Shown here one piece after another: positions 1 through 64,000 of a stretch of DNA of 64,000 nucleotides (positions are counted from its first letter, which is position 1; each line of letters begins with the position of its first letter). Source of the DNA: Pseudomonadota bacterium (GTDB lineage Bacteria > Pseudomonadota > Gammaproteobacteria > Steroidobacterales > Steroidobacteraceae). The stretch is taken from positions 1 through 64,000 of the forward strand of contig JAJZDX010000014.1 in assembly GCA_021805865.1 (NCBI GenBank), read 5' to 3'. The translations under genes were made by a program, and so were the position numbers. Under the pieces are notes generated by a model. The model was not told where the DNA came from. It did no database searches and was given only the letters and a program-made list of their open reading frames with translations.

Positions 1-373
1 CGCTTCCCTTCGCCGATCCGCCGTTCTGATCCGCGCACGCCGGCACGCCGTCGCCACGATCACTCACGCCGCACGTCCATCACCGATCGTGAAAACCGGC
101 CCATCAAATATCGTGGCGCGTCTCACCGGTTGCCGAGGCGACCGAGCAGTTGGCCGGGGAATTGGCCGCGGCGGCCCAAGAGCGGCGGCTGTGCGCAGGC
201 GGCGGAGCGAGCCGCTGCCGCCCGTCGCCCTTTATTAGACTTCGTCTCGTAATCCCCCTATCCACCCGCCTGCGGCGTTTGGAAACGCAAGGATGGCAGC
301 AGCACCGCGCTCGTCGGAAGGACCAGGGCGCATGCCCGATCATGTCGGTCCGCGCAGAAGTCCTGAGCCGAAA
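1..373. other. No recognisable gene
   Basis: The open frames here are GC-driven and Arg/Pro-rich, without a convincing start or family resemblance. The stretch lies downstream of the PIN-toxin gene on its strand. I see no strong terminator hairpin. Confidence 0.5.
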
Positions 374-802
374 TCAAACGCCGAGCACGCGCAGATCCCT
401 CAGACCCGAAAAGTCGCGGTCGTGAGTGATCAGCGCATCTGCGCCGATCATCAGCGCACTGGCCGCCTGCACCGCGTCCGCGAGTTTCAGTTTGCAAGTG
501 GCCCTCAACCGTGCCGCGCTTTCGGCGATCTCGGGATCCAGGTCCACGACGAACCAGGACCTGAGCGTGCTGCGATAGCGCTCCGCCAGCACTTCGTTGC
601 GCTCCCCCAAGGGCCCGGTGAGCACCTCTGCGAGCGTCACGGTCGTGAGCGCGAAGCGCGCAAGGCCCTTGGCGTGGGCTTCAAATACCGGTCTGAAAAC
701 GGGAGCGAGCTCGGGATGATCCTCGAGCACGTAGATGATCGGCGCGGAGTCGATCAGCACGAGCGGGTTCTCCGGTAGCCCCTCGAGGCTTACCGGTTCC
801 AT
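374..802 (-). CDS. PIN-domain toxin, VapC-like ribonuclease
   Basis: A 142-aa PIN-domain protein, the expected size for VapC-type toxins, which cleave RNA using Mg2+ held by acidic residues. The acidic set is visible: Asp18 in VLIDSAPIIY, Glu59 in TLAEVL, Asp109 in KLADAVQAA, and Asp128/Asp130 in THDRDF near the C-terminus. Its start overlaps the end of the antitoxin gene by 13 nt, the usual antitoxin-first arrangement with translational coupling. The substrate (tRNA, rRNA or mRNA) cannot be read from sequence. The fold assignment is firm; toxicity is inferred from the family. Confidence 0.9.
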   Translation of the reverse strand: MEPVSLEGLPENPLVLIDSAPIIYVLEDHPELAPVFRPVFEAHAKGLARFALTTVTLAEVLTGPLGERNEVLAERYRSTLRSWFVVDLDPEIAESAARLRATCKLKLADAVQAASALMIGADALITHDRDFSGLRDLRVLGV

Positions 803-1047
803 TCGTCTCTCAGGCGGCGCAACGTCGTCCGGCTGTCACGCCGCCCATAGAGTCCGTGACCGGTGCCGGCAAGCGACAGCAGTGAGCGCTGCGGGAACAG
901 CAGCGGCTGTTCCGAGATCGGCGCCAGTATGGCCACTGGCCGGCCGTGCCGGGTGATGATCGTCTGGCGGCCGCGCTGCGCGGCGGTGAGCAGCTCGGGT
1001 AACTGGCTGCGCGCCTCTTCGGCGCCTTTTCGCATTGGCTTCGTCAT
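790..1047 (-). CDS. Phd/YefM-type antitoxin
   Basis: An 85-aa protein whose N-terminal part (KGAEEARSQLPELLTAAQRG, then QTIITRHGRPVAILAPI) has the Phd/YefM pattern: an Ala-Arg-X2-Leu-X2-Leu helix followed by a strand with R-H-G-R-P-V-A. That fold binds DNA and the less ordered C-terminus wraps the toxin. A strong Shine-Dalgarno (CGGAGG) sits about 5 nt before the ATG. The 13-nt overlap with the downstream PIN toxin makes the two a type II module. A palindrome just upstream is the likely autoregulatory operator. Confidence 0.85.
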   Translation of the reverse strand: MTKPMRKGAEEARSQLPELLTAAQRGRQTIITRHGRPVAILAPISEQPLLFPQRSLLSLAGTGHGLYGRRDSRTTLRRLRDEWNR

Positions 1048-1070
1048 GGCGACCTCCGAATGTGAAAAGC

Positions 1071-1083
1071 GTACAGTCTGTAC
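1071..1083. promoter_or_regulatory. Palindromic operator upstream of the toxin-antitoxin pair
   Basis: GTACAG-T-CTGTAC is a perfect inverted repeat with a one-base centre, 24 nt upstream of the antitoxin ATG. GTACAGT recurs as a direct repeat immediately beyond it (from 1079). The position suits binding by the Phd-type antitoxin to repress its own promoter. The function is inferred from position and symmetry. Confidence 0.6.
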
Positions 1084-1409
1084 AGTTCTCTGTCAAATCG
1101 GAGCGACCCGCCACCGAGGCGGCCCCTTCAGTACTGCTAACGGCGCTTGCTGGCCGTATCTTGCCGGTCAGCAGCCGAGTTCTGCGAGCGGGAGGCGGCA
1201 CGCCCCGGGCACGGCGATTTGCGGCTGCCGGGTCCCACGCGTTGTGTCGAAGCGCCCGACTTCGTGCAAGCCCGCATACGCGTAGGACTCTCGAGGCAGA
1301 AGGTCGCCTAGTCCCAAGTTCCCCCCCCTCGGCCCTGAGTCAGTGGTTTCGCTGAGGGGCTGATTTTTCCGTGACTTGAGCGATCCGAGCGGGGGTTTTA
1401 AGGGTGCAG

Positions 1410-1479
1410 TATGTAGCCATGTAACTGGATGCTAAAGGCTTGCATGACGTCATTTGATATGCCATTATGTAGCCATGTA
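1410..1479 (+). repeat. Short direct repeat around the transposase start
   Basis: TATGTAGCCATGTA occurs at 1410-1423 and again at 1466-1479, where it spans the transposase ATG at 1475. The following nine bases are also similar (ACTGGATGC against CATCGATGC). The upstream copy has an ATG that soon meets a stop. It could be a regulatory duplication or a trace of local slippage. Confidence 0.6.
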
Positions 1480-3181
1480 CATCGATGCCGTTCCGAACCA
1501 CGGCTCAAGACCCACGTACCTGCTGCGCGAGTCGTACCGCATCGGGAAAAAGGTACGTAAACGCACGCTGGCCAATCTCTCGGGGCTCTCGGACGAGCAG
1601 ATCGAGGCGATGCGCGCCGTGCTCGCCGGGGTGGCGCTGCGGCCGGTGGAGGAGCTCTTTGAGGTCGTGCGCTCCCGTGCGCACGGGCACGTGCAGGCGG
1701 TGCGTGTAGCCATGCAGCGGCTGGGCTTTGAGGGCCTGATCGCTTCTCGCCCGAGCGTCGAGCGCGAGCGGGTGTGCGCGATGGTGGCCGCCCGGGTACT
1801 GGCGCCGCACACCAAGCTCGCCACCACACGCTGGTGGCACACGACGACGCTGGCCGAGGAGTATGGCGTGGAGTGCGCCGACGAGGATGCGCTGTATGCA
1901 GCGATGGACTGGCTGCTCGAGCATCAGGGAACGATCGAGCGCAAGCTCGCCGCGCGGCACCTCAAGGAAGGAGCGCTGGCGCTTTACGACTTGTCCTCGA
2001 GCTACTTCGAAGGCACGCAATGCACGCTCGCTCGGATCGGGCACAGCCGCGATGGCAAGAAGAACAAGCTCCAGGTCAACTATGGGCTCCTGACCGCCCG
2101 CAGCGGCTGTCCGGTGGCCGTTTCGGTCTACGCGGGCAATACCGCCGATGTGTCGACGCTGATGCCGCAGGTGCAAAAGCTCCGTGAGCAGTTCCGCCTC
2201 GGGCATGTGGTGCTGGTCGGTGACCGCGGCATGATCTCGCACAAGGCGATCGGGGAGCTGCGCGAGATCGAGGGGCTCGGCTGGATCACGGCGCTCAAGA
2301 GCGGTCAGATCCGCTCGCTCATCGAAGGAGAAGCGGTGCAGCTGGGGCTGTTCGATGAGCGCTCCCTCTTTGAGCTCTCGCACCCGGACTACCCCGGTGA
2401 GCGACTGATTGCATGCCATAATCCCGAACTCGCCAGACTGCGGGCACACAAGCGCCGCGCGCTCCTTGAGGCGACGGGCAAGGAGCTGGAAAAGGTGCAG
2501 ACGAGCGTCCTTGCCGGACGGCTCCAGGGCAAGGACAAGATCGGCGTGCGTGTCGGGCGCATCGTCAACAAATACAAGGTTGCCAAGCACTTCGCGCTCA
2601 CCATCGAGGAGCAGCGGCTCGAGGTCAAGGTCCTCGAGGACAAGGTCGCCGCCGAGGCCGCCCTCGATGGGGTGTATGTCATTCGCACCAACGTGGCGAA
2701 GAAGCAGATGAGCGCCGCCGACACCGTGCGCAACTACAAGGGGCTCTGCGAGGTCGAGCGGGCATTGCGCTCGCTGAAGACCGTGGACTTGAAGATCCGC
2801 CCCATCCATCACCACCTGGAGGATCGGGTGCCCGCCCACATCTTCCTGTGCATGCTCGCCTACTATGTCGAGTGGCACATGCGCGAGGCCTGGCGCGAGC
2901 TGCTCTTCGCGGACGAGGACCTCGAAGCCAAACAGCATCGCGACCCGGTGGCCCCCGCCAAGCGCTCCGAAGCGGCCCTGCAGAAGGTCCTCACGCATAC
3001 TCTGACTGACGAGACGCCGGCGCACAGTTTCCGCACCCTACTGGAGGAGTTGAGCACCATCGTGCGCAATACCTGCGTGACGCGCTCGGCAAAGACCCCT
3101 TCGCCGGCCTTCCCGATGCTCACTACCGCGAACGCCACTCAACAGCGAGCGCTGCAGCTGCTGCAACGCATCACCGTGTAG
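1475..3181 (+). CDS. IS1634-family transposase
   Basis: A 568-aa DDE transposase of the IS1634 group (IS4-like), full length and without internal stops. Landmarks in order: the N-terminal opening MYIDAVPNHGSRPTYLLRES, the first catalytic Asp in ALYDLSSSYFEG, the second in VVLVGDRGMIS about 60 residues later, and the Glu in the region after NYKGLCEVERALRSLKT. This spacing is usual for the family. ATG 1475 is chosen over a TTG at 1454 because it matches typical family starts. The gene looks intact, so the element may be active. It sits between two toxin-antitoxin-like pairs in accessory DNA. Confidence 0.93.
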   Translation: MYIDAVPNHGSRPTYLLRESYRIGKKVRKRTLANLSGLSDEQIEAMRAVLAGVALRPVEELFEVVRSRAHGHVQAVRVAMQRLGFEGLIASRPSVERERVCAMVAARVLAPHTKLATTRWWHTTTLAEEYGVECADEDALYAAMDWLLEHQGTIERKLAARHLKEGALALYDLSSSYFEGTQCTLARIGHSRDGKKNKLQVNYGLLTARSGCPVAVSVYAGNTADVSTLMPQVQKLREQFRLGHVVLVGDRGMISHKAIGELREIEGLGWITALKSGQIRSLIEGEAVQLGLFDERSLFELSHPDYPGERLIACHNPELARLRAHKRRALLEATGKELEKVQTSVLAGRLQGKDKIGVRVGRIVNKYKVAKHFALTIEEQRLEVKVLEDKVAAEAALDGVYVIRTNVAKKQMSAADTVRNYKGLCEVERALRSLKTVDLKIRPIHHHLEDRVPAHIFLCMLAYYVEWHMREAWRELLFADEDLEAKQHRDPVAPAKRSEAALQKVLTHTLTDETPAHSFRTLLEELSTIVRNTCVTRSAKTPSPAFPMLTTANATQQRALQLLQRITV

Positions 3182-3407
3182 CCAGGGAATCAGCAGCTGA
3201 TGTGCCGGCAACCCGCTGAATCAACAGGAAATTGCGCTCGCGCTGAAGCGGAACTTAAGCCTAGTATCACGACACCTTGATTTCGAACCGTCAGGGACCG
3301 CGCCATGTGGGATCACGAAGCGCCGTTTACTGGCTTGCGCAGTCGGTCTACGTCTCGATATTTGCGTGTCGTCGTACTAGTCAACGCATTATCCAGCGTC
3401 CCAGGCG

Positions 3408-4055
3408 CTACCGCCCGAGATCCTGTGGATCGTCGTTCTCGGCGCCAGGCTCAGCCGCCCCGCGCCCGCCTCCGCGCTCGAGCCGTTCGACAGCCTGATC
3501 TAGCCTATGCGCGGCTTCCTTCCCATATCCCCGGACGAGTTCGCGCAGCAGTTGTACATTGAAGTCCGGATTGATCTTCAGCGCCTCATCAACATCCAAC
3601 AAATCCTTCGGGCCTCCGGCGGCGAGCTTCATGGCGAGGAAATCCTCACACCCGACGACCCGAAGCGTTGAACCGCAATAAGGTATCTCGATCGCACGTA
3701 AGAACGCATCGCTCGGGAGTCCTTTGATACCCACGAGAATTTCGACGCAATTCTTGTAGGCATCCTTCAAGTCAACGACTGCCGCGATGGGATCATCAAA
3801 GCCTCCCTGTTTCAACGTGGCGGTAAATCCAGCCTCCTTGAGCCGGGACACCAATTGAGGCAGGTCCGGCAGTGCGACCTGCAGGATCACATCCATGTCC
3901 TTGGTACCGCGATCCACGCCGTGAACGGCGGCCGCGAAGCCGCCGACCACGGCGTATGGGATGCCGTCCGCGTTGAAAATGTCAACGGCATCGAGCAACA
4001 GCAGGTCGGATTGCCGCTTGCCAGTGGCTCTCATTTCTTGGTCTTGGCCTGCCAC
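3408..4055 (-). CDS. MNT/AbiEii-like nucleotidyltransferase-fold protein
   Basis: A 215-aa protein with a minimal nucleotidyltransferase signature: YAVVGGFAAAVHGVDRGTKD, with Gly38-Gly39 in the nucleotide-binding turn and the Asp53/Asp55 pair in KDMDVIL. This pattern occurs in AbiEii-type toxins and DUF6036-like proteins that transfer nucleotides to RNA or protein. The last ~25 residues are low-complexity, rich in Arg, Glu and Gly. The gene starts inside the end of the upstream small gene (25-nt overlap; 22 nt if Met8 is the true start), so the two are co-translated. The fold is clear; a toxin role is inference from architecture. Confidence 0.75.
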   Translation of the reverse strand: MAGQDQEMRATGKRQSDLLLLDAVDIFNADGIPYAVVGGFAAAVHGVDRGTKDMDVILQVALPDLPQLVSRLKEAGFTATLKQGGFDDPIAAVVDLKDAYKNCVEILVGIKGLPSDAFLRAIEIPYCGSTLRVVGCEDFLAMKLAAGGPKDLLDVDEALKINPDFNVQLLRELVRGYGKEAAHRLDQAVERLERGGGRGAAEPGAENDDPQDLGR

Positions 4056-4273
4056 GCCCGATACTGGTTTCCGGCTTCGAGGAACCTCGCGAGCACGCGC
4101 TGGTGAGCGTGAAAGTCCGCCGCGCGCTCGGCTGGACTCATGCTGCGGGTCGCTTCCCGGCGCCGCTCTTTGAGCCAGTCGCTGACTGCGCTCGGTCGAC
4201 GCGCTGCGGAGGCAATCTCCTCCGCCGTGAAGAGCCGGGGAGCCGATTTTCTCTCACTGCTCATGGCCGACAT
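4031..4273 (-). CDS. Small partner protein of the nucleotidyltransferase
   Basis: An 80-aa, charged, helical-looking protein (TAEEIASAARRPSAVSDWLK, then RREATRSMSPAERAADFHAH) with no family I recognise. It overlaps the downstream nucleotidyltransferase gene by 25 nt. A short upstream gene coupled to an NTase-fold gene resembles antitoxin-toxin pairs such as MNT/HEPN or AbiEi/AbiEii. It has no visible HEPN R-X4-6-H motif and no clear AbiEi winged helix, so the analogy is organisational only. The start may be Met1 or Met4. Confidence 0.6.
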   Translation of the reverse strand: MSAMSSERKSAPRLFTAEEIASAARRPSAVSDWLKERRREATRSMSPAERAADFHAHQRVLARFLEAGNQYRAWQAKTKK

Positions 4274-4324
4274 CCTATCTCACAATCCCCGCCGCCCGAA
4301 GTGCTCAGCGGCCCGGACTGATGA

Positions 4325-4592
4325 TTATCGCGGGATTTCTCTCCCCCGGACACCCGGCAGCGTTCCGATCACGCGGTCGATCGCTTCGATCTGCCGATCG
4401 ATCTCGTCGCCGACACAACGCCCCACGATCAGCGCGATGTCCTCATCGAGTTCGGCGCTCTGGAATTTCAGGGCAGCGCAGACGGACGGCGGAAAGAATC
4501 CGCGCCGCAGACTCGAGCGTCACCGGGCAGGGCGTGGGGCGATGCACGGCGGCGTGCGCCTTGATGGCGCGGGTATTCTTGGCGCCAGCCAT
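4325..4592 (-). pseudogene. Small gene apparently split by a frameshift
   Basis: Reading from ATG 4592 gives a 49-residue frame ending at 4443 (MAGAKNTRAIKAHAAVHRP at its start). A second, more protein-like frame (LDEDIALIVGRCVGDEID, then RQIEAIDRVIGTLPGVRG) continues in another frame to a stop at 4325-4327. Joined, they would make one protein of about 85-90 residues. I do not recognise the family. A sequencing error, a real frameshift and chance are all possible. Confidence 0.3.
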
Positions 4593-5138
4593 GTTCGGAC
4601 CTCCACAGAAGGTTCGGATGTGGTGAGCCGTCCGCCGTGGCTGATCACCACGGCGGGCGGCGCCTTGGCCAGCGCAGGCTTCAGTGGGGTACGAGCAGGG
4701 GTATCTTCAGGGTTCTGGAATCGCCAAATGCCGGCTTTCGCCGCTCCTGCCGCCAATGAGAATCCGCAATCGCTTGCGCTCGCTTTGCTGGGCGCGCATG
4801 CTGGTGTGGCGCGTTGAGCGCGAAATGCCGACGCGGCGAAGCGGAGCCGACATGACCAGGATTGCGGCGACGCTTATCATTCGCGAGCGCCTGCGACAGC
4901 GCCTCCTGCCTCCTCATGAATCCTGGCGGTGCCCCGGCGAGTACGCCGGCGAATGTTTGCGCAACGGCTGCGGCGCGCGTAGCGCTTCCGCGCAGACATC
5001 GTACGGGGTCGACTTCCCGCCAGGCGTCACGCCCCAGTCCGTCAAAACCCATCGCGCATGCTCCAAGATCCGGCAGTACGAGGGCGGGAGCCCGCGCCTA
5101 TCTCCTAATGCATCCGAACGCAGGAACCGAAAAGAATG
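4593..5138. other. No gene seen
   Basis: No frame here has a plausible start, ribosome site and protein-like composition. The frames are Arg/Ala/Pro-rich on both strands. No strong hairpin or repeat stands out. Confidence 0.4.
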
Positions 5139-5552
5139 ATGAACCTTACCCTGATCGATGCTTTCCGCCGGTTCGGCGCCAAACCGGCAAGCCGACTGAG
5201 CAGCCTCTCCGCCATGGCGGCAGACGGCGCCATGGTGCTCAAGTGTCTGCCGGCGCATTTCGGCCACCCTGCCCGCGGGGTATTGCGCTACGAGACCAGT
5301 CTTTCCGCCGCGAAGGCCGATTCCAAGGTCGTCACTGCACTCAGTGAGCACCTGACGCGCGCGCGTGATGGGAGTCTTCCGGTCAGGATGATCGTCACTT
5401 TCCCGGACGGCGAGAAAACCGGCAAGAGCGGTAGCTATCACGTCCGCCCTGATCTGACAGGAAAGATCGTGGAATTCGACGGCGACCGTTTCGTGATCGA
5501 CTTTACCCGACCGCAAGCGGCGTGTCCGCCGCTCACAGGCCGTCGCAAGTAG
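5139..5552 (+). CDS. Uncharacterised 137-aa protein, paralogue of the gene at 12.0 kb
   Basis: I do not recognise this family, but the gene is clearly real because a close paralogue lies at 11977-12399. Shared blocks are LTLxDAFxRxGAKP, SLSAMAxDGAMVLxCLPA, HPxRGVLRYE, LPVRMIV, YHxRPDLxGKxVEFDGD and FxxDFTR. The protein is short and soluble, with no signal peptide or membrane segment. The start is set at the second of two adjacent ATGs (5136 and 5139) because the paralogue begins with M-x-L-T-L. The neighbours on the other strand are a zinc-ribbon-like protein and small basic proteins. The family's function is unknown. Confidence 0.75.
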   Translation: MNLTLIDAFRRFGAKPASRLSSLSAMAADGAMVLKCLPAHFGHPARGVLRYETSLSAAKADSKVVTALSEHLTRARDGSLPVRMIVTFPDGEKTGKSGSYHVRPDLTGKIVEFDGDRFVIDFTRPQAACPPLTGRRK

Positions 5553-5558
5553 CGACGC

Positions 5559-5963
5559 TCAGTGGGGCGGTGAGCACACCGCCGTGAGCGTAAAGCATAG
5601 GCGCAACTGACACAGCGGCTTGGACCTGAAGTCGCTCACACGCGAGCCGGCGCATTCGAGCACGCCTTCGATCCGATGTGACGGATCCTCCACCACCGCG
5701 TGCACGGCCGCGCTGAGCTCGAACTGGCCGTCGCAGTCGGCATACGGACAGGGGAAAGAAAAGTACGCGCGGGCCGGAGGGTGCAGGACGTGCGATTGAG
5801 GCACCGGGGTAGCCGCGCCGCCGCCCTCGAAACTCAGCTCAAAGCGCAGCTGCTCGACCACCGGGAACATCGTGCGCAGCTTAGGCGCGGCCTCTCGGTC
5901 GCGGTGCAGCTGGGAGTAGCGAGCCTGACGCGTAGCGGTGCCGCGGGCCCGGCCGAGCTTCAT
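5559..5963 (-). CDS. Putative zinc-ribbon protein, uncharacterised
   Basis: A 134-aa protein with a Cys cluster: PCPYADCDGQFELSAAV, then GVLECAG. The Cys-X5-Cys pair plus the later Cys suggests metal binding. The region before it (MFPVVEQLRFELSFEG, then HVLHPPARAYFSFPCPY) reads as a compact beta-rich domain. I have an impression of similar proteins in other gammaproteobacteria but know no function. It overlaps the upstream 58-aa basic protein gene by 4 nt (ATGA), so the two are translationally coupled and probably work together. Confidence 0.65.
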   Translation of the reverse strand: MKLGRARGTATRQARYSQLHRDREAAPKLRTMFPVVEQLRFELSFEGGGAATPVPQSHVLHPPARAYFSFPCPYADCDGQFELSAAVHAVVEDPSHRIEGVLECAGSRVSDFRSKPLCQLRLCFTLTAVCSPPH

Positions 5964-6136
5964 GTTCCGCCAGCCAATGTTGAATCGCTCGGATCACCGG
6001 GCGGATCAGGCAACGGCGTCACGATCTCTCCAGAGCCATTAGGTCGAGCCGTCCGGCGCTGCTGCTTCTCGAACTGGCGGGCCTTCCGGCTCAGTTCCTT
6101 CTGCTTCTTGACTTGGCGGTAGTTCTGTCTCGGCAC
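5960..6136 (-). CDS. Small basic protein, 58 aa
   Basis: Starts at GTG 6136, chosen because AGAGGAAA lies about 6 nt upstream. The longer frame reaching 6199 lacks such a site. The N-terminus, VPRQNYRQVKKQKELSRKAR then QFEKQQRRTARP, is a highly basic single helix of a kind common as tiny uncharacterised proteobacterial proteins. The C-terminus is Pro/Gly-rich. The stop overlaps the ATG of the zinc-ribbon-like gene (ATGA). It may bind nucleic acid, judging only from charge. Confidence 0.6.
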   Translation of the reverse strand: MPRQNYRQVKKQKELSRKARQFEKQQRRTARPNGSGEIVTPLPDPPGDPSDSTLAGGT

Positions 6137-6264
6137 CAGATTTCCTCTGTGAGGGCGGATCGGCAGGATGCGTTTCGGAGCGGTCAGCCCGCCGGCCATC
6201 GATTGGATGGCTGCGCCGACTACTGCGCTCCGGTCAGTAGTGACCCCCAGAACTTAGCGGGTCA

Positions 6265-6465
6265 TCAACTCGCGCGAGGGATCGCCACCCGCTCCACGTT
6301 CGATCGATCAATACTGATTATGAGCATGCGGATGCGCTCCTTTGCCTGATACAGCAGCGCCCGGCCGCCGGCGTCCTGTCCATTGATATGGCCGTCGAGC
6401 TCCTCAAGCAGCTTGTAGACCTCTCGCGCCCCGGTCATGTCGATTGTATCCGCATCGCTGCTCAT
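6265..6465 (-). CDS. Uncharacterised 66-aa protein
   Basis: The ATG at 6465 is preceded by AGGTGA at good spacing. The sequence is acidic, then helical (EVYKLLEELDGHINGQDAGG, then LLYQAKERIRMLIISID), with an amphipathic appearance and no membrane segment or Cys. I do not recognise a family. It sits among other short minus-strand genes, but a gap on either side leaves its operon membership uncertain. Confidence 0.5.
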   Translation of the reverse strand: MSSDADTIDMTGAREVYKLLEELDGHINGQDAGGRALLYQAKERIRMLIISIDRSNVERVAIPRAS

Positions 6466-6549
6466 GGTTCACCTGTTGGTTTCCGCGAGCGGGTGCGGTT
6501 GTTTCGGGCCGTATCACCACTTCCCCGGGGGTCATCACGTTCGCCGCCA

Positions 6550-6663
6550 TCACGCTCGGAATGGTTTGCTTGCCCTCTTTTCCCGCTTTGCCGCTCGCTT
6601 CTCCAACAATGTCTTGGCCGGCTTCTTCTTGCTGTCCTTCTTTCTGTCCATTCCCTTGCTCAT
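6550..6663 (-). CDS. Very small Lys-rich protein, 37 aa
   Basis: The frame MSKGMDRKKDSKKKPAKTLL, continuing EKRAAKREKRASKPFRA, is a short lysine/arginine-rich peptide of a type often found as tiny conserved proteobacterial proteins. GGAG stands 6 nt before the ATG. Its ATG overlaps the stop of the upstream discoidin-like gene (ATGA at 6660-6663), so the two were once coupled. A longer frame over the same bases has no comparable ribosome site and a less protein-like composition. Confidence 0.7.
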   Translation of the reverse strand: MSKGMDRKKDSKKKPAKTLLEKRAAKREKRASKPFRA

Positions 6664-7198
6664 GTGTCGCTCCATTCCGAGGCAAAGAGGCGCAGCGAGC
6701 TCAATTTCGCCGGTCCCGAGCCGTGTTTGTCAGGGACGATGGTCGAGCGAGGGCGGCCGATCAGGGGCGGATTCAAGCGCTGCACTTCGCGCTGAAAACT
6801 CGCATCGCCGGCGCTGAAGGTGTACTCCCGGACGAGCGTCCGGCGGCAGGTCCGGCCCCCGTTCGAGGATACTTCGGCGCTCACTTCCTGCGTCCTCGCA
6901 CACGCGCAGTCTCCACCTCGCAGATCATCCAAGAGACACTCTGTGGTTGATCGAACTCCACGATGATACGTTCCATGGTATTGGGCTCGGCGCCAGACCG
7001 GAACGTGCTGTCGCGACCGTAATGCCCATCGATCAGGTCGTCGATCGGACAGCCTGGATCATCCGAGGTGTAGGCAAGGGCCGCCCGGCTCGCAATATCG
7101 ATCTCGCCGGCGAACGCGGCGGGATTCTCGCCCTCCTTCGGCAGCAGCCGCTTTCGCACACCGGATGAGCTCGAGAGAGAATCAGTGCTTGACTGCAT
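6660..7198 (-). pseudogene. Discoidin-like (carbohydrate-binding) protein, frameshifted
   Basis: The ATG at 7198 follows a strong GGAGGTGAG. The first frame gives a jelly-roll-like sequence (SDDPGCPIDDLIDGHYGRDS, then TMERIIVEFDQPQSVSWMIC) and stops at 6881. The adjacent frame continues naturally (RTQEVSAEVSSNGGRTCRRT, then TIVPDKHGSGPAKLSSLRLF) to a stop at 6660. One missing base (or two extra) near 6893-6900 explains the break. Repaired, the product would be about 179 aa, a plausible single discoidin-type domain. A sequencing error cannot be excluded. Its end overlaps the 37-aa gene. Confidence 0.65.
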
Positions 7199-7498
7199 CT
7201 GAGCTCACCTCCGCAACGTCTGCACAGCTCATGCTTCGGCCGCGCTCGAAGCTTCGATTGTCGCTGTACCTCATAACCGGGGGAGTATCCTACTGATCAG
7301 CAGTGGGGCGGTCGCTTCTCTTCCGGCGCGCGCAGGAAGCGCGTCGAGAGTTCTGAGTTCGGATTGTAGCACTTTGCAGCGGAGGAAGCCTCGCCATGAA
7401 TGTCTGCACTGCGAAACGTCGCGGCAAGCCTTACGCCGATAGCGCCAGCCCGCTATCCGTCAGGCGGCATCTACGCGCTGCGTTCGCTGCCGGATTCC
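7199..7498. other. Intergenic stretch, nothing firm
   Basis: Lies between a divergent-looking upstream region of the discoidin-like gene and the end of the next minus-strand gene. A GGAGG followed by ATG at 7396 on the plus strand opens a 101-codon frame, but it runs antisense to the next gene and its composition is not convincing. Confidence 0.35.
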
Positions 7499-7864
7499 TC
7501 AGGAGCCCGAGTTGGCGTCGTGACTGCCTGCGGAATCGATCAGTTGCGGGAGCCGGTCAGGTTCCGAGCGTCGCCGCTGCTCCTCACGTACCTGCTCGAG
7601 CGTCAGGCGCGTGGCCTTCGCAACGACATCTAGCACAGCGTGCGCCGATCCACGCGGCAGCGTCAGGCGATGCAATCTTTCCCAAGCTCGGATTCGCATA
7701 GCGGGAGTATTGAGTTCAGACGACTGTTCGATCCGTTCCCGCTGCGCGCGCTCCGCCTCCTCATTCTGCTCGCGCATAATCCGCGCGGGGTAGCCCGTTG
7801 GCGGATCGGCATGATCAGCCGCCGGCGACAGATGCGAGCTGAGATTCCAAGGGTTCGAAGACAT
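7499..7864 (-). CDS. Uncharacterised 121-aa soluble protein
   Basis: Start set at ATG 7864 (AGGT 8 nt upstream) rather than a longer frame to 8203, whose extra N-terminus is Arg/Pro noise. The mature part is mainly helical and charged: IMREQNEEAERAQRERIEQS, then RIRAWERLHRLTLPRGSAHA and LTLEQVREEQRRR. There is no signal peptide or membrane segment. The PRGSAHAVLDVVAKAT block looks like a short folded domain, but I do not recognise the family. Confidence 0.55.
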   Translation of the reverse strand: MSSNPWNLSSHLSPAADHADPPTGYPARIMREQNEEAERAQRERIEQSSELNTPAMRIRAWERLHRLTLPRGSAHAVLDVVAKATRLTLEQVREEQRRRSEPDRLPQLIDSAGSHDANSGS

Positions 7865-8195
7865 ATGATTTACCTGAGGTGAATACCCCGCCCGCACAGA
7901 CACAGGCAACGTCTCGCGCCCGTTTGCGGCCGCTTTTTGCGCTGGCAGATTTTGCTGGTGGAAAGCCAGCCGGTGTGGCGTTGCGCGCGAGGCCGGACGA
8001 GCCGAGGGGCCCTGAAATGCGGCCACTCTACACCGACGGTGAATGTTTCGCGTGCCTTTCGGAATAGTATGGGTGTCAAGGCGTCTGGTGACATCCGAAG
8101 GTCCGGCGGCTTTCGTGAAAATGGCGCACACTTCCCCAAGCGGCGCCCCGGGTCGGCGCTTGGCGGGCACAGTAGGCGTAAAACGGAGGCATATC

Positions 8196-8303
8196 ATGGG
8201 CAATCATGCGGTTGAAGCGGGATGGCAGCGATTCCTGGATAGGCTGAAGCAGCTGTGGGGAAAGCTCGGTCAGGGCGACAAACCCTCACCGGCCGCGGGA
8301 TGA
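8196..8303 (+). CDS. CsbD-like small protein, possibly truncated
   Basis: The ATG follows GGAGG at good spacing. The 35-residue product (GNHAVEAGWQRFLDRLKQLW, then GKLGQGDKPSPAAG) has the amphipathic W-x-x-(F/L)-x-x-x-(L/V)-K-x-x-W-G-K-L pattern of CsbD/stress-response proteins, normally 55-70 aa. Here it ends just after G-K-L, and a transposase remnant begins about 50 bp later. The gene probably lost its 3' half in a rearrangement. Whether it still makes a useful peptide is unknown. Confidence 0.5.
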   Translation: MGNHAVEAGWQRFLDRLKQLWGKLGQGDKPSPAAG

Positions 8304-8349
8304 GCGGGATATTGCGATGAGCGCAGTCAGCCGCGAAGATGGAAATGCG

Positions 8350-8469
8350 GAACGTGTCAATCTTCTGCAGGGTCTCGGCGATCAGCTGCTCGGCGAGCTC
8401 GGCCGATTCGCGCTGCGCGATCATCCATCCCACGACGTAGCGGCTGAAGATGTCGAAGGTGACGTACAA
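8350..8469 (-). pseudogene. IS3-type transposase (integrase core) fragment
   Basis: About 40 codons read LYVTFDIFSRYVVGWMIAQR, then ESAELAEQLIAETLQK, the stretch around the first catalytic Asp of the rve integrase core in IS3-type OrfB proteins. The match stops abruptly after LQK, so the second Asp and the Glu are missing. Upstream sequence is degenerate in all frames. This is a dead fragment next to the truncated CsbD-like gene. Confidence 0.7.
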
Positions 8470-8808
8470 GTGGTCATGCCGGATACGGCATGACTTCCTG
8501 TATCTGAGGCGTAACGCCGTCCGTTTTCCCGCGCTCGTTCAGGATTTCTGAAGGAGCATTTCCCGTCGCAGTCCGGGACATTCGGCCCGAGAGCGGCGGC
8601 TCGGTGAGGCGGTGGGCGCTCAACGCCTGGCCAATAGCGAGACGGCCGATCGTTCCAACAGCCCTCGCGCGGCACGGCACCATAACGTGAGTGTCGCCAC
8701 AGTCCGCCCTCGCATACTTCTTCAGGGCCGACGGAACGACGGGCAAGTCAGGTCCTGCGTCCGAGACTACTTTTGGCGGGCAAAGGAGGGCTCATTTCGG
8801 ATGGCGCC

Positions 8809-8950
8809 TCAGCGATCCGGATTGCACAGGTGCTCGACGATGAGAATGCCCGCACCGAGCGGCCCCGCGTGAACCCGGCGAATGCCATCGCCCGAATCGT
8901 CGATGTTCAGGCAATCGACTCCCGCCCGCCCGACATCCCGCCTCCACATA
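8809..8950 (-). pseudogene. Cyclase / kynurenine-formamidase-like gene fragment
   Basis: One frame reads RRDVGRAGVDCLNIDDSGDG, then IRRVHAGPLGAGILIVEHLC, ending NPDR and a stop. This resembles the C-terminal part of cyclase-family proteins (V-x-x-x-G-x-D-x-L-S-x-D ... H-x-x-L-L-G-A-G-I-x-I-x-E-x-L). The N-terminal metal-binding H-x-G-T-H-x-D segment is absent and the terminal strand is lost. I read it as a short relic. Recognition is by eye only. Confidence 0.5.
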
Positions 8951-9094
8951 AGGCGACTGGTCAGCCCAGAGACCGGCCCCCGCGCTCATCCGGTGTTGAT
9001 GACTCGGAACTTCAGCCTCTTTGCAAGCCCATCGGCAGCTGCGGCGGCCTGCCGCTTATCGCGCAGAACAACGGGCCGAGTCCGCTTGTGCGCA

Positions 9095-9970
9095 TTACCG
9101 GCACCACTCTTCCTGATCACGCAGGACCAGGTGAGCACAGCCCTCGGGCAGGTGTGCGGGAACTGGCAGCGGGTCACCACGATGCCACAAGCCCAGGTGC
9201 CTGAGAATTTCCGCCATTTCAGAATCCGCGACCTGCAGCACATTTCCGTCCGCGTACCCCGTATGCCCCCGGTAGCGCAGGATGCGCACATATTGTCCGG
9301 ATTTCCCCGCCTTATACACCTCCACCCAATACCTGTACGGCGCGTGCGCTGTGGGGTAATCGACGATTATGTCCCCTCTGAGCGGCCCGCGCCGCACAAA
9401 TCGCGTCGCCGGGTTGTTGTCCCGCCCTTTGACGTTCAAGAACACCCGTACGAACCGATTGCTTCCCCTCTCATAACGATATAACTCCGTGGCGGTTCCA
9501 CAGGTTCCGAATGCGTTTAAAGCATCACACAGCCGCAGCAAGACAAGAGGCCCGCGACGATTCCGCCCTGCATACACCACCCGCGCAGCCAGGAGATGAT
9601 ACGCCGTAGTAAACCAGCCGGGCTCACCGGCAATTTTCCAGGAGAATCCCCGCGCACAATGCGGCCTCACTCCCTTGACGAAGCAGACCGCCAGAGGCCC
9701 ATGCTCTTCCACCGGCGCCGTCTGCACGGGCGGCGGACCGTCTTCCCGCACGATGACCAGCCTCCACCGCGACAGCGTTCGAAACGGCACCGTCAGGTCA
9801 ACGTCAGAAATTACCTTCGGCTCTTGAACACCGGCGTTCGACAAAGCGGAAACCACCGCTCGATCAACCTCTGTTGCCGTAGATTCCCCGGCCGGCTGCG
9901 CCCCCAGAGCGCAGTTGGCGACCAACGAAAGCAAAAACGCGCAGCCCATCAGCAAGCATCTGGCGGGCAT
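9095..9970 (-). CDS. Secreted protein of unknown function
   Basis: A 291-aa protein starting at ATG 9970 with a classic signal peptide (MPARCLLMGCAFLLSLVANC, cleaved after ALG-AQ). A GTG 13 codons upstream is possible but would push the hydrophobic core inward. The mature part is mixed alpha/beta with several Cys (CFVKGVRPHCARGF, LCDALNAFGTCGTA, PEGCAHL, EEWCR) that could form periplasmic disulfides. I recognise no domain. It is isolated between gene remnants on both sides and is intact. Confidence 0.7.
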   Translation of the reverse strand: MPARCLLMGCAFLLSLVANCALGAQPAGESTATEVDRAVVSALSNAGVQEPKVISDVDLTVPFRTLSRWRLVIVREDGPPPVQTAPVEEHGPLAVCFVKGVRPHCARGFSWKIAGEPGWFTTAYHLLAARVVYAGRNRRGPLVLLRLCDALNAFGTCGTATELYRYERGSNRFVRVFLNVKGRDNNPATRFVRRGPLRGDIIVDYPTAHAPYRYWVEVYKAGKSGQYVRILRYRGHTGYADGNVLQVADSEMAEILRHLGLWHRGDPLPVPAHLPEGCAHLVLRDQEEWCR

Positions 9971-10221
9971 GCCGTGGATGCGTGACAGCGCGCGCGATCG
10001 GTGCGGCACTCAATTAAGTCCAAACAACATTCGTCGCACCATATCGTCTTTTCAGTGCGCCGACAAGCGAAGGACCCACCTCCATCAGTCTGCGCAGCGG
10101 CCCGATCTCCTCTCCTCCAGGCGCTGCCCGATCCGATCGACGCAGCCCGGTTCGCTGGCGGGAGCCCGGGCACGCCGCGCTGCCGGATTCCAGCGCGACA
10201 TGTCTGGGACAGCTTCAGCCA

Positions 10222-10700
10222 GTGGAAGCCTTGCGCAAGATTTCGGCGAGCTCGGCACCGGGCCTGTCGGTCGATATGGCGTACTACCGCATCAAGATCC
10301 GCAGTGCGATCAGCCGGCTGAGCGCTCAACAGACCCTGGCCGACTGCTACGAGCCTCAGGCCGCCTTTGCCTGTTCGGGCATCGGGGCCGATCCCCCGAC
10401 GGCCAACCGACGGTCGTATCGACCGAAGGATTCAACAGCCACAGCATCGCAACCGACTGGTTGACCCGGGGGACTTCGATACACCCTGCCCACATCATCC
10501 GGGGAGCTCTCGGTGCACGGCGATGTGGGCTGGACGCCCGAGGACCGGATCGCTACAGCGACTGCCAACGGCACATCGGTCGTGGATATCGCTGGGGTCG
10601 AGCTCGGCTCGGGGTCACCCAGTGGCATTCCCCGCTGGGACGGCACCGGGAGCCTTGACTGGCGATACCGGCGCCGGGATGCGCCGGCCTGGCTGGTCAG
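10222..10700 (+). pseudogene. TonB-dependent receptor, C-terminal part, decayed
   Basis: Outer-membrane barrel strands are readable in different frames. One frame has LRKISASSAPGLSVDMAYYR, then IKIRSAISRLSAQQTLADCY; another LPTSSGELSVHGDVGWTPED; and near 10625-10675 GIPRWDGTGSLDWRYR. These are in the order seen near the C-terminus of TonB receptors, but at least two frameshifts separate them. The plug domain and N-terminus are missing upstream. No intact product is possible. Confidence 0.6.
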
Positions 10701-11299
10701 GGCGTTCGGACCCATGACCGAAGCATGCACCGATCGCTATGCCGGGACCCCGTTGAGCTGCGCGGGCGCCCGGACTGTGCTCGGAGCCGGACCTGACGAA
10801 CTCGAGGCTGTCGCGCCGTCGGTGACGATCCGGAAGCTACGCGGCGCGAGGAACTCCCATCGCCACGCAAGGCCAGGCCGGATCAGCTCGGTGAGCATCT
10901 TTCGAGTCGGCAGGGAATGGGATGGCGGAGCCACCAGCCGAGGAGCCCGCGGTAGGCACGGAAAGCCGAAACCTGCGACAGCGGGTGAAGAACGATGCCG
11001 TTGAAGCCACCGCGCAGCGGGACGTCCGCGGCAAGTGAACGAGTGTCGACGGGTACCTTTCAGGCTATTGCTGAGTAAGGATGACCGCAGGGAAGTACGA
11101 GGCGGAAACCTCCCGGAGACGCGAGGCATCCGAACCCTGATCGGGAGGGCGGAACAAGACCTGGGGGATTCGCACGTGCGCCCGGGCCGCAAACCACCCC
11201 GTCCTCGTGCATTTGCCAAGGTTCGGTGGTGGCGTGCCAGAACCCGATGCGCCCCTGCACCTGGCGCGATCGGCTCTGCAGCCCGGAATCAGTAAGTCA

Positions 11300-11332
11300 C
11301 CGCCCCCGGCTGGTTGTGCCAGCCAGGGGCGG
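11300..11332 (-). terminator. Strong hairpin downstream of the RRM gene
   Basis: CCGCCCCCGGCTGG, a five-base loop, then CCAGCCAGGGGCGG: arms of 14 with one mismatch, 20 bp past the stop of the RRM gene. There is no clear U-run on either strand, so it may stabilise the mRNA 3' end rather than act as a classical Rho-independent terminator. Confidence 0.55.
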
Positions 11333-11352
11333 CCAGGGATCAAGATGACGTA

Positions 11353-11643
11353 TCAGTAACGACGCGATCCGCCGCCGCGGAAACCGCCGCCGCCGGACCG
11401 CTCGCGCTCCTGCGCCTCGTTCACCTTGAGGGCCCGCCCCTCGAATTCGGTGCCGTTGAGCGCCTGCATGGCGCGCGAGGCATCGGCGCTCGACATCTCC
11501 ACGAAGCCAAAACCACGTGGACGGCCGGTGTCGCGATCCGAAATCAAAGAAACCTTCTCGACTGTCCCATGCTTCGAGAACAGCTCACGGACCGACTCAT
11601 CGGTCGCCGTGAAGGGGAGATTTCCAACATATAGCTTGGTCAC
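11353..11643 (-). CDS. RRM-domain RNA-binding protein
   Basis: A 96-aa single RNA-recognition-motif protein followed by a Gly/Arg tail. RNP-2 is TKLYVGNLPF at the N-terminus and RNP-1 is RPRGFGFVEM around residues 43-52. The tail is GGGGFRGGGSRRY. This is the size and layout of bacterial RRM proteins related to eukaryotic hnRNP domains, thought to bind single-stranded RNA, often in cold or stress. The start is GTG 11643, which places RNP-2 at the N-terminus as in the family. The 50-60 nt leader is less GC-rich than its surroundings, compatible with post-transcriptional control. Confidence 0.9.
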   Translation of the reverse strand: MTKLYVGNLPFTATDESVRELFSKHGTVEKVSLISDRDTGRPRGFGFVEMSSADASRAMQALNGTEFEGRALKVNEAQERERSGGGGFRGGGSRRY

Positions 11644-11976
11644 TAGACAATACTCACGATAGAAACGAAGGGAGAGGCAGATATAACTACCTCTTGGCCC
11701 GGGAAGCTTTCCAGGGGTGGCGGACAAGGCCGGATCGCGCCGGGAGGCGGTAAAGGCCAAGGCAGTCAAACCGAAAACACACGAGCCGGCGGGCAGGTTA
11801 CACGACTTCGCGCACTGGTGCCGAACTTTCGCATTCCCTTCGCAATGGCGCCCCAAATCGCCTTGAGATCACTTACCGGAAGGCGCACTCTCGGCGCATG
11901 ATGCCCTTCAGCCGTCCGGTCACGGGCCCTCCCGAGACCCGGTAGCGCATTCGGCCCAGGTACCTCCGGGAATCCT
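11644..11976. other. Divergent intergenic region
   Basis: Separates the RRM gene (minus) from the 140-aa paralogue (plus). It must hold both promoters. No protein-like frame and no obvious palindrome were found. Confidence 0.4.
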
Positions 11977-12399
11977 ATGAGCCTCACCCTGTTCGATGCG
12001 TTCGGCCGGTACGGCGCCAAGCCCGGCAACCGCCAGAAAAGCCTCTCGGCGATGGCGAGCGATGGCGCCATGGTTCTCAATTGCCTGCCGGCGTATTTCC
12101 GCCACCCCTCGCGCGGCGTGCTGCGATATGAAGCCAAGCTCTCGCTCGTGCAAGCGACACCCGAACAGCTCGGAATTCTCGGCCAGCACCTCACCGACGC
12201 GCACGACAACCGCCTGCCTGTTCGGATGATCGTGAGATCGCTGCCGCCTGAAACGAACCGCAGCAAGACGCTCGGCTATCACATACGCCCCGATCTGCTC
12301 GGCAAGGTCGTGGAATTCGACGGGGACCACTTCATCGTCGACTTCACACGAGCGGCACCCGCCTCTTCGGCGAGCGCTTCGGCACGCCGCAACAAGTAG
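11977..12399 (+). CDS. Uncharacterised 140-aa protein, paralogue of the gene at 5.1 kb
   Basis: Shares most of its length with the 137-aa protein at 5139-5552: SLTLFDAFGRYGAKP, SLSAMASDGAMVLNCLPAYF, HPSRGVLRYEAKLS, LPVRMIV, GYHIRPDLLGKVVEFDGDHF and IVDFTR. The central linker (ATPEQLGILGQHLTDAHDN) and Ala/Ser-rich C-terminus diverge. There is no membrane segment or signal peptide. The strict conservation of the Asp-Gly-Ala-Met and Arg-Gly-Val-Leu-Arg-Tyr-Glu blocks suggests a constrained fold, but I do not recognise it. Both copies are on the plus strand about 6.8 kb apart, with dead genes between them. Confidence 0.75.
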   Translation: MSLTLFDAFGRYGAKPGNRQKSLSAMASDGAMVLNCLPAYFRHPSRGVLRYEAKLSLVQATPEQLGILGQHLTDAHDNRLPVRMIVRSLPPETNRSKTLGYHIRPDLLGKVVEFDGDHFIVDFTRAAPASSASASARRNK

Positions 12400-12500
12400 C
12401 TGCGTCTCGCCCCGCGCAAAAGTCGACGCCCTCTGCGGCGAGGTCCTCCGGCTCATCGAGCAACGGCCCATGGCCGCGCCCGGGGGCCAGGAGGAGCGCG

Positions 12501-13070
12501 TCAGCCCTTCACACGGATTTGCGCCACCGCCTGCTTCAGGATCGAGATGATCCGGCTCTTCTCCTCGGCGGTGCTGCGGCGCTTCTCGCGCACCGCCTGC
12601 TGAAGCTCACGGCGCACCGCGGCAAGCTCGCGCCAATCGGCGTCCTCGTCATCGCCGCCGAACACCTCGCGCAGGCGGCCCATCTTGCGACCGATCTGCT
12701 CGAGTTGACTCAGCATGGCGTCGGCTGCGCCCTGATTCTCCGTGAGATACCCGCAGCCCGCCTCGGTGATGCTGTAGAGCTTCCTGACGCCCTCGGAAGT
12801 GACGCGGGCATAGCCCATTTCCTCGAGCCAGGTGAGCGCCGGGTACACCATTCCGGGACTCGGGCTGTAGAAGCCGTCCGAGCGCTCCTGCAGGGCCTTG
12901 ATGAGCTCGTAGCCATGGCTCGCGCGCTCGGCGAGCAAGGCGAGCAGCACGAGCTGCAGATCGCCCGAGGCCAGCCGGCGGCCGGCGCGGAACGCTCCTC
13001 CGCCCATACCCATGCCGCCCATGAAGCCGGCGGAAAAGGACCCGAACCGTCGGCCTTGCCGATGCCCCAT
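12501..13070 (-). CDS. PadR-family transcriptional regulator
   Basis: A 189-aa protein. After a Gly/Met-rich N-terminal stretch (MGGMGMGGGAFRAG) comes the PadR winged helix: GDLQLVLLALLAERASHGYE, then LIKALQERSDGFYSPSPGMV and YPALTWLEEMGYARV. A C-terminal coiled helix (MLSQLEQIGRKMGRLREVFG) provides dimerisation. The layout resembles YqjI-like PadR proteins with a metal-binding-type glycine-rich arm, but the arm here lacks obvious His/Cys clusters. An AT-rich palindrome at 13161-13174 in its upstream region is the likely operator. Confidence 0.9.
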   Translation of the reverse strand: MGHRQGRRFGSFSAGFMGGMGMGGGAFRAGRRLASGDLQLVLLALLAERASHGYELIKALQERSDGFYSPSPGMVYPALTWLEEMGYARVTSEGVRKLYSITEAGCGYLTENQGAADAMLSQLEQIGRKMGRLREVFGGDDEDADWRELAAVRRELQQAVREKRRSTAEEKSRIISILKQAVAQIRVKG

Positions 13071-13961
13071 GAAATACGCCAGGCGATTGTCGAGATCCTG
13101 ATGCCGGCCGCGAGGATGAAAGGGCCGATGCAGGATGCTCCCCTTATATTTACGACAGATATATCTTACGATATGTTTTTAGATAATCAAGCAAGCGGCA
13201 CGCGCACGCCACCCAAATCGATCGCCCGCCTCGAAGTGCCGGTCGCGGCCGCCCGGATCAACGCTCGGCGACCGCACCTCGCGCTTGGGGGAGACTGGAG
13301 CATCCCCGCCTCGTCCCTCGATGCGCTCCGGTCATACGACGCCACGGTGCGGCCCAGCGACACGAGCAACACATCCATCGGCGAAAATGCTTCCTGCCTC
13401 CAGGTTGCGGCAGGTCCCTTGACCGCAGATCGGCCGATCGGGTGCATACCGATCGTCCTCGCCGGCCGGAGCCACTCGCCCCGCCCGGGGACACCGACGC
13501 TGCACCCGCGCGAGAGCTGACTTTTCGCATCCCCTCGAGGAGCCGTCGCCCGCAGATCGGCGAATCCGAATCTCGCCGGACAGCCGTAACGGAAGCGTCA
13601 CGCGACGCATGGTATATTTCGCGCCGCCGGGAATCGGATGATGACAATAAAAATCGTACTGTCACCTTTGAAGCTCTACGCGGAAAATTGGCCGCAGGGC
13701 AGCGTGTTGCGCGTCTTGCGGATCGGGATGGCGCACTGTGCGCCGCAGGCTTCCTGACTCCGCCCGGCCGATCTTGAATCGAGTTGACCGCCCCGCCCCG
13801 CCATCGCTCTGCGCTCACCGGGCCGCCCTGGCCCAAGAGATCGTCCGTTCGCGTGATTGCGCGCCGCCAAGCCGGCGCCGCCGGCTGCGGGTTGCCCATG
13901 AGACGATGCGAACGATCCGCCAACCCATTACCGAGATGCGCCCCTAGAGGAAAAAATTGAG
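13071..13961. other. Long divergent intergenic region
   Basis: An 891-bp stretch between padR (minus) and the phosphoesterase (plus). It contains one AT-rich palindrome (13161-13174). Frames on both strands are low-quality Arg/Pro/Ser-rich sequence and I accept none as a gene. An AGAGG precedes the phosphoesterase ATG. Confidence 0.4.
13161..13174. promoter_or_regulatory. Palindrome, likely PadR operator
   Basis: ATATC-TTAC-GATAT, an inverted repeat of 5 bp with a 4-bp spacer in an unusually AT-rich island, about 90 bp upstream of padR. PadR-type regulators typically bind AT-rich dyads like this near their own genes. Binding is inferred. Confidence 0.55.
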
Positions 13962-16871
13962 ATGACCAGCCGAAGCAATCCACATACACGCCGCAGCCCG
14001 CGATGGTCGCTCGGCCTCGCCGTGGGCCTCTGCCTGCCTGTAATGGCCGGCGCGGCTCCGTACGCTCAGCGGCAGATCGTCCCGGCGCCCGTGAGAATCA
14101 CGGCGAGCAATCGCGCCCGCTACACCGGCGTTCTTCCGACCTGGCGCCGCGTCTCCCCCGTGGGGACCGTCATCAGCACGCCCAACTTCCCCACCAAGGT
14201 ACTGAGTGTCGGCGCGCACATCCTGGTTCTTGCCAACGGCGCCACCCCCTTTCAGACAGTGACCTGGTACAGCCCGGATTTGCAGCGGCAGACGCGCCTG
14301 GCCGCCTTCAGCAAGGAGGCACCGGCCAGAGCGACCGTGTCCGCGCCCGGCGGCGCCAGCGCATTGGCGCTCAATCCACGGCACACCGGCATCGGCGGCA
14401 CGGTCTATGCCACGGATCAGCCGCCGCAGGAGCGTGCTGCGGAGGCGGCGGCGACGGAGCGGGCGGAGGAGAACCCTCGCGCCATTCCCACGACAATCGT
14501 GTCGCACAGCGATTTGTTCCAGGGCCTGGCCGCCGGCCGCAACGGCATCGCCTATGCGACCGGGGGAGACTCGGACAAGGTGCTCGCCTTGAAGATGCAG
14601 GATGACAAAGTCCGGGTCGTGCGCCAGTACCTGCTGCAGTGGCAGAGGTTTCCGGGGACCCAGTACCCCTATACCTACCAGGGCGATCACGGACGGAAGC
14701 CCTATCATTTCTACCCCGATTCCGTGGCGGTGGGTCCGACCGGCCATCATCTCTATGTAACGGGAATGCTGGCCAACAGCCTGGCGCGCATCGACATCCG
14801 CAGCGGCAGGACCCGCTACGTCAACGTCGGCCCCTATCCGTTCGCGGTGATTCTGGCAGACGGCGGACGCCGCCTGGCGGTAAGCGACTGGGCGGGAAAC
14901 GGAGTCACGATCCTCAGCCGCCGCAATCTGAAGGTGCTGGGAACCGTCCCCACCGGCCCGGCGGTCGGGCCGCACACGGTGGCCGCCGGCGTCCATCCCA
15001 CCGCGATGACGAGTGCAGATCACGGACCGTACATCTGGGTCGCCGACGCCAATGACGATGCGTTGGTCGAAGTGAACACCCGGGCGCTCAAGGCGGTGCG
15101 CGTCATTGCCGACAACCCTTATCCCGGCGCACCGCCCGGCAGCTATCCCGACGCCCTGGCCGTGGCGGATGGGAATCTGTTCGTCGCCAATGCCGGCAAT
15201 GACGACGTTGCCGTATATGATTCCGCCACCGGCAGGCGGCTAGGCCTGATCCCGACGGGCTGGTACCCCAGTGCACTCACGGTCGCTCACCGCAGCCTCT
15301 ACGTTGTCGCGGCCAAGGGACTGGGGACCGGGCCGAATCTGCAGTGGCAGTACATCGGAAACATGATGCACGGCCTGCTGCAGAAGGTGCCATTGAGAGG
15401 CCTGTCGCAGCGCCTCCCGGCATGGACCCGCGATGCACTGAAAAACGACGAGTTCCTGCGCACGCAGCGGCGCACCCTGGCTCGGCGCAATGCGCGGACC
15501 AGCGCCTTTCTGCACCAGCACATCCATTACGCGGTCTTCATCCTGCGTGAGAACAAGACGTTCGATGAGGACATGGGAGACTACCGCCCGGCCGGGAAAT
15601 GGGCCAATCCGCACTTCGACCTCTATGGCCCGAAGGAGCTGCCCAATCTATACCACTGGGCGGCGCACGACGCCCTGTTCGCCAACTTCATGGCGGACGG
15701 CGAGGTGACCGCCCAGGGACACCAGTGGACGGACGGCGCGTCGGACTCGGACGTCGTGCAACGGCTCTGGCCCGAGTACTACTCCGGCCGCGGTCTCATC
15801 TGGAACGCCGGACCCGGCGGAACCGGCGCTTTGAGCCCCTCGGCGCCGGGCAGCCACGATCCTTTCGAATATGCCCGCAAGGGGCTCGGGGCCTTCACCA
15901 ATCCCTGGATCAGCTATCCCGAGCGTCTCTACCTGTTCAACAACCTGCTCGCCCATCACGTTTCCTTCGAGGACTTCGGCGAGAACCCGACACGCGCGAG
16001 GGACGGCGTCATCCGCAACGCACTGCTTGCCCACGTCGATGAGACCTATCCCGGCTGGGACCGGATGATTCGTGACACCGACCGGGTCGGCGCGGCCATC
16101 TCCTGGCTCAAAGCGCACCGCGGCAAGGCCTTCCCCCACTTCATTTTCATCTGGATCCCCGACGATCACACTGCGGGCCTGGATGCCTGCTATTACAGCC
16201 CCGATTACTACGTCGCCATCAATGATCATGCCACGGCTCAATTCCTCCACTATCTCTCCGGCACACCGCAGTGGCGCCACATGGTGGTCTTCCTGGACGA
16301 GGACGATGCGCAGAGCGGCGCCGACCACATTAACGCTCATCGCACGCTCGGCCTGGCCATGGGACCGTGGGTGAAGTCAGGCGACCTCGATACCCGACCT
16401 TTGTCTCAGGTGAACATCGTGCGCACCCTCGAGGCGGTGCTCGACCTGCCGGCCATGTCTCAATGGGATGCCAACGCGAAGATGATCTCCGGCATCTGGC
16501 GCGAGACGGCGCGCAAGGAGTCGATGCCGGTGCTGCCCATGCAGGTGCCGGTGCAGGTCAATGCCGGCAAGTGCAGCAATCGGCTGCTGTTGCGGCGCGA
16601 GGCCGGCGCGACCGGACATGCGCTGACGCCCCAATGGCTGAAGAATCACACCGACCCTCATGGCGCTGCAAGCGCGTCCATCCCCGCCGGTGAGCGATAC
16701 ACGCCGACCTCCATCTTGAAAGTGCCGGGACCGGAGCAGATGCGCCAGGAATGGATTGCGAGCAGAGGCAAGCGCAGCTACAGGAAGTTCCAACACTACC
16801 TGCGCGCTTACGCCGCTGCGCATGGCAACACGGTAGCCTCGTACGAGGCGAACGAGGGCCAGCTCCATTGA
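13962..16871 (+). CDS. Secreted beta-propeller / phosphoesterase fusion protein
   Basis: A 969-aa protein. Residues 1-32 form a signal peptide (LGLAVGLCLPVMAGAA). Residues ~40-480 are YVTN-like propeller repeats (PDSVAVGPTGHHLYVTGMLA; YPDALAVADGNLFVANAGND; YPSALTVAHRSLYVV). Residues ~520-850 are a phosphoesterase of the alkaline-phosphatase superfamily: FILRENKTFDEDMGDY near 525, NFMADGEVTAQGHQW, IPDDHTAGLD near 730 and VVFLDEDDAQSGADH near 780, with the acidic and His metal ligands expected. Such proteins act in the periplasm or outside the cell; the substrate (phosphodiester, phospholipid or phytate-like) is not evident. It stands alone with a strong terminator after it. Confidence 0.88.
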   Translation: MTSRSNPHTRRSPRWSLGLAVGLCLPVMAGAAPYAQRQIVPAPVRITASNRARYTGVLPTWRRVSPVGTVISTPNFPTKVLSVGAHILVLANGATPFQTVTWYSPDLQRQTRLAAFSKEAPARATVSAPGGASALALNPRHTGIGGTVYATDQPPQERAAEAAATERAEENPRAIPTTIVSHSDLFQGLAAGRNGIAYATGGDSDKVLALKMQDDKVRVVRQYLLQWQRFPGTQYPYTYQGDHGRKPYHFYPDSVAVGPTGHHLYVTGMLANSLARIDIRSGRTRYVNVGPYPFAVILADGGRRLAVSDWAGNGVTILSRRNLKVLGTVPTGPAVGPHTVAAGVHPTAMTSADHGPYIWVADANDDALVEVNTRALKAVRVIADNPYPGAPPGSYPDALAVADGNLFVANAGNDDVAVYDSATGRRLGLIPTGWYPSALTVAHRSLYVVAAKGLGTGPNLQWQYIGNMMHGLLQKVPLRGLSQRLPAWTRDALKNDEFLRTQRRTLARRNARTSAFLHQHIHYAVFILRENKTFDEDMGDYRPAGKWANPHFDLYGPKELPNLYHWAAHDALFANFMADGEVTAQGHQWTDGASDSDVVQRLWPEYYSGRGLIWNAGPGGTGALSPSAPGSHDPFEYARKGLGAFTNPWISYPERLYLFNNLLAHHVSFEDFGENPTRARDGVIRNALLAHVDETYPGWDRMIRDTDRVGAAISWLKAHRGKAFPHFIFIWIPDDHTAGLDACYYSPDYYVAINDHATAQFLHYLSGTPQWRHMVVFLDEDDAQSGADHINAHRTLGLAMGPWVKSGDLDTRPLSQVNIVRTLEAVLDLPAMSQWDANAKMISGIWRETARKESMPVLPMQVPVQVNAGKCSNRLLLRREAGATGHALTPQWLKNHTDPHGAASASIPAGERYTPTSILKVPGPEQMRQEWIASRGKRSYRKFQHYLRAYAAAHGNTVASYEANEGQLH

Positions 16872-16891
16872 CCCTGACTTGAGGTCCGCGA

Positions 16892-16929
16892 GGCGTATTC
16901 CGCGGCCATCCGTGACCGCGGAATACGCC
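16892..16929. terminator. Bidirectional terminator hairpin
   Basis: GGCGTATTCCGCGG, a 10-base loop, then CCGCGGAATACGCC: a perfect 14-bp stem between two convergent genes. It has no U-run but is placed where a shared terminator is expected. Confidence 0.75.
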
Positions 16930-16978
16930 GGAGCGTGAGCGGCCGTCGACCCGCCCTCAGCAGGCGCACGGCGGCCGC

Positions 16979-17860
16979 TCACCCGCCATCACGAGCGGCG
17001 GGCCGCCGCCCCCGCGCGCGTGCCGGACCTCGCGCTGCACGTACGATCTCACCGCACAGTCGCGCGGAGCTTGCAGCCACGATGGAAGTACGTTCCAGAA
17101 TCCGTCCGGTCTCTCCCTGCAGGTCACACACGACTCCGCCCGCCTCCCTCACGCACGGCACCACGGCCGCGATGTCCCAGGGCTTCATGAACGGATCCAC
17201 CGCTGCGTCCAGCGCGCCGCGGCACAGCAGGGCGTACTGAACACAGTCGCCGGCCATGCGCAGCCGGCCCACCGCGCGGGCGAGCCGGGCGACCTCGGCA
17301 CCGCCGGGCTTCGCGTACCAGCTGTGCTCCTTGACGCCGGTCATGCCCACTTTGGCCTGCGAGAGCGCCCGAGACGCCCCCACCCCCACCCGCCGAGGCC
17401 CGAGGCCGGCGCGCAGCCACCAGCACCCGTGGCCGGTGGCGGCATACGTCGTTTCCCCCAGGGCGGGCAAGTGGATGCAGCCGAGCACCGGCTCCCCATC
17501 GAGCACCAGTGACATCAGCGTCCCGAACATCGGGATGCCCAGAACGTAGGAGGCGGTGCCGTCGATAGGATCCACCAGCCAACAGCGTCCCCGCCCGCAC
17601 AGCACGCCACCGTACTCCTCCCCATAAACCGCATCGCCCGGCCAGGCCACCGCAAGGCACGCCCGCAGGATGTGCTCGGCACGCCTGTCGGCGCGGGTCA
17701 CTTCGCTGCCGTCGGACTTGCCGCTGGCGCGGACCCGGTGCAGCCCATGCAGGATGATGTCATCGGATGCCCGCAACGCGGCAAACAGAGCCGTCATCGA
17801 GGCCTGGAACTCCCGGCGGGAGAGGCGTGGCGCCTTGGCAGCCGCGCGGCGGACCCTCAT
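16979..17860 (-). CDS. Inositol-monophosphatase-family phosphatase
   Basis: A 293-aa member of the IMPase superfamily (Mg2+-dependent, Li+-sensitive phosphatases including histidinol-phosphatase HisN). The metal-binding motifs are GEEYGG at 80-85, DPIDGTASY from 97, and KPWDIAAVVPCVREAGG near 223. The C-terminus carries an Arg/Ala-rich tail. It is the last gene of a tightly overlapped series (4-nt overlap with phnN), so it may dephosphorylate a sugar phosphate related to phosphonate breakdown. The specificity is inferred from context; HisN or a generic sugar phosphatase is equally possible. Confidence 0.85.
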   Translation of the reverse strand: MRVRRAAAKAPRLSRREFQASMTALFAALRASDDIILHGLHRVRASGKSDGSEVTRADRRAEHILRACLAVAWPGDAVYGEEYGGVLCGRGRCWLVDPIDGTASYVLGIPMFGTLMSLVLDGEPVLGCIHLPALGETTYAATGHGCWWLRAGLGPRRVGVGASRALSQAKVGMTGVKEHSWYAKPGGAEVARLARAVGRLRMAGDCVQYALLCRGALDAAVDPFMKPWDIAAVVPCVREAGGVVCDLQGETGRILERTSIVAASSARLCGEIVRAARGPARARGRRPAARDGG

Positions 17861-18411
17861 CGGTGCAGCCCGAATGCCGCGAGCAGGCGCAGGCCGGCGC
17901 GCTCCGGCGTATCGTCGTTGAGAACCTCGGCGTCGACATCCACAGGAGACAGCTGCGAGTTGCGCGTCAATCGCGTGTCGATCATGTCAGAACTCTCCCG
18001 ACCTCGGGCCAGCAGGCGCTGGCGCAGCAGCTCCGGGGGCGTGCTCAGGTGCACGGCAAACAGGTCCGGATACAGCCGCCGCGTCTGCTGCAGCTGTGCC
18101 CGCGAGCCGTTGACCACGACTCTCAGGCCATCGGCCAGCGGGACCAGCTCTTCGCGGCGGATGCCATACCGCAGGCCGTTCGCCTCCCAGTGCAGCGCGA
18201 ATGCGCCGGCCCGGAGCAACGCGGCGAACTCCTCGGGCGTCACGGCCTCATGAGTCTCGGCGGGATCATCGGCCGCGCGGGTGATGGTGCGCCGCGCGAT
18301 ACGCAGCTGCGCCGGCTGCGGCTGATGCCGGGCCAGCCAGCGCAATACGGTATCCTTTCCCGCCCCTGAAGGCCCGATCAGGTAGATCAGCCGGCCGCGA
18401 CGCACGCTCAT
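17857..18411 (-). CDS. phnN: Ribose 1,5-bisphosphate phosphokinase PhnN
   Basis: A 184-aa guanylate-kinase-like P-loop protein, the usual length for PhnN. The Walker A is GPSGAGKDT at 13-21. ARRTITRAADDPAETHEAVT is the characteristic Arg-Thr-x-Thr-Arg block, followed by LHWEANGLRYGI. PhnN phosphorylates ribose 1,5-bisphosphate to PRPP at the end of the C-P lyase pathway. It overlaps the DUF1045 gene upstream and the IMPase gene downstream by 4 nt each. The gene looks intact although the adjacent phnF and phnG are damaged. Confidence 0.92.
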   Translation of the reverse strand: MSVRRGRLIYLIGPSGAGKDTVLRWLARHQPQPAQLRIARRTITRAADDPAETHEAVTPEEFAALLRAGAFALHWEANGLRYGIRREELVPLADGLRVVVNGSRAQLQQTRRLYPDLFAVHLSTPPELLRQRLLARGRESSDMIDTRLTRNSQLSPVDVDAEVLNDDTPERAGLRLLAAFGLHR

Positions 18412-19160
18412 CGCGCACAGTGCCCCATCCCCGTCAGCGGCACCCGCGCGACCCGGCGCAGGGGCGCGCCGACCGCGGGCTCGACGAACAGGGAAAGCGC
18501 ATCAAACCTCAGCGGCTGCGGCAGCCCCCCGAAGCAGGCGGCGCCATGCTCGAGCGGCGCGGCCGGTTGCAACGGGGACAATGTGTCGATCCGCCCGGCC
18601 AGGGTCATGTGAAAGCGAAAGTCCTCGAACACGTATGGGTATCCCCAGGCGCGCAACGGCGCGTGCTGGCGGGCGCTCAACCCGTGGCTGTCGTAGCGTG
18701 CGGGCTCGGCAGGCAGAAGCGGCGCGGCCAGGGGCTGCAAAGCGCTGACACACGCGCGCTCCAGCGCCTGCAGCGGCGGGCAGGAGTGTTGCGGCTGCAA
18801 CGCGATGAAGCCGTCGAGCCACTGCGCGTGCAGCGCCGGCAGCTCGAAGGCCGGAAAGCCGGCGGCCAGCGTGCGCAACGCCTCCAGCAGGCCGGCTGCG
18901 GCGCACGAGCTCGACAGTCGCATCGGTGCACGCAGCGTCGCGTGCCACCCACAGCGGCGCGGCGCCGCCGTAAGCCGAGACCACTCCTCGGGGCTGCAGC
19001 CGACGAAATGCCGCGGCGGCTCGACGGCCGCGCCATCGGCGTCGCGCCCGAGCCAGCGCGCGCCGGCACGGGCCCAGGGCGAATCCGCGGCCGGCGCGAA
19101 GTACAGCGCCCAGCGATGGACCGCAGGGGCGAGCGCGCGCAGCGCCAGTGACTCAGCCAT
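18408..19160 (-). CDS. DUF1045 protein, phosphonate-associated 2H phosphoesterase-like
   Basis: A 250-aa protein of the DUF1045 family, found almost only in phosphonate-utilisation operons. The start is ATG 19160; the longer frame upstream lies antisense-like across phnF and is Arg/Cys noise. It has the two His-x-Thr motifs of the 2H phosphoesterase fold, HATLRAPMRL and FHMTLAGR, plus the YDSHGLSARQHAPLRAWGYP block. A role as a cyclic phosphodiesterase acting on the cyclic ribose phosphate made by C-P lyase is plausible but inferred. It overlaps the phnF remnant by 8 nt and phnN by 4 nt. Confidence 0.85.
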   Translation of the reverse strand: MAESLALRALAPAVHRWALYFAPAADSPWARAGARWLGRDADGAAVEPPRHFVGCSPEEWSRLTAAPRRCGWHATLRAPMRLSSSCAAAGLLEALRTLAAGFPAFELPALHAQWLDGFIALQPQHSCPPLQALERACVSALQPLAAPLLPAEPARYDSHGLSARQHAPLRAWGYPYVFEDFRFHMTLAGRIDTLSPLQPAAPLEHGAACFGGLPQPLRFDALSLFVEPAVGAPLRRVARVPLTGMGHCAR

Positions 19161-19518
19161 CCGCATACACCCGCAACCCGAGGCGATCGCCGGCGAAACA
19201 GGTCGTCGCGCACTCCACCGCGACGCCGTTGGCACCCTCGTTGACACTCTGCACCCGCAGCGCCGGCCGACAGGCGGGCTGTGCCAGCAGCGCGGCGATC
19301 TCAGGCGGAGGCAGCACCGCGGTGATACGGCTGTCACGCCGCACGTAGTCCGGCACACCGAGCGCGGCAAGCGCCCGCGTGATCGAGCCGGATTCGGCCA
19401 CCAGCCGCTCTCCGGGAGAGTACGCGCCGCTCGCGATGCCCTCGGTGAGTTCCCCGGCGATCCGCGACCGGACACAGTCTCGCCCGGTGGAGGCAAAGGT
19501 CTCACGGCCGTCGGTCAT
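19153..19518 (-). pseudogene. phnF: phnF regulator with a large internal in-frame deletion
   Basis: The 121-residue frame joins two ends of a GntR/HutC-type PhnF. The start of the winged helix (RIAGELTEGIASGAYSPGER) runs straight into the end of the UTRA ligand domain (GSITRALAALGVPDYVRRDS, then VECATTCFAGDRLGL). Roughly 120 residues are missing, including the DNA-recognition helix and most of the effector pocket. A normal PhnF is about 240 aa. The frame is maintained, so a short protein may be made, but it should not bind DNA. It sits at the head of the DUF1045-phnN-IMPase series. Confidence 0.8.
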
Positions 19519-19526
19519 GGTCGATC

Positions 19527-19886
19527 ATGGCTGTCATGAAAGGGACACATGTCCGCCCTACGCTGCGCCGATCACCCCAGGTTGTCTATACAACGATAGA
19601 TATCACGGGCCTGTTGCCATACGCTGGCACCTCCGCGGACTCCGCGGTCGCGCCCCGCCGGGCGTGGATTCGCCTGCTCAGCCGCGCGCCCCTCGAGATG
19701 CTCGAGGCGGCCCTGGCCGCTCTGGCCGGCCCGCATCCGCAATGGCTGCGCCGGCCCGAGACCGGGCTGGTGATGGTGCAGGGCCGCATCGGCGGCAGCG
19801 GCGCGCACTTCAATCTTGGCGAAGTCACCGTGACCCGCTGTGTGTTGCGTCCGGATCCGGCGCTGCTCGCCGCGGACACAGGCTAA
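19527..19886 (+). pseudogene. phnG: phnG, C-terminally truncated C-P lyase subunit
   Basis: The frame carries the core of PhnG: RRAWIRLLSRAPLEMLEAAL, then WLRRPETGLVMVQGRIGGSG and FNLGEVTVTRC. PhnG is a subunit of the PhnGHIJ C-P lyase core and is usually about 150 aa. Here the sequence diverges right after VTRC, loses the terminal G-x-x-Y-V-x-G-R-D region and stops, and phnH-phnM do not follow. The true start is uncertain: an ATG at 19527 would place the operator inside the gene, so initiation near 19612 is as likely. Divergent from phnF. Confidence 0.75.
19582..19593. promoter_or_regulatory. GntR/HutC-type operator between phnF and phnG
   Basis: TTGTCTATACAA, a dyad whose core GTCTATAC resembles the core I recall for PhnF-type regulators (TGGTCTATACCA; two symmetric differences). 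Its place between the divergent phnF and phnG remnants supports the assignment. The regulator that would read it is now defective. Confidence 0.55.
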
Positions 19887-19954
19887 GCCGCTCAGCCGCT
19901 CGCGGCACACCCGGTATCCGAGGAGTCCTGAAGGGGAAGGTTGCACGCGCAAGG

Positions 19955-20379
19955 CAGGCCCGTCGCACGGCTTCCCGCTCGACAGCTGCTTTGCGATGTA
20001 CCGCACCTTGTTCGGCGAAGCGTATCAGTTCACCGATGACTTCCAGGATCTGGCGCGTTACTACGCGGCGTATTGCAGGCTGATCGAGCACTGGCGCGAG
20101 GCATTCGGCGAATCGATCCATGAAGTCCACCATGAGGAGCTCGTGAGCGATCCGGTCCGCGCCGGGGCCGCGCTCGCTCGGGCCTGCGGCCTTCCATGGC
20201 ACGACTGCGCCGTCGAGGTCGAGAGGAATGCCGCCGTTTGCCTCACCCAGAGCGCAGCGCAGGCTCGCAGGCCCATCTACCGATCCTCCTCGGGCCATTG
20301 GCGCCCCTATCGCACCCACCTCGAGCCGCTGATTGAAGCATTGAGCCGCCATGGCGTGAGGCTCGCAGAGCTCGAGTGA
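19955..20379 (+). pseudogene. Sulfotransferase C-terminal fragment
   Basis: Reads GFPLDSCFAMYRTLFGEAYQ, then DDFQDLARYYAAYCRLIEHW, REAFGESIHEVHHEELVSDP and AQARRPIYRSSSGHWRPY to a stop: the 3'-phosphate-binding and C-terminal part of a PAPS sulfotransferase. The N-terminal P-loop-like PAPS motif (G-x-P-R-x-G-S-T) is absent. It begins within ~70 bp of the truncated phnG, so a single deletion or recombination may have joined the two. The closest match in this window is the C-terminal half of the TPR-sulfotransferase at 31.5 kb. Confidence 0.75.
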
Positions 20380-20920
20380 ATCGGGCGAAGCCCTCACCGG
20401 TGCGGGCGCGGGAGCGCACCCGGGGAATGCGGCGCGGACTGCGGAGCGGTGACCTGCGCCCCTCGAAGGACCCGGAGGGGAGAGGCGGGCGGCCGCTTGA
20501 ATATGTATTCATATTTCAATGACTTGCAATTCACACTCCCTCCCCGGTTTCGGCCCGGGCCGAGACCGGGCCATGCCCGGCACCTGTGCACCGACGAGAG
20601 ACGGGGGCAAATTGCCGCACTGCCTCGCGCCCCGGTCACACGCGCCATGCTCGCGGTCGGTCTCTGTCCCGGTCGGCGCCGTACGAGCATCCGTCCTGGT
20701 CCACCCGAAGCTGAGAGGATCACTGCTGCAGCGTGGCGCCTGCCCGGACGCGGGCAACGCCGCTCACGTCCGTGAATGTCCGAAGTCGCGGGCCGAGCAC
20801 ATGAGTTGCCGCATGAGCCGCCCGGGCAGGAATTCAACACGATCGAGCTCCCCCGTCGAAGGCGTCCCGTGAACGCCGGCTAGATCATTTCGGCTGTCAA
20901 TCTGTCATAATCACCCGCAA
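20380..20920. other. Intergenic stretch with a small AT-rich dyad
   Basis: No accepted gene. TGAATA-TG-TATTCA forms a perfect 6-bp dyad near 20500 in an AT-rich patch, and the sequence then returns to GC-rich. The downstream end holds the promoter candidate for the L,D-transpeptidase gene. Confidence 0.4.
20906..20911 (+). promoter_or_regulatory. Candidate -10 box of the L,D-transpeptidase gene
   Basis: CATAAT lies 9 nt before the ATG, with a poor -35 17 nt further up. No Shine-Dalgarno is present between it and the ATG. If used, the transcript would be leaderless or nearly so. Confidence 0.35.
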
Positions 20921-22144
20921 ATGAAACGCACCCAATCCCGCTCCCCCGGCGCTCTCCATCTGTCTCTGGCTGCACTCGGTCTTTGCATGACCTTCTCTTG
21001 CGCGGCTGTGGCATCGCAAGCTGCGATGCCAGACACGTCTGCGGCCAAGCTGCCGGCACCGGTGCAAACCGAGCGCTTCGTGCTCAAGCCCGGCCAGACC
21101 GTGATCGGGCGGGTGCAGATGGTGCGGCTCAAGCCACACCAGGTGTTGGACGATGTCGCACGACTGTTCGACGTCGGCTATGACTCGATCAAGCACGCCA
21201 ACCCCAAGGTCAACCCATGGCTCGCCCCGGCCGGCACCCGGGTGATCGCGCCGACGCAGTTCATTCTGCCCGATGCCCCCCACGTGGGCATCGTGGTCAA
21301 CATCGCCGCGATGCGGCTCTTCTACTTTCCGCCGCACAAGCCGGGGCAGCCGCAGGTCGTCATCACGCATCCGGTCGGGATCGGGAGGCTTGGCCACCCC
21401 ACCCCGACGATGGAGACACGCGTCACCTGGCACCAGGCCCATCCCGAATGGATCGTCCCGCGCTCGATCCTCACCTCGCATGCCCGCAGGGGCACGCCGC
21501 TGCCGCAAGTGGTCGCGGCTGGACCGAACAATCCGCTCGGCAATTACGCGCTGCACCTGGCCTATCCCGAAATCCTCATCCACGGAACCGACAGGCCCGC
21601 CGGCGTGGGGCGGCGCGTCAGCCACGGCTGCATCCACCTGTATCCGGAGGACATCAAGCAGCTCTTCAAGATGGTGCCGAACGGCACACCGGTGCGGGTG
21701 GTCAATCAACCTTTCCTGTTCGGCTGGAAGAACGGGCGGCTGTACATGCAGGCTTATGGCGCGCTGCAGGATGACAAGCGGCCCTGGAAGACCGACCCGC
21801 TTCTGCTCGGTCACATGTTGACGGCCAGCCTGGTCAAGGACCTGGCACAGGCTCACCAGAGGATCGATTGGCCGCGCGTACGCGCTCTGCTCGCCGACCC
21901 GAAGGTCGTCCCGCTTCCGGTCTCCGGATCCGGCCTGACCGGTAACGGGGTACAGGCCACGCTCGTGCAGAACCGCTTGCCCAAAGGCTCGGCCTGGAAC
22001 GGCAAGACCCATCTGCCGCTCACCGCGGCACAGTTCCGCCTCATCATGGCCCAGATCGACTCCTCCAGGCACCCGAAGTCGGCTGAGGAGGGGGACCGCC
22101 CCGGACGCCTACACGCCTCCGGACCGTCGCGGCCGACGGGGTAA
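20921..22144 (+). CDS. L,D-transpeptidase, YkuD domain, periplasmic
   Basis: A 407-aa protein with a signal peptide (LHLSLAALGLCMTFSCAAVA), a LysM-like segment at ~60-110 (LDDVARLFDVGYDSIKHANP, then VNPWLAPAGTRVIAP) and a YkuD catalytic domain at ~125-265. The active site is YPEILIHGTDRPAGVGRRVS followed by HGCIHL, with the Cys near residue 237. The family cross-links peptidoglycan or attaches lipoproteins (ErfK/YbiS/YcfS type). The C-terminal ~130 residues extend past the catalytic domain, as in some ErfK-like members. No operon partners. Confidence 0.92.
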   Translation: MKRTQSRSPGALHLSLAALGLCMTFSCAAVASQAAMPDTSAAKLPAPVQTERFVLKPGQTVIGRVQMVRLKPHQVLDDVARLFDVGYDSIKHANPKVNPWLAPAGTRVIAPTQFILPDAPHVGIVVNIAAMRLFYFPPHKPGQPQVVITHPVGIGRLGHPTPTMETRVTWHQAHPEWIVPRSILTSHARRGTPLPQVVAAGPNNPLGNYALHLAYPEILIHGTDRPAGVGRRVSHGCIHLYPEDIKQLFKMVPNGTPVRVVNQPFLFGWKNGRLYMQAYGALQDDKRPWKTDPLLLGHMLTASLVKDLAQAHQRIDWPRVRALLADPKVVPLPVSGSGLTGNGVQATLVQNRLPKGSAWNGKTHLPLTAAQFRLIMAQIDSSRHPKSAEEGDRPGRLHASGPSRPTG

Positions 22145-22218
22145 GGGACAACCCCGCGCTGACGCGGCGTTCGGGCAGGCAAGGGGACTCGTGGGCCGGG
22201 CCGGCTGAAGGGCGAAGG

Positions 22219-22872
22219 TCAGCCTCCGGCCGCACCGCCGCCGGGCTTGACGGCGACTGCGTCGATCAGCGCCGAGCGGCCGGCGTGTCCACTGCCCTCC
22301 TCGAGCGTCTGTTCGTGCTCGCTCAACAGCAGCCACTGCGCATCCGGCAACAGCTCGCGTAGCATCTGTGACGTGTACAGATGATCGAGCCGCCCCGGGC
22401 CCCCGGTGCGGTACTCGAGCTGTTTCGGCGTATAGCCGTGAACCAGCAGCAAGCCGCCCGGCTTGAGGGTGCGCCAGATCCCCGCAAACAGGCGGGCCCG
22501 CATGGCCGGTCCGGCGAATTGCACGAAGATCGCCGCCACCGCATCGAAAGCGGACGGCGTCCAGGTCCACGTATCCACATCGCTCACGTGAAAGTCGACC
22601 GGCGCGCCGCGCTCCCTCGCCCAGCGCCGCGCCTTCTCCACTGCGACGGGGGATAGATCGAAGGCGGTGACGCGCAATCCTCGCTCGGCCAGATGAATCG
22701 CATTGCGACCTTCGCCATCGGCCACGCTGAGCACCGTGGCCTCGGGGCTCAGGCGCGCCGCCTCGCGACGCAGGAACCCGTTCGGCTCGTCTCCGAACCA
22801 CCGGCCCGGCCTGGAAAAGCGCTCGTCCCACTGGGCGCGGGCATCGTTGAATCCGGTGTCGTTTGCACTCAT
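22219..22872 (-). CDS. SAM-dependent methyltransferase, class I
   Basis: A 217-aa class I methyltransferase. An N-terminal W-D-E-R-F segment (ARAQWDERFSRPGRWFGDEP) resembles TehB/thiopurine-type enzymes. Motif I is VLSVADGEGRNAIHLAERG, with Asp-Gly-Glu-Gly in place of the more usual Gly-x-Gly-x-G order. Motif II is VTAFDLSPVAVEKA, and LKPGGLLLVHGY is the post-motif strand. GGAG precedes the ATG. The substrate cannot be predicted; related proteins act on small molecules. It converges on the transpeptidase gene. Confidence 0.85.
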   Translation of the reverse strand: MSANDTGFNDARAQWDERFSRPGRWFGDEPNGFLRREAARLSPEATVLSVADGEGRNAIHLAERGLRVTAFDLSPVAVEKARRWARERGAPVDFHVSDVDTWTWTPSAFDAVAAIFVQFAGPAMRARLFAGIWRTLKPGGLLLVHGYTPKQLEYRTGGPGRLDHLYTSQMLRELLPDAQWLLLSEHEQTLEEGSGHAGRSALIDAVAVKPGGGAAGG

Positions 22873-22924
22873 CGCACGCTCCGCAAGTCTCCGTCAACGC
22901 CCGATGGGCGAGCAGGCGAATAGG

Positions 22925-23371
22925 TCATTTGACCTTGACGCCGCCTCCGTCGAACACCGCGACGTCGGTCGGGATACCTGCGCGCACGCTGGCCCCGACA
23001 GTGCAGAAGTCTTCGAACTGTGCGAGCACCCGATCGAGATGCGGCACTTGATCCGCCGCCGCGCCGAGGCGGATCTCAACCTCGATGCGCAGCACGCGCA
23101 AGCGCCCCGCCTCGTTTCGGCCGATGTGCGCGCGCGCGGTCGTGGTGATGCCCGCGGGATCGCTCTTGAACTTGGCGAGGGCGAAATTCAGGCTCGAGCT
23201 CATGCAGCTGGCCACCGCGGCGAGCAGCAGATGGGAGGGCGAGGGTCCCGCGGCCCGCCCGAGGGGCGGCGGCTCATCCGATACCAGATGGGGCATGCCC
23301 TGCGCGAAGGCGATGTCGAACTCGTAATCCCGCACCTGGTGGAGGGTGAGGCTCGGCGGTTGCTCGGGCAT
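22925..23371 (-). CDS. OsmC-family protein
   Basis: A 148-aa OsmC/Ohr-fold protein. ATG 23371 is chosen (GGAGAG upstream, and the fold begins there) over an upstream GTG/ATG frame of poor composition. The two redox cysteines are in AAVASCMSSSLNFALAKF and QFEDFCTVGASVRAGI. OsmC proteins reduce organic hydroperoxides or bind small ligands. It lies close to, but may be separate from, the methyltransferase gene and follows a GST on the same strand, so an oxidative/electrophile-stress cluster is possible. Confidence 0.85.
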   Translation of the reverse strand: MPEQPPSLTLHQVRDYEFDIAFAQGMPHLVSDEPPPLGRAAGPSPSHLLLAAVASCMSSSLNFALAKFKSDPAGITTTARAHIGRNEAGRLRVLRIEVEIRLGAAADQVPHLDRVLAQFEDFCTVGASVRAGIPTDVAVFDGGGVKVK

Positions 23372-23568
23372 GGAGGGCTCTCCGGCAGCGTGAGTCGCCT
23401 CAGCATACCTGCGGCGGAGGACCGGTGCCCGTGGAAAGTGCCGTCCAATTAAGATTGCTCCGGCGCCCCGAGAGCCGCTGAGTACGACCGGGACGCGCGG
23501 CATCGCGCCCCGGCCGCCGTGCAGGGCCCGCAAGCCCGTCGGACTTGGAGCGTTCCCGGGCCACCGCG

Positions 23569-24177
23569 CTACTGGATCAGCCCCTCGGCCCTCATCGCGG
23601 CCTGCACCGCCGGCCGCGCGGCCACGCGCCGCTGGAAGGCCTGAAGGTTGGCGAACTGCGACAGATCGAGCTTCACGTGCTCGGCCCAGTTCGTCACGGT
23701 GAAAAGATACGCATCGGCCGCCGTGAATGTGTCCCCGAAGAGGTACTGCCGGCCTTCGAGCTGCTTGTCGGGCAGCGCATAGCGCCTGAGCAGATACGCC
23801 TGCCGCTCCGAGCGCGTCTGCGCCGGGGTCTCCGGGCGAAAGAGCGGCGAGTAGCTCTTGTGGAGCTCGGAACTGATGTAGTCCAACATTTCCTGCAGAC
23901 GATAGCGCGCCATGGTGCCCGAGGGCGGCGCCAGACCGGACTGAGGCTTGAGGTCCGCGAGATACTGGACGATCGTCGGGCCCTCGGTGAGGATTTCCCC
24001 GTTGTCGAGCCCCAACGCCGGAACGGATCCCTTGGGGTTGATGGTGAGGAAATCACCTTCGGTGGCGATGGTCTTGGTCTTCAAATCCACTTTCTGCAGT
24101 ACGACATCGATGCCCGCCTCGCGAGCGACGATGTGAGGCGAGAGTGAGCACGCGCCGCTTGCATAGAACAGTTTCAT
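23569..24177 (-). CDS. Glutathione S-transferase, beta-class-like
   Basis: A 202-aa GST with the thioredoxin-like N-terminal half: MKLFYASGACSLSPHIVARE (Cys10 in the bacterial beta-class position), FLTINPKGSVPAL with the cis-Pro, and NGEILTEGPTIVQYLADL. The all-helical C-terminal half includes YLFGDTFTAADAYLFTVTNW. It conjugates glutathione to electrophiles or repairs oxidised partners. AGGAGG precedes the ATG. It is divergent from an HxlR regulator across a 120-bp region full of TTACC/GGTAA half-sites, implying control by that regulator. Confidence 0.93.
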   Translation of the reverse strand: MKLFYASGACSLSPHIVAREAGIDVVLQKVDLKTKTIATEGDFLTINPKGSVPALGLDNGEILTEGPTIVQYLADLKPQSGLAPPSGTMARYRLQEMLDYISSELHKSYSPLFRPETPAQTRSERQAYLLRRYALPDKQLEGRQYLFGDTFTAADAYLFTVTNWAEHVKLDLSQFANLQAFQRRVAARPAVQAAMRAEGLIQ

Positions 24178-24229
24178 GCCAATCCTCCTGTCGAATGAAT
24201 GCGAAGCGGCGAAAAGCTACCAGCCGTAC

Positions 24230-24287
24230 TTACCTTTGTATAGCATGTTACCTTCGGTAATGAAAAATTCCGCTAACCTCCCGGTAA
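24230..24287. promoter_or_regulatory. Repeated TTACC/GGTAA operators for the HxlR regulator
   Basis: TTACC at 24230-24234, a dyad TTACC-TTC-GGTAA at 24248-24260, and TAACC-TCCC-GGTAA at 24274-24287, all in the short region between gst and the hxlR-type gene. Several dyads with the same half-site make autoregulation and control of gst likely. Confidence 0.65.
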
Positions 24288-24297
24288 GGATCGAGGT

Positions 24298-24720
24298 ATG
24301 CCGCACAAGATCCGCAAGAGCGCGGCCCCGCCGCCGCCGACCGGGTGCCCCATGGGCACCTGCATGCGCCTGCTCAGCGGCGCCTGGACCCCGAATGTGA
24401 TCTGGCAGCTCTCCGGCGGGCCACGCCGCTTCGGCGAGCTCTGCCGGGACATCCACGGCATCTCACCGAAGATGCTGACCGCGCGGCTGCGGGAGCTGCA
24501 GGCCAAACGCGTCGTGATCCGCGAAGTCGCGCCCACCTCGCCGCCGTCCGTCGAGTACGCGCTCTCGCAGCTCGGCAGGGAGCTCATTCCCGTCATCGAC
24601 ACCATCGTGAAGGTAGGCACGCGCCTGCTGCAGGATGCGGCCGGCGTCCCCGCGGAAGGGCAAGTCACCGCCCGGCGCAGGTCGTGGTCGAGGCGAGCCG
24701 AAATTACTCGCGCCAGATGA
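24298..24720 (+). CDS. HxlR-family transcriptional regulator
   Basis: A 140-aa winged-helix protein with the HxlR signature. The N-terminal Cys is in TGCPMGTCMRLLSGAWTPNV and the helix-turn-helix is RRFGELCRDIHGISPKMLTA, then RLRELQAKRVVIREV. A second nearby Cys (PMGTC) may form a redox switch, as in HxlR proteins that sense electrophiles or disulfide stress. The C-terminus beyond residue ~110 is an Arg-rich tail. It faces gst, its likely target, and overlaps the end of the small membrane-protein gene on the opposite strand by 17 nt. Confidence 0.9.
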   Translation: MPHKIRKSAAPPPPTGCPMGTCMRLLSGAWTPNVIWQLSGGPRRFGELCRDIHGISPKMLTARLRELQAKRVVIREVAPTSPPSVEYALSQLGRELIPVIDTIVKVGTRLLQDAAGVPAEGQVTARRRSWSRRAEITRAR

Positions 24721-24958
24721 GGCAGAAGCAAACGTACGCTGTGACGAAAAGCACGCACAAGCCGTACACGATGAGCGTGGCGCCGGTCGCGGCGAGGTAA
24801 ACGGACTGCCGGGGCGCTTCGGGAGCGAGTCTTCCCAGACTGCGAAAGCCTGCCGCAATCCGTCCTCCTCGCGACAGCCGCTGCTCGGCGCCTCCCGCGC
24901 GCTCGAGCCTCGGGGGCAGCGCAGGCGGACCATCGGCCCCCCGTGTCCATGCGGGCAA
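24704..24958 (-). CDS. Small protein with one C-terminal membrane segment
   Basis: The C-terminus (PRQSVYLAATGATLIVYGLC, then VLFVTAYVCFCLIWRE) is a convincing transmembrane helix. The N-terminal part is Arg/Gly/Pro-rich and the start is unsure; TTG 24958 is the best in-frame choice, giving about 84 aa. It follows another small membrane protein on the same strand. Unknown function; moderate confidence that it is real. Confidence 0.45.
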   Translation of the reverse strand: MPAWTRGADGPPALPPRLERAGGAEQRLSRGGRIAAGFRSLGRLAPEAPRQSVYLAATGATLIVYGLCVLFVTAYVCFCLIWRE

Positions 24959-24984
24959 AAGACGGCCCTGCAGCGGGCGTACGC

Positions 24985-25164
24985 TCAGGCCCGCGCTCGG
25001 CGCAGAGTATCGAGCAGCCCCGCCGTCCCACCGGCGAGCGAGCCTACGATCTGACCTGCGGCGGTCAGCGTCCCCACGGCGCCGAAGATCGGCAGAACCG
25101 TGAGCAGCGCGACCCCGGCGGTGGCGCCCAGGGCTACGTTCTTCAACAGATCTACGAGTTTCAT
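24985..25164 (-). CDS. Small hydrophobic protein, 59 aa
   Basis: Starts at ATG 25164 with AAGGTGG just upstream. The sequence MKLVDLLKNVALGATAGVAL, then LTVLPIFGAVGTLTAAGQIV and GSLAGGTAGLLDTLRRA, is one long Gly/Ala-rich hydrophobic region of the glycine-zipper type with charged ends. Such peptides insert in membranes and may form pores or oligomers. No family recognised. It may be co-transcribed with the membrane protein downstream. Confidence 0.55.
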   Translation of the reverse strand: MKLVDLLKNVALGATAGVALLTVLPIFGAVGTLTAAGQIVGSLAGGTAGLLDTLRRARA

Positions 25165-25395
25165 CGTCCACCTTGAGTCTGCGGCTGCGGAAACCTTGCG
25201 CATTCTAGGCTCCGGCGTGGCGGGTGGAGCAATCCCGATGGGGCCGCAAACGGAAGCATGGGATATATTGCAGGAATTTCATTTGGTTGCAACGCAATCT
25301 ACCGACGACTCATTGGGCCTGCGCTGCCTCAGCAATGACGCCGTTGCGGTCCCCGCCTATCATCGGAGCTCCTCAGCGGACAGGACGACTCAGCC

Positions 25396-26253
25396 GTGAT
25401 CCTCGACGCATTCATCGCCAGCCATGCGAGCGCCATCCGCCTGGGAAGCTTCCTCGGTGCCTTCGCCCTCCTGGTGCTGTGGGAAATGCTCTCCCCGCGC
25501 CGGCCTCGGCGCACATCCAGACGGGCGCGCTGGACCGGGAATCTGGGGCTCGTCATCCTGAACAGCCTGCTGCTGCGCCTCCTCTTCCCGGCCGCGGCGG
25601 TGGGGGCGGCGGCATTCGCCACCGCTCATGGCTGGGGGTTGCTCGGACTGGCACATCTTTCCGCCGGGCTGACCGTCGTGATCGCCGTCGTTGCGCTCGA
25701 CCTCACCATCTACCTGCAGCACGTCATGCTGCACGCCGTGCCGGTGTTCTGGCGGCTGCACCGGGTGCATCACGCCGACCTCGATTTCGATGTCACCACG
25801 GGCTTGCGCTTCCACCCGCTCGAGATCCTCCTGTCCCTGCTCATCAAGCTCGCGGCCATCGTGCTGCTCGGCGCGCCGGCGGTCTCGGTGGTGATCTTCG
25901 AGGTGCTGCTCAACGCCACCTCGATGTTCAATCACGGTAACGTGCGCCTGCCGGCCGCAGCCGACCGGATGCTGCGCTGGCTCATCGTCACTCCGGACAT
26001 GCACCGCGTGCATCACTCCATCGAGGACGACGAGACCAACAGCAACTTCGGGTTCAACCTGCCATGGTGGGACCGGCTGTTCGGAACCTACCGCCCTCAG
26101 CCGCGTGCCGGCCACGACGCCATGACCCTGGGCATCCGCACCCTCAGGCGTCCCAGGGTATGCTCGGGGCTGCCCGGCATGCTTGCCATACCGTTCATCG
26201 GCGATGGCGCCGGCTACGCGATCAATCGCCGCTCATGGGGGCCCTCTGCATGA
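25396..26253 (+). CDS. Sterol desaturase / fatty acid hydroxylase family membrane enzyme
   Basis: A 285-aa di-iron membrane enzyme. Four to five hydrophobic segments surround the histidine boxes: HVMLH, FWRLHRVHHADLDFD, LRFHPLE, FNHGNVRLP and MHRVHHSIEDDE. That is the full His set for the family, which hydroxylates or desaturates lipid substrates using O2. The start is a GTG with a weak ribosome site. Its stop overlaps the ATG of the next gene (ATGA), so the two form a coupled pair. The substrate is not predictable. Confidence 0.9.
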   Translation: MILDAFIASHASAIRLGSFLGAFALLVLWEMLSPRRPRRTSRRARWTGNLGLVILNSLLLRLLFPAAAVGAAAFATAHGWGLLGLAHLSAGLTVVIAVVALDLTIYLQHVMLHAVPVFWRLHRVHHADLDFDVTTGLRFHPLEILLSLLIKLAAIVLLGAPAVSVVIFEVLLNATSMFNHGNVRLPAAADRMLRWLIVTPDMHRVHHSIEDDETNSNFGFNLPWWDRLFGTYRPQPRAGHDAMTLGIRTLRRPRVCSGLPGMLAIPFIGDGAGYAINRRSWGPSA

Positions 26254-26924
26254 AGCCTGCATCCGCGAAGTGGACCCGCATTGGCCTCCTCGGCCTGCTC
26301 GGCGGCATCGGCCTCTGGTCCTACCTGCATCGGGGCGCGCTCGACCCCCATGCTCTGGCGCGGGTGGCGCACACGGCCGGCCCCTGGGCGCCGCTCGGGT
26401 TCATGGCGCTCTATGCCGTGGCGACGGTGGCTCTCGCGCCCGGGTCGGTGCTCACCTTGGCCGGCGGAGCGCTGTTCGGGCCGCTCGCGGGCACCCTCTA
26501 CAACCTCACCGGCGCAACCCTCGGGGCAACAGGGGCATTTCTCGCCTCCCGCTACCTGGCGGCGGATTGGGTGCGCCGGCGCGTCGGCGGCCGGGCCGAG
26601 CAGATCATCCAGGGTGTCGAGCGGGAAGACTGGCGATTCGTGGCGTTCGTCCGCCTGGTGCCGCTGATTCCCTTCAATTTGCTCAACTACGCCCTCGGGC
26701 TGACCCGTATCCGCCTCTCGCGCTACATCATCGCCTCGTATCTCGCCATGCTGCCGGGGACGCTCGCCTACACCTATCTCGGTTACGCCGGGCGCGAGGC
26801 GGCCACCGGCAACGCGGATCTCGTGCGCAAGGCACTGCTGGCGCTCGCACTGCTCGCCGCCGCGGCGCTCCTGCCGCGTCTGGTGCGCCGCCGGCGCGCT
26901 GCGGGACATCCGCCGGCCCTTTGA
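26250..26924 (+). CDS. TVP38/TMEM64 (DedA-superfamily) membrane protein
   Basis: A 224-aa inner-membrane protein with 5-6 hydrophobic segments. The SNARE-assoc/DedA motif is visible as FVAFVRLVPLIPFNLLNYAL and LAGGALFGPLAGTLYNLTGA, with the re-entrant-loop character of the superfamily. Members are implicated in lipid scrambling and membrane homeostasis. It is coupled to the fatty-acid-hydroxylase-like gene by a 4-nt overlap, suggesting a joint lipid-related task. The C-terminus is a short Arg-rich cytoplasmic tail. Confidence 0.88.
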   Translation: MKPASAKWTRIGLLGLLGGIGLWSYLHRGALDPHALARVAHTAGPWAPLGFMALYAVATVALAPGSVLTLAGGALFGPLAGTLYNLTGATLGATGAFLASRYLAADWVRRRVGGRAEQIIQGVEREDWRFVAFVRLVPLIPFNLLNYALGLTRIRLSRYIIASYLAMLPGTLAYTYLGYAGREAATGNADLVRKALLALALLAAAALLPRLVRRRRAAGHPPAL

Positions 26925-26936
26925 GGAGCGCCCCCC

Positions 26937-27704
26937 TCAATCCGGCAGCCCGCGGCTGCGGATATAAAGGTGCAGGTATTTGCGGCGCACGTAATTGGAC
27001 TCCACCAGCGCAAAGACCATCCCGCGCCAGCCGTCGAGGAAGCCCAGCCGCAGCACGTACCCGCGGAGAAACCGCCAAGCGGGATTCACCAGCACCTTGC
27101 CAAGCCCGCAGCGCCTGCCGCGCGCATCCAGCGCAGCGGCCATCAGCACGGCATAGCGCTGCATGCGCAGGAGATGATCGGAGAGGCTGCGGTAGGAGAG
27201 ATGCTCGAGGTGCCCGTGCAGGCGCCCGACCGGCCCCTCGATGCGGGTGTTCTCGTGGATCTCCTCTCCCGCCCAGCGGCCGCGCCGCCGGTCGAACAGG
27301 CGCACCAGCCGGTCGGGATAGGCGTTGCCGTGGCGAAGGAAGCGGCCGAAGTACTCGGTGATGCGCGGGATCGAGCAGCCGGCGAAGCCCTCGAAGCCGG
27401 TGCTGCGCAGCCGCTCGATCTCCGTGCGCAGCTGCACGCTCACGCGCTCGTCGGCGTCCACGCACAACACCCAATCATTGCCCGCCGCCTCCACCGCGAA
27501 CTGTTTCTGCGAGCGATAGCCCGGCCAGTCGCGCTCGATCACCCGCGCGCCGAGCGCCGCGGCCCGGGCGCGAGTGTCGTCGGTGGAATGTGAGTCCACG
27601 ACGAGCACCTCGTCGCAGAAGCTCACGGAGCGCACGCACGCCTCGATGCGATCCTGCTCGTTGTAGGTAATGATGCAGGCCGACAGGCCGCAACGATCCG
27701 CCAC
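26937..27704 (-). CDS. Family 2 glycosyltransferase, WaaE/KdtX-like
   Basis: A 255-aa GT-A glycosyltransferase. The start is GTG 27704, with GAGGTG 4 nt before it; the frame continues upstream only into a dead receptor gene. Motifs: LSACIITYNEQDRIEACVRS, DEVLVVDSHSTDDT, WVLCVDADERVS (the D-x-D metal site), and the WaaE-like H-G-H-L-E-H block (GRLHGHLEHLSYRSLSDHLL). WaaE/KdtX-type enzymes add a sugar to the inner core of lipopolysaccharide. The GT9 gene two genes upstream supports a role in LPS assembly. Confidence 0.9.
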   Translation of the reverse strand: MADRCGLSACIITYNEQDRIEACVRSVSFCDEVLVVDSHSTDDTRARAAALGARVIERDWPGYRSQKQFAVEAAGNDWVLCVDADERVSVQLRTEIERLRSTGFEGFAGCSIPRITEYFGRFLRHGNAYPDRLVRLFDRRRGRWAGEEIHENTRIEGPVGRLHGHLEHLSYRSLSDHLLRMQRYAVLMAAALDARGRRCGLGKVLVNPAWRFLRGYVLRLGFLDGWRGMVFALVESNYVRRKYLHLYIRSRGLPD

Positions 27705-27839
27705 GCTCACCTCGCCCGGACCCGGCAAGGTCCGCCGGGCCCCGAATCGAGGCAGTCTATACGCATTTGGCGATCCCAGGCGCCTGCCGCGGCGGTCCTC
27801 GCAAGACATCCGGTCATCGGGGGCGTCCCCCGCACCCCG

Positions 27840-28760
27840 GCTCCGGCCGCCCGAGGCGCGCGCGGCCGCAACCGGGGCACGCCCGAGATCGTCAGCGAGT
27901 TCAGGTACGGGATATAGATCTGATTCAGCACCCGCCCCGCCGATCCCGCCCTTCAGCCCGGTGATGAGCCGGCAGTCGTTGCAGGTGAAGCTCTCGATGC
28001 GCGGCCCGAGCGGTGTCAGCCAGTCCTTCATCTCGAGCGGTCCGGCGCTCGGATTGACGCGCGCGGTGAGCAGGGACTCGAGCGCGGAATTTCCCGTCAC
28101 ATACGGATTGTTCTGCGGAACATGGATGAACTTTCCCGGTCCGATGTAGGAGGCGCCGTTGGTATCCTGGGCGAACGAGTGCATGTAGGTGATCTGCGCG
28201 CAGGCCTCCACCTCGCGGTTGACCTTGTAGGTCGTGCGCGCAAACAGATTGTACCGCCGCATCGGCACCTGGACGAAGAAGTACGGCCCGAGGTACGACT
28301 CCACGGTGGAGCAGTCCGGAGTGATGTGCAGTCCGGGCACCTTGCCCACCGGTCCGCGGTAATTCTGCACGCAGCTGCCGGGATCTCGGGTGGTGAACAG
28401 GGTGCCATCGGTGTTGATGCCGATGTGGCCGGGGTAATTGCCGGCGCTGTGGCCCGCGACCGCGCTCGTTGTATTCGAGGTCGACGATCGCGTTGCCCTT
28501 GTGATGCGCGAAGCTCCCGCCCATCAGGATGCTGAGGCTGTTCTCCATCCCGTCGCCGTGCGTGCTTGCCCCGTGCTGGCAGGAGAGCTGGATGCCATGG
28601 AAGTGATGGCGCAGCCGGAAGTTCACCACGCCGGCGAATGTGCGATGCGCTCATCGTCACCAGCGGACTGTCGGAGGTATCACTGCGCGTGGCGATATGG
28701 CTGCCGGTCACGATGACCTCGGACAGCTCCGATGGAGCGGCTGCGGAGGCGGCGGCGCTA
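27840..28760 (-). pseudogene. TonB-dependent receptor, N-terminal and middle part, decayed
   Basis: Order of readable pieces: SELSEVIVTGSHIATRSD (TonB box and plug start) at about 28.7 kb; GVVNFRLRHHFHGIQLSCQH in the next frame; then FFVQVPMRRYNLFARTTYKV, VPQNNPYVTGNSALESLLTA and LTPLGPRIESFTCND in a third frame; and LNQIYIPYLNSLTISGV in a fourth. Most of the plug and the C-terminal barrel are gone. At least three frameshifts and two deletions make it dead. It lies between the GT2 gene and the MBL hydrolase gene. Confidence 0.75.
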
Positions 28761-29411
28761 CCGCCGGGCGGTGAACAATCGATCCGCGACGAACGGGTTG
28801 GTGCGCCGCTCGGCACCGAAAGTCGAGGCCGGCCCGTGGCCCGGAACGAAACGCACGTCGTCCCCCAGCGGAAAGAGCCGCTCCCGGATGGAGTGGATCA
28901 GGGTCTGATGATCGCCGCGGGGAAAGTCGGTCCGCCCGATCGAACCCGCGAACAACACATCTCCCACCCACGCGCAGCGCTGCGCACGGTGGAAGAACAC
29001 GACATGCCCGGGAGTATGGCCTGGACAGTGCAGGACCTCGAGCGTCTCATCGCCGACGGTGACGCGGTCGCCGTCCTCGAGCCAGCGATCGGGCTCGAAG
29101 CGGTCGGCCGCTGGAAAGCCGAACTGCGCCGCCTGCACGGGCAGCGCCTCGATCCAGAACCGGTCCTCGCGCTGCGGCCCCTCGACCGGCAATCCCCGCT
29201 CGCGAGACAGCTGCGCGGTGGCCGCGCAGTGATCCAGGTGCGCGTGCGTGAGCAGGATCTTGGTGAGCGCGAGCCCGCGCCGATCCGCCTCGCTCAGCAC
29301 TCGATCGAGATCCCCGCCCGGATCGATGACGGCCCCCCGACCCCGCTCGTCCCACACGAGCGAGCAGTTCTGTTGGAATGGGGTGACGGGAATGACGAGC
29401 GAGTGCAGCAC
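28758..29411 (-). CDS. Metallo-beta-lactamase-fold hydrolase, glyoxalase-II-like
   Basis: A 217-aa MBL-fold protein of the YcbL/GloB-like type. The Zn-binding motif THAHLDHC is followed by LHCPGHTPGHVVFF, AWVGDVLFAGSIGRTDFPRG and RFVPGHGPASTFGAERRTNP, a complete set of ligands. Start set at GTG 29411, preceded by GAGGG and consistent with the family N-terminus (SLVIPVTPFQQNCSLVW). Such enzymes hydrolyse thioesters such as S-lactoylglutathione. It starts 7 nt after the GT9 gene ends, so the two are likely co-transcribed. Confidence 0.9.
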   Translation of the reverse strand: MLHSLVIPVTPFQQNCSLVWDERGRGAVIDPGGDLDRVLSEADRRGLALTKILLTHAHLDHCAATAQLSRERGLPVEGPQREDRFWIEALPVQAAQFGFPAADRFEPDRWLEDGDRVTVGDETLEVLHCPGHTPGHVVFFHRAQRCAWVGDVLFAGSIGRTDFPRGDHQTLIHSIRERLFPLGDDVRFVPGHGPASTFGAERRTNPFVADRLFTARR

Positions 29412-29418
29412 GAGACCC

Positions 29419-30453
29419 TCAGGAGAGCAGCCGGGCAACCCGCTCGGACACCGCGTCCGGGTGGTCGTCACGGGCGGTGACGGCGCAGCTGCTGCCCCGC
29501 CGCGGCGCATAGAGCGCCGGCAGCGTCACTTTGAACAGGCCCACGGTGAGGGTGTCCGTCGCGGCCCCGAGATGCATCAGGCCCGAATCGGCGCACACGA
29601 AGCAGCTCGCCGCCTCGATCACCGCGGCCACCTGCCGCACGTGGCGCGAGGCATAGCCTGGCAGCTCCGCCAGGGAGGCGGTCCCGCCGGGAGGGCGGAT
29701 CTCGATGATCCGCGCGCCGGGCAAGCGCCGCTCGAGTCCCTGGATCATGTGCCGCCACCACTCGAGCGCAAAGCGCTTGGCGCCGGTGGCATGCGTGGCC
29801 ACCACCACCACGGGACCTGAATGTCCCTCACCGGCCAGCCGCGCGAGCTGCTCCTTCCCGAACGTACGCTCCGCTTCGGTCAAGCGGATACCGAGCTTCG
29901 CATCGTCCACTCGGGCGGCCTCGACATCGAGATCGAGCACCGCTCGGCGCAGCAGGTACACGGGATAGGCGCCCATGTGCCGCGGCGCCTCCTTGAAGGG
30001 AATGCTGACATCGACGCCCCGGCGCTTGCGGGGGGTGATGAAGCCGACTTTCACTCTTCCGGTGAGCCAGCGGGTGAGGAAACGGGACGTCCAGGAGTTC
30101 GGGCTCGGGTCGAGGATGAGGTCATACTGGATCCGGCGCACGCGCAGCAGGGTGAGCAGGTACCGGAGCGGATGGCGCACACCCCGCAATGGCAGCTCAT
30201 ACACCCGACACACCCCGGAGAACGCCTGAAACACCTCATGCGCCGCGGGACACCCTGACAGCACATCCACGCGGGCATTGGGCAGTGTGGCCTCGATCTC
30301 CTCGACGAGCGGCGTCAGCAGCAAGGTATTGCCGAGACGCGTATTGGGGCGGCAGATCAGGATGGAGGGCCCCGCAGCTGCATCCTGGTGGACGCCGGGC
30401 GTGTCTCGGGCGGGAAGCGGTTCAGCCGGCGGCATTCGCCCATTTTGAACCAT
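29419..30453 (-). CDS. Family 9 glycosyltransferase, heptosyltransferase-like
   Basis: A 344-aa GT-B protein of family 9. Features: ILICRPNTRLGNTLLLTPLV at the N-terminus (the L-G-D/N-x-L-L-x-x-P signature), VKVGFITPRKRRGVDVSIPF, a conserved R-H-V-R-Q-V-A-A-V-I-E-A-A block, and CFVCADSGLMHLGAATDTLT, the nucleotide-sugar region. The first ~25 residues are variable. GT9 enzymes add heptose to LPS inner core. It is grouped with the GT2 gene downstream, separated by the MBL hydrolase and a receptor remnant. The exact sugar and acceptor are unknown. Confidence 0.87.
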   Translation of the reverse strand: MVQNGRMPPAEPLPARDTPGVHQDAAAGPSILICRPNTRLGNTLLLTPLVEEIEATLPNARVDVLSGCPAAHEVFQAFSGVCRVYELPLRGVRHPLRYLLTLLRVRRIQYDLILDPSPNSWTSRFLTRWLTGRVKVGFITPRKRRGVDVSIPFKEAPRHMGAYPVYLLRRAVLDLDVEAARVDDAKLGIRLTEAERTFGKEQLARLAGEGHSGPVVVVATHATGAKRFALEWWRHMIQGLERRLPGARIIEIRPPGGTASLAELPGYASRHVRQVAAVIEAASCFVCADSGLMHLGAATDTLTVGLFKVTLPALYAPRRGSSCAVTARDDHPDAVSERVARLLS

Positions 30454-30513
30454 GTCCCCGGCCCGGAACAGGGGAGCACGCGGCTCACGCCCTCATCACG
30501 CCACGCACGGTCC

Positions 30514-31410
30514 TCATCGCGAGGGATTTCGTACGCTATACCCGCGCGCATTCAGACACGCGGTCAACGCGCGCCGATAGTCCTTTCGCGAGGCCGGGGA
30601 GGCGTGCGCGTCCTGAGCCGGATTGATCGGATTGAAGCCGCTCTGGGACACGGCCCACTCGTTGCAGGCATACTGATCGTTGGCCGTCTGCTGCTTGCCT
30701 TGGCCTTTGCGCGGGATGACCTGCAGACTGAGCACGCCGGTGCCCTGGCCCGCCTCCCCGGTGGAGCCCGCCGCACTGGCCGAGGTGGGTGCGCGCGCCG
30801 CGACCGGCGGCGGATCAGCCACGACGTAGCCGCCGTAGGACGGACTCCAGAGGTAGTAGACCCGATTGACGTAGTAGTACGGGACATTGCCGAACCAGAT
30901 CGTGATGGCCCCGTAGGGCACGGCCGGCAGCATCCACGGATAATTCCAGTCATAGTTGACCGGCGGCCAGTACGTCCCGTCCCAATCTCCGCCGACCCAC
31001 ATCCCGCCCGTCCAATTGCGATCGTCCCAACCGCCGCGCCAGCGGCCATCCCAATTGTCCCCGCGCCAATGATCGCCAGGCCAGTCGCCTGTGCGCCAAT
31101 GACCCTCACCACCACCGTGCCAATTCCCATGTGGCCGGAATCCCGCATGCCAGCGCCCCCCCTCCCGGGGTGCGCCGTGCCAGCGGTTCCCCTCCCGGGG
31201 TGCGCCGTGCCAGCGGTCCCCGCCCCAGGCACGGACCGGCCCATGTCCGCCGGCAAACCCGCGCTGCGGGGGATGGGCGGGAAAATGCCCACCGAAATGC
31301 ACCGCGTGCGGCGGGTCCGCGGCGGCGACCGAAGGCAGCACGCACCCAAGACACGCCGAGGCGGCGAGCACGATGAGCGATCGCACTCTGCATGGCCCTG
31401 TTCTTGACAC
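30514..31410 (-). CDS. Exported Trp/Gly/His-rich repeat protein, DUF6515-like
   Basis: A 298-aa protein. GTG 31410 is chosen because GGAGG sits 5 nt before it. Signal peptide: VRSLIVLAASACLGCVLPSV. A repetitive, aromatic-rich region follows (RWHGAPREG in tandem; WRTGDWPGDHWRGDNWDGRW). A small core domain reads VPYGAITIWFGNVPYYYVNR, then VYYLWSPSYGGYVVADPPP, and the C-terminal domain DQYACNEWAVSQSGFNP then YRRALTACLNARGYSV carries two Cys. The core resembles DUF6515 proteins, a type common in soil and freshwater proteobacteria. The likely location is the outer membrane or periplasm; function unknown. Confidence 0.75.
   Translation of the reverse strand: MSRTGPCRVRSLIVLAASACLGCVLPSVAAADPPHAVHFGGHFPAHPPQRGFAGGHGPVRAWGGDRWHGAPREGNRWHGAPREGGRWHAGFRPHGNWHGGGEGHWRTGDWPGDHWRGDNWDGRWRGGWDDRNWTGGMWVGGDWDGTYWPPVNYDWNYPWMLPAVPYGAITIWFGNVPYYYVNRVYYLWSPSYGGYVVADPPPVAARAPTSASAAGSTGEAGQGTGVLSLQVIPRKGQGKQQTANDQYACNEWAVSQSGFNPINPAQDAHASPASRKDYRRALTACLNARGYSVRNPSR
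31151..31228. repeat. 30-bp tandem repeat inside the exported protein gene
   Basis: Two complete 30-bp copies (31151-31180 and 31181-31210, sharing CCTCCCGGGGTGCGCCGTGC) followed by a partial third. They encode RWHGAPREG-type units. Such repeats can change copy number by slippage, and 30 bp keeps the frame. Confidence 0.75.
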
Positions 31411-31464
31411 GGTGTCCTCCTGCAAGCGGCTCACCTCAATTGGACTGCGCAGGCCCCCTCCCGT

Positions 31465-33453
31465 TCAGGTCCCGGCGAGCCCGCCAAGGGCCTCTTGGAG
31501 CGGCCCGAGCCATGGCTCGAAACGCCGCCACTGCTCGAGCCCCTCGGTATTGATCGGCCTGCGCACCTGCTCGGAGCTCGCAGTGTGCACCCGGCGCGGG
31601 GTCTTGTGGAACTCCAGGCACCCGGGCTCGAAGGGCAGCCCGCAGAACTCGAGGATCCGGCGTACCTGCGGCTCGAAATCCTCCACCAGCTCCTCGTGCT
31701 GCACGCGCAGCACCGCTCCGGGCAGCACCCTGTCCCAGTGCGCCATGAGCTGCACATAGGTACGGTAGTAGCGTGCGATGTCCTCGAAGGAGTACGTGAA
31801 CTGCTGCCCCGAGGCAAACAGCTGCTTGAAGTTGCTGAAGCAGCAGGCCATGGCGCCACGGCGCGCATCGATGATGCGCGCGCCGGGCAGCATCAGGTGC
31901 ATCAGGCCGATGTGCCGGAAGTTGTTCGGCATCTTGTCGATGAAGCGCGGCTTGCCGGCGCGCCGGTAGAGGCGCGTATCGGTGAGATACCGCTCCCCGA
32001 AGCCGGCGAAATCCTCGCGCGAGAGGTCCGCCAACACGCCCGGGTAGCGCGAGTCATCCTCGCCGCCGCGGCCCCGCAGCTGCTGCACCAGGCGCGGGAT
32101 GTCGGACAGCTCCATCGTGCCCTCCACCTGGGAGTGCGAGGCGAGGATCTGCTCGATGAGCGTCGAGCCGGCCCGCGGCAGCCCCACGATGAAAATCGGC
32201 GCCTCGCTCGGACAGCCCCAGCCCTCGCGCGCGGCGAAGAACTCCCGGGTGCAGACCTCGGTCTGCAGCGCCGTGTTGCGCTCGGTGAACTCCGGCCGGT
32301 AACGGCACTCGCCCTTCTTCAGTACATTGCCGCGCTCGTAATACGCGAAGGACTCGGCGTACTGTCCACGGTCCTCCAAGGCCTTGCCGAGCGCGAAGCA
32401 CAGATGGAACCGATCGGCGAGCGCCACTCTGGGCGCGGCCTCGGCCCGGCGCATCCGCTCGATCTCCTCGTCCTGGAAGCGGTAGGTCTTCAGATTCGCA
32501 AGACTCCAGTACGCGTCCCCATAGCCGGGCCTCACGCTCGCGGCGCGGTGATACGCCTCGATCGCCTCCTGCTGGCGGCCGAGGGTCTTGAGCGTGTGCG
32601 CAATCGAGAGTTGCAGCTCGGGGTGATCCGGCGTCTCGCGCAGCAGATCCCCGTAGAGCGCGAGCGCCTGCTCGCACTCCCCGAGCTCGGTCGAGATCGT
32701 CGCCTGCGCCGTGCGATAGGCGCGGTTGTCGGGCTCGGCCTCGAGCAGGAGTCGGATCTGCTCGCGCGCCTGGCGGTGCCTGTGCCGCTGCAGCAGCACC
32801 TGGGCGTAGTCGAAGCGTGCCCCCTGGTAGTGCGGCTCCATCTCCAGCACGCCCTCGAGCAGCAGCTCGGCATCATCGAGCACGTCGAGCTTCATGCCGA
32901 TCTGCGCCAGCAGCCGCATGCCCTCGATGTGATCGCCATGGGTTATCAGATACTGGCGCACCAGCTTTTCCGCAGCATCGATCTCGCCGTCGGCGAACAT
33001 GCTGCGGGCTGTGACGATAGCGACGGGGAGCGAGGCGAGCTTGGCGACGTGCGCGCCGGCATTGGCCGCATCCGCCTGCCGACCCGTCATCCGGTAGAGC
33101 GCCTCGAGCGCCTTCCAGCTCCCCGGCAATGCCGGATTGAGCCTCACCGCGTGCTCGAACGCCTCGATGGCGCTTTGCGCCTGGCGCTGCATGACCTGGC
33201 AGTGGCCCCTCTCCTGATACAGCCGCGAATACTCCGGAGAGAGCCCCTCCAGGCGCTCGAGCGTCGCGAGCGACTCGGCGAGGCGCCCCTGAAACCGCTG
33301 CGCCACCGCCAGCATGTACAGCCCGTCGCGATCCTCCGGGGTCGCGGCGAGCAACGTCTCGGCCTGCCGCTGCGCCTCGGCGAACTGACCGCGATCCAGG
33401 CATTCGCGCACTCGCGCGGTCGGCTGCGCCATGGCGGCGCTGTCTGCTTGCAT
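31465..33453 (-). CDS. TPR-repeat sulfotransferase
   Basis: A 662-aa protein. Residues ~10-350 are tetratricopeptide repeats (LYMLAVAQRFQGRLAESLAT; SIAHTLKTLGRQQEAIEAYH). Residues ~420-650 form a sulfotransferase domain with the PAPS 5'-phosphosulfate loop IFIVGLPRAGSTLIEQILAS, FIDKMPNNFRHIGLMHLMLP, ARIIDARRGAMACCFSNFKQ, and SEQVRRPINTEGLEQWRRF near the end. The start is ATG 33453 (GGGGGAT upstream). TPR-sulfotransferases transfer sulfate to proteins or other acceptors; the target is unknown. It is intact, unlike the related fragment at 20 kb. Confidence 0.9.
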   Translation of the reverse strand: MQADSAAMAQPTARVRECLDRGQFAEAQRQAETLLAATPEDRDGLYMLAVAQRFQGRLAESLATLERLEGLSPEYSRLYQERGHCQVMQRQAQSAIEAFEHAVRLNPALPGSWKALEALYRMTGRQADAANAGAHVAKLASLPVAIVTARSMFADGEIDAAEKLVRQYLITHGDHIEGMRLLAQIGMKLDVLDDAELLLEGVLEMEPHYQGARFDYAQVLLQRHRHRQAREQIRLLLEAEPDNRAYRTAQATISTELGECEQALALYGDLLRETPDHPELQLSIAHTLKTLGRQQEAIEAYHRAASVRPGYGDAYWSLANLKTYRFQDEEIERMRRAEAAPRVALADRFHLCFALGKALEDRGQYAESFAYYERGNVLKKGECRYRPEFTERNTALQTEVCTREFFAAREGWGCPSEAPIFIVGLPRAGSTLIEQILASHSQVEGTMELSDIPRLVQQLRGRGGEDDSRYPGVLADLSREDFAGFGERYLTDTRLYRRAGKPRFIDKMPNNFRHIGLMHLMLPGARIIDARRGAMACCFSNFKQLFASGQQFTYSFEDIARYYRTYVQLMAHWDRVLPGAVLRVQHEELVEDFEPQVRRILEFCGLPFEPGCLEFHKTPRRVHTASSEQVRRPINTEGLEQWRRFEPWLGPLQEALGGLAGT

Positions 33454-33596
33454 CGATCCCCCGGGGGATGGGCCCCTTGTCGCTTCAGTCCGTGATCTTA
33501 TCGCAACTGCACGCGAATCCGGCCATCGCGCCAGTCGGCGGCGCACAACCGGCTGTCGCGATTCTGCAAATCCTCAGGCAATCAACGCCGTTCGGC

Positions 33597-34910
33597 TCAG
33601 GCGGCCGGCAGCACGATGCCGACCGCCTCGCCAAAGCCGATGTGGACGAAGCCCGGCCGCGCGCACCGGCCCTTGAGAATCACCCGGTCGCCGTCGGCAA
33701 GGAACGTGCGCATCTCGCCGTCGGCAAGCCCAAGAGGCTGCCGGCCGCCTGCGGTCAGCTCGAGGAGCGAGCCGGCCTCCCCGCTCAAGGGACCTGACTG
33801 GGTGCCGCTGCCCAAGAGGTCCCCGGGCCGCAGATTGCAGCCGTTCGCGGTGTGATGCGCCACCATCTGCGCGATCGACCAGTAGCTGTGACGGAAATTG
33901 GCGCAAGAGAGCCGCTCAGGCGCAGCACCGCGAGCGCGCATGCGGGCTGTCTCGAGCCACGCCGTCAGCTCAAGATCGACGGCACCGGCTGAGCGCATCT
34001 CGGCGCCATCGAGATAGGGCAGTGGTTGCGGATCGGCATCCGGACGGTGCCAGGGCGAGCGAAACGGCGCCAGCGCCTCGAGCGTCACCACCCAGGGGGA
34101 TATCGTGGTGGCAAAATTCTTGGCGAGAAAAGGGCCCAGGGGCTGATATTCCCACGCCTGCACGTCGCGGGCCGACCAGTCATTGAGCAGGCAGAGGCCA
34201 AACACGTGCTCCTCGGCCTGATCGATCCCGATGGGCTCGCCCGCCGGGTTGCCCGTGCCGATGAATACTCCGACCTCGAGCTCGTAGTCCAGCCGCTCGG
34301 TGGGCGCAAGCCTCGGCGCCTCGGCGCCCTGGGCCTTGAGCTGTCCGTGCGGGCGGCGTACCGGCTGGCCCGACACCCCGATGGAGGAGGTGCGGCCGTG
34401 GTAGGCGATGGGCACCCACTTGTAGTTCGCCAGCAGCGGCTGATCGGGGCGGAACAGCCGCCCGACGGCGGTGGCGTGGTGGATGGAGGTGTAGAAATCG
34501 GTGTAGTCGCCGATCCGTGCCGGCAGGGCGAGCTCCACGCCCGATTGCGGCACGAGCGCCTGCGCCGCTCGATCCGCGTGCGCCGCCCCGGCCCGCAGCA
34601 CCTGCGAGAGCCCCTGGCGCAAGGCGCCCCAGGCCCCGCGGCCAAGCGCCATGAGACCGTTCAACGCCGGCTGCGCGCAGGCCGAAAGCGCCTGCTGCGC
34701 CTGCCCCTCGAGCGGATGCAGTGCGGCGAGCGCGGCGAGGTCGAGCACCTGCTCACCGATCGCCACGCCGCAGCGAAACGGCTCGCGGACGCCTGCGCGG
34801 CGGAACACCGCAAACGGCAGGTTCTGGATGGGAAAATCCCCTGCCGGCCGGTTGGCCGACTCCACCCAGCTCTTGAGCGCAGGATCGTGCGTCTGATCGA
34901 TGGCGCGCAT
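33597..34910 (-). CDS. fahA: Fumarylacetoacetase
   Basis: A 437-aa fumarylacetoacetate hydrolase, typical length. Fold marks: ARIGDYTDFYTSIHHATAVG, LANYKWVPIAYHGRTSSIGV, RLDYELEVGVFIGTGNPAGE (Glu ligands), FGLCLLNDWSARDVQAWEYQ (Asp ligand), PLGPFLAKNFATTISPWV and GDLLGSGTQSGP. It hydrolyses fumarylacetoacetate to fumarate and acetoacetate, the last step of tyrosine/homogentisate breakdown. ATG 34910 has GAGAGG at good spacing; an upstream ATG at 34919 abuts the ribosome site. It follows hmgA directly in one operon. Confidence 0.95.
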   Translation of the reverse strand: MRAIDQTHDPALKSWVESANRPAGDFPIQNLPFAVFRRAGVREPFRCGVAIGEQVLDLAALAALHPLEGQAQQALSACAQPALNGLMALGRGAWGALRQGLSQVLRAGAAHADRAAQALVPQSGVELALPARIGDYTDFYTSIHHATAVGRLFRPDQPLLANYKWVPIAYHGRTSSIGVSGQPVRRPHGQLKAQGAEAPRLAPTERLDYELEVGVFIGTGNPAGEPIGIDQAEEHVFGLCLLNDWSARDVQAWEYQPLGPFLAKNFATTISPWVVTLEALAPFRSPWHRPDADPQPLPYLDGAEMRSAGAVDLELTAWLETARMRARGAAPERLSCANFRHSYWSIAQMVAHHTANGCNLRPGDLLGSGTQSGPLSGEAGSLLELTAGGRQPLGLADGEMRTFLADGDRVILKGRCARPGFVHIGFGEAVGIVLPAA

Positions 34911-34928
34911 CAGGATCATCCTCTCAAG

Positions 34929-36257
34929 TCAGGGCTGCGCCGCATGGGGCGTGAAGCGCTTGGCGAGCCCCCGCCAGCAGCGCGTGTAGTCGGCCTGGCG
35001 CTGCGGCAGCTCGAGCGCGCGCAGTGTCGGGCGGATGAGAGTGCGGGTCTCGAACATGAAGGCCATCGTGTCGGTGATCTGCTGCGGCACCCGCGTGTCG
35101 GCGCGGCTCGCGCGCTCGAAGGTCGCCGCGTCGGGCCCATGGCCGATCATGCAGTTGTGCAGCGACGCCCCGCCCGGCTCGAAGCCGCTCGCCTTGGCGT
35201 CATAGGCCCCATGGATCAGGCCCATGAACTCGCTGGCGATGTTGCGATGGAACCAGGGAGGACGGAACGTGTCCTGCGAGAGCAGCCAGCGCGGCGGGAA
35301 GATCACGAAGTCGACGCTGTCGACCCCCGGGGTATCGCTCACCGAGTGCAGCACGAGGAAGATCGAGGGATCGGGATGGTCGTAGCTGATCGAGCCCATG
35401 GCGTTGAACCGGCGCAGGTCATATTTGCACGGCGCGTGGTTGCCGTGCCAGGCCACCACATCGAGCGGCGAGTGATCGAGCGGGGCCGACCACAGCTCGC
35501 CGCCGAGCTTCGCCACCAGCTCCATCTCCCCGTCCCGGTCCTCGTACCAGGCCACCGGCGTCTGGAAGTCGCGCGGGTTGGCGAGGCCGTTGGAGCCGAT
35601 GGGCCCGAGGTCCGGAAGCTTAAATGGCGCGCCGAAGTTCTCGCAGACGTAGCCCCTCGCCTGCCCGTCGGGCAGCTCCACGCAAAAGCGCACCCCCCGC
35701 GGCACCAGCAGGATCTCCCGGGGGCCCGCTTCGAGCACACCGAGCTCGCTCGCCACGCGCAGCCGGCCGAGCTGCGGCACGATGAGCAGCTCGCCATCTG
35801 CGTCGTAGAAGAACCGGTCCCGCATGGGGCGGTTGGCCAAGTACCAATGGATGGCACAGCCGGTGTGCGCATCGCTTGAGCCGGTGCCACCGACGGTGAG
35901 CAGGCCGTCGATGAAGTCCTGCGGCTCGCTCGGCAGCGGCGGCGCGCTCCAGCGCAGCGGATCCGCCACCGCAGGCAGCTCGCCGAAGCGGCCCACCAAC
36001 CCGGGGTGCGACAAGGGCCGCAACGCGCCCTGCACGGCTGCCGGGCGGATGCGATACAGCCAGGTGCGCCGACTGGCGTGGCGGGGCGCGGTGAAGGCCG
36101 TGCCCGAGAGCTGCTCGGCGTACAGCCCGTACGGGCAGTGCTGGGGGGAGTTGCGTCCCTCGGGCAGTGCTGCGGGCAGCGCCTCGGTCGCGAAATGGTT
36201 GCCGAAGCCGCCGAGGTACTGCAGCGACTCGGTCCCGATTGCGGATGCGGAGCACAT
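34929..36257 (-). CDS. hmgA: Homogentisate 1,2-dioxygenase
   Basis: A 442-aa enzyme of full length. The N-terminus [20 protein letters not shown] is the family hallmark. The Fe(II) ligands lie in [20 protein letters not shown] (His near 337, Glu near 343) and [10 protein letters not shown] (His near 373). Also seen: [20 protein letters not shown] and [15 protein letters not shown]. It opens the homogentisate ring to maleylacetoacetate. GGGAG precedes the ATG. It is first in an operon with fahA and divergent from a MarR-type regulator; no maleylacetoacetate isomerase gene is adjacent. Confidence 0.96.
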
Positions 36258-36278
36258 GGCGAACTCCCGGTATGCTTT

Positions 36279-36302
36279 GTACTATGATGACACAAGTAGT
36301 TG
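36279..36302. promoter_or_regulatory. Possible operator between hmgA and the MarR gene
   Basis: ACTA-N12-TAGT within GTACTATGATGACACAAG forms a dyad in the 73-bp divergent intergenic region, the only AT-rich part. MarR regulators often bind such a site to control both directions. This is positional inference. Confidence 0.45.
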
Positions 36303-36330
36303 CACTCGCAACCGTAAGGGAGCCCGCTCC

Positions 36331-36795
36331 GTGAATGGCCGCCCCGAACTCGAGCCGTCGCTCGAGCTTTGCACCTTCGTCCCCTTCCGCCTGAACCGCC
36401 TGGCGACCGGCGTCAGCCAGTACCTTGCGGCGATTTACCAGGGCCGCTTCGGGCTGGACATCCCGCAATGGCGCGTCATGGCCACCGTGGGCGGGCGAGC
36501 CTGCACCGCGCAATACATCGCCGCCAGCACGCGCATGCACAAGACCCGCGTCAGCCGGGCGATCGCGGAGCTCGAGGCCCGGGACCTCATCGAGCGCGCC
36601 GCCAACGAGCAGGACCGGCGGGAAAGGGAGGTGCACCTCACCAAGGCGGGCCGGCGCATGTACACCGAGCTGGTGCCGCTCGCGCTCGAGCGGGAGCGCA
36701 CGCTGTTGACCTGCCTCACGCCGGGGCAGCTGCAGGGCTTTCTCGAGGGGCTGCACGGACTGGAACGGTTCCTGCGCCTGGAGGATCAGCCGTGA
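36331..36795 (+). CDS. MarR-family transcriptional regulator, probable regulator of homogentisate catabolism
   Basis: A 154-aa MarR protein. GTG 36331 is chosen: AAGGGAG lies upstream and the family core begins here (CTFVPFRLNRLATGVSQYLA). The helix-turn-helix is CTAQYIAASTRMHKTRVSRA, then IAELEARDLIERAA, and the wing NEQDRREREVHLTKAGRRMY. Its position facing hmgA-fahA suggests it controls that operon, perhaps sensing homogentisate. Its stop overlaps the GTG of the next gene (GTGA), tying its expression to an exported protein of unknown role. Confidence 0.88.
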   Translation: MNGRPELEPSLELCTFVPFRLNRLATGVSQYLAAIYQGRFGLDIPQWRVMATVGGRACTAQYIAASTRMHKTRVSRAIAELEARDLIERAANEQDRREREVHLTKAGRRMYTELVPLALERERTLLTCLTPGQLQGFLEGLHGLERFLRLEDQP

Positions 36796-37313
36796 ATGCT
36801 CGAGCCCCTCGGCCCCTGAGCACCCTGGCTTGGCTCCTGCTCGCCGCCTGGGTGGCCTTTCCGGGCCGGGTCCGCGCGGCGGGCGGCGCCCGGGCGGTAC
36901 AGGTGGCGAGCTCCGCGCAGCTGGTTCTCGATGCCGAGGCGCATCCGGGCGAGCTCGTGCTGTGGATCACCCGCACGCGCAATCACACGCCGGTCACGGG
37001 CGCGGGCAACGTGATGGTCACGCTGAACGGCCACGCCGTCAAGGTTTCAGCGAAGAAGAGCGACTATGTCATCTCTACGGATGGCATGCACGGAGGCAAG
37101 CAATCGATCGCGGTCATCGTGGCCCACAACGGCATCCGGGAGCTGCTCACCGGCGCCGTGACGCTGCCGAACACCCCCAGCATGCTCGCAACGCTCCAGA
37201 AGCACTCCACCTGGGCCTGGTGGGTGCTCAACATCGGGGTGCTGCTGCTCGCCTTCCGGATGATCTCGCGCAGAAAAAAAGACCCCGTGAAGCCGCCCAA
37301 GGACCCCGGATGA
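36792..37313 (+). CDS. Exported protein anchored by a C-terminal membrane segment
   Basis: A 173-aa protein beginning at GTG 36792, overlapping the MarR stop by 4 nt. It has a signal peptide (STLAWLLLAAWVAFPGRVRA), a beta-rich domain (LVLDAEAHPGELVLWITRTR; VMVTLNGHAVKVSAKK; DYVISTDGMHGGKQSIAVIV) and a C-terminal helix (AWWVLNIGVLLLAFRMI) with a positive tail. That makes it a periplasmic domain with one anchor. The domain resembles small immunoglobulin-like or copper-resistance-type beta folds only vaguely. Its link to homogentisate catabolism is unclear. Confidence 0.65.
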   Translation: MNARAPRPLSTLAWLLLAAWVAFPGRVRAAGGARAVQVASSAQLVLDAEAHPGELVLWITRTRNHTPVTGAGNVMVTLNGHAVKVSAKKSDYVISTDGMHGGKQSIAVIVAHNGIRELLTGAVTLPNTPSMLATLQKHSTWAWWVLNIGVLLLAFRMISRRKKDPVKPPKDPG

Positions 37314-37360
37314 AACGTCGAGGCGAGCGGCAGCCCCCGCGGTGAGGCGGTCGGTCCCGC

Positions 37361-38794
37361 CTACCGGTAGCTGATGCGGAAGGAGCCCCAGTGCCGGCCG
37401 CGGACCCGGATGGGCGCCGACAGATCCTTCATCAGCACGAATTGGCCGCCTCCCATGTCGCGCCGGTAGATCTGCAGCAGGAACGGCCGGGTGCTGCGCG
37501 CGATCTTCTGCACGGCACGGTCGTTGAAGATGCGCCGGTTGCGGCAATGCGCCGCGTTCCAGACCGGGTCCTTTCCCTGGGGCTGGTGGTATTCGGGGTT
37601 GTGGGTCGGAAGATAGCCGCCCTTGGCCCAGGCGACCGAGAACACGATCCGCGGATCGGTGCGCTGCACCGGGTCCTGCAGGGGTGGCAGCACGCGGTCG
37701 GTGAATTCGACATAGTCCGTCAGGAACTGCTGGGGATTGGTGCCGCGGATCGGCCGGTACCGCTCATCGAAAAGCTGCGCCTCGGTGATCTCCCCGTGCG
37801 CAACCGCGGCCTCGAACACCTGCTCGATGCGCTTCGCGGTCTGCAGCCCAAGCCGGATGATCGGCGTGTCCGCCGTCTCGATCCCGCTCTCGGCGATGAG
37901 CTCGATCAGGCCCTCGCTGAGATCGAGCAGCTCCTCGACCCGCTTGTCGGCCTGCGCAAGGTTGGCCGAGGAGAGCTGCACGCCCTCGGCAAGCCCCCCC
38001 AGCTCGGTAAGCGTCGCGTTGCAGGCCTCGAGATTGGACGAGGTCGATTGCGCGATGCCATCGATCTCCCGGCTCACCATCTGGAACGCCTCGTGCGCAC
38101 GGCTCACCACTCCCTGCACCCGCTCGGCGCCGTGACCGGCGTGACCGGCAAGCCGGTTCGCCTCCCCGCTCTCGCGGATCAGGCCCTCGATCTGCTCGGT
38201 CAGCGAGCGCACTGTGCTCGTGATCCGGTCCGTCGCGGTACGGGTCTCCTCGGCGAGATTCTTGACCTCCCCCGCCACCACGGCAAAGCCGCGCCCCGCC
38301 TCCCCCGCCCGCGCCGCCTCGATGCCCGCGTTGAGCGAGAGCAGCCGGGTCTGCTTGGCGATCGTCTGGATGGAGCCGGCCACGGAGGTGATTTCCTTGA
38401 GCACGGAGGCGAAGGACGCCAGCCGCTCCTCGATCCGCCCGACCGCCGCCGTGAGCTGCCCGATCGACTCGAGCGCCGCCCCGAGGAGGCTGCGCGACTC
38501 GGAGATTTCTCCTCCGGCGGCGCCAGCGGCCTTCTGGACCTCGTGGGCGGCGTGATCGATCGATCGGTTGCCCGAGACCATGGTCTCGGTCGTCTGGTGA
38601 AGCTCTTCGAACTGGGCCGCCTGGCCCGAGACGCGTGTGGCAAGCTCCTCGAGATTGCCGGCGATGTCACCGACCTCGACGCCGAGGGAACCGACGCGTC
38701 TGGAAAGCTCGGCCACCAGATGCTGCCCCTGCTCTGCGGTGGAGACGCCACGCTCAGACACCGCCGGGGCTGCCTCGCAGGGCTGCTCGGGCAT
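37361..38794 (-). CDS. Soluble methyl-accepting chemotaxis protein
   Basis: A 477-aa chemoreceptor with no membrane segment. A long coiled-coil region (~10-300) carries the signalling hairpin [20 protein letters not shown], then [17 protein letters not shown]. The C-terminal ~150 residues form a separate sensory-like domain ([60 protein letters not shown]), a Cache/PAS-like C-terminal domain seen in some soluble MCPs. Ligand unknown. ATG 38794 follows GAGGTGA; a GTG at 38806 is an alternative. It is downstream of the nuo operon end on the same strand. Confidence 0.85.
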
Positions 38795-39001
38795 GATCAA
38801 GCTCACCTCGAATCAGGTTAAGTCCGGCAGCCTCCGCGCAATCGAAAGCCGACCCGACCATCGAGCGGAATTATGGGCCCGGCGAATGAAGTCCGGGGCC
38901 GCTTCCGAGCGCGAGAGCGGGTACGGCGCCTCTGTGTTCAATCCGCGAGACAGGGCCGCCGTGCGGCCCGCGCAAGCTCCGTCCTCGGGACCCGCGCTCT
39001 C

Positions 39002-40432
39002 CTACCGTATCACGCGCGTACACAGGTCCAGCAGCGGGGCCGGCAGGATGCCCAGGACGAGCACCGCTGCCGCGTTGATCCCCAGCGTGAAGCGCACCCC
39101 GAAGGATCGCACCGTCGCCGGCAGCGTCTCGGGAGGCTCATCGAAGTACATCAGCTTCACCATCCGCAGGTAGTAGAACGCCCCGACCACCGACATCACG
39201 ACGGCGATGATCACCAGCCACAGGTGGCTCGTCTCCCACAACGCCTGGATGATCCTGAGCTTGGCCCAGAACCCGACGAAAGGCGGGACGCCGGCCATGG
39301 AGAACATGAGCATGGCCATCACCAGCGCCAGCAACGGATCGCGCCGGTACAGTCCCTTGTAATCCTCCAGCTTGTCCGCCTCGAAGCCCTTGCGGCTGGC
39401 GAGCACAATCACACCGAATGCGCCGAGCGCCATCAGCACGTAGATCAGCATGTAGTAGAGCGCCGCGGTGTAGCCGCTCCGGGTACCCGCAACGAACCCG
39501 AGCACGATGAACCCGACGTGGCTGATCGTCGAGTAGGCCAGCATGCGCTTGAGGTTGCTCTGCACAATGGCCACCACGTTGCCCACCACCAGGGTCAGCA
39601 CCGCCAGCGGCATCAGCATCCGTGTCCAGTCGACCGCCGCGCCCGGCAGGCCGTACGCCAGCAGCCGCAGCGCCAGCGCGAAGTACGCGATCTTGGGCGC
39701 CGTGCCGACGAACAGCGTCACGCTGGTCGGCGCACCCTCGTACACATCCGGCAGCCACATGTGAAACGGCACCGCGCCGAACTTGAAGGCCACCGCCACC
39801 ACCAGGAACGCCAGCCCCAGAATGACTCCGAGGCTGTGCGAGGCGGTGAGCGCCGCGGCGATGCCGGCGAGGCTCAGCGTCCCGGTGAGCCCGTAGATGA
39901 TCGACATGCCGTACAGCAACATCCCGGAGGCGATCGCGCCCAGCACGAAGTACTTCATGGCCGACTCGGCCGCCACGCCCGACTCGCGGTCGAACGCCAC
40001 CATGGCGTACACCGACAGCGCCAGCAGCTCGACACCGAGGTACACCGTGAGCAGGCTCCCGGCCGAGATCAGCACGAAGATGCCGAGCAGCGCGGTGAGT
40101 GCGAGAACGTAATACTCCCCCTTCAGGATGTCCCGGTTCTCGAGGTATGTGCGCGAATACAGCAGCGTCACCGCCACCACCAGGAAGCCCGCGAGCTTCA
40201 GCACGAACGCCAGTGGGTCGGCTACGTACATGCCGTTGAACAGAGTGACGCTGTGGCTGACGTCGGCGAACGCGACGGTGAGCGCGGCGCCGATCACGAG
40301 GACCAAGAGCGTCAACGTCGCCGTGGCGCCCCGGTGCCTCGCACCGAAGAACGCCTCGAAGAGCAGCACGACGCAGATCGCCGCGGCGAGAAAGATCTCC
40401 GGCGTGGCGGCGGCGAAAGAGTGCATGGGCAT
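39002..40432 (-). CDS. nuoN: NADH:quinone oxidoreductase subunit N
   Basis: A 476-aa antiporter-like membrane subunit of complex I with about 14 hydrophobic helices. Typical blocks: TVYLGVELLALSVYAMVAFD, LAFLVVAVAFKFGAVPFHMW (with the key Lys and the P-F-H-x-W-x-P-D-V-Y-E-G-A-P-T signature) and RMLAYSTISHVGFIVLGFV. It is one of the three proton-translocating subunits in the membrane arm. Last gene of the operon, 11 bp after nuoM, with GGGAG before its ATG. No strong terminator hairpin follows. Confidence 0.97.
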   Translation of the reverse strand: MPMHSFAAATPEIFLAAAICVVLLFEAFFGARHRGATATLTLLVLVIGAALTVAFADVSHSVTLFNGMYVADPLAFVLKLAGFLVVAVTLLYSRTYLENRDILKGEYYVLALTALLGIFVLISAGSLLTVYLGVELLALSVYAMVAFDRESGVAAESAMKYFVLGAIASGMLLYGMSIIYGLTGTLSLAGIAAALTASHSLGVILGLAFLVVAVAFKFGAVPFHMWLPDVYEGAPTSVTLFVGTAPKIAYFALALRLLAYGLPGAAVDWTRMLMPLAVLTLVVGNVVAIVQSNLKRMLAYSTISHVGFIVLGFVAGTRSGYTAALYYMLIYVLMALGAFGVIVLASRKGFEADKLEDYKGLYRRDPLLALVMAMLMFSMAGVPPFVGFWAKLRIIQALWETSHLWLVIIAVVMSVVGAFYYLRMVKLMYFDEPPETLPATVRSFGVRFTLGINAAAVLVLGILPAPLLDLCTRVIR

Positions 40433-40443
40433 CTACAGGCTCC

Positions 40444-41958
40444 CTAAACCGGGATCTTGGTGGCGACGGCCTGGGCGACCAGGTGTTGGATGGAAGGCTC
40501 CATGACCTTCAGCAGCGGCTCGGGCCACACGCCCACCAGCAGCACCACCGCGGCCAGCGCCCCGAGTATCAGGAATTCCCGCCCGTCAAGATCGGTGAGC
40601 TTCGCCACGTGCTCGTTGCCCACGGGCCCGAAGACCACGCGCTTCACCATCCACAGCGTGTAGGCCGCACCGAGAATGAGCGTCACGGCGGCGAGCGCCG
40701 AGAACCAGAACCCCGCCTTGAAGCTCGCGAGGATCACCAGAAACTCCCCGACGAAGCCCGAGGTGCCGGGCAGCCCCGTGTTGGCGAGCGCGAACAGCAC
40801 CATGAACGCCCCGAAGATCGGCATGGTGTTGACCACGCCGCCGTAATCGGCGATCTGCCGGCTGTGCATGCGGTCGTAGAGCACCCCGACGCAAAGGAAC
40901 ATCGCGCCCGAGATCAACCCGTGCGAGACCATCTGCACCATGGCGCCGTCCATCCCCATCGCCGCGCCCGAAACGCCGCCCGTGGCCCGTACGATCTCAT
41001 AGACGAGGAAGGCGCCCAGGGTCACGAACCCCATGTGCGCGATCGAGGAGTAGGCGATCAGTTTCTTCATGTCCGGCTGCACGATGGCGACGAAGCCGAT
41101 GTAGACCACCGCGATCAGCGACAGCGTGATGATCAGCATGTTGAACTCGCGGCACGCATCGGGCGTGATCGGCAGCATGAAGCGCAGGAACCCGTAACCG
41201 CCCATCTTCAGCATGATGGCCGCCAGGATCACCGAGCCGCCCGTAGGCGCCTCGACGTGCGCATCCGGGAGCCAGGTGTGCACCGGCCACATCGGCACTT
41301 TCACCGCGAAGGCGAGCAGGAACGCGAAGAAGATCCAGCGCTGCTCGGTGAGCGTCAGCGGCAACGCCTGGAAGGCGGCGATGGAGTAGCTGCCTGCCTT
41401 CACGTACATGTAGATCAGCGCCGCCAGCATGAACACCGAGCCGAGGAAGGTGTACAGAAAGAACTTGATGGTCGCGTACACGCGCCGCGGGCCGCCCCAG
41501 ATGCCGATGATGAGGAACATCGGGATCAGCATCGCTTCCCAGAAGAAGTAGAAGAGGAGCGCGTCGGTGGCGCAGAACACCCCGATCATGAGCCCCTCCA
41601 TGATCAGGAACGCGGCGTAGTACTGCGCCGGCCGCTTCGTGATGATGCGCCAGCCGCTGATCACCACCGGTATGGTCATGAAGGCGGTGAGCACGATGAG
41701 CGGCATCGAGATGCCGTCGACCCCGAGGGCATAGTAGGCGTGGAAGCGGGGAATCCACGCCACCTTCTGCACGAACTGATACGCCGCGGTGTGTGTGTCG
41801 AAGTCCCCCCACAGAGGCACGCACAGCGCCAGCGTGGCCACCGAGGCCGCGAGCGACACCCAGCGCCCCGCGCCGATGTTCCGCTCCCCGAGCAAGAGCA
41901 CCACGATTCCGGCCGCGATCGGCAGCCAGATCAGGATGGACAGCAGGTGATGGTGCAT
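40444..41958 (-). CDS. nuoM: NADH:quinone oxidoreductase subunit M
   Basis: A 504-aa antiporter-like subunit. Key blocks: YYALGVDGISMPLIVLTAFM, FYFFWEAMLIPMFLIIGIWG, FAVKVPMWPVHTWLPDAHVE (Lys in the ion channel, then the P-x-H-x-W-L-P-D-A-H motif) and KLIAYSSIAHMGFVTLG. It translocates protons in the distal membrane arm. It lies between nuoL (31 bp before) and nuoN. Length and helix content are normal. Confidence 0.97.
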   Translation of the reverse strand: MHHHLLSILIWLPIAAGIVVLLLGERNIGAGRWVSLAASVATLALCVPLWGDFDTHTAAYQFVQKVAWIPRFHAYYALGVDGISMPLIVLTAFMTIPVVISGWRIITKRPAQYYAAFLIMEGLMIGVFCATDALLFYFFWEAMLIPMFLIIGIWGGPRRVYATIKFFLYTFLGSVFMLAALIYMYVKAGSYSIAAFQALPLTLTEQRWIFFAFLLAFAVKVPMWPVHTWLPDAHVEAPTGGSVILAAIMLKMGGYGFLRFMLPITPDACREFNMLIITLSLIAVVYIGFVAIVQPDMKKLIAYSSIAHMGFVTLGAFLVYEIVRATGGVSGAAMGMDGAMVQMVSHGLISGAMFLCVGVLYDRMHSRQIADYGGVVNTMPIFGAFMVLFALANTGLPGTSGFVGEFLVILASFKAGFWFSALAAVTLILGAAYTLWMVKRVVFGPVGNEHVAKLTDLDGREFLILGALAAVVLLVGVWPEPLLKVMEPSIQHLVAQAVATKIPV

Positions 41959-41989
41959 TCTTGTGCTTTCTCCGAAGTGCTCTTCTCGT

Positions 41990-43987
41990 TCAGGCGCGGA
42001 CCAGGAACCAGCCGAGCAGCGCCGCCAGGCCGATCACGATCCAGAACGCATACGAGTACAGGTAGCCGCTCTGCACGCGCCGCACCACGCCGCCGAACCA
42101 GCCCACCGAATTGGCCGTTCCATTGACCATGGCACCGTCGATCAGCCCCTGGTCGCCGGCCTTCCACAATCCCAGGCCGATACCGCGGGCGAGCTTCGCG
42201 ACGACATGCTCGTTGAACCAGTCGAAGTAATACTTCTCGATGAGCAGCTTGTGCAGCCAGCCGAACTTCTGCTCGGCGGCATCGGCAAGCTGCGGGCGCT
42301 TCAGGAAGAACAGCCACGCGGTGAAGAATCCGGCGAGCGCCAGCCAGAACGGCGCGGCGAGAAAGCCGTGCAGCGCCAGCGAAAACGGCCCGTGATACTC
42401 CGCCGCCATGCGCGCGAGGACATTGTGCTGCGGCAGCACGAAGATCGCCTTGCCGAAATAATCGCCGTAGAGAACCTTGCCGACCGTGAGGTAGCCGATC
42501 ACGAGCGAGGGGATGGCGAGGGCGATCAGCGGCAAGGTGACCACCAGAGGGCTCTCGTGCGGCTCGTGCACGCCATGGCCCTCGTGCGCCTGATCGTGTC
42601 CGTGGCCGTGATCCGCCTGCACGTGGCGGAAGCGCTCCTCGCCGTGGAAGGTCATGAACAGCAGCCGGAAGGTGTAGAGCGAGGTGACGAAGGAGCCGAG
42701 CAGCACGCACCAGTAGGCATAGGTCGCGCCCCAGCGGTGCGAGAGGCCCACCGCCTCGATGATGGCGTCCTTGGAGTAAAAGCCGGAAAAGAACGGCGTT
42801 GCGACCAGCGCCAGCCCGCCGATCCAGCAGGTGATGGCGGTGATGGGCATGTACTTGGCGAGTCCGCCCATCTTGCGCATGTCCTGCTCGTGGTGCATGC
42901 CGATGATGACCGAGCCCGCGGCGAGGAACAGCAGCGCTTTGAAGAATGCGTGCGTCATCAGGTGGAAGATCCCGGCGCTGTAGGCCGAAACGCCGAGCGC
43001 CGCCGTCATGTAGCCGAGCTGCGAGAGCGTCGAATAGGCAATGACCCGCTTGATGTCGTTCATGATGACGCCGAGCACGCCCATGAAGAACGCGGTGCTC
43101 GCCCCGATGACCAGCACGAAGGACAGTGCCGTGTCCGAGAACTCGAACAGCGGCGACATGCGCGCCACCATGAAGATGCCCGCGGTCACCATGGTGGCCG
43201 CGTGGATCAGCGCCGAGATCGGCGTCGGGCCCTCCATCGAGTCGGGCAGCCACACATGCAACGGCACCTGCGCGGACTTGCCCATCGCGCCGATGAACAG
43301 CGCGATGCAGATCAGCGTCATCGCATTGACGCCGCCGAACACCGGCAACGTCTGCTGCGCGATGTGCGGCGCGGCCGCGAACGCCGCCTCGTAGGAGAGC
43401 GAGTGCGTATAGGAGAACACGGCCGCGATGCCGATCACGAAGCCGAAATCGCCCACGCGGTTGACGATGAAGGCCTTGAGGTTGGCGAAAATGGCGCTCG
43501 GGCGCGTGTACCAGAAGCCGATCAGCAGGTACGACACCACGCCGACGGCCTCCCAGCCGAAGAACAGCTGCATGAAGTTGTTCGACATCACGAGCATGAG
43601 CATCGAGAAGGTGAACAACGAGATGTAGCTGAAGAAGCGCTTGTATCCAGGGTCATCGCGCATGTAGCCGATCGTGTACACGTGCACGCACAGCGACACG
43701 AACGTGACCACCGACATCATCAGGGCGGTAAGGCGATCGACCAGGAAGCCGACGTGGATATGCACGCCGTCACTCACCAGCCACGTATAGACCGGACCGT
43801 TGAACGTCGCGGCGCCGCCCCAATAGATCTGCCTGAGGACATAGAGCGAGAGGAGGAAGGAGGCCGCCACGCCCGCGATGGTGATGGTGTGGGCGCCTGC
43901 GCGGCCGATGAGCCGCCCGGCGAGCCCGGCGATCACTGCCGCCGCGAGCGGAGCTAAGGGGATGGCGATCAGCAGATGCGGGTTCAT
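41990..43987 (-). CDS. nuoL: NADH:quinone oxidoreductase subunit L
   Basis: A 665-aa, ~16-helix subunit with the long lateral helix expected at its C-terminus. Signature regions: ALMMSVVTFVSLCVHVYTIG, MLVMSNNFMQLFFGWEAVGV, GAMGKSAQVPLHVWLPDSME (Lys, then L-H-x-W-L-P-D-S-M-E-G-P-T) and KRVIAYSTLSQLGYM. A His/Glu-rich cytoplasmic loop (HGHGHDQAHEGHGVHEPHES) is longer than in many homologues and could bind metal, though it may only be a flexible linker. GAAGG precedes the ATG. Confidence 0.97.
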   Translation of the reverse strand: MNPHLLIAIPLAPLAAAVIAGLAGRLIGRAGAHTITIAGVAASFLLSLYVLRQIYWGGAATFNGPVYTWLVSDGVHIHVGFLVDRLTALMMSVVTFVSLCVHVYTIGYMRDDPGYKRFFSYISLFTFSMLMLVMSNNFMQLFFGWEAVGVVSYLLIGFWYTRPSAIFANLKAFIVNRVGDFGFVIGIAAVFSYTHSLSYEAAFAAAPHIAQQTLPVFGGVNAMTLICIALFIGAMGKSAQVPLHVWLPDSMEGPTPISALIHAATMVTAGIFMVARMSPLFEFSDTALSFVLVIGASTAFFMGVLGVIMNDIKRVIAYSTLSQLGYMTAALGVSAYSAGIFHLMTHAFFKALLFLAAGSVIIGMHHEQDMRKMGGLAKYMPITAITCWIGGLALVATPFFSGFYSKDAIIEAVGLSHRWGATYAYWCVLLGSFVTSLYTFRLLFMTFHGEERFRHVQADHGHGHDQAHEGHGVHEPHESPLVVTLPLIALAIPSLVIGYLTVGKVLYGDYFGKAIFVLPQHNVLARMAAEYHGPFSLALHGFLAAPFWLALAGFFTAWLFFLKRPQLADAAEQKFGWLHKLLIEKYYFDWFNEHVVAKLARGIGLGLWKAGDQGLIDGAMVNGTANSVGWFGGVVRRVQSGYLYSYAFWIVIGLAALLGWFLVRA

Positions 43988-43994
43988 GCGGCCT

Positions 43995-44300
43995 TCAGCC
44001 CTTGAGAGTGTTCAGATCTTCGACGTTGATGCTGCGCCGCTCGCGGAACAGCACCACCAGGATCGCGAGCCCGATGGCCGACTCCGCCGCCGCCACGGTG
44101 AGCACGAAGAACACGAACACCTGGCCGGTGAGATTGCCCAGCATGCGCGAGAACGCGATGAAGTTGAAATTGGCCGAGAGCAGCAGCAGCTCGACGCACA
44201 TCAGCAGCAGGATGACGTTCTTGCGGTTGAGGAAGATGCCGGCGACGGCCAGCGCGAACAGCACCCCCGAGAGCGTCAGCATGTCCGCGAGCGTGATCAT
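43995..44300 (-). CDS. nuoK: NADH:quinone oxidoreductase subunit K
   Basis: A 101-aa three-helix subunit ([60 protein letters not shown]), with the conserved membrane Glu residues in MCVELLLL and AAAESAIG that form part of the proton path. The length is standard. Its ATG overlaps the nuoJ stop by 4 nt. Confidence 0.96.
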
Positions 44301-44902
44301 GAGCGCTTCTCCGCGGCGATCTTCACCACGCGCACCCTGTCTTCGGCGCGCACCGCCACCTGACGCGCGATGTCCTGGCTCTTCAGGCCCGGACGGCGGC
44401 GCAGCGTGAGCGCGATGGCCGCAACGATCGCCACCAGCAGCAGCACCGCGGCAAGCTCGAACGGATAGACGTAACGGGTATAGAGCACCTCGCCGAGCGC
44501 GCGGGTGTTGCTGAAACTGGCGGGCTCGGGCACGAAGCCCTTGCTCACGTCGATGCCGGTGAGCCCATGGGTCCAGACCACGCCGACGATCTCCACGATG
44601 ACCGCGCAGGCCGTGAGCCAGCCCAGCCACGCGAAGCGGGTGAAGCCCCGTCTCAACTCCGCGAGGTTGATGTCGAGCATCATCACCACGAACAGGAACA
44701 GCACCATCACCGCGCCCACGTACACGAGCACCAGCACGATGGCGAGAAACTCCGCTTCCGCGAGCAGCCAGATGGCCGCGGAGTTGATGAACGCGAACAC
44801 CAGAAACAGCGCCGAGTAGACCGGGTTGCGGGCCGTGATCAACCCGAGGGCGCCTACCACCAGGAGCGTGGCGAACACGTAGAACAGTATTTCGACTAGC
44901 AC
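44297..44902 (-). CDS. nuoJ: NADH:quinone oxidoreductase subunit J
   Basis: A 201-aa five-helix subunit: [60 protein letters not shown] (the conserved [16 protein letters not shown]), then two more helices and a charged tail. GTG 44902, with GAGG upstream, is preferred to an ATG at 44929 that would overlap nuoI. It overlaps nuoK by 4 nt. Confidence 0.94.
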
Positions 44903-44912
44903 GGAAGTGGCC

Positions 44913-45392
44913 TCAACGGTAAGGCGCATCGGCCGCCTTGTCGACGGCGATGAGGGTCTCGTAGCGCTCCCCGATCGCGAGCAGCTTGTCCTTGCTCATG
45001 ATGTTCTCGCCGCGCTGCTCCATGTGGTACTCGTGGATCCGCGTGAGCACGATGGCGTCGACCGGACAGGCTTCCTCGCAGAAGCCGCAGTAGATGCACT
45101 TGAAGAGGTCGATGTCGTAACGGGTCGTTCGCCGGGTGCCGTCCTCCGCCGCGTCCGAGTCGATCGTGATGCAGGTCGCGGGACACACCGTCTCGCACAG
45201 CTTGCAGGCGATGCAGCGCTCCTGCCCGTTCGCATATCGGCGCAGCGCATGCAGTCCGCGAAAGCGCGGCGACTGCGGCGCCTTCTCCTCCGGATAGTTG
45301 AGCGTGTACTTGCGGGTGAAGAAGGTCCGCGCGGTGACGGACATGCCCTTCAGGAGGTCCGGCAGCGTGAATGTCTTGAGCGGATTGGCCAT
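44913..45392 (-). CDS. nuoI: NADH:quinone oxidoreductase subunit I
   Basis: A 159-aa peripheral-arm subunit carrying two [4Fe-4S] clusters (N6a, N6b): [20 protein letters not shown] and [20 protein letters not shown], both with C-x2-C-x2-C-x3-C-P. The N-terminal amphipathic helix is [19 protein letters not shown]. Start at ATG 45392 with AAGGAGA at ideal spacing; an upstream extension is not credible. Located between nuoH and nuoJ as usual. Confidence 0.97.
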
Positions 45393-45403
45393 TGGCTTCT
45401 CCT

Positions 45404-46483
<1,080 letters not shown>

Positions 46484-46485
46484 CG

Positions 46486-48660
46486 TCAGTAAGTCACCGC
46501 TGGTGTGCGGCCCTCACGCGTCTTCTGCAGCGATGGCGCGCGGCGTACGAGCGCATCGATCTGGTACATCGGCACGTCCACCACCGCGGCGGCCGCGGCA
46601 TTCCCGGCCACCGGGTGCGCGCCCGCGTAAGCCGGCGCAGAGTAGGCCGTGGAGACGGCGCAGAGTGCGGCAAGCTCCTCGCGGATGGCATCCGAGGCCA
46701 CGTACTCGAACCCGGGGAGGTCGAGCAGGTTGCCGAGCACGCGCAGGATCTTCCACGCCGGGCGCGCCTCTCCCACCGGCGTGGCCGCGCCGGTCTGGCT
46801 TTGCCACAGACCCTCGAGATTGACGTACGTGCCGGAGGTTTCCGCAAAAGTGCCGGCCGGCAGCAGCACGTGGGCAACCTGACGCAGCGTATCGCTCGCG
46901 AACGGCGTGACCGCCACGACGAATTGCGCCTGCGCGAGCGTGCCTGCGACGTCCGCTGCCTCGCACCAGGGCTCGGTCCCCAACAGCAGGTAGGATTGGA
47001 GGGCGCGCGAGAGCATCTCTCCTGCGGTGAGACCCGGCGAGGCGGCTGGCCTGCCGCCGGCTTCCCGATGAGGCACGGCGCCGGCGAGATAGGCGCCGGC
47101 GGCGTTGGCGCCCTCGGCCAACAGGCCGAACGAGGCTCCGGTCACCTGAGCGATCGCCGCGCCGAGCGAGCGCAGCTCGGCGAAGCGCGGATGGCGCTGG
47201 GCGAGCGCCCCCAGCCACACCGCGCGCTTGCCGCCGTGGGCGAGCGCCGAGGCCACCGCGCGGTGCTGCGGCCCGACCGTTGCGCCCTGCACGGCCTGCG
47301 CGAGGTGGGCGGGCACGGGACGGCCGGTGGCTTGCGCCGCGGCGGCGAGAATCGCGGCGAGGTCGGCCACCTGCCGCGCCGGCGCCGACTCCAGGTACTC
47401 GGCCACCGGAAAGTAATAGGGAAAGATCGCCGGATTGACCAGCGCCACCTTGGCGCCGGCCCGCGCGGCCTTGCGGACGCGGTGGGCGAGAATCGGCACC
47501 TCACGACGCAGGTTCGAGCCGATGAGAAGCAGGGCCTCGAGCGAGTCGATGTCGGCGATGCGCATGCCGAGGTTGGGAAAGAGCGGGTCGGCCGCCTGGT
47601 CGCGGAAATCGCCCTGACGCAGCCGGCAGTCGATGTTGGCGCCGCCGAGCCCGCGGGCGATGCGCCCGGCGAGATACAGCTCCTCGAGCGTGCTCGATGC
47701 GCTCGCCAGCACCCCGAGCGAGGCGGCGCGCGCGCGCAGACCTTCGGCCGCCCTGGCAAGGGCCGTTTCCCAGTCGGTCGCGACCCACTGTCCGCCCTCG
47801 CGGACCATCGGATGGTGCAGGCGATCGGGGCTGTAGATGCCCTCGTAGCTGAAGCGGTCGCGGTCCGAGATCCAGATCTCGTTGATGGCCTCGTTCTGGC
47901 GTGGCACCACGCGCATCAGGCGGCCGCGCAGCACGTGGCCGAAGAGGTTGCTCCCGGCGCCATCGTGTGGCGAGACGAGCGGCACAGCGCTCATCTCCCA
48001 GGCGCGTGCGCTGAAGCGGTAGGGCTTGGAGACCAGGGCGCCGACCGGGCACAGGTCGATCACGTTGCCGGAGAGCTCGTGGTCGACCGTGCTCTCGATG
48101 TAGCGGCGGACCTTCATGCGCTCCCCGCGGCCGACCATGCCGAGCTCCTGGATGCCGGCGACCTCCTCGGTGAAGCGGATGCAGCGCGTGCAGTGGATGC
48201 AGCGCGTCATGTCGGTGGCGATGAGCGGCCCCAGGTCCTCGTCCGGCACCGAGCGCTTGCGCTCATGGAAGCGCGAGTAGTCGCGCCCGAAGCCGAGCGC
48301 CAGGTCCTGCAGCTCGCACTCCCCGCCCTGGTCGCAGATCGGGCAGTCGAGCGGATGGTTGATCAGCAGGAACTCCATCACCGCGCGCTGCGCGGCGATC
48401 GCCTTCGGCGAGCGCGTGAAGACCTTCATGCCCTCCATGACGGGCGTGGCGCAGGCGGGCAGCGGCTTCGGCGCCTTCTCCACCTCGACCAGACACATGC
48501 GGCAGTTGGCCGCCACCGCCAGCTTCTCGTGATAGCAGAAGCGCGGGATGTACTCTCCGTTGGCGTCCGTGGCGCGGATGATCATCTCGCCCTTGCGGGC
48601 CTTGACGGGCTTGCCGTTGATCTCGATGTTGACGAATTCTTCAGCCATGTCTTGTGCCAT
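46486..48660 (-). CDS. nuoG: NADH:quinone oxidoreductase subunit G
   Basis: A 724-aa large peripheral subunit. N-terminal [2Fe-2S] ferredoxin: [21 protein letters not shown]5 (His plus three Cys): [21 protein letters not shown]4: [20 protein letters not shown], with [18 protein letters not shown] degenerate molybdopterin-type domain fills the rest. It has the compact size of proteobacterial NuoG without N7. The start could be ATG 48660 or 48648 (the second begins [11 protein letters not shown], closer to family N-termini). One base separates it from nuoF. Confidence 0.96.
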
Positions 48661-48661
48661 A

Positions 48662-49978
<1,317 letters not shown>

Positions 49979-49982
49979 GGCG

Positions 49983-50504
49983 CTACTTCAGCTCATCGAG
50001 GATCTGATCGAGCTTCTCGGGGGTGAGGTGCTCGTGAAAGACGTGATCGACCATCATCATGGGCGCGCCGGTGCAGGCGGCCAGGCACTCGTGCTCCTCC
50101 TTGAGGAAGACCCGCCCGTCGGGGGTGCTCTCATCGAGCTTGATGCCGAGCTTTCGCTCGGCGTGCGCGACCAGCTCGTCGGCGCCGTTCAGCATGCACG
50201 AGATGTTGGTGCAGATGCTGACGTGGTGGCGCCCGCAGGGGTGGGTCTCGAACATCGAGTAGAAGCCCGCCACCTCGTACACCTGGATGGGCGGAAGCGC
50301 GAGGTACACGGCCACGGCGTCCATCAGCGCCTTGGTGAGGTGGCCCTCGTTCTGCTCCTGCGCGGCGCGCAGCGCCGCGATGCAGGCCGAGCGCTGCCGG
50401 CCGGGAGGGAACTTGGCGACCCAGTGATCGATCTCCCGGCGGGTGTGCTGCGAGAGAATCTGCGTGCCGCCGGCCCCGGCGGCTGGTGGATTGTCATTGC
50501 TCAA
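49983..50504 (-). CDS. nuoE: NADH:quinone oxidoreductase subunit E
   Basis: A 173-aa thioredoxin-fold subunit with the N1a [2Fe-2S] cluster: [19 protein letters not shown] and [18 protein letters not shown] give the four Cys. The start is TTG 50504, overlapping the nuoD stop (TTGA) with GGGGAAG upstream; the longer frame upstream is nuoD shadow. TTG is an uncommon start and may lower translation, or depend on nuoD ribosomes. The helical N-terminal domain ([20 protein letters not shown]) is normal. Confidence 0.93.
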
Positions 50505-51778
50505 CGGTCGACTTCCCCGAACACGATGTCCTGCGTGCCGATCACCGCCACCACGTCCGCGAGCATGTGGCCGCGGATCATTTCCTCGAGCGCGGCCAGA
50601 TGCGCGAATCCCGGCGCGCGGCACTTCAGCCGATAGGGCTTGTTCGCCCCGTCGGACACGAGATAGATGCCGAACTCCCCCTTGGGGGCCTCCACCGCGG
50701 CGTAGGTCTCGCCCTCGGGCACTTCGTAGCCTTCGGTGAAGAATTTGAAGTGATGGATGAGCGATTCCATGTCGCCCTTCATTTCCTCGCGCCTCGGCGC
50801 CCGCACCTTGCGGTCATCGACCATCACGGGCCCGGGATTGGCCCGCAGCCACTGCACGCACTGGCGGATGATGCGGGTCGACTGTCGCAGCTCCTCGATG
50901 CGCACCAGGTAGCGGTCGTAGCAATCGCCGTTGGTCCCGACGGGGATGTCGAAATCCAGCCGGTCGTACACCTCGTAGGGCTCCTTCTTGCGCAGATCCC
51001 AGACGATCCCGGAGCCGCGCAGCATGGGCCCGGAGAAGCCGAGCTGCATCGCCCGCTCCGGCGAGACCACCCCGATGTTCACCGTGCGCTGCTTCCAGAT
51101 GCGGTTGTCGGTGAGCAGCGTCTCGTAGTCGGCGATCGAGGTCGGGAAGCGCTCGGCGAACGCCTCGATGAAATCGAGCATCGAGCCCGATCGCGTCTCA
51201 TTCAAGCGGTCGACGTCCTTGCGGGAGCGCCACTTCGAGGGCTGGTACCTGGGCATGCTGTCCGGCAGGTCGCGGTACACGCCCCCCGGCCGGTAGTAGG
51301 TGGCGTGCATGCGAGTGCCGGAGACGGCCTCGTACACATCCATCAGCTCCTCACGCTCCTTGAAGCACAGCAGAAACACCGTCATGGCGCCGATGTCGAG
51401 CGCGTGCGCACCGAGCCACATCAGGTGGTTCAGGATGCGGGTGATCTCATCGAACATCACCCGGATGTACTGCGCTCGCTGCGGCGGGGCGACGCCGACC
51501 AGCCTCTCGATGGCGAGCACATAGGCGTGCTCGTTGCACATCATGGATACATAGTCGAGCCGGTCCATGTAGCCGATCGACTGGTTGAAGGGCTTCGATT
51601 CGGCCAGCTTCTCGGTGGCGCGGTGCAGCAGGCCGATGTGGGGGTCCGCCTTCTGGATGACCTCGCCGTCCATCTCGAGCACCAGCCTCAGCACCCCGTG
51701 GGCGGCGGGGTGCTGGGGCCCGAAGTTCATGGTGTAGTTGCGGATCTCCGCGACAGGGGAGTCTGGATTCGAGGCCAT
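50501..51778 (-). CDS. nuoD: NADH:quinone oxidoreductase subunit D
   Basis: A 425-aa 49-kDa-type subunit forming the quinone site with NuoB. Landmarks: [71 protein letters not shown] and [20 protein letters not shown]. The start ATG 51778 shares a base with the nuoC stop (TGATG). NuoC and NuoD are separate here, as in most proteobacteria other than the E. coli group. Full length. Confidence 0.97.
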
Positions 51779-52509
51779 CAGCGGGGCAGCTCCGGGGTCT
51801 TCAGCGCCGGCTCGTAGCGGTTGTCGTGTCGGATCACCTTCGGTGCGAGCACACGCGGCACGATGCTCACCGGCTGGTACACGACGCGCTTCTTCTCGGG
51901 GTCGTACCGCGTCTCCACATTGCCGATGAGCGGGAAATCCTTGCGGAACGGGTGTCCGATGAACCCGTAGTCGGTCAGGATGCGGCGCAGGTCCGGGTGG
52001 CCGCGGAAGAGGATCCCGAACAGGTCGAACGCCTCGCGCTCGAACCAGTCGGCGCCTGCCCACACTCCGGTGAGGGAATCCACCGTCGGCTCCCGGCTAT
52101 CGGGACATCTGACGCGCAGCCTCAGGCGCGCGTTGTGGCTGATCGACAGCAGCTGATAGACGACCGCCAGGCGCCCGGGCATGTCCGGGTCGGGAGGCGC
52201 AAAAGCCTCGCGGCCGCGGCTGAAGCCCGAGCGGGTCGCGCCGCTGGTCTGCCACTCATCCAGACCATAGTGCAGGAAGTCGACGCCCGCGACATCCATG
52301 AGCATCTCGAACCTGAGATCGGGCTCATCGCGCAGCGCGCGACACACCGTTAAGAGAGAGGCGGCCTCGACCTCATAGGCGAGCTCATGCGGCGGCGACG
52401 GCAGACGCTTGAGGCCCTGGATATGAGTCTCAATCGTGCGCGCGAGCGCGCTCACCGGGGTTTTCGCGTCATCCGCGGGCTCGGCCGGCTGGGAGGTGGG
52501 TTCTGCCAT
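51778..52509 (-). CDS. nuoC: NADH:quinone oxidoreductase subunit C
   Basis: A 243-aa 30-kDa-type subunit: [40 protein letters not shown] and [20 protein letters not shown] (the conserved E-R-E[19 protein letters not shown] signature), then [20 protein letters not shown]. The first ~25 residues are a Pro/Ala-rich linker, and the start ATG 52509 is 8 bp from nuoB. A structural scaffold of the peripheral arm. Confidence 0.95.
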
Positions 52510-52517
52510 GGGTTGAT

Positions 52518-53006
52518 TTACCTGGCGATGGTGCTGGTGCGCGCGATTTTCTTCTGCAGCTGGATGATGCCGTACACCAGCGCCTCGGCCGTCGGCGGGC
52601 AGCCCGGCACGTAGACATCGACGGGCACGATCCGGTCGCAACCGCGCACGACCGCGTAGGAATAGTGGTAGTAGCCGCCGCCGTTGGCGCACGAGCCCAT
52701 GGAGATCACCCAGCGGGGCTCGGCCATCTGGTCATAGACGCGGCGCAGCGCCGGAGCCATCTTGTTGACCAGCGTGCCGGCGACGATCATCACGTCCGAT
52801 TGGCGGGGGCTGGGCCGGAACACGACCCCGAAGCGATCGAGATCGTAGCGCGAGGCGCCCGCGTGCATCATCTCCACCGCGCAGCAGGCGAGACCGAAGG
52901 TCATCGGCCACAGCGACCCGGTGCGGGCCCAGTTGAGCAGGTTGTCGACTTGGGTGGTGAGAAAGCCTCGCTGCGCGAAGCCCTCGGGCTCTTGCGTCAG
53001 TCCCAC
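52518..53006 (-). CDS. nuoB: NADH:quinone oxidoreductase subunit B
   Basis: A 162-aa subunit with the terminal N2 [4Fe-4S] cluster, ligands in [20 protein letters not shown] (tandem Cys), [20 protein letters not shown] and [21 protein letters not shown]2 passes electrons to quinone. The start is GTG 53006, overlapping the nuoA end by 10 nt. Unfused and of normal length. Confidence 0.95.
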
Positions 53007-53365
53007 TCCAGCGCCCCTTTCTTCCACTCGTAGATGAAGCCCACGGTCAGGATGGCGAGAAACACGACCATGGCGATGAGACCGGCGACCCCGATCGTCC
53101 CGAGCGCCACGGCCCATGGGAAGAGAAACACGATCTCGAGGTCGAAGACGATGAACAGGATGCACACGAGGTAGTAGCGCACATCGAACTTCATGCGGCT
53201 GTCCTCGAAGGCCTCGAAGCCGCACTCGTACGGGGAAAGCTTCTCGCGATCCTTGGGGTTGCGCGAGAAGAATCGCCCGATGACGGACCCGAGGGTGAGC
53301 ATCACGAGCGCGAGCGCCGTCGCGATGGCGAGGAAAATGAGAATCGGCAGGTAATTGGTCAACAT
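52997..53365 (-). CDS. nuoA: NADH:quinone oxidoreductase subunit A
   Basis: A 122-aa three-helix subunit, first gene of the operon: [20 protein letters not shown], then [20 protein letters not shown] (the conserved Y-E-C-G loop), [20 protein letters not shown] and [20 protein letters not shown]. Start ATG 53365, after AGGA. The 99 bp between it and tRNA-Leu contain a possible -10 (TACAAT on the minus strand, 53440-53445), so the operon may have its own promoter just past the tRNA gene. Confidence 0.96.
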
Positions 53366-53464
53366 GCTTTCATCCTGCACGCAAAACCACAGCCAAGCCG
53401 GATGCCGATCCTTGGCTCGGCCCCGGCCCAAAGTCGTGCATTGTATCAGCGCTCGAAGACGTTG

Positions 53465-53549
53465 TGGTGCCGACGGTCGGATTCGAACCGACACGCCTCG
53501 CGGCGCTAGCCCCTCAAGCTAGTGTGTCTACCAATTCCACCACGTCGGC
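53465..53549 (-). tRNA. tRNA-Leu (anticodon GAG)
   Basis: An 85-nt tRNA with an encoded CCA end. The acceptor stem GCCGACG pairs with CGTCGGC and the discriminator is A. The anticodon stem CTAGC/GCTAG holds the loop TTGAGGG, anticodon GAG. A long variable arm (class II) and a T-arm GGTTCGAATCC are present. It lies between secG and nuoA on the same strand, a common position in this gene neighbourhood. Confidence 0.97.
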
Positions 53550-53582
53550 AACGTCACCATCTTATCCGAGCACGTCCCGCCA

Positions 53583-53954
53583 TCACTTCGGCGGCACGCG
53601 GGCGGAACCTGCCGGCTTGCCCGCCGGCGTCTGCGGCGTGCCCGCCGCTGCCGGCGGCGCCTTCGCGCCGGCAGCGGCAGACTCGGCCGCCAGATTGAGA
53701 ATTGTCTTGTGCTGCGCGTGCGCGCGCGTGCTCAGGTAGGTGAGCGCGGCGCTGTTGAGCATGAAGATGACGGCGAAGATGGCCGTGGTGCGCGAGAGCG
53801 CGGTGGTGGCGCCCCGCGCCCCGAACACCGTGCCGGAGGCGCCCGAGCCGAAGCCCGCCCCGGCATCGGCGCCCTGGCCGTGCTGCAGCAGTACGAGGGC
53901 GATGATGCACACCCCGGCAATGATCTGAACGACTAGCAATACAGCATGCAACAT
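53583..53954 (-). CDS. secG: Protein translocase subunit SecG
   Basis: A 123-aa two-helix membrane protein of the Sec translocon: VLLVVQIIAGVCIIALVLLQ, the conserved loop HGQGADAGAGFGSGASGTVF with G-x-x-G-x-x-x-x-L-S-R-T-T after it, and AIFAVIFMLNSAALTYL. The C-terminal ~45 residues are Ala/Pro/Lys-rich and longer than the E. coli tail. Accessory to SecYE, aiding preprotein movement. Ends ahead of tRNA-Leu and begins 6 bp after tpiA. Confidence 0.93.
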   Translation of the reverse strand: MLHAVLLVVQIIAGVCIIALVLLQHGQGADAGAGFGSGASGTVFGARGATTALSRTTAIFAVIFMLNSAALTYLSTRAHAQHKTILNLAAESAAAGAKAPPAAAGTPQTPAGKPAGSARVPPK

Positions 53955-53960
53955 GATTGA

Positions 53961-54719
53961 TCACCGCGTCCCGGCCGCGGCCAGGATCGCCAGAAATTCC
54001 TCCGCTTTGAGCGAGGCGCCGCCGATAAGTCCGCCATCGACATCCGGCTGGGCGAACAGCTCCGCGGCATTGCCCGCCTTGACGCTGCCGCCGTACAGAA
54101 TGCGAGCGGCCCGTGCGATTTTAGCATCCCGAGCCGCGATGCGCTCACGGATGAACGCATGCACCTGCTGCGCCTGCTCCGCCGTGGCGCTGTGCCCGGT
54201 GCCGATGGCCCATACCGGCTCATAGGCGATCACGCCCGATTCCAACGCGCCCACTCCGCACAGCGAAAGCACCGCATCGAGCTGTCGGGCCACCACCTCT
54301 TCGGTGCGTCCCGCCTCGCGGTCGGAGAGCTGCTCGCCGACGCACAAGATGGGCGCCAAAGACTTGGCCTGGGCCGCCGCGAACTTGCGAGCCACGAGCT
54401 GGTCGCTCTCGTGATAGACCCAGCGCCGCTCCGAGTGCCCGACGATCACATGCTCGCAGCCGACATCCTTCAGCATCGCGGCGGAAACCTCGCCCGTGAA
54501 GGCGCCCTGCGCCTCGGCGCATACGTCCTGCGCCCCAAGGCCGATCGGCGTGTCCCGCAGCAGCCGCCCAACCTCCTGCAGGTACACGAAGGGCGGACAC
54601 ACCAGGCACTCCGCGGCGGACTGATCGGGGTACCGGGAGAGCAGCTCTTCGATGAGACGCGCGTTCTCGGCACGCGTCCCGTGCATCTTCCAGTTTCCGG
54701 CAACGATGGGGCTGCGCAT
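53961..54719 (-). CDS. tpiA: Triosephosphate isomerase
   Basis: A 252-aa TIM-barrel enzyme interconverting dihydroxyacetone phosphate and glyceraldehyde 3-phosphate. Catalytic residues are visible: the Lys in VAGNWKMHG, the His in [18 protein letters not shown], and the Glu in [20 protein letters not shown]. The phosphate loop is [20 protein letters not shown]. Full length. It lies between glmM and secG on the minus strand, as in many gammaproteobacteria. Confidence 0.97.
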
Positions 54720-54822
54720 GACCCGACCTGGGGAGCCTCCAATTGACCCCGCGCACTTGCGAGGGGGGCGCGATCATAGCGGCGCGCCCCCCGCAGTGCA
54801 ACGCGCGATGCTCCCCCTGGGG

Positions 54823-56154
<1,332 letters not shown>

Positions 56155-56297
56155 TTTCCCAACCTCATCAGGCCTATCGAACGTATGGCGTCCCGGGGAC
56201 GAGTGCGCAGGAGCGAATTTGCCCGGCGCGAAGGGCCGCCCCGAGAGGGCCGGGCCCCGGAGGGGCCGAGCAACACGCGCTCAAGGGATCGTTCCTG

Positions 56298-57137
56298 TCA
56301 TCGCGACCCGGGATATCCGACCGCTTCCAGCACCTTCAGCGCATCCGCCGTCGCCGCCACATCATGCACCCTCAGGATGCGGGCGCCGTTCATCGCGGCA
56401 ATCAAAGCGGCCGCCACGCTGCCTGCAAGACGGCTCTGCGGGGGGCGTCCCGTGAGCGTGCCGATCGTCGACTTGCGGGACAGGCCGGCGAGAAGCGGCA
56501 GCCCCTCGACGTCCACCTCACGCAGGTGGCTGAGCAGCTTCAGGTTGTGCTGCAGGGTCTTGCCGAAGCCGAAGCCTGGATCGAGCACGATGCGATCTGC
56601 GCTCATTCCCGCGCCGAGGCAGGCGTCCACACGCTCCTTCAGAAACCGGCGCACCTCGCCCACCACGTCTGCGTAATGGGGCGACTGCTGCATGGTGCGC
56701 GGCTCACCCTGCATGTGCATCAGGCACACCGCACAGCCCGAGGCCACCGCGGCCTCGAGCGCGCCAGGCTCGCGTAACGCCCACACGTCGTTGAGCAGAT
56801 CCGCGCCGGCAGCGCCTGCCGCACGCATGACCTGCGGTTTGCTGGTATCGACTGAAAGGAAGGCCCGGGTGAGCGGGCGCAGCCGCTCCACCACAGGAAT
56901 CACTCGCCGCAGCTCCTCTTCCGGCGCAACGGCGCGGGCGCCCGGGCGCGTGGACTCACCGCCAATGTCGATGATGGCGGCGCCTTCCTCGACCAGCTCG
57001 AGGGCGTGAGCCACGGCATCGCGCAGATCCAAGTAACGCCCCCCGTCCGAAAACGAGTCCGGCGTAACGTTGAGGATCCCCATGACCACGGGACGCTCGA
57101 GATCGAGCGTCCGCTCACCGCAGCACAGCCGCGGCAT
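56298..57137 (-). CDS. folP: Dihydropteroate synthase
   Basis: A 279-aa TIM-barrel enzyme joining pABA to the pterin in folate synthesis, the target of sulfonamides. Signatures: VMGILNVTPDSFSDGGRYLD, IIDIGGESTRPGARAVAPEE, GADLLNDVWALREPGALEAA, DRIVLDPGFGFGKTLQHNLK and LLAGLSRKSTIGTLTG. Intact, with no obvious insertion at the sulfonamide-resistance loops. It starts 3 bp after the end of ftsH, so they are co-transcribed. Confidence 0.96.
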   Translation of the reverse strand: MPRLCCGERTLDLERPVVMGILNVTPDSFSDGGRYLDLRDAVAHALELVEEGAAIIDIGGESTRPGARAVAPEEELRRVIPVVERLRPLTRAFLSVDTSKPQVMRAAGAAGADLLNDVWALREPGALEAAVASGCAVCLMHMQGEPRTMQQSPHYADVVGEVRRFLKERVDACLGAGMSADRIVLDPGFGFGKTLQHNLKLLSHLREVDVEGLPLLAGLSRKSTIGTLTGRPPQSRLAGSVAAALIAAMNGARILRVHDVAATADALKVLEAVGYPGSR

Positions 57138-57140
57138 GGG

Positions 57141-59060
57141 TTATCTCGCCGGCGACCCCAGGGGGGGTGGCGCCCCCGCGATGGGACCGCTCGCCGGCGG
57201 CATCGGCGGACGGTGGTTGGCAATCGACTCATCCCAGCCCGGCGGCGGCTTGGGCGTGCGTCCCGCCATGATGTCCTTCAGCTGCTCTTCCTCGATGGTC
57301 TCGTACTTCATGAGCGCCTCGGCCATGGCGTGCAGCTTCTCGAGCGTGCCGGTCAGGATCTCCCGCGCGCGCTTGTAGTTGCCCTCGATGACCCGCCGAA
57401 CCTCCTCATCGATGGCGTGGGCGGTGACATCGGAGACCTGCTTGTGCTGGGTGACGCTGCGACCCAGGAACACCTCGCCCGTCTCCTCCGAATAGGTGAG
57501 AGGGCCGAGCTTGTCCGACAGGCCCCACTTGGTGACCATGTTGCGCGCCAGCTCCGTGGCGCGCTCGATGTCGTTCGAGGCCCCCGTGGTGACCGCCTCG
57601 GGCCCGAAGATCAGCTCCTCGGCGATGCGTCCGCCGAAGAGCGTCGCGATGGAGCTTTCCAGGCGGCGCTTGGACATGCTGTAGCGGTCCTGCTCGGGCA
57701 GGAACTGGGTCACCCCCAGGGCGCGTCCCCGCGGGATGATCGTCACCTTGTACACCGGATCGTGCTCCGGCACGGTCATGCCGACGATCGCATGCCCGGC
57801 CTCGTGGAAGGCGGTCATGCGCTTTTCCTCCTCGGTCATCACCATGGAGCGGCGCTCGGCGCCCATCATGATCTTGTCCTTGGCGCGCTCGAACTCCTCC
57901 ATCCCGACGATGCGCTTGTTGGAGCGGGCGGCGAACAGCGCCGCCTCGTTCACGAGGTTCATGAGGTCAGCGCCCGAGAACCCGGGCGTGCCGCGCGCGA
58001 TCAGCGCCGGCTTGACATCGTCGCCGAGCGGCACTCGACGCATGTGCACGCGCAGGATCTGCTCGCGCCCCCTGACGTCAGGCAGCGGCACCACCACCTG
58101 CCGGTCGAAACGGCCCGGGCGCAGCAGCGCCGGATCGAGCACGTCCGGCCGGTTGGTCGCCGCAATGACGATGATGCCCTCGTTGCCCTCGAAGCCGTCC
58201 ATCTCCACGAGCAGCTGATTGAGCGTCTGCTCGCGCTCATCATGCCCGCCGCCGAGACCCGCTCCGCGGTGGCGGCCTACCGCATCGATCTCGTCGATGA
58301 AGATGATGCAGGGGGCGTGCTTCTTCGCCTGCTCGAACATGTCGCGCACTCGCGAGGCGCCCACGCCGACGAACATCTCGACGAAGTCCGAGCCCGAGAT
58401 GGTGAAGAACGGCACCTTGGCCTCGCCCGCGATGGCGCGCGCGAGCAGCGTCTTGCCCGTGCCCGGGGAGCCGACCATGAGCACGCCCTTCGGGATCTTT
58501 CCGCCGAGCTTCTGGAATTTTCCGGGATCCTTGAGAAAGTCGACGATCTCGCTGACCTCCTGCTTGGCTTCGTCCACGCCCGCCACATCGGCAAACGTGA
58601 CGCTCACCTGATCCTCGCCCAGCAGTCGCGCGCGGCTCTTGCCGAAGGACATCGCGCCGCGCCCGCCCGAAGCCCCCTGCATCTGCCTGAGCATGTAGGC
58701 GAATACGAAAATCAGCACCAGCACCGGCAGCAGCTGGATGAACACCTGCTCGAGGAAGCCTTCCTCCTTCGGCGGGCGGCCGGAGATATCGACGTTGTAC
58801 TTCTCCAGCGTCCCGATGAGCGCCGTGTAGTCGGTTTCCGGGTTGAAGGTCTTGAACTGCTTGTGGTCCTTCAGCATGCCGTACAGGTCGGTACCCTGGA
58901 AGGTCACCGAGTCGACCCGATTGGTCTGCACGTCTTTGAGGAACGTGGAGTACGAAAGAACCTCCGGCTGGTTCGTCGTCGGCACGTAGCGGCTGAACAC
59001 CAGCAGCAGCACCACGACAATACCTACCCAGAGGATGATGTTCTTGGTCAGATCGTTCAT
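57141..59060 (-). CDS. ftsH: ATP-dependent zinc metalloprotease FtsH
   Basis: A 639-aa hexameric membrane AAA+ protease that degrades membrane and short-lived proteins. Two membrane helices flank the periplasmic domain ([29 protein letters not shown]). Walker A is GSPGTGKT at 197-204 and Walker [13 protein letters not shown]. The second region of homology reads [20 protein letters not shown], the pore residue is in [12 protein letters not shown], and the Zn site is HEAGH at 419-423. The C-terminus ends in a Pro/Gly/Ala-rich tail. It follows rlmE by 12 bp. Confidence 0.97.
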
Positions 59061-59072
59061 CGCGTATCCACG

Positions 59073-59699
59073 CTACACCAAGCGGAAGTCCTTAGCCAGC
59101 AGATAGACCTCGGAGCTGCGGGCCCGGGAAGCCGCGGGCTTCACCAGCTTTACATTTGCAAAACGACCGCGGGCTTCGCGCAACAGCGCATCGAAGCCCA
59201 CACCCTGAAACACCTTGATCAGGGCGCCACCGCCCTCCTTCAAGACCCGTGCGGCCATATCGAGCGCCAGCTCGGCCAGGTACATCGAGCGAGGTTGATC
59301 GACAGCGTCGATGCCGCTCATGGACGGAGCCATGTCCGAAAGCACCCAGTCCACCTGCCGCTGCGGCACGAGCGTCAGGATGTGCTCGAAAACCTCCTGC
59401 TCCCGGAAATCTCCCTGTACGAACTGCACTCCCGGGAGCGGTGCAAGAGGCTGGATATCGCTCGCCACCACCCGGCCGGTCTTGCCCAGCCGGCGGTGAA
59501 GATACTGGCTCCAGGCGCCGGGAGCCGCGCCCAGATCGAGGCAGATCGCGCCAGGTTTGAGCATTTTTTCCCGCAAATCGATTTCTTCCAGCTTGAAGAC
59601 CGCGCGCGAGCGCCACCCTTGCGCCTGGGCGCGCTGGACGAAAGGGTCCGAAAAATGCTCCTGCAGCCACCGGCCGCTGCTCTTGGACCGTCTAGCCAT
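59073..59699 (-). CDS. rlmE: 23S rRNA 2'-O-methyltransferase RlmE (FtsJ)
   Basis: A 208-aa enzyme methylating U2552 of 23S rRNA. Start ATG 59699; the longer frame upstream is unconvincing. The K-D-K-E tetrad is visible: AVFKLEEIDLREKML, VDWVLSDMAPSMSGIDAVDQ, ALIKVFQGVGFDAL and SSEVYLLAKDFRLV. SAM motif: ICLDLGAAPGAWSQYLHRRL. It pairs with ftsH in a conserved rlmE-ftsH operon, and is divergent from yhbY. Confidence 0.96.
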   Translation of the reverse strand: MARRSKSSGRWLQEHFSDPFVQRAQAQGWRSRAVFKLEEIDLREKMLKPGAICLDLGAAPGAWSQYLHRRLGKTGRVVASDIQPLAPLPGVQFVQGDFREQEVFEHILTLVPQRQVDWVLSDMAPSMSGIDAVDQPRSMYLAELALDMAARVLKEGGGALIKVFQGVGFDALLREARGRFANVKLVKPAASRARSSEVYLLAKDFRLV

Positions 59700-59938
59700 G
59701 CTGGCCCTTACCGTCTTCTCCAGTCTTGAATGGCGAGGCCCTCTCGTGAGTGGCTCTGGCGAGAGCCCGGACCGCTCCATTGGGAGGATCGGCTCCCTGC
59801 AGTCCCGCCGCTTGCCCGGCGCCAGCCCGATCCCCTGGGCGAGGACTGAGACATTATACAGCTCACGGGAATTGCACGCCATTCATCTCGACCTGAATAT
59901 CGGGGGTTTTCCGCTCCAGACAAAGGTAAAATTTCCGG

Positions 59939-60250
59939 ATGCCAGCCCCGCTCCCCCTCACGGATCGCCAGCGCCGCCACCTGCGCGGCCTCGCTCACGC
60001 CCTCAAGCCCGTGGTCCGGCTCGGAAATGCCGGCCTGACCGACTCGGTTGCCCAGGAGACGGCCCGGGCGCTCGAGAACCATGAGCTCATCAAGGTCAAA
60101 GCCCCGGGCGGCGACCGCGAGGCCCGGGACACGCAGTTCGCGGAACTCTGCCGCCGCACGGGCAGCGCGCTGGTGTACCGCATCGGCAACGTCGCGGTGC
60201 TCTACCGTCCCCGGCCTGACCTGCCGAAAATCGTCATTCCCGACGAGTAG
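59939..60250 (+). CDS. yhbY: YhbY/CRM-domain ribosome-associated RNA-binding protein
   Basis: A 103-aa CRS1-YhbY domain protein: LTDRQRRHLRGLAHALKPVV, RLGNAGLTDSVAQETARALE, ENHELIKVKAPGGDREARDT and GSALVYRIGNVAVLYRPRP. The G-x-x-G loop (GNAGLT) that contacts RNA is present. YhbY binds pre-50S particles in E. coli. It is the only plus-strand gene of this housekeeping block. TAAAAT lies 6 nt before the ATG, so its message may have little leader. Convergent with greA. Confidence 0.94.
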   Translation: MPAPLPLTDRQRRHLRGLAHALKPVVRLGNAGLTDSVAQETARALENHELIKVKAPGGDREARDTQFAELCRRTGSALVYRIGNVAVLYRPRPDLPKIVIPDE

Positions 60251-60253
60251 CGT

Positions 60254-60727
60254 TCACTCGAATCGCACCGCCACGATCTCGAACGAGCGCACCCCGCCGG
60301 GGGCGGCCACGTCCACCACATCCCCCTCGGACTTGCCGACCAGCGCCCGCGCGATCGGGGAGGTAATGGAAATCCGGCCGGCGCTGATGTCCGCCTCGTC
60401 CTCCCCGGCCACCTGATAGACGAGGCGGCTGCCCTCCTCGTCTTCCAGCTCGACCACGGCGCCGAAGACCACCTTGCCGGTATTGGTGAGCCTGCTCGGG
60501 TCGATGATCTCCGCATTGGCGAGCTTCGACTCGATGTCGCGGATCCGCCCCTCGATGAAGCTCTGCTGCTCGCGCGCGGCGTGGTACTCGGCGTTCTCGG
60601 ACAGATCCCCGTGACCGCGCGCCTCGGCGATCGCCTTGATGATGTTGGGACGGGCCTCGCCCTTCAGGCGCTTCAGCTCGGCGCGCAGCGCCTCGGCGCC
60701 GCGCAGGGTCATGGGAGTGCGTTTCAT
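60254..60727 (-). CDS. greA: Transcription elongation factor GreA
   Basis: A 157-aa factor that rescues backtracked RNA polymerase by stimulating transcript cleavage. The coiled coil ([20 protein letters not shown]) holds the tip with its acidic pair ([20 protein letters not shown]), then the C-terminal FKBP-like domain ([36 protein letters not shown]). It overlaps the carB stop by 4 nt, so it is read from the car operon, a known arrangement in some gammaproteobacteria. Confidence 0.97.
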
Positions 60728-63700
60728 GCCAAGGCTTCCTGATGCAGGTCCTGCAGGCGATTCACCTCGACCTCATCGAGGTGATCGAGGGCCTCGCACG
60801 TGGCGAGTCCCGCCGCGAGCGTAGTGTAATAGGTGACACGATGGTGCACCGCCTCGCGGCGGATGGAGTTCGACTCGCGGATCGCCAGCTTACCCTCCGT
60901 CGTGTTGACGATGAGCTCGATCTCATCGTTCTTGATCATGTCCACGATGTGCGGGCGGCCCTCCCGCACCTTGTTGACGCGCCGGCACTCGATGCCGGCC
61001 GCGGCAAGCGCGTGAGCCGTGCCCTCGGTCGCCACCAGCTCGAAGCCGCGGGCGATGAGCTTCCTGCCGAGCTCCACCGCCCCGGGCTTGTCCCGGTCGC
61101 GCACGCTGAGGAAGCACACGCCCTTGCGCGGCAGGAGCACGCCCGAGCCGCTCTGCGCCTTGGCGTACGCCTCTCCGAAGGTGCGGCCCGTGCCCATCAC
61201 CTCGCCGGTGGACTTCATCTCCGGCCCGAGGATGGGATCGGCCTCCGGGAACTTGACGAACGGGAACACCGCTTCCTTGACCGAATAGTACGGGGGCACC
61301 CTGCCCTCGGTCACATCGAGCTCGCCGAGCTTGCGGCCGCTCATCACGCGCGCGGCGACCTTCGCCAGCGCCAGTCCCGTCGCCTTGGACACGAAGGGCA
61401 CGGTGCGGGAGGCGCGGGGATTGACCTCCAGCACGTAGACGATGCCGTTTTGGATGGCAAACTGAACATTCATCAGTCCGATCACGCCGAGGCCGTGGGC
61501 GAGCTTTCGGGTCTGCTCGCGCAGCTGCTCCTGGACTTCGGCGCTCAGACTGTTCGGCGGCAGGCAGCATCCCGAGTCCCCCGAATGCACGCCGGCCTGC
61601 TCGACGTGCTCCATGATGCCGCCGACCAGTACCCGCTCGCCATCGCACACCGCATCGACGTCCACCTCGATGGCAACGTCGAGGAAACGGTCGAGCAGCA
61701 CCGGACTGTCATTGGAGACCTGCACCGCATGCGTCATGTAGGCGCGCAGATCCTCCTCGGTGAAGACGATCTCCATCGCCCGGCCGCCGAGCACGTAAGA
61801 CGGCCGCACCACCAGAGGGAAACCCACCTCCCGCGCAAGCCGCACCGCCTGCTCTTCGGTGCGCGCGGTCGCATTGGCCGGCTGCCTGAGCGCGAGCCGG
61901 TGCACCAGCCCCTGGAAGCGCTCGCGGTCCTCGGCCATGTCGATGGAATCGGGCGAGGTGCCGATGATCGGCGCGCCGGCCTGCTCGAGCGCGCGGCAGA
62001 GCTTCAGCGGCGTCTGTCCGCCGAACTGCACGATGACCCCCTCGGGTTTCTCCTTGGCGAGGACCTCGAGCACGTCCTCCAGCGTGAGCGGCTCGAAGTA
62101 CAGCCGATCGGAGGTGTCATAATCGGTCGAGACCGTCTCGGGGTTGCAGTTGACCATGATGGTCTCGAACCCGTCCTCGCGCAGCGCCAGCGCCGCGTGC
62201 ACGCAGCAATAGTCGAACTCGATGCCCTGGCCGATGCGATTCGGTCCGCCGCCGAGAATCATGATCTTGCGCCGCCCCGAAGGCTCGGCCTCGCACTCTT
62301 CCTCGTAAGTGGAGTACAGGTAGGCCGTGGAGGTCGCGAACTCCGCCGCGCAGGTGTCGACCCGCTTGTAGACCGGCCGGATGCCAAGATCGTGCCGCTT
62401 GCCGCGCACGGCCTGCTCAGGCATGTCAAGGAGGCGGGCCAGGCGGCTGTCGGAGAAGCCCTTGCGCTTGAGTGAGCGCAGCCGGGCGCCGGTGAGCGCC
62501 CCGAAGCCCTCCGAGCGCACCCTCGCCTCCTCACCGATCAAGTCCTCGATCTGCGCCAGAAACCATGGATCGATGTGCGACCGCTCGGCGATGCGCTCGA
62601 GCGTCCAGCCCGCGCGGAACGCGTCCGCAACATAAAGCAGGCGGTTGGCGCCCGGCGCGCGCAGCTCCTGCGAGAGCCTCGCCTGCGCCTCCTCGCCCAG
62701 CGGCGGGGAGAGCACGGGCGTCAGGCCATCCAGACCGGTCTCGAGGCCTCGGAGGGCCTTGTGGAGCGACTCCTGGAAGGTGCGTCCGATCGCCATGACC
62801 TCCCCGACCGACTTCATCTGCGTGGTCAGGCGGTCGTTGGCGGCCGGGAACTTCTCGAAGGTGAACCGCGGAATCTTGGTCACCACGTAATCGATCGTCG
62901 GCTCGAAGGACGCCGGCGTCGCGCCGCCCGTGATGTCGTTTTTGAGCTCATCGAGCGTATAGCCGACGGCGAGCTTGGCGGCGATCTTGGCGATCGGGAA
63001 ACCGGTGGCCTTCGAGGCGAGCGCCGAGGAGCGCGACACGCGAGGGTTCATCTCGATGACCAGCAGGCGGCCGTCGCACGGATTGACGGCGAACTGGACG
63101 TTCGATCCGCCTGTATCGACGCCGATCTTGCGCAGCACGGCGATCGAGGCGTCGCGCATGCGCTGATACTCCTTGTCCGTGAGCGTTAGCGCCGGGGCCA
63201 CGGTGATCGAGTCACCGGTGTGCACGCCCATGGGATCGAGGTTCTCGATCGAGCAGACGATGATGCAGTTGTCCTTGCGGTCGCGCACCACCTCCATCTC
63301 GAATTCCTTCCAGCCGATCACCGACTCCTCGAGCAGCACCTCCGTGGTGGGGGAGGCCTCGAGGCCGCGCGAGGCGATGTCCTCGAGCTCCTCTCGGTTG
63401 TAGGCGATGCCCCCTCCCGTGCCTCCCAGCGTGAACGAGGGGCGGATGACGATCGGGTAGCCCATCTCCGCGGCGATGGCGAGCGCCTCATCGAGGCTGC
63501 GCGCGATCTGCGAGCGGGGTGTCTCGAGGCCGATTTCGCGCATGGCGTTTCGAAACAGCCCGCGATCCTCGGCCATGTCGATCGCGGCACGCTGCGCACC
63601 GATCAGCTCGACGCCGAAGCGATCCAGCACCCCCTCGCGCACCAGATCGAGCGCCGTGTTGAGCGCCGTCTGTCCACCCATGGTGGGCAACAGCGCCGCC

Positions 63701-63948
63701 GGACGCTCCTTCTCGATGATGCGGGCCACGGTGCGCCAGTTGACCGGCTCGATGTAGACCGCGTCGGCCATCTCGGGGTCGGTCATGATCGTCGCCGGGT
63801 TCGAGTTGACCAGGATCACCCGGTAGCCCTCCTCGCGCAGCGCCTTGCAGGCCTGTGCGCCGGAGTAGTCGAATTCGCAGGCCTGGCCGATCACGATGGG
63901 GCCTGCGCCGATGAGGAGGATGCTCTGGATGTCGCTGCGCTTGGGCAC
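60724..63948 (-). CDS. carB: Carbamoyl-phosphate synthase large subunit
   Basis: A 1074-aa enzyme making carbamoyl phosphate for arginine and pyrimidines. The N-terminal carboxyphosphate half ([36 protein letters not shown]), an oligomerisation region (~400-550), the second ATP-grasp half ([35 protein letters not shown]) and the C-terminal allosteric MGS-like domain (~935-1074) are all present. The start is GTG 63948. Full length with no gaps, coupled to greA downstream. Confidence 0.97.
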
Positions 63949-63961
63949 GAACGGATCTCTA

Positions 63962-64000
63962 TCAGCGGGTGGTGGCTTGGGCTCGCGCCTGCCCTTCGGC
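63962..64000 (-). CDS. Probable 3' end of carA, cut by the window edge
   Basis: Thirteen codons ([12 protein letters not shown], then stop at 63962-63964) lie just upstream of carB on its strand, where carA is expected. Too little sequence to recognise the protein; the assignment rests only on position. Confidence 0.35.

Follow-up and report, generated by a model that had tools for sequence, protein, structure and literature searches.

The main known roles of SRA-like domains are to give modification-dependent nucleases their specificity and to read methylation in eukaryotes. TagI (6ghs; PMC6212794) is an SRA-HNH modification-dependent endonuclease with the reader domain at the N-terminus of the HNH enzyme, and its pocket residues are Tyr55, Asp58 and Tyr67. 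ScoMcrA (5zmm) is a 489-residue type IV enzyme in which an SRA domain is accompanied by sulfur-binding and HNH domains. HHPV4I has the layout PUA/SRA-wH-HNH (PMC10101028, PMC11037411). When its SRA domain is deleted specific cleavage is still intact, and it is the wH domain, not the SRA domain, that is needed for m6A-dependent cleavage (PMC10101028). An SRA-like fold therefore need not read a mark. PMC7641849 describes stand-alone EVE and ASCH proteins, single-domain members of the PUA superfamily with no nuclease of their own that occur in restriction and toxin-antitoxin contexts. Our search for stand-alone SRA and bacterial RRM proteins, in literature outside most subscription journals, found nothing on the family described here; PMC7461809 is relevant to stand-alone SRA proteins.

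The window (the whole 64,000-nucleotide stretch of DNA analyzed) contains two genes of this family and parts of an associated gene cassette:

5139..5552, + strand: copy 1, a predicted stand-alone SRA-like protein of 137 aa, from its ORF, paralogy, dN/dS and homology to the N-terminal domain of HNH endonucleases.
5559..5963, − strand: D1, a conserved protein of 134 aa, convergent with copy 1 (alignment A5, 13 rows).
5960..6136, − strand: D2, a small basic protein of about 58 aa, found close to the family gene at 13 of the 20 fetched loci.
6550..6663, − strand: D3, a Lys/Arg-rich ORF of 37 aa with tblastn matches in L051, L052, L110, L134 and L135.
11353..11643, − strand: gene for an RRM RNA-binding protein (Pfam RRM_1, E = 8e-22), divergent from copy 2 and a member of the cassette.
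11977..12399, + strand: copy 2, a predicted stand-alone SRA-like protein of 140 aa and the one modeled, from its ORF, paralogy, model, fold matches and dN/dS.

TagI and the multidomain HHPV4I carry a nuclease and ScoMcrA has further domains, whereas the family proteins are stand-alone, single-domain and nuclease-free. The catalytic nuclease domain expected of a type IV enzyme is absent from the 137 and 140 aa proteins and from the neighbors tested, with no match to nuclease families for the RRM protein, D1 and PadR, or for D2 through a homologue. The family resembles the EVE and ASCH proteins in its single-domain form, but those belong to a different subfamily and have other genomic contexts than the RRM and D1 genes found here.

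The original prediction was of two intact paralogues of an unknown family, sharing three strong motifs and kept by selection. Both reading frames are indeed intact, all three motifs are present in both, and the proteins are identical at 75 of 124 positions (60%, 154 bits, E = 2e-54 by BLASTP). Copy 1 has a second in-frame ATG at 5136, and the ATG at 5139 is the start common to its relatives. Across the 4.68 Mb assembly, the search gave the two copies and one extra match at E = 0.27, which we took for noise. Both copies lie on the same contig (C82) and their DNA differs by about 29% over 385 aligned columns, which excludes an assembly duplicate; the artefact named beforehand as a reason to abandon the idea was thus not found. 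The dN/dS ratios, calculated by the Nei-Gojobori method with our own script, are 0.09–0.26 for copy 1 against six orthologues, 0.21–0.33 for copy 2 against three orthologues and 0.31 between the copies. Purifying selection acts on both copies, and both are therefore kept, as had been proposed. In the tree the two fall into different clades. The tree and the dN/dS values draw on 26 sequences; fragments and decayed copies (L023, L027–L030), the remote L031 and repeat fetches of a place were omitted. Alignment A1 (22 rows) also omits the near-identical L009, L011 and L013–L015 and includes L031; alignment A7 (19 rows) is without L031 and some close sequences, and has L130 and L131 added.

Neither copy matches Pfam, NCBIfam or PHROGs at E values up to 1, and no sequence model from these or the PDB fits the family. 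Profile searches of the PDB gave no match at E = 1. At E = 10, A1 gave one mitoribosomal protein (E = 1.5) and A3 gave five matches at 0.06 or worse, with no SRA domain among them. The profile searches thus revealed no well-characterized housekeeping family, the other outcome that had been named as counting against the prediction. The sole PADLOC match, of DrmA to copy 1 (E = 0.008), was rejected as noise. Pfam SAD_SRA (PF02182) matches neither copy at E = 1, and so we term the family SRA-like and not a member of SAD_SRA. PF02182 matched none of 185 genomes of the class and also none of 14 control genomes, and is therefore uninformative about its absence in the class. Rfam gave no match at gathering scores within positions 3500–13500 of the window.

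The assignment as SRA-like comes from the predicted structure. The AlphaFold model of copy 2 has pLDDT = 86 and pTM = 0.79. Of the 50 matches listed by VIA-align the first 40 (Z at most 7.7) are SRA or SRA-like readers, assigned by title, by residue range or, for some, by what we take the enzyme to be from general knowledge. The best is the SRA domain of ScoMcrA (Z = 7.7, rmsd 3.8 over 111 residues, 6% identity), a Z value within the range that the VIA-align note calls common for models lacking a clear match. It is followed by PvuRts1I (4oq2, Z = 7.3) and TagI (Z = 7.0, rmsd 3.4 over 102 residues, 16% identity), and the first non-SRA fold in the list has Z = 5.0. The five best Foldseek matches in the PDB are all SRA proteins (probability 0.97–1.00, E = 7e-4 to 6e-3), with low TM-scores of 0.36–0.43. 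The best match in the viral library is a ScoMcrA-like SRA protein (E = 2.6e-3, probability 0.99) from HHPV3, a virus related to that of HHPV4I. The copies are therefore predicted to carry an SRA-like β-barrel of the PUA superfamily. F41 and Y51 do not vary across A1 and, when threaded by eye, could form walls of a pocket; the same threading places no acid at the TagI spacing. We infer that the family protein binds nucleic acid and reads a base.

Profile comparison indicates homology between the family and the domain at the N-terminus of HNH endonucleases. Using hhalign, A7 aligns with four such domains (A6) at 98.8% and E = 1e-16 over 127 columns; D1, an unrelated control, gave 0.1% in the same comparison. 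The homology extends over the whole domain in the proteins of G110, G453 and an X. citri plasmid, and the family domain occupies the N-terminus in each HNH protein, as the reader does in TagI. The X. citri protein matches Pfam HNH_2 (E = 8e-13), the HNH part of P0001 has a below-cut-off match to NF045808, a phosphorothioated-DNA restriction endonuclease (E = 5e-12), and the middle region has a below-cut-off match to DUF7669 (E = 0.015). These endonucleases resemble restriction enzymes of the modification-dependent (type IV) kind, and P0001, P0002, L064 and L038 may share the three-part layout of HHPV4I, with family domain, middle region and HNH. The full-length HNH homologue modeled poorly (pLDDT = 46) and was left out of the fold search, so that an SRA-like fold is putative for its N-terminal domain. 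Remote relatives also occur in stand-alone form (L031 in G019, L090 in G387 and L136 in G927).

The two copies had been described as lying in unrelated surroundings, and a survey of the genomic neighbors of homologues had been suggested. That survey, covering 20 of 28 places with relatives, 15 places with D1 and all eight places outside the genus, shows instead a usual fixed neighborhood, of which each copy in the window holds one half. The RRM gene adjoins the family gene in 17 of the 20 fetched genus loci, and D1 lies near it in 17 of 20. The usual order in relatives is a divergent RRM gene upstream, the family gene, and D1 convergent downstream. In the window the cassette is split: copy 1 retains D1, D2 and D3, and copy 2 retains the RRM gene. 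D1 has four invariant cysteines (CPYxDC...C...C) across its alignment, and a D2 homologue from L045 has no match in Pfam or NCBIfam. The window genome has three further RRM matches, one of which contains a stop. Beyond the genus, one locus of eight has the RRM neighbor and none has D1.

Counting decayed and partial copies, 22 of the 58 genus genomes have a family match. D1 occurs somewhere in all 22 of these genomes, compared with 17 of the 36 without the family. Decayed family copies are found in G029 and G049, and the RRM gene is present at 11 of 15 fetched D1 loci that have no family gene. The family gene is therefore not indispensable. Its loss is demonstrated in G029 and G049, and is likely in G042, where the gap between the RRM gene and D1, one of nine without the gene, contains collinear remnants in two pieces (26.2 and 24.3 bits, E = 5e-5). 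The gap in G037 (contig C127) has a weak match of 24.6 bits, the same as the top score from 90 shuffled gaps. As positive controls for this search, the two decayed copies gave E = 4e-40 and 2e-21. Complete start-to-stop family ORFs of similar length are present in many genomes, most with a basic tail, and stand-alone forms also occur in other genera of the same taxonomic family and in another family.

The analysis shows that the two genes are paralogues under purifying selection, that relatives in the genus carry the cassette, and that the family is homologous by profile to an endonuclease domain. Our best explanation is that these proteins are nuclease-free, single-domain SRA-like readers of nucleic acid, with a predicted fold and a presumed ability to read bases, that belong to an accessory chromosomal cassette; we put its probability at roughly 0.55. 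Each would consist of an SRA-like barrel and lack what follows it in the homologous endonucleases, the downstream region and the HNH nuclease. The barrel would bind nucleic acid, taking a base that is flipped out or unpaired into its pocket for inspection, and the basic C-terminal tail would contribute to gripping the backbone. As no nuclease is attached, binding would act as regulation, masking or an adaptor, not as cutting. The family gene would be an optional member of the cassette, along with the divergent RRM protein, the Cys-motif protein D1 and the small basic proteins.

The frequent divergent RRM neighbor raises a different idea, an epitranscriptomic partnership in which the PUA-type barrel recognizes RNA that is modified or structured and handles RNA jointly with the product of the neighboring RRM gene. 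D2 and D3 in the cluster are consistent with this, as are the RNA readers among PUA-superfamily domains described in PMC7641849 and PMC11037411. Divergent genes need not share a function, however; the RRM gene and D1 are often together without the family gene, the RRM gene is a rare neighbor outside the genus, and the closest folds are readers of DNA. We regard this as possible, if on balance unlikely.

A protective role is improbable. Here the reader would be a masker or anti-restriction protein that occupies modified sites, on the cell's own or incoming DNA, and keeps modification-dependent nucleases off them. A nuclease-free homologue of a specificity domain like those of restriction enzymes would fit, as would the patchy presence in the genus. 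Methyltransferases are also commoner with the family. m5C methyltransferases are present in 9 of 22 genomes with the family and 3 of 36 without, and HsdM-type enzymes in 11 of 22 and 7 of 36 (one of the seven below the family cut-off). The m5C association was strong in the first 37 genomes (7/14 versus 1/23, p = 0.002), but is absent in 21 held-out genomes (2/8 versus 2/13, p = 0.62), and the control PF02384 behaved similarly in the first set (9/14 versus 3/23). Carriers of the family have larger genomes than the rest (mean 4.4 versus 3.1 Mb, p = 4e-5), and m5C adds nothing once genome size is included (p = 0.31). We therefore rejected this link as evidence. Nor is there a linked cytosine methyltransferase, as expected of a restriction-modification system: both PF00145 matches in G000 are on contig C70, not the contig of the family genes. 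Phage, plasmid and viral-contig collections, the expected home of anti-restriction genes, also gave no match to the family query. Searches with copy 2 hit nothing among phage or plasmid records (E limits 0.01 and 0.001), and we likewise rejected a phage or mobile-element origin; 56 stretches of viral contigs fitted a pattern and none encodes a relative. The remote relatives L031 and L090 do have matches on three X. citri plasmids, where the matching protein is an HNH endonuclease, and neither has a match among phage records.

It is very improbable that the copies are functionless remnants of the specificity domain of a dead HNH endonuclease, as the homology and the decayed copies might suggest, given the low dN/dS of both copies, the many complete and mostly basic-tailed ORFs, the absence of any hit at E = 1e-5 when the window genome was searched for the HNH protein P0001, and the stand-alone forms beyond the genus.

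We return to nuclease-free SRA-like readers in an accessory cassette. A narrower version is that they are bacterial modified-base readers uncoupled from restriction, which would read a mark on DNA or RNA and act with the divergent RRM protein, as a prokaryotic counterpart of base readers that regulate and do not defend; we consider this unlikely as it stands. A selected bacterial family of SRA-like proteins that has no nuclease and no Pfam or NCBIfam model, and that lies beside an RNA-binding gene, would raise the question of regulation versus defence, and an otherwise anonymous family gains a testable activity.

The window holds both members of the family, copy 1 and copy 2, together with the genes of a cassette and several other ORFs.

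374-802 (-): PIN-domain-like ORF (by eye)
790-1047 (-): Phd-like antitoxin ORF, preceding the PIN-domain-like ORF (by eye)
1454-3181 (+): IS1634-family transposase (NCBIfam, E = 1e-94, nearly the whole profile), upstream of the split cassette
3408-4055 (-): DUF6036/AbiEii-like nucleotidyltransferase
5139-5552 (+): copy 1, 137 aa
5559-6663: D1, D2 and D3 of the copy 1 half of the cassette, RRM gene absent
11353-11643: RRM gene of the copy 2 half of the cassette, D1 absent
11977-12399 (+): copy 2, 140 aa

Both family ORFs read complete, and the three motifs quoted in the original prediction are all found in them. The proteins are 60% identical across 124 residues (E = 2e-54), confirming that they are paralogues. 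A search of the whole 4.68 Mb assembly revealed no further convincing copy. Since the two lie on one contig and differ by ~29% in DNA sequence (385 aligned columns), they are not an assembly duplicate, the artefact against which the prediction had to be checked. By the Nei-Gojobori method, dN/dS is 0.09-0.26 when copy 1 is compared with six orthologues and 0.21-0.33 when copy 2 is compared with three; comparing the two with each other gives 0.31. Selection therefore keeps both, as had been proposed. In a FastTree tree of 26 sequences (support values not shown) copy 2 groups with genes of genomes G007, G036 and G055; the genes that group with copy 1 come from G049, G037, G011, G019 and G052. 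Placed apart in this way, they are old paralogues and not recent duplicates.

The prediction stands as to paralogy and selection, but its account of the copies as lying in unrelated surroundings is wrong. We fetched 20 of 28 relative places, in two of which (L059, L060) the family gene has decayed. A divergent RRM gene lies ≤2.5 kb from the family gene in 17 of the 20 loci (with only a partial match in L052), and D1 lies within the same distance in 17, convergently in 16 and on the same strand in one, as does D2 in 13. In two of the three loci where the RRM gene is absent (L058, L061) the family gene sits near a contig end. Several loci have more conserved ORFs beyond the RRM gene or close by, including a DUF4279 protein. 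The window carries a split version of this cassette. The IS1634-family transposase may, speculatively, have helped the rearrangement. By eye, the two ORFs at 374-1047 (-) look like a VapBC-type toxin-antitoxin pair.

D1 is an unnamed conserved protein of 134 aa with four invariant cysteines, for which neither Pfam nor NCBIfam gave a match above cut-off (5559-5963 (-), alignment A5). It was found in 45 of 99 relatives, and in 22/22 family-bearing genomes of the genus (not always adjacent) compared with 17/36 lacking the family (Fisher p = 1e-5, uncorrected for relatedness or genome size). The RRM gene is kept in 11 of 15 fetched D1 loci without the family gene, five of the 15 coming from genomes that have it elsewhere. 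RRM and D1 therefore form the core. The family gene is accessory and open to loss, as its decayed copies in G029 and G049 and likely remnants in G042 show. An EF-G-like gene (by eye) is near the cassette in six loci (L043, L045, L046, L106, L107 and L111), some with the family gene and some without, suggesting a fixed chromosomal site.

A copy 2 query matched 22 of 99 related genomes, decayed and fragmentary copies included, all among the 58 of one genus. Across the order, a search of 296 genomes with the family profile gave 19 with a match (11 in the genus, seven in other genera of the same taxonomic family, one in another); in the class it gave 2 of 274, the window's own and G110. Searching 398 genomes across the phylum with the broader profile A3 gave four. 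Phage and plasmid records gave no match to copy 2, and a scan of viral contigs found no relative. Named relatives are MAGs of uncultured Proteobacteria or Gammaproteobacteria. Outside the genus the cassette association weakens, with the RRM gene close by in 1/8 loci, D3 in 2/8 and D1 in 0/8.

No Pfam, NCBIfam or PHROGs model was found for either copy. Three Xanthomonas citri plasmids encode an HNH endonuclease whose N-terminus is matched by L031, a remote stand-alone relative from G019. The class-wide matches in G110 are two HNH proteins bearing the family domain. A query with one of these, P0001, which has the domain at its N-terminus, matched 75/398 genomes of the phylum, nearly all through its C-terminal parts; the N-terminal domain was matched in G110, G453 and G387, in the last as a stand-alone 134-aa protein. 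Profile-profile comparison of 19 family rows (L031 excluded) with four HNH-protein N-terminal domains gave 98.8% probability (E = 1e-16, 127 columns), against 0.1% for the D1 control. L031 and L136 (G927) look by eye like intermediates. Family members are nuclease-free relatives of the HNH-endonuclease N-terminal domain. The two G110 endonucleases (L040 and L042, contig C32) are 80% identical and ~3.6 kb apart, with ankyrin-repeat-like ORFs (by eye) close to them.

The AlphaFold model of copy 2 (22-row alignment) has pLDDT 86 and pTM 0.79. Its best five Foldseek matches in the PDB are the SRA proteins KRYPTONITE, SUVH5 and SUVH6 (E = 7e-4 to 6e-3, probability 0.97-1.00, TM 0.36-0.43), with unrelated folds next. 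VIA-align is headed by ScoMcrA (Z = 7.7), PvuRts1I (7.3), SUVH6 (7.2), and KRYPTONITE and TagI (both 7.0), values below 8 that by the tool's own warning can reflect merely a common arrangement. Rows 1-40 are SRA or SRA-like readers throughout, judged by title, residue range or, for some, the known nature of the enzyme; mouse lattice entries we take from their residue range to be UHRF1. The next fold comes at Z = 5.0. The best match in a viral library comes from a haloarchaeal virus and is an SRA protein resembling ScoMcrA (E = 2.6e-3, probability 0.99). The sequence and fold links are separate lines that both point to modification-dependent restriction enzymes, and it is their agreement, more than any single score, that leads us to call the proteins, whose fold is predicted, SRA-like. 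We do not class the family in Pfam SAD_SRA or among restriction enzymes, as neither assignment was borne out by its test.

F41 and Y51 are invariant in the 22-row alignment. Threaded by eye, they might be the aromatic walls of a pocket, comparable to Tyr55 and Tyr67 of TagI. In this threading no acid is seen at the spacing of TagI Asp58, which makes cytosine specificity doubtful. An association with m5C methyltransferases, positive in 37 genomes, failed in 21 held out and was rejected. The first set showed a similar pattern for a control methyltransferase family, and genome size explains the association. HHPV4I does not require its SRA domain for m6A-dependent cleavage (PMC10101028), so mark reading is not to be assumed from the fold.

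We place the family as homologous to the HNH-endonuclease domain and SRA-like, kept in an accessory cassette adjoining the RRM gene. Most likely its protein would bind nucleic acid through the barrel and basic tail, inspecting a base within the pocket but making no cut.
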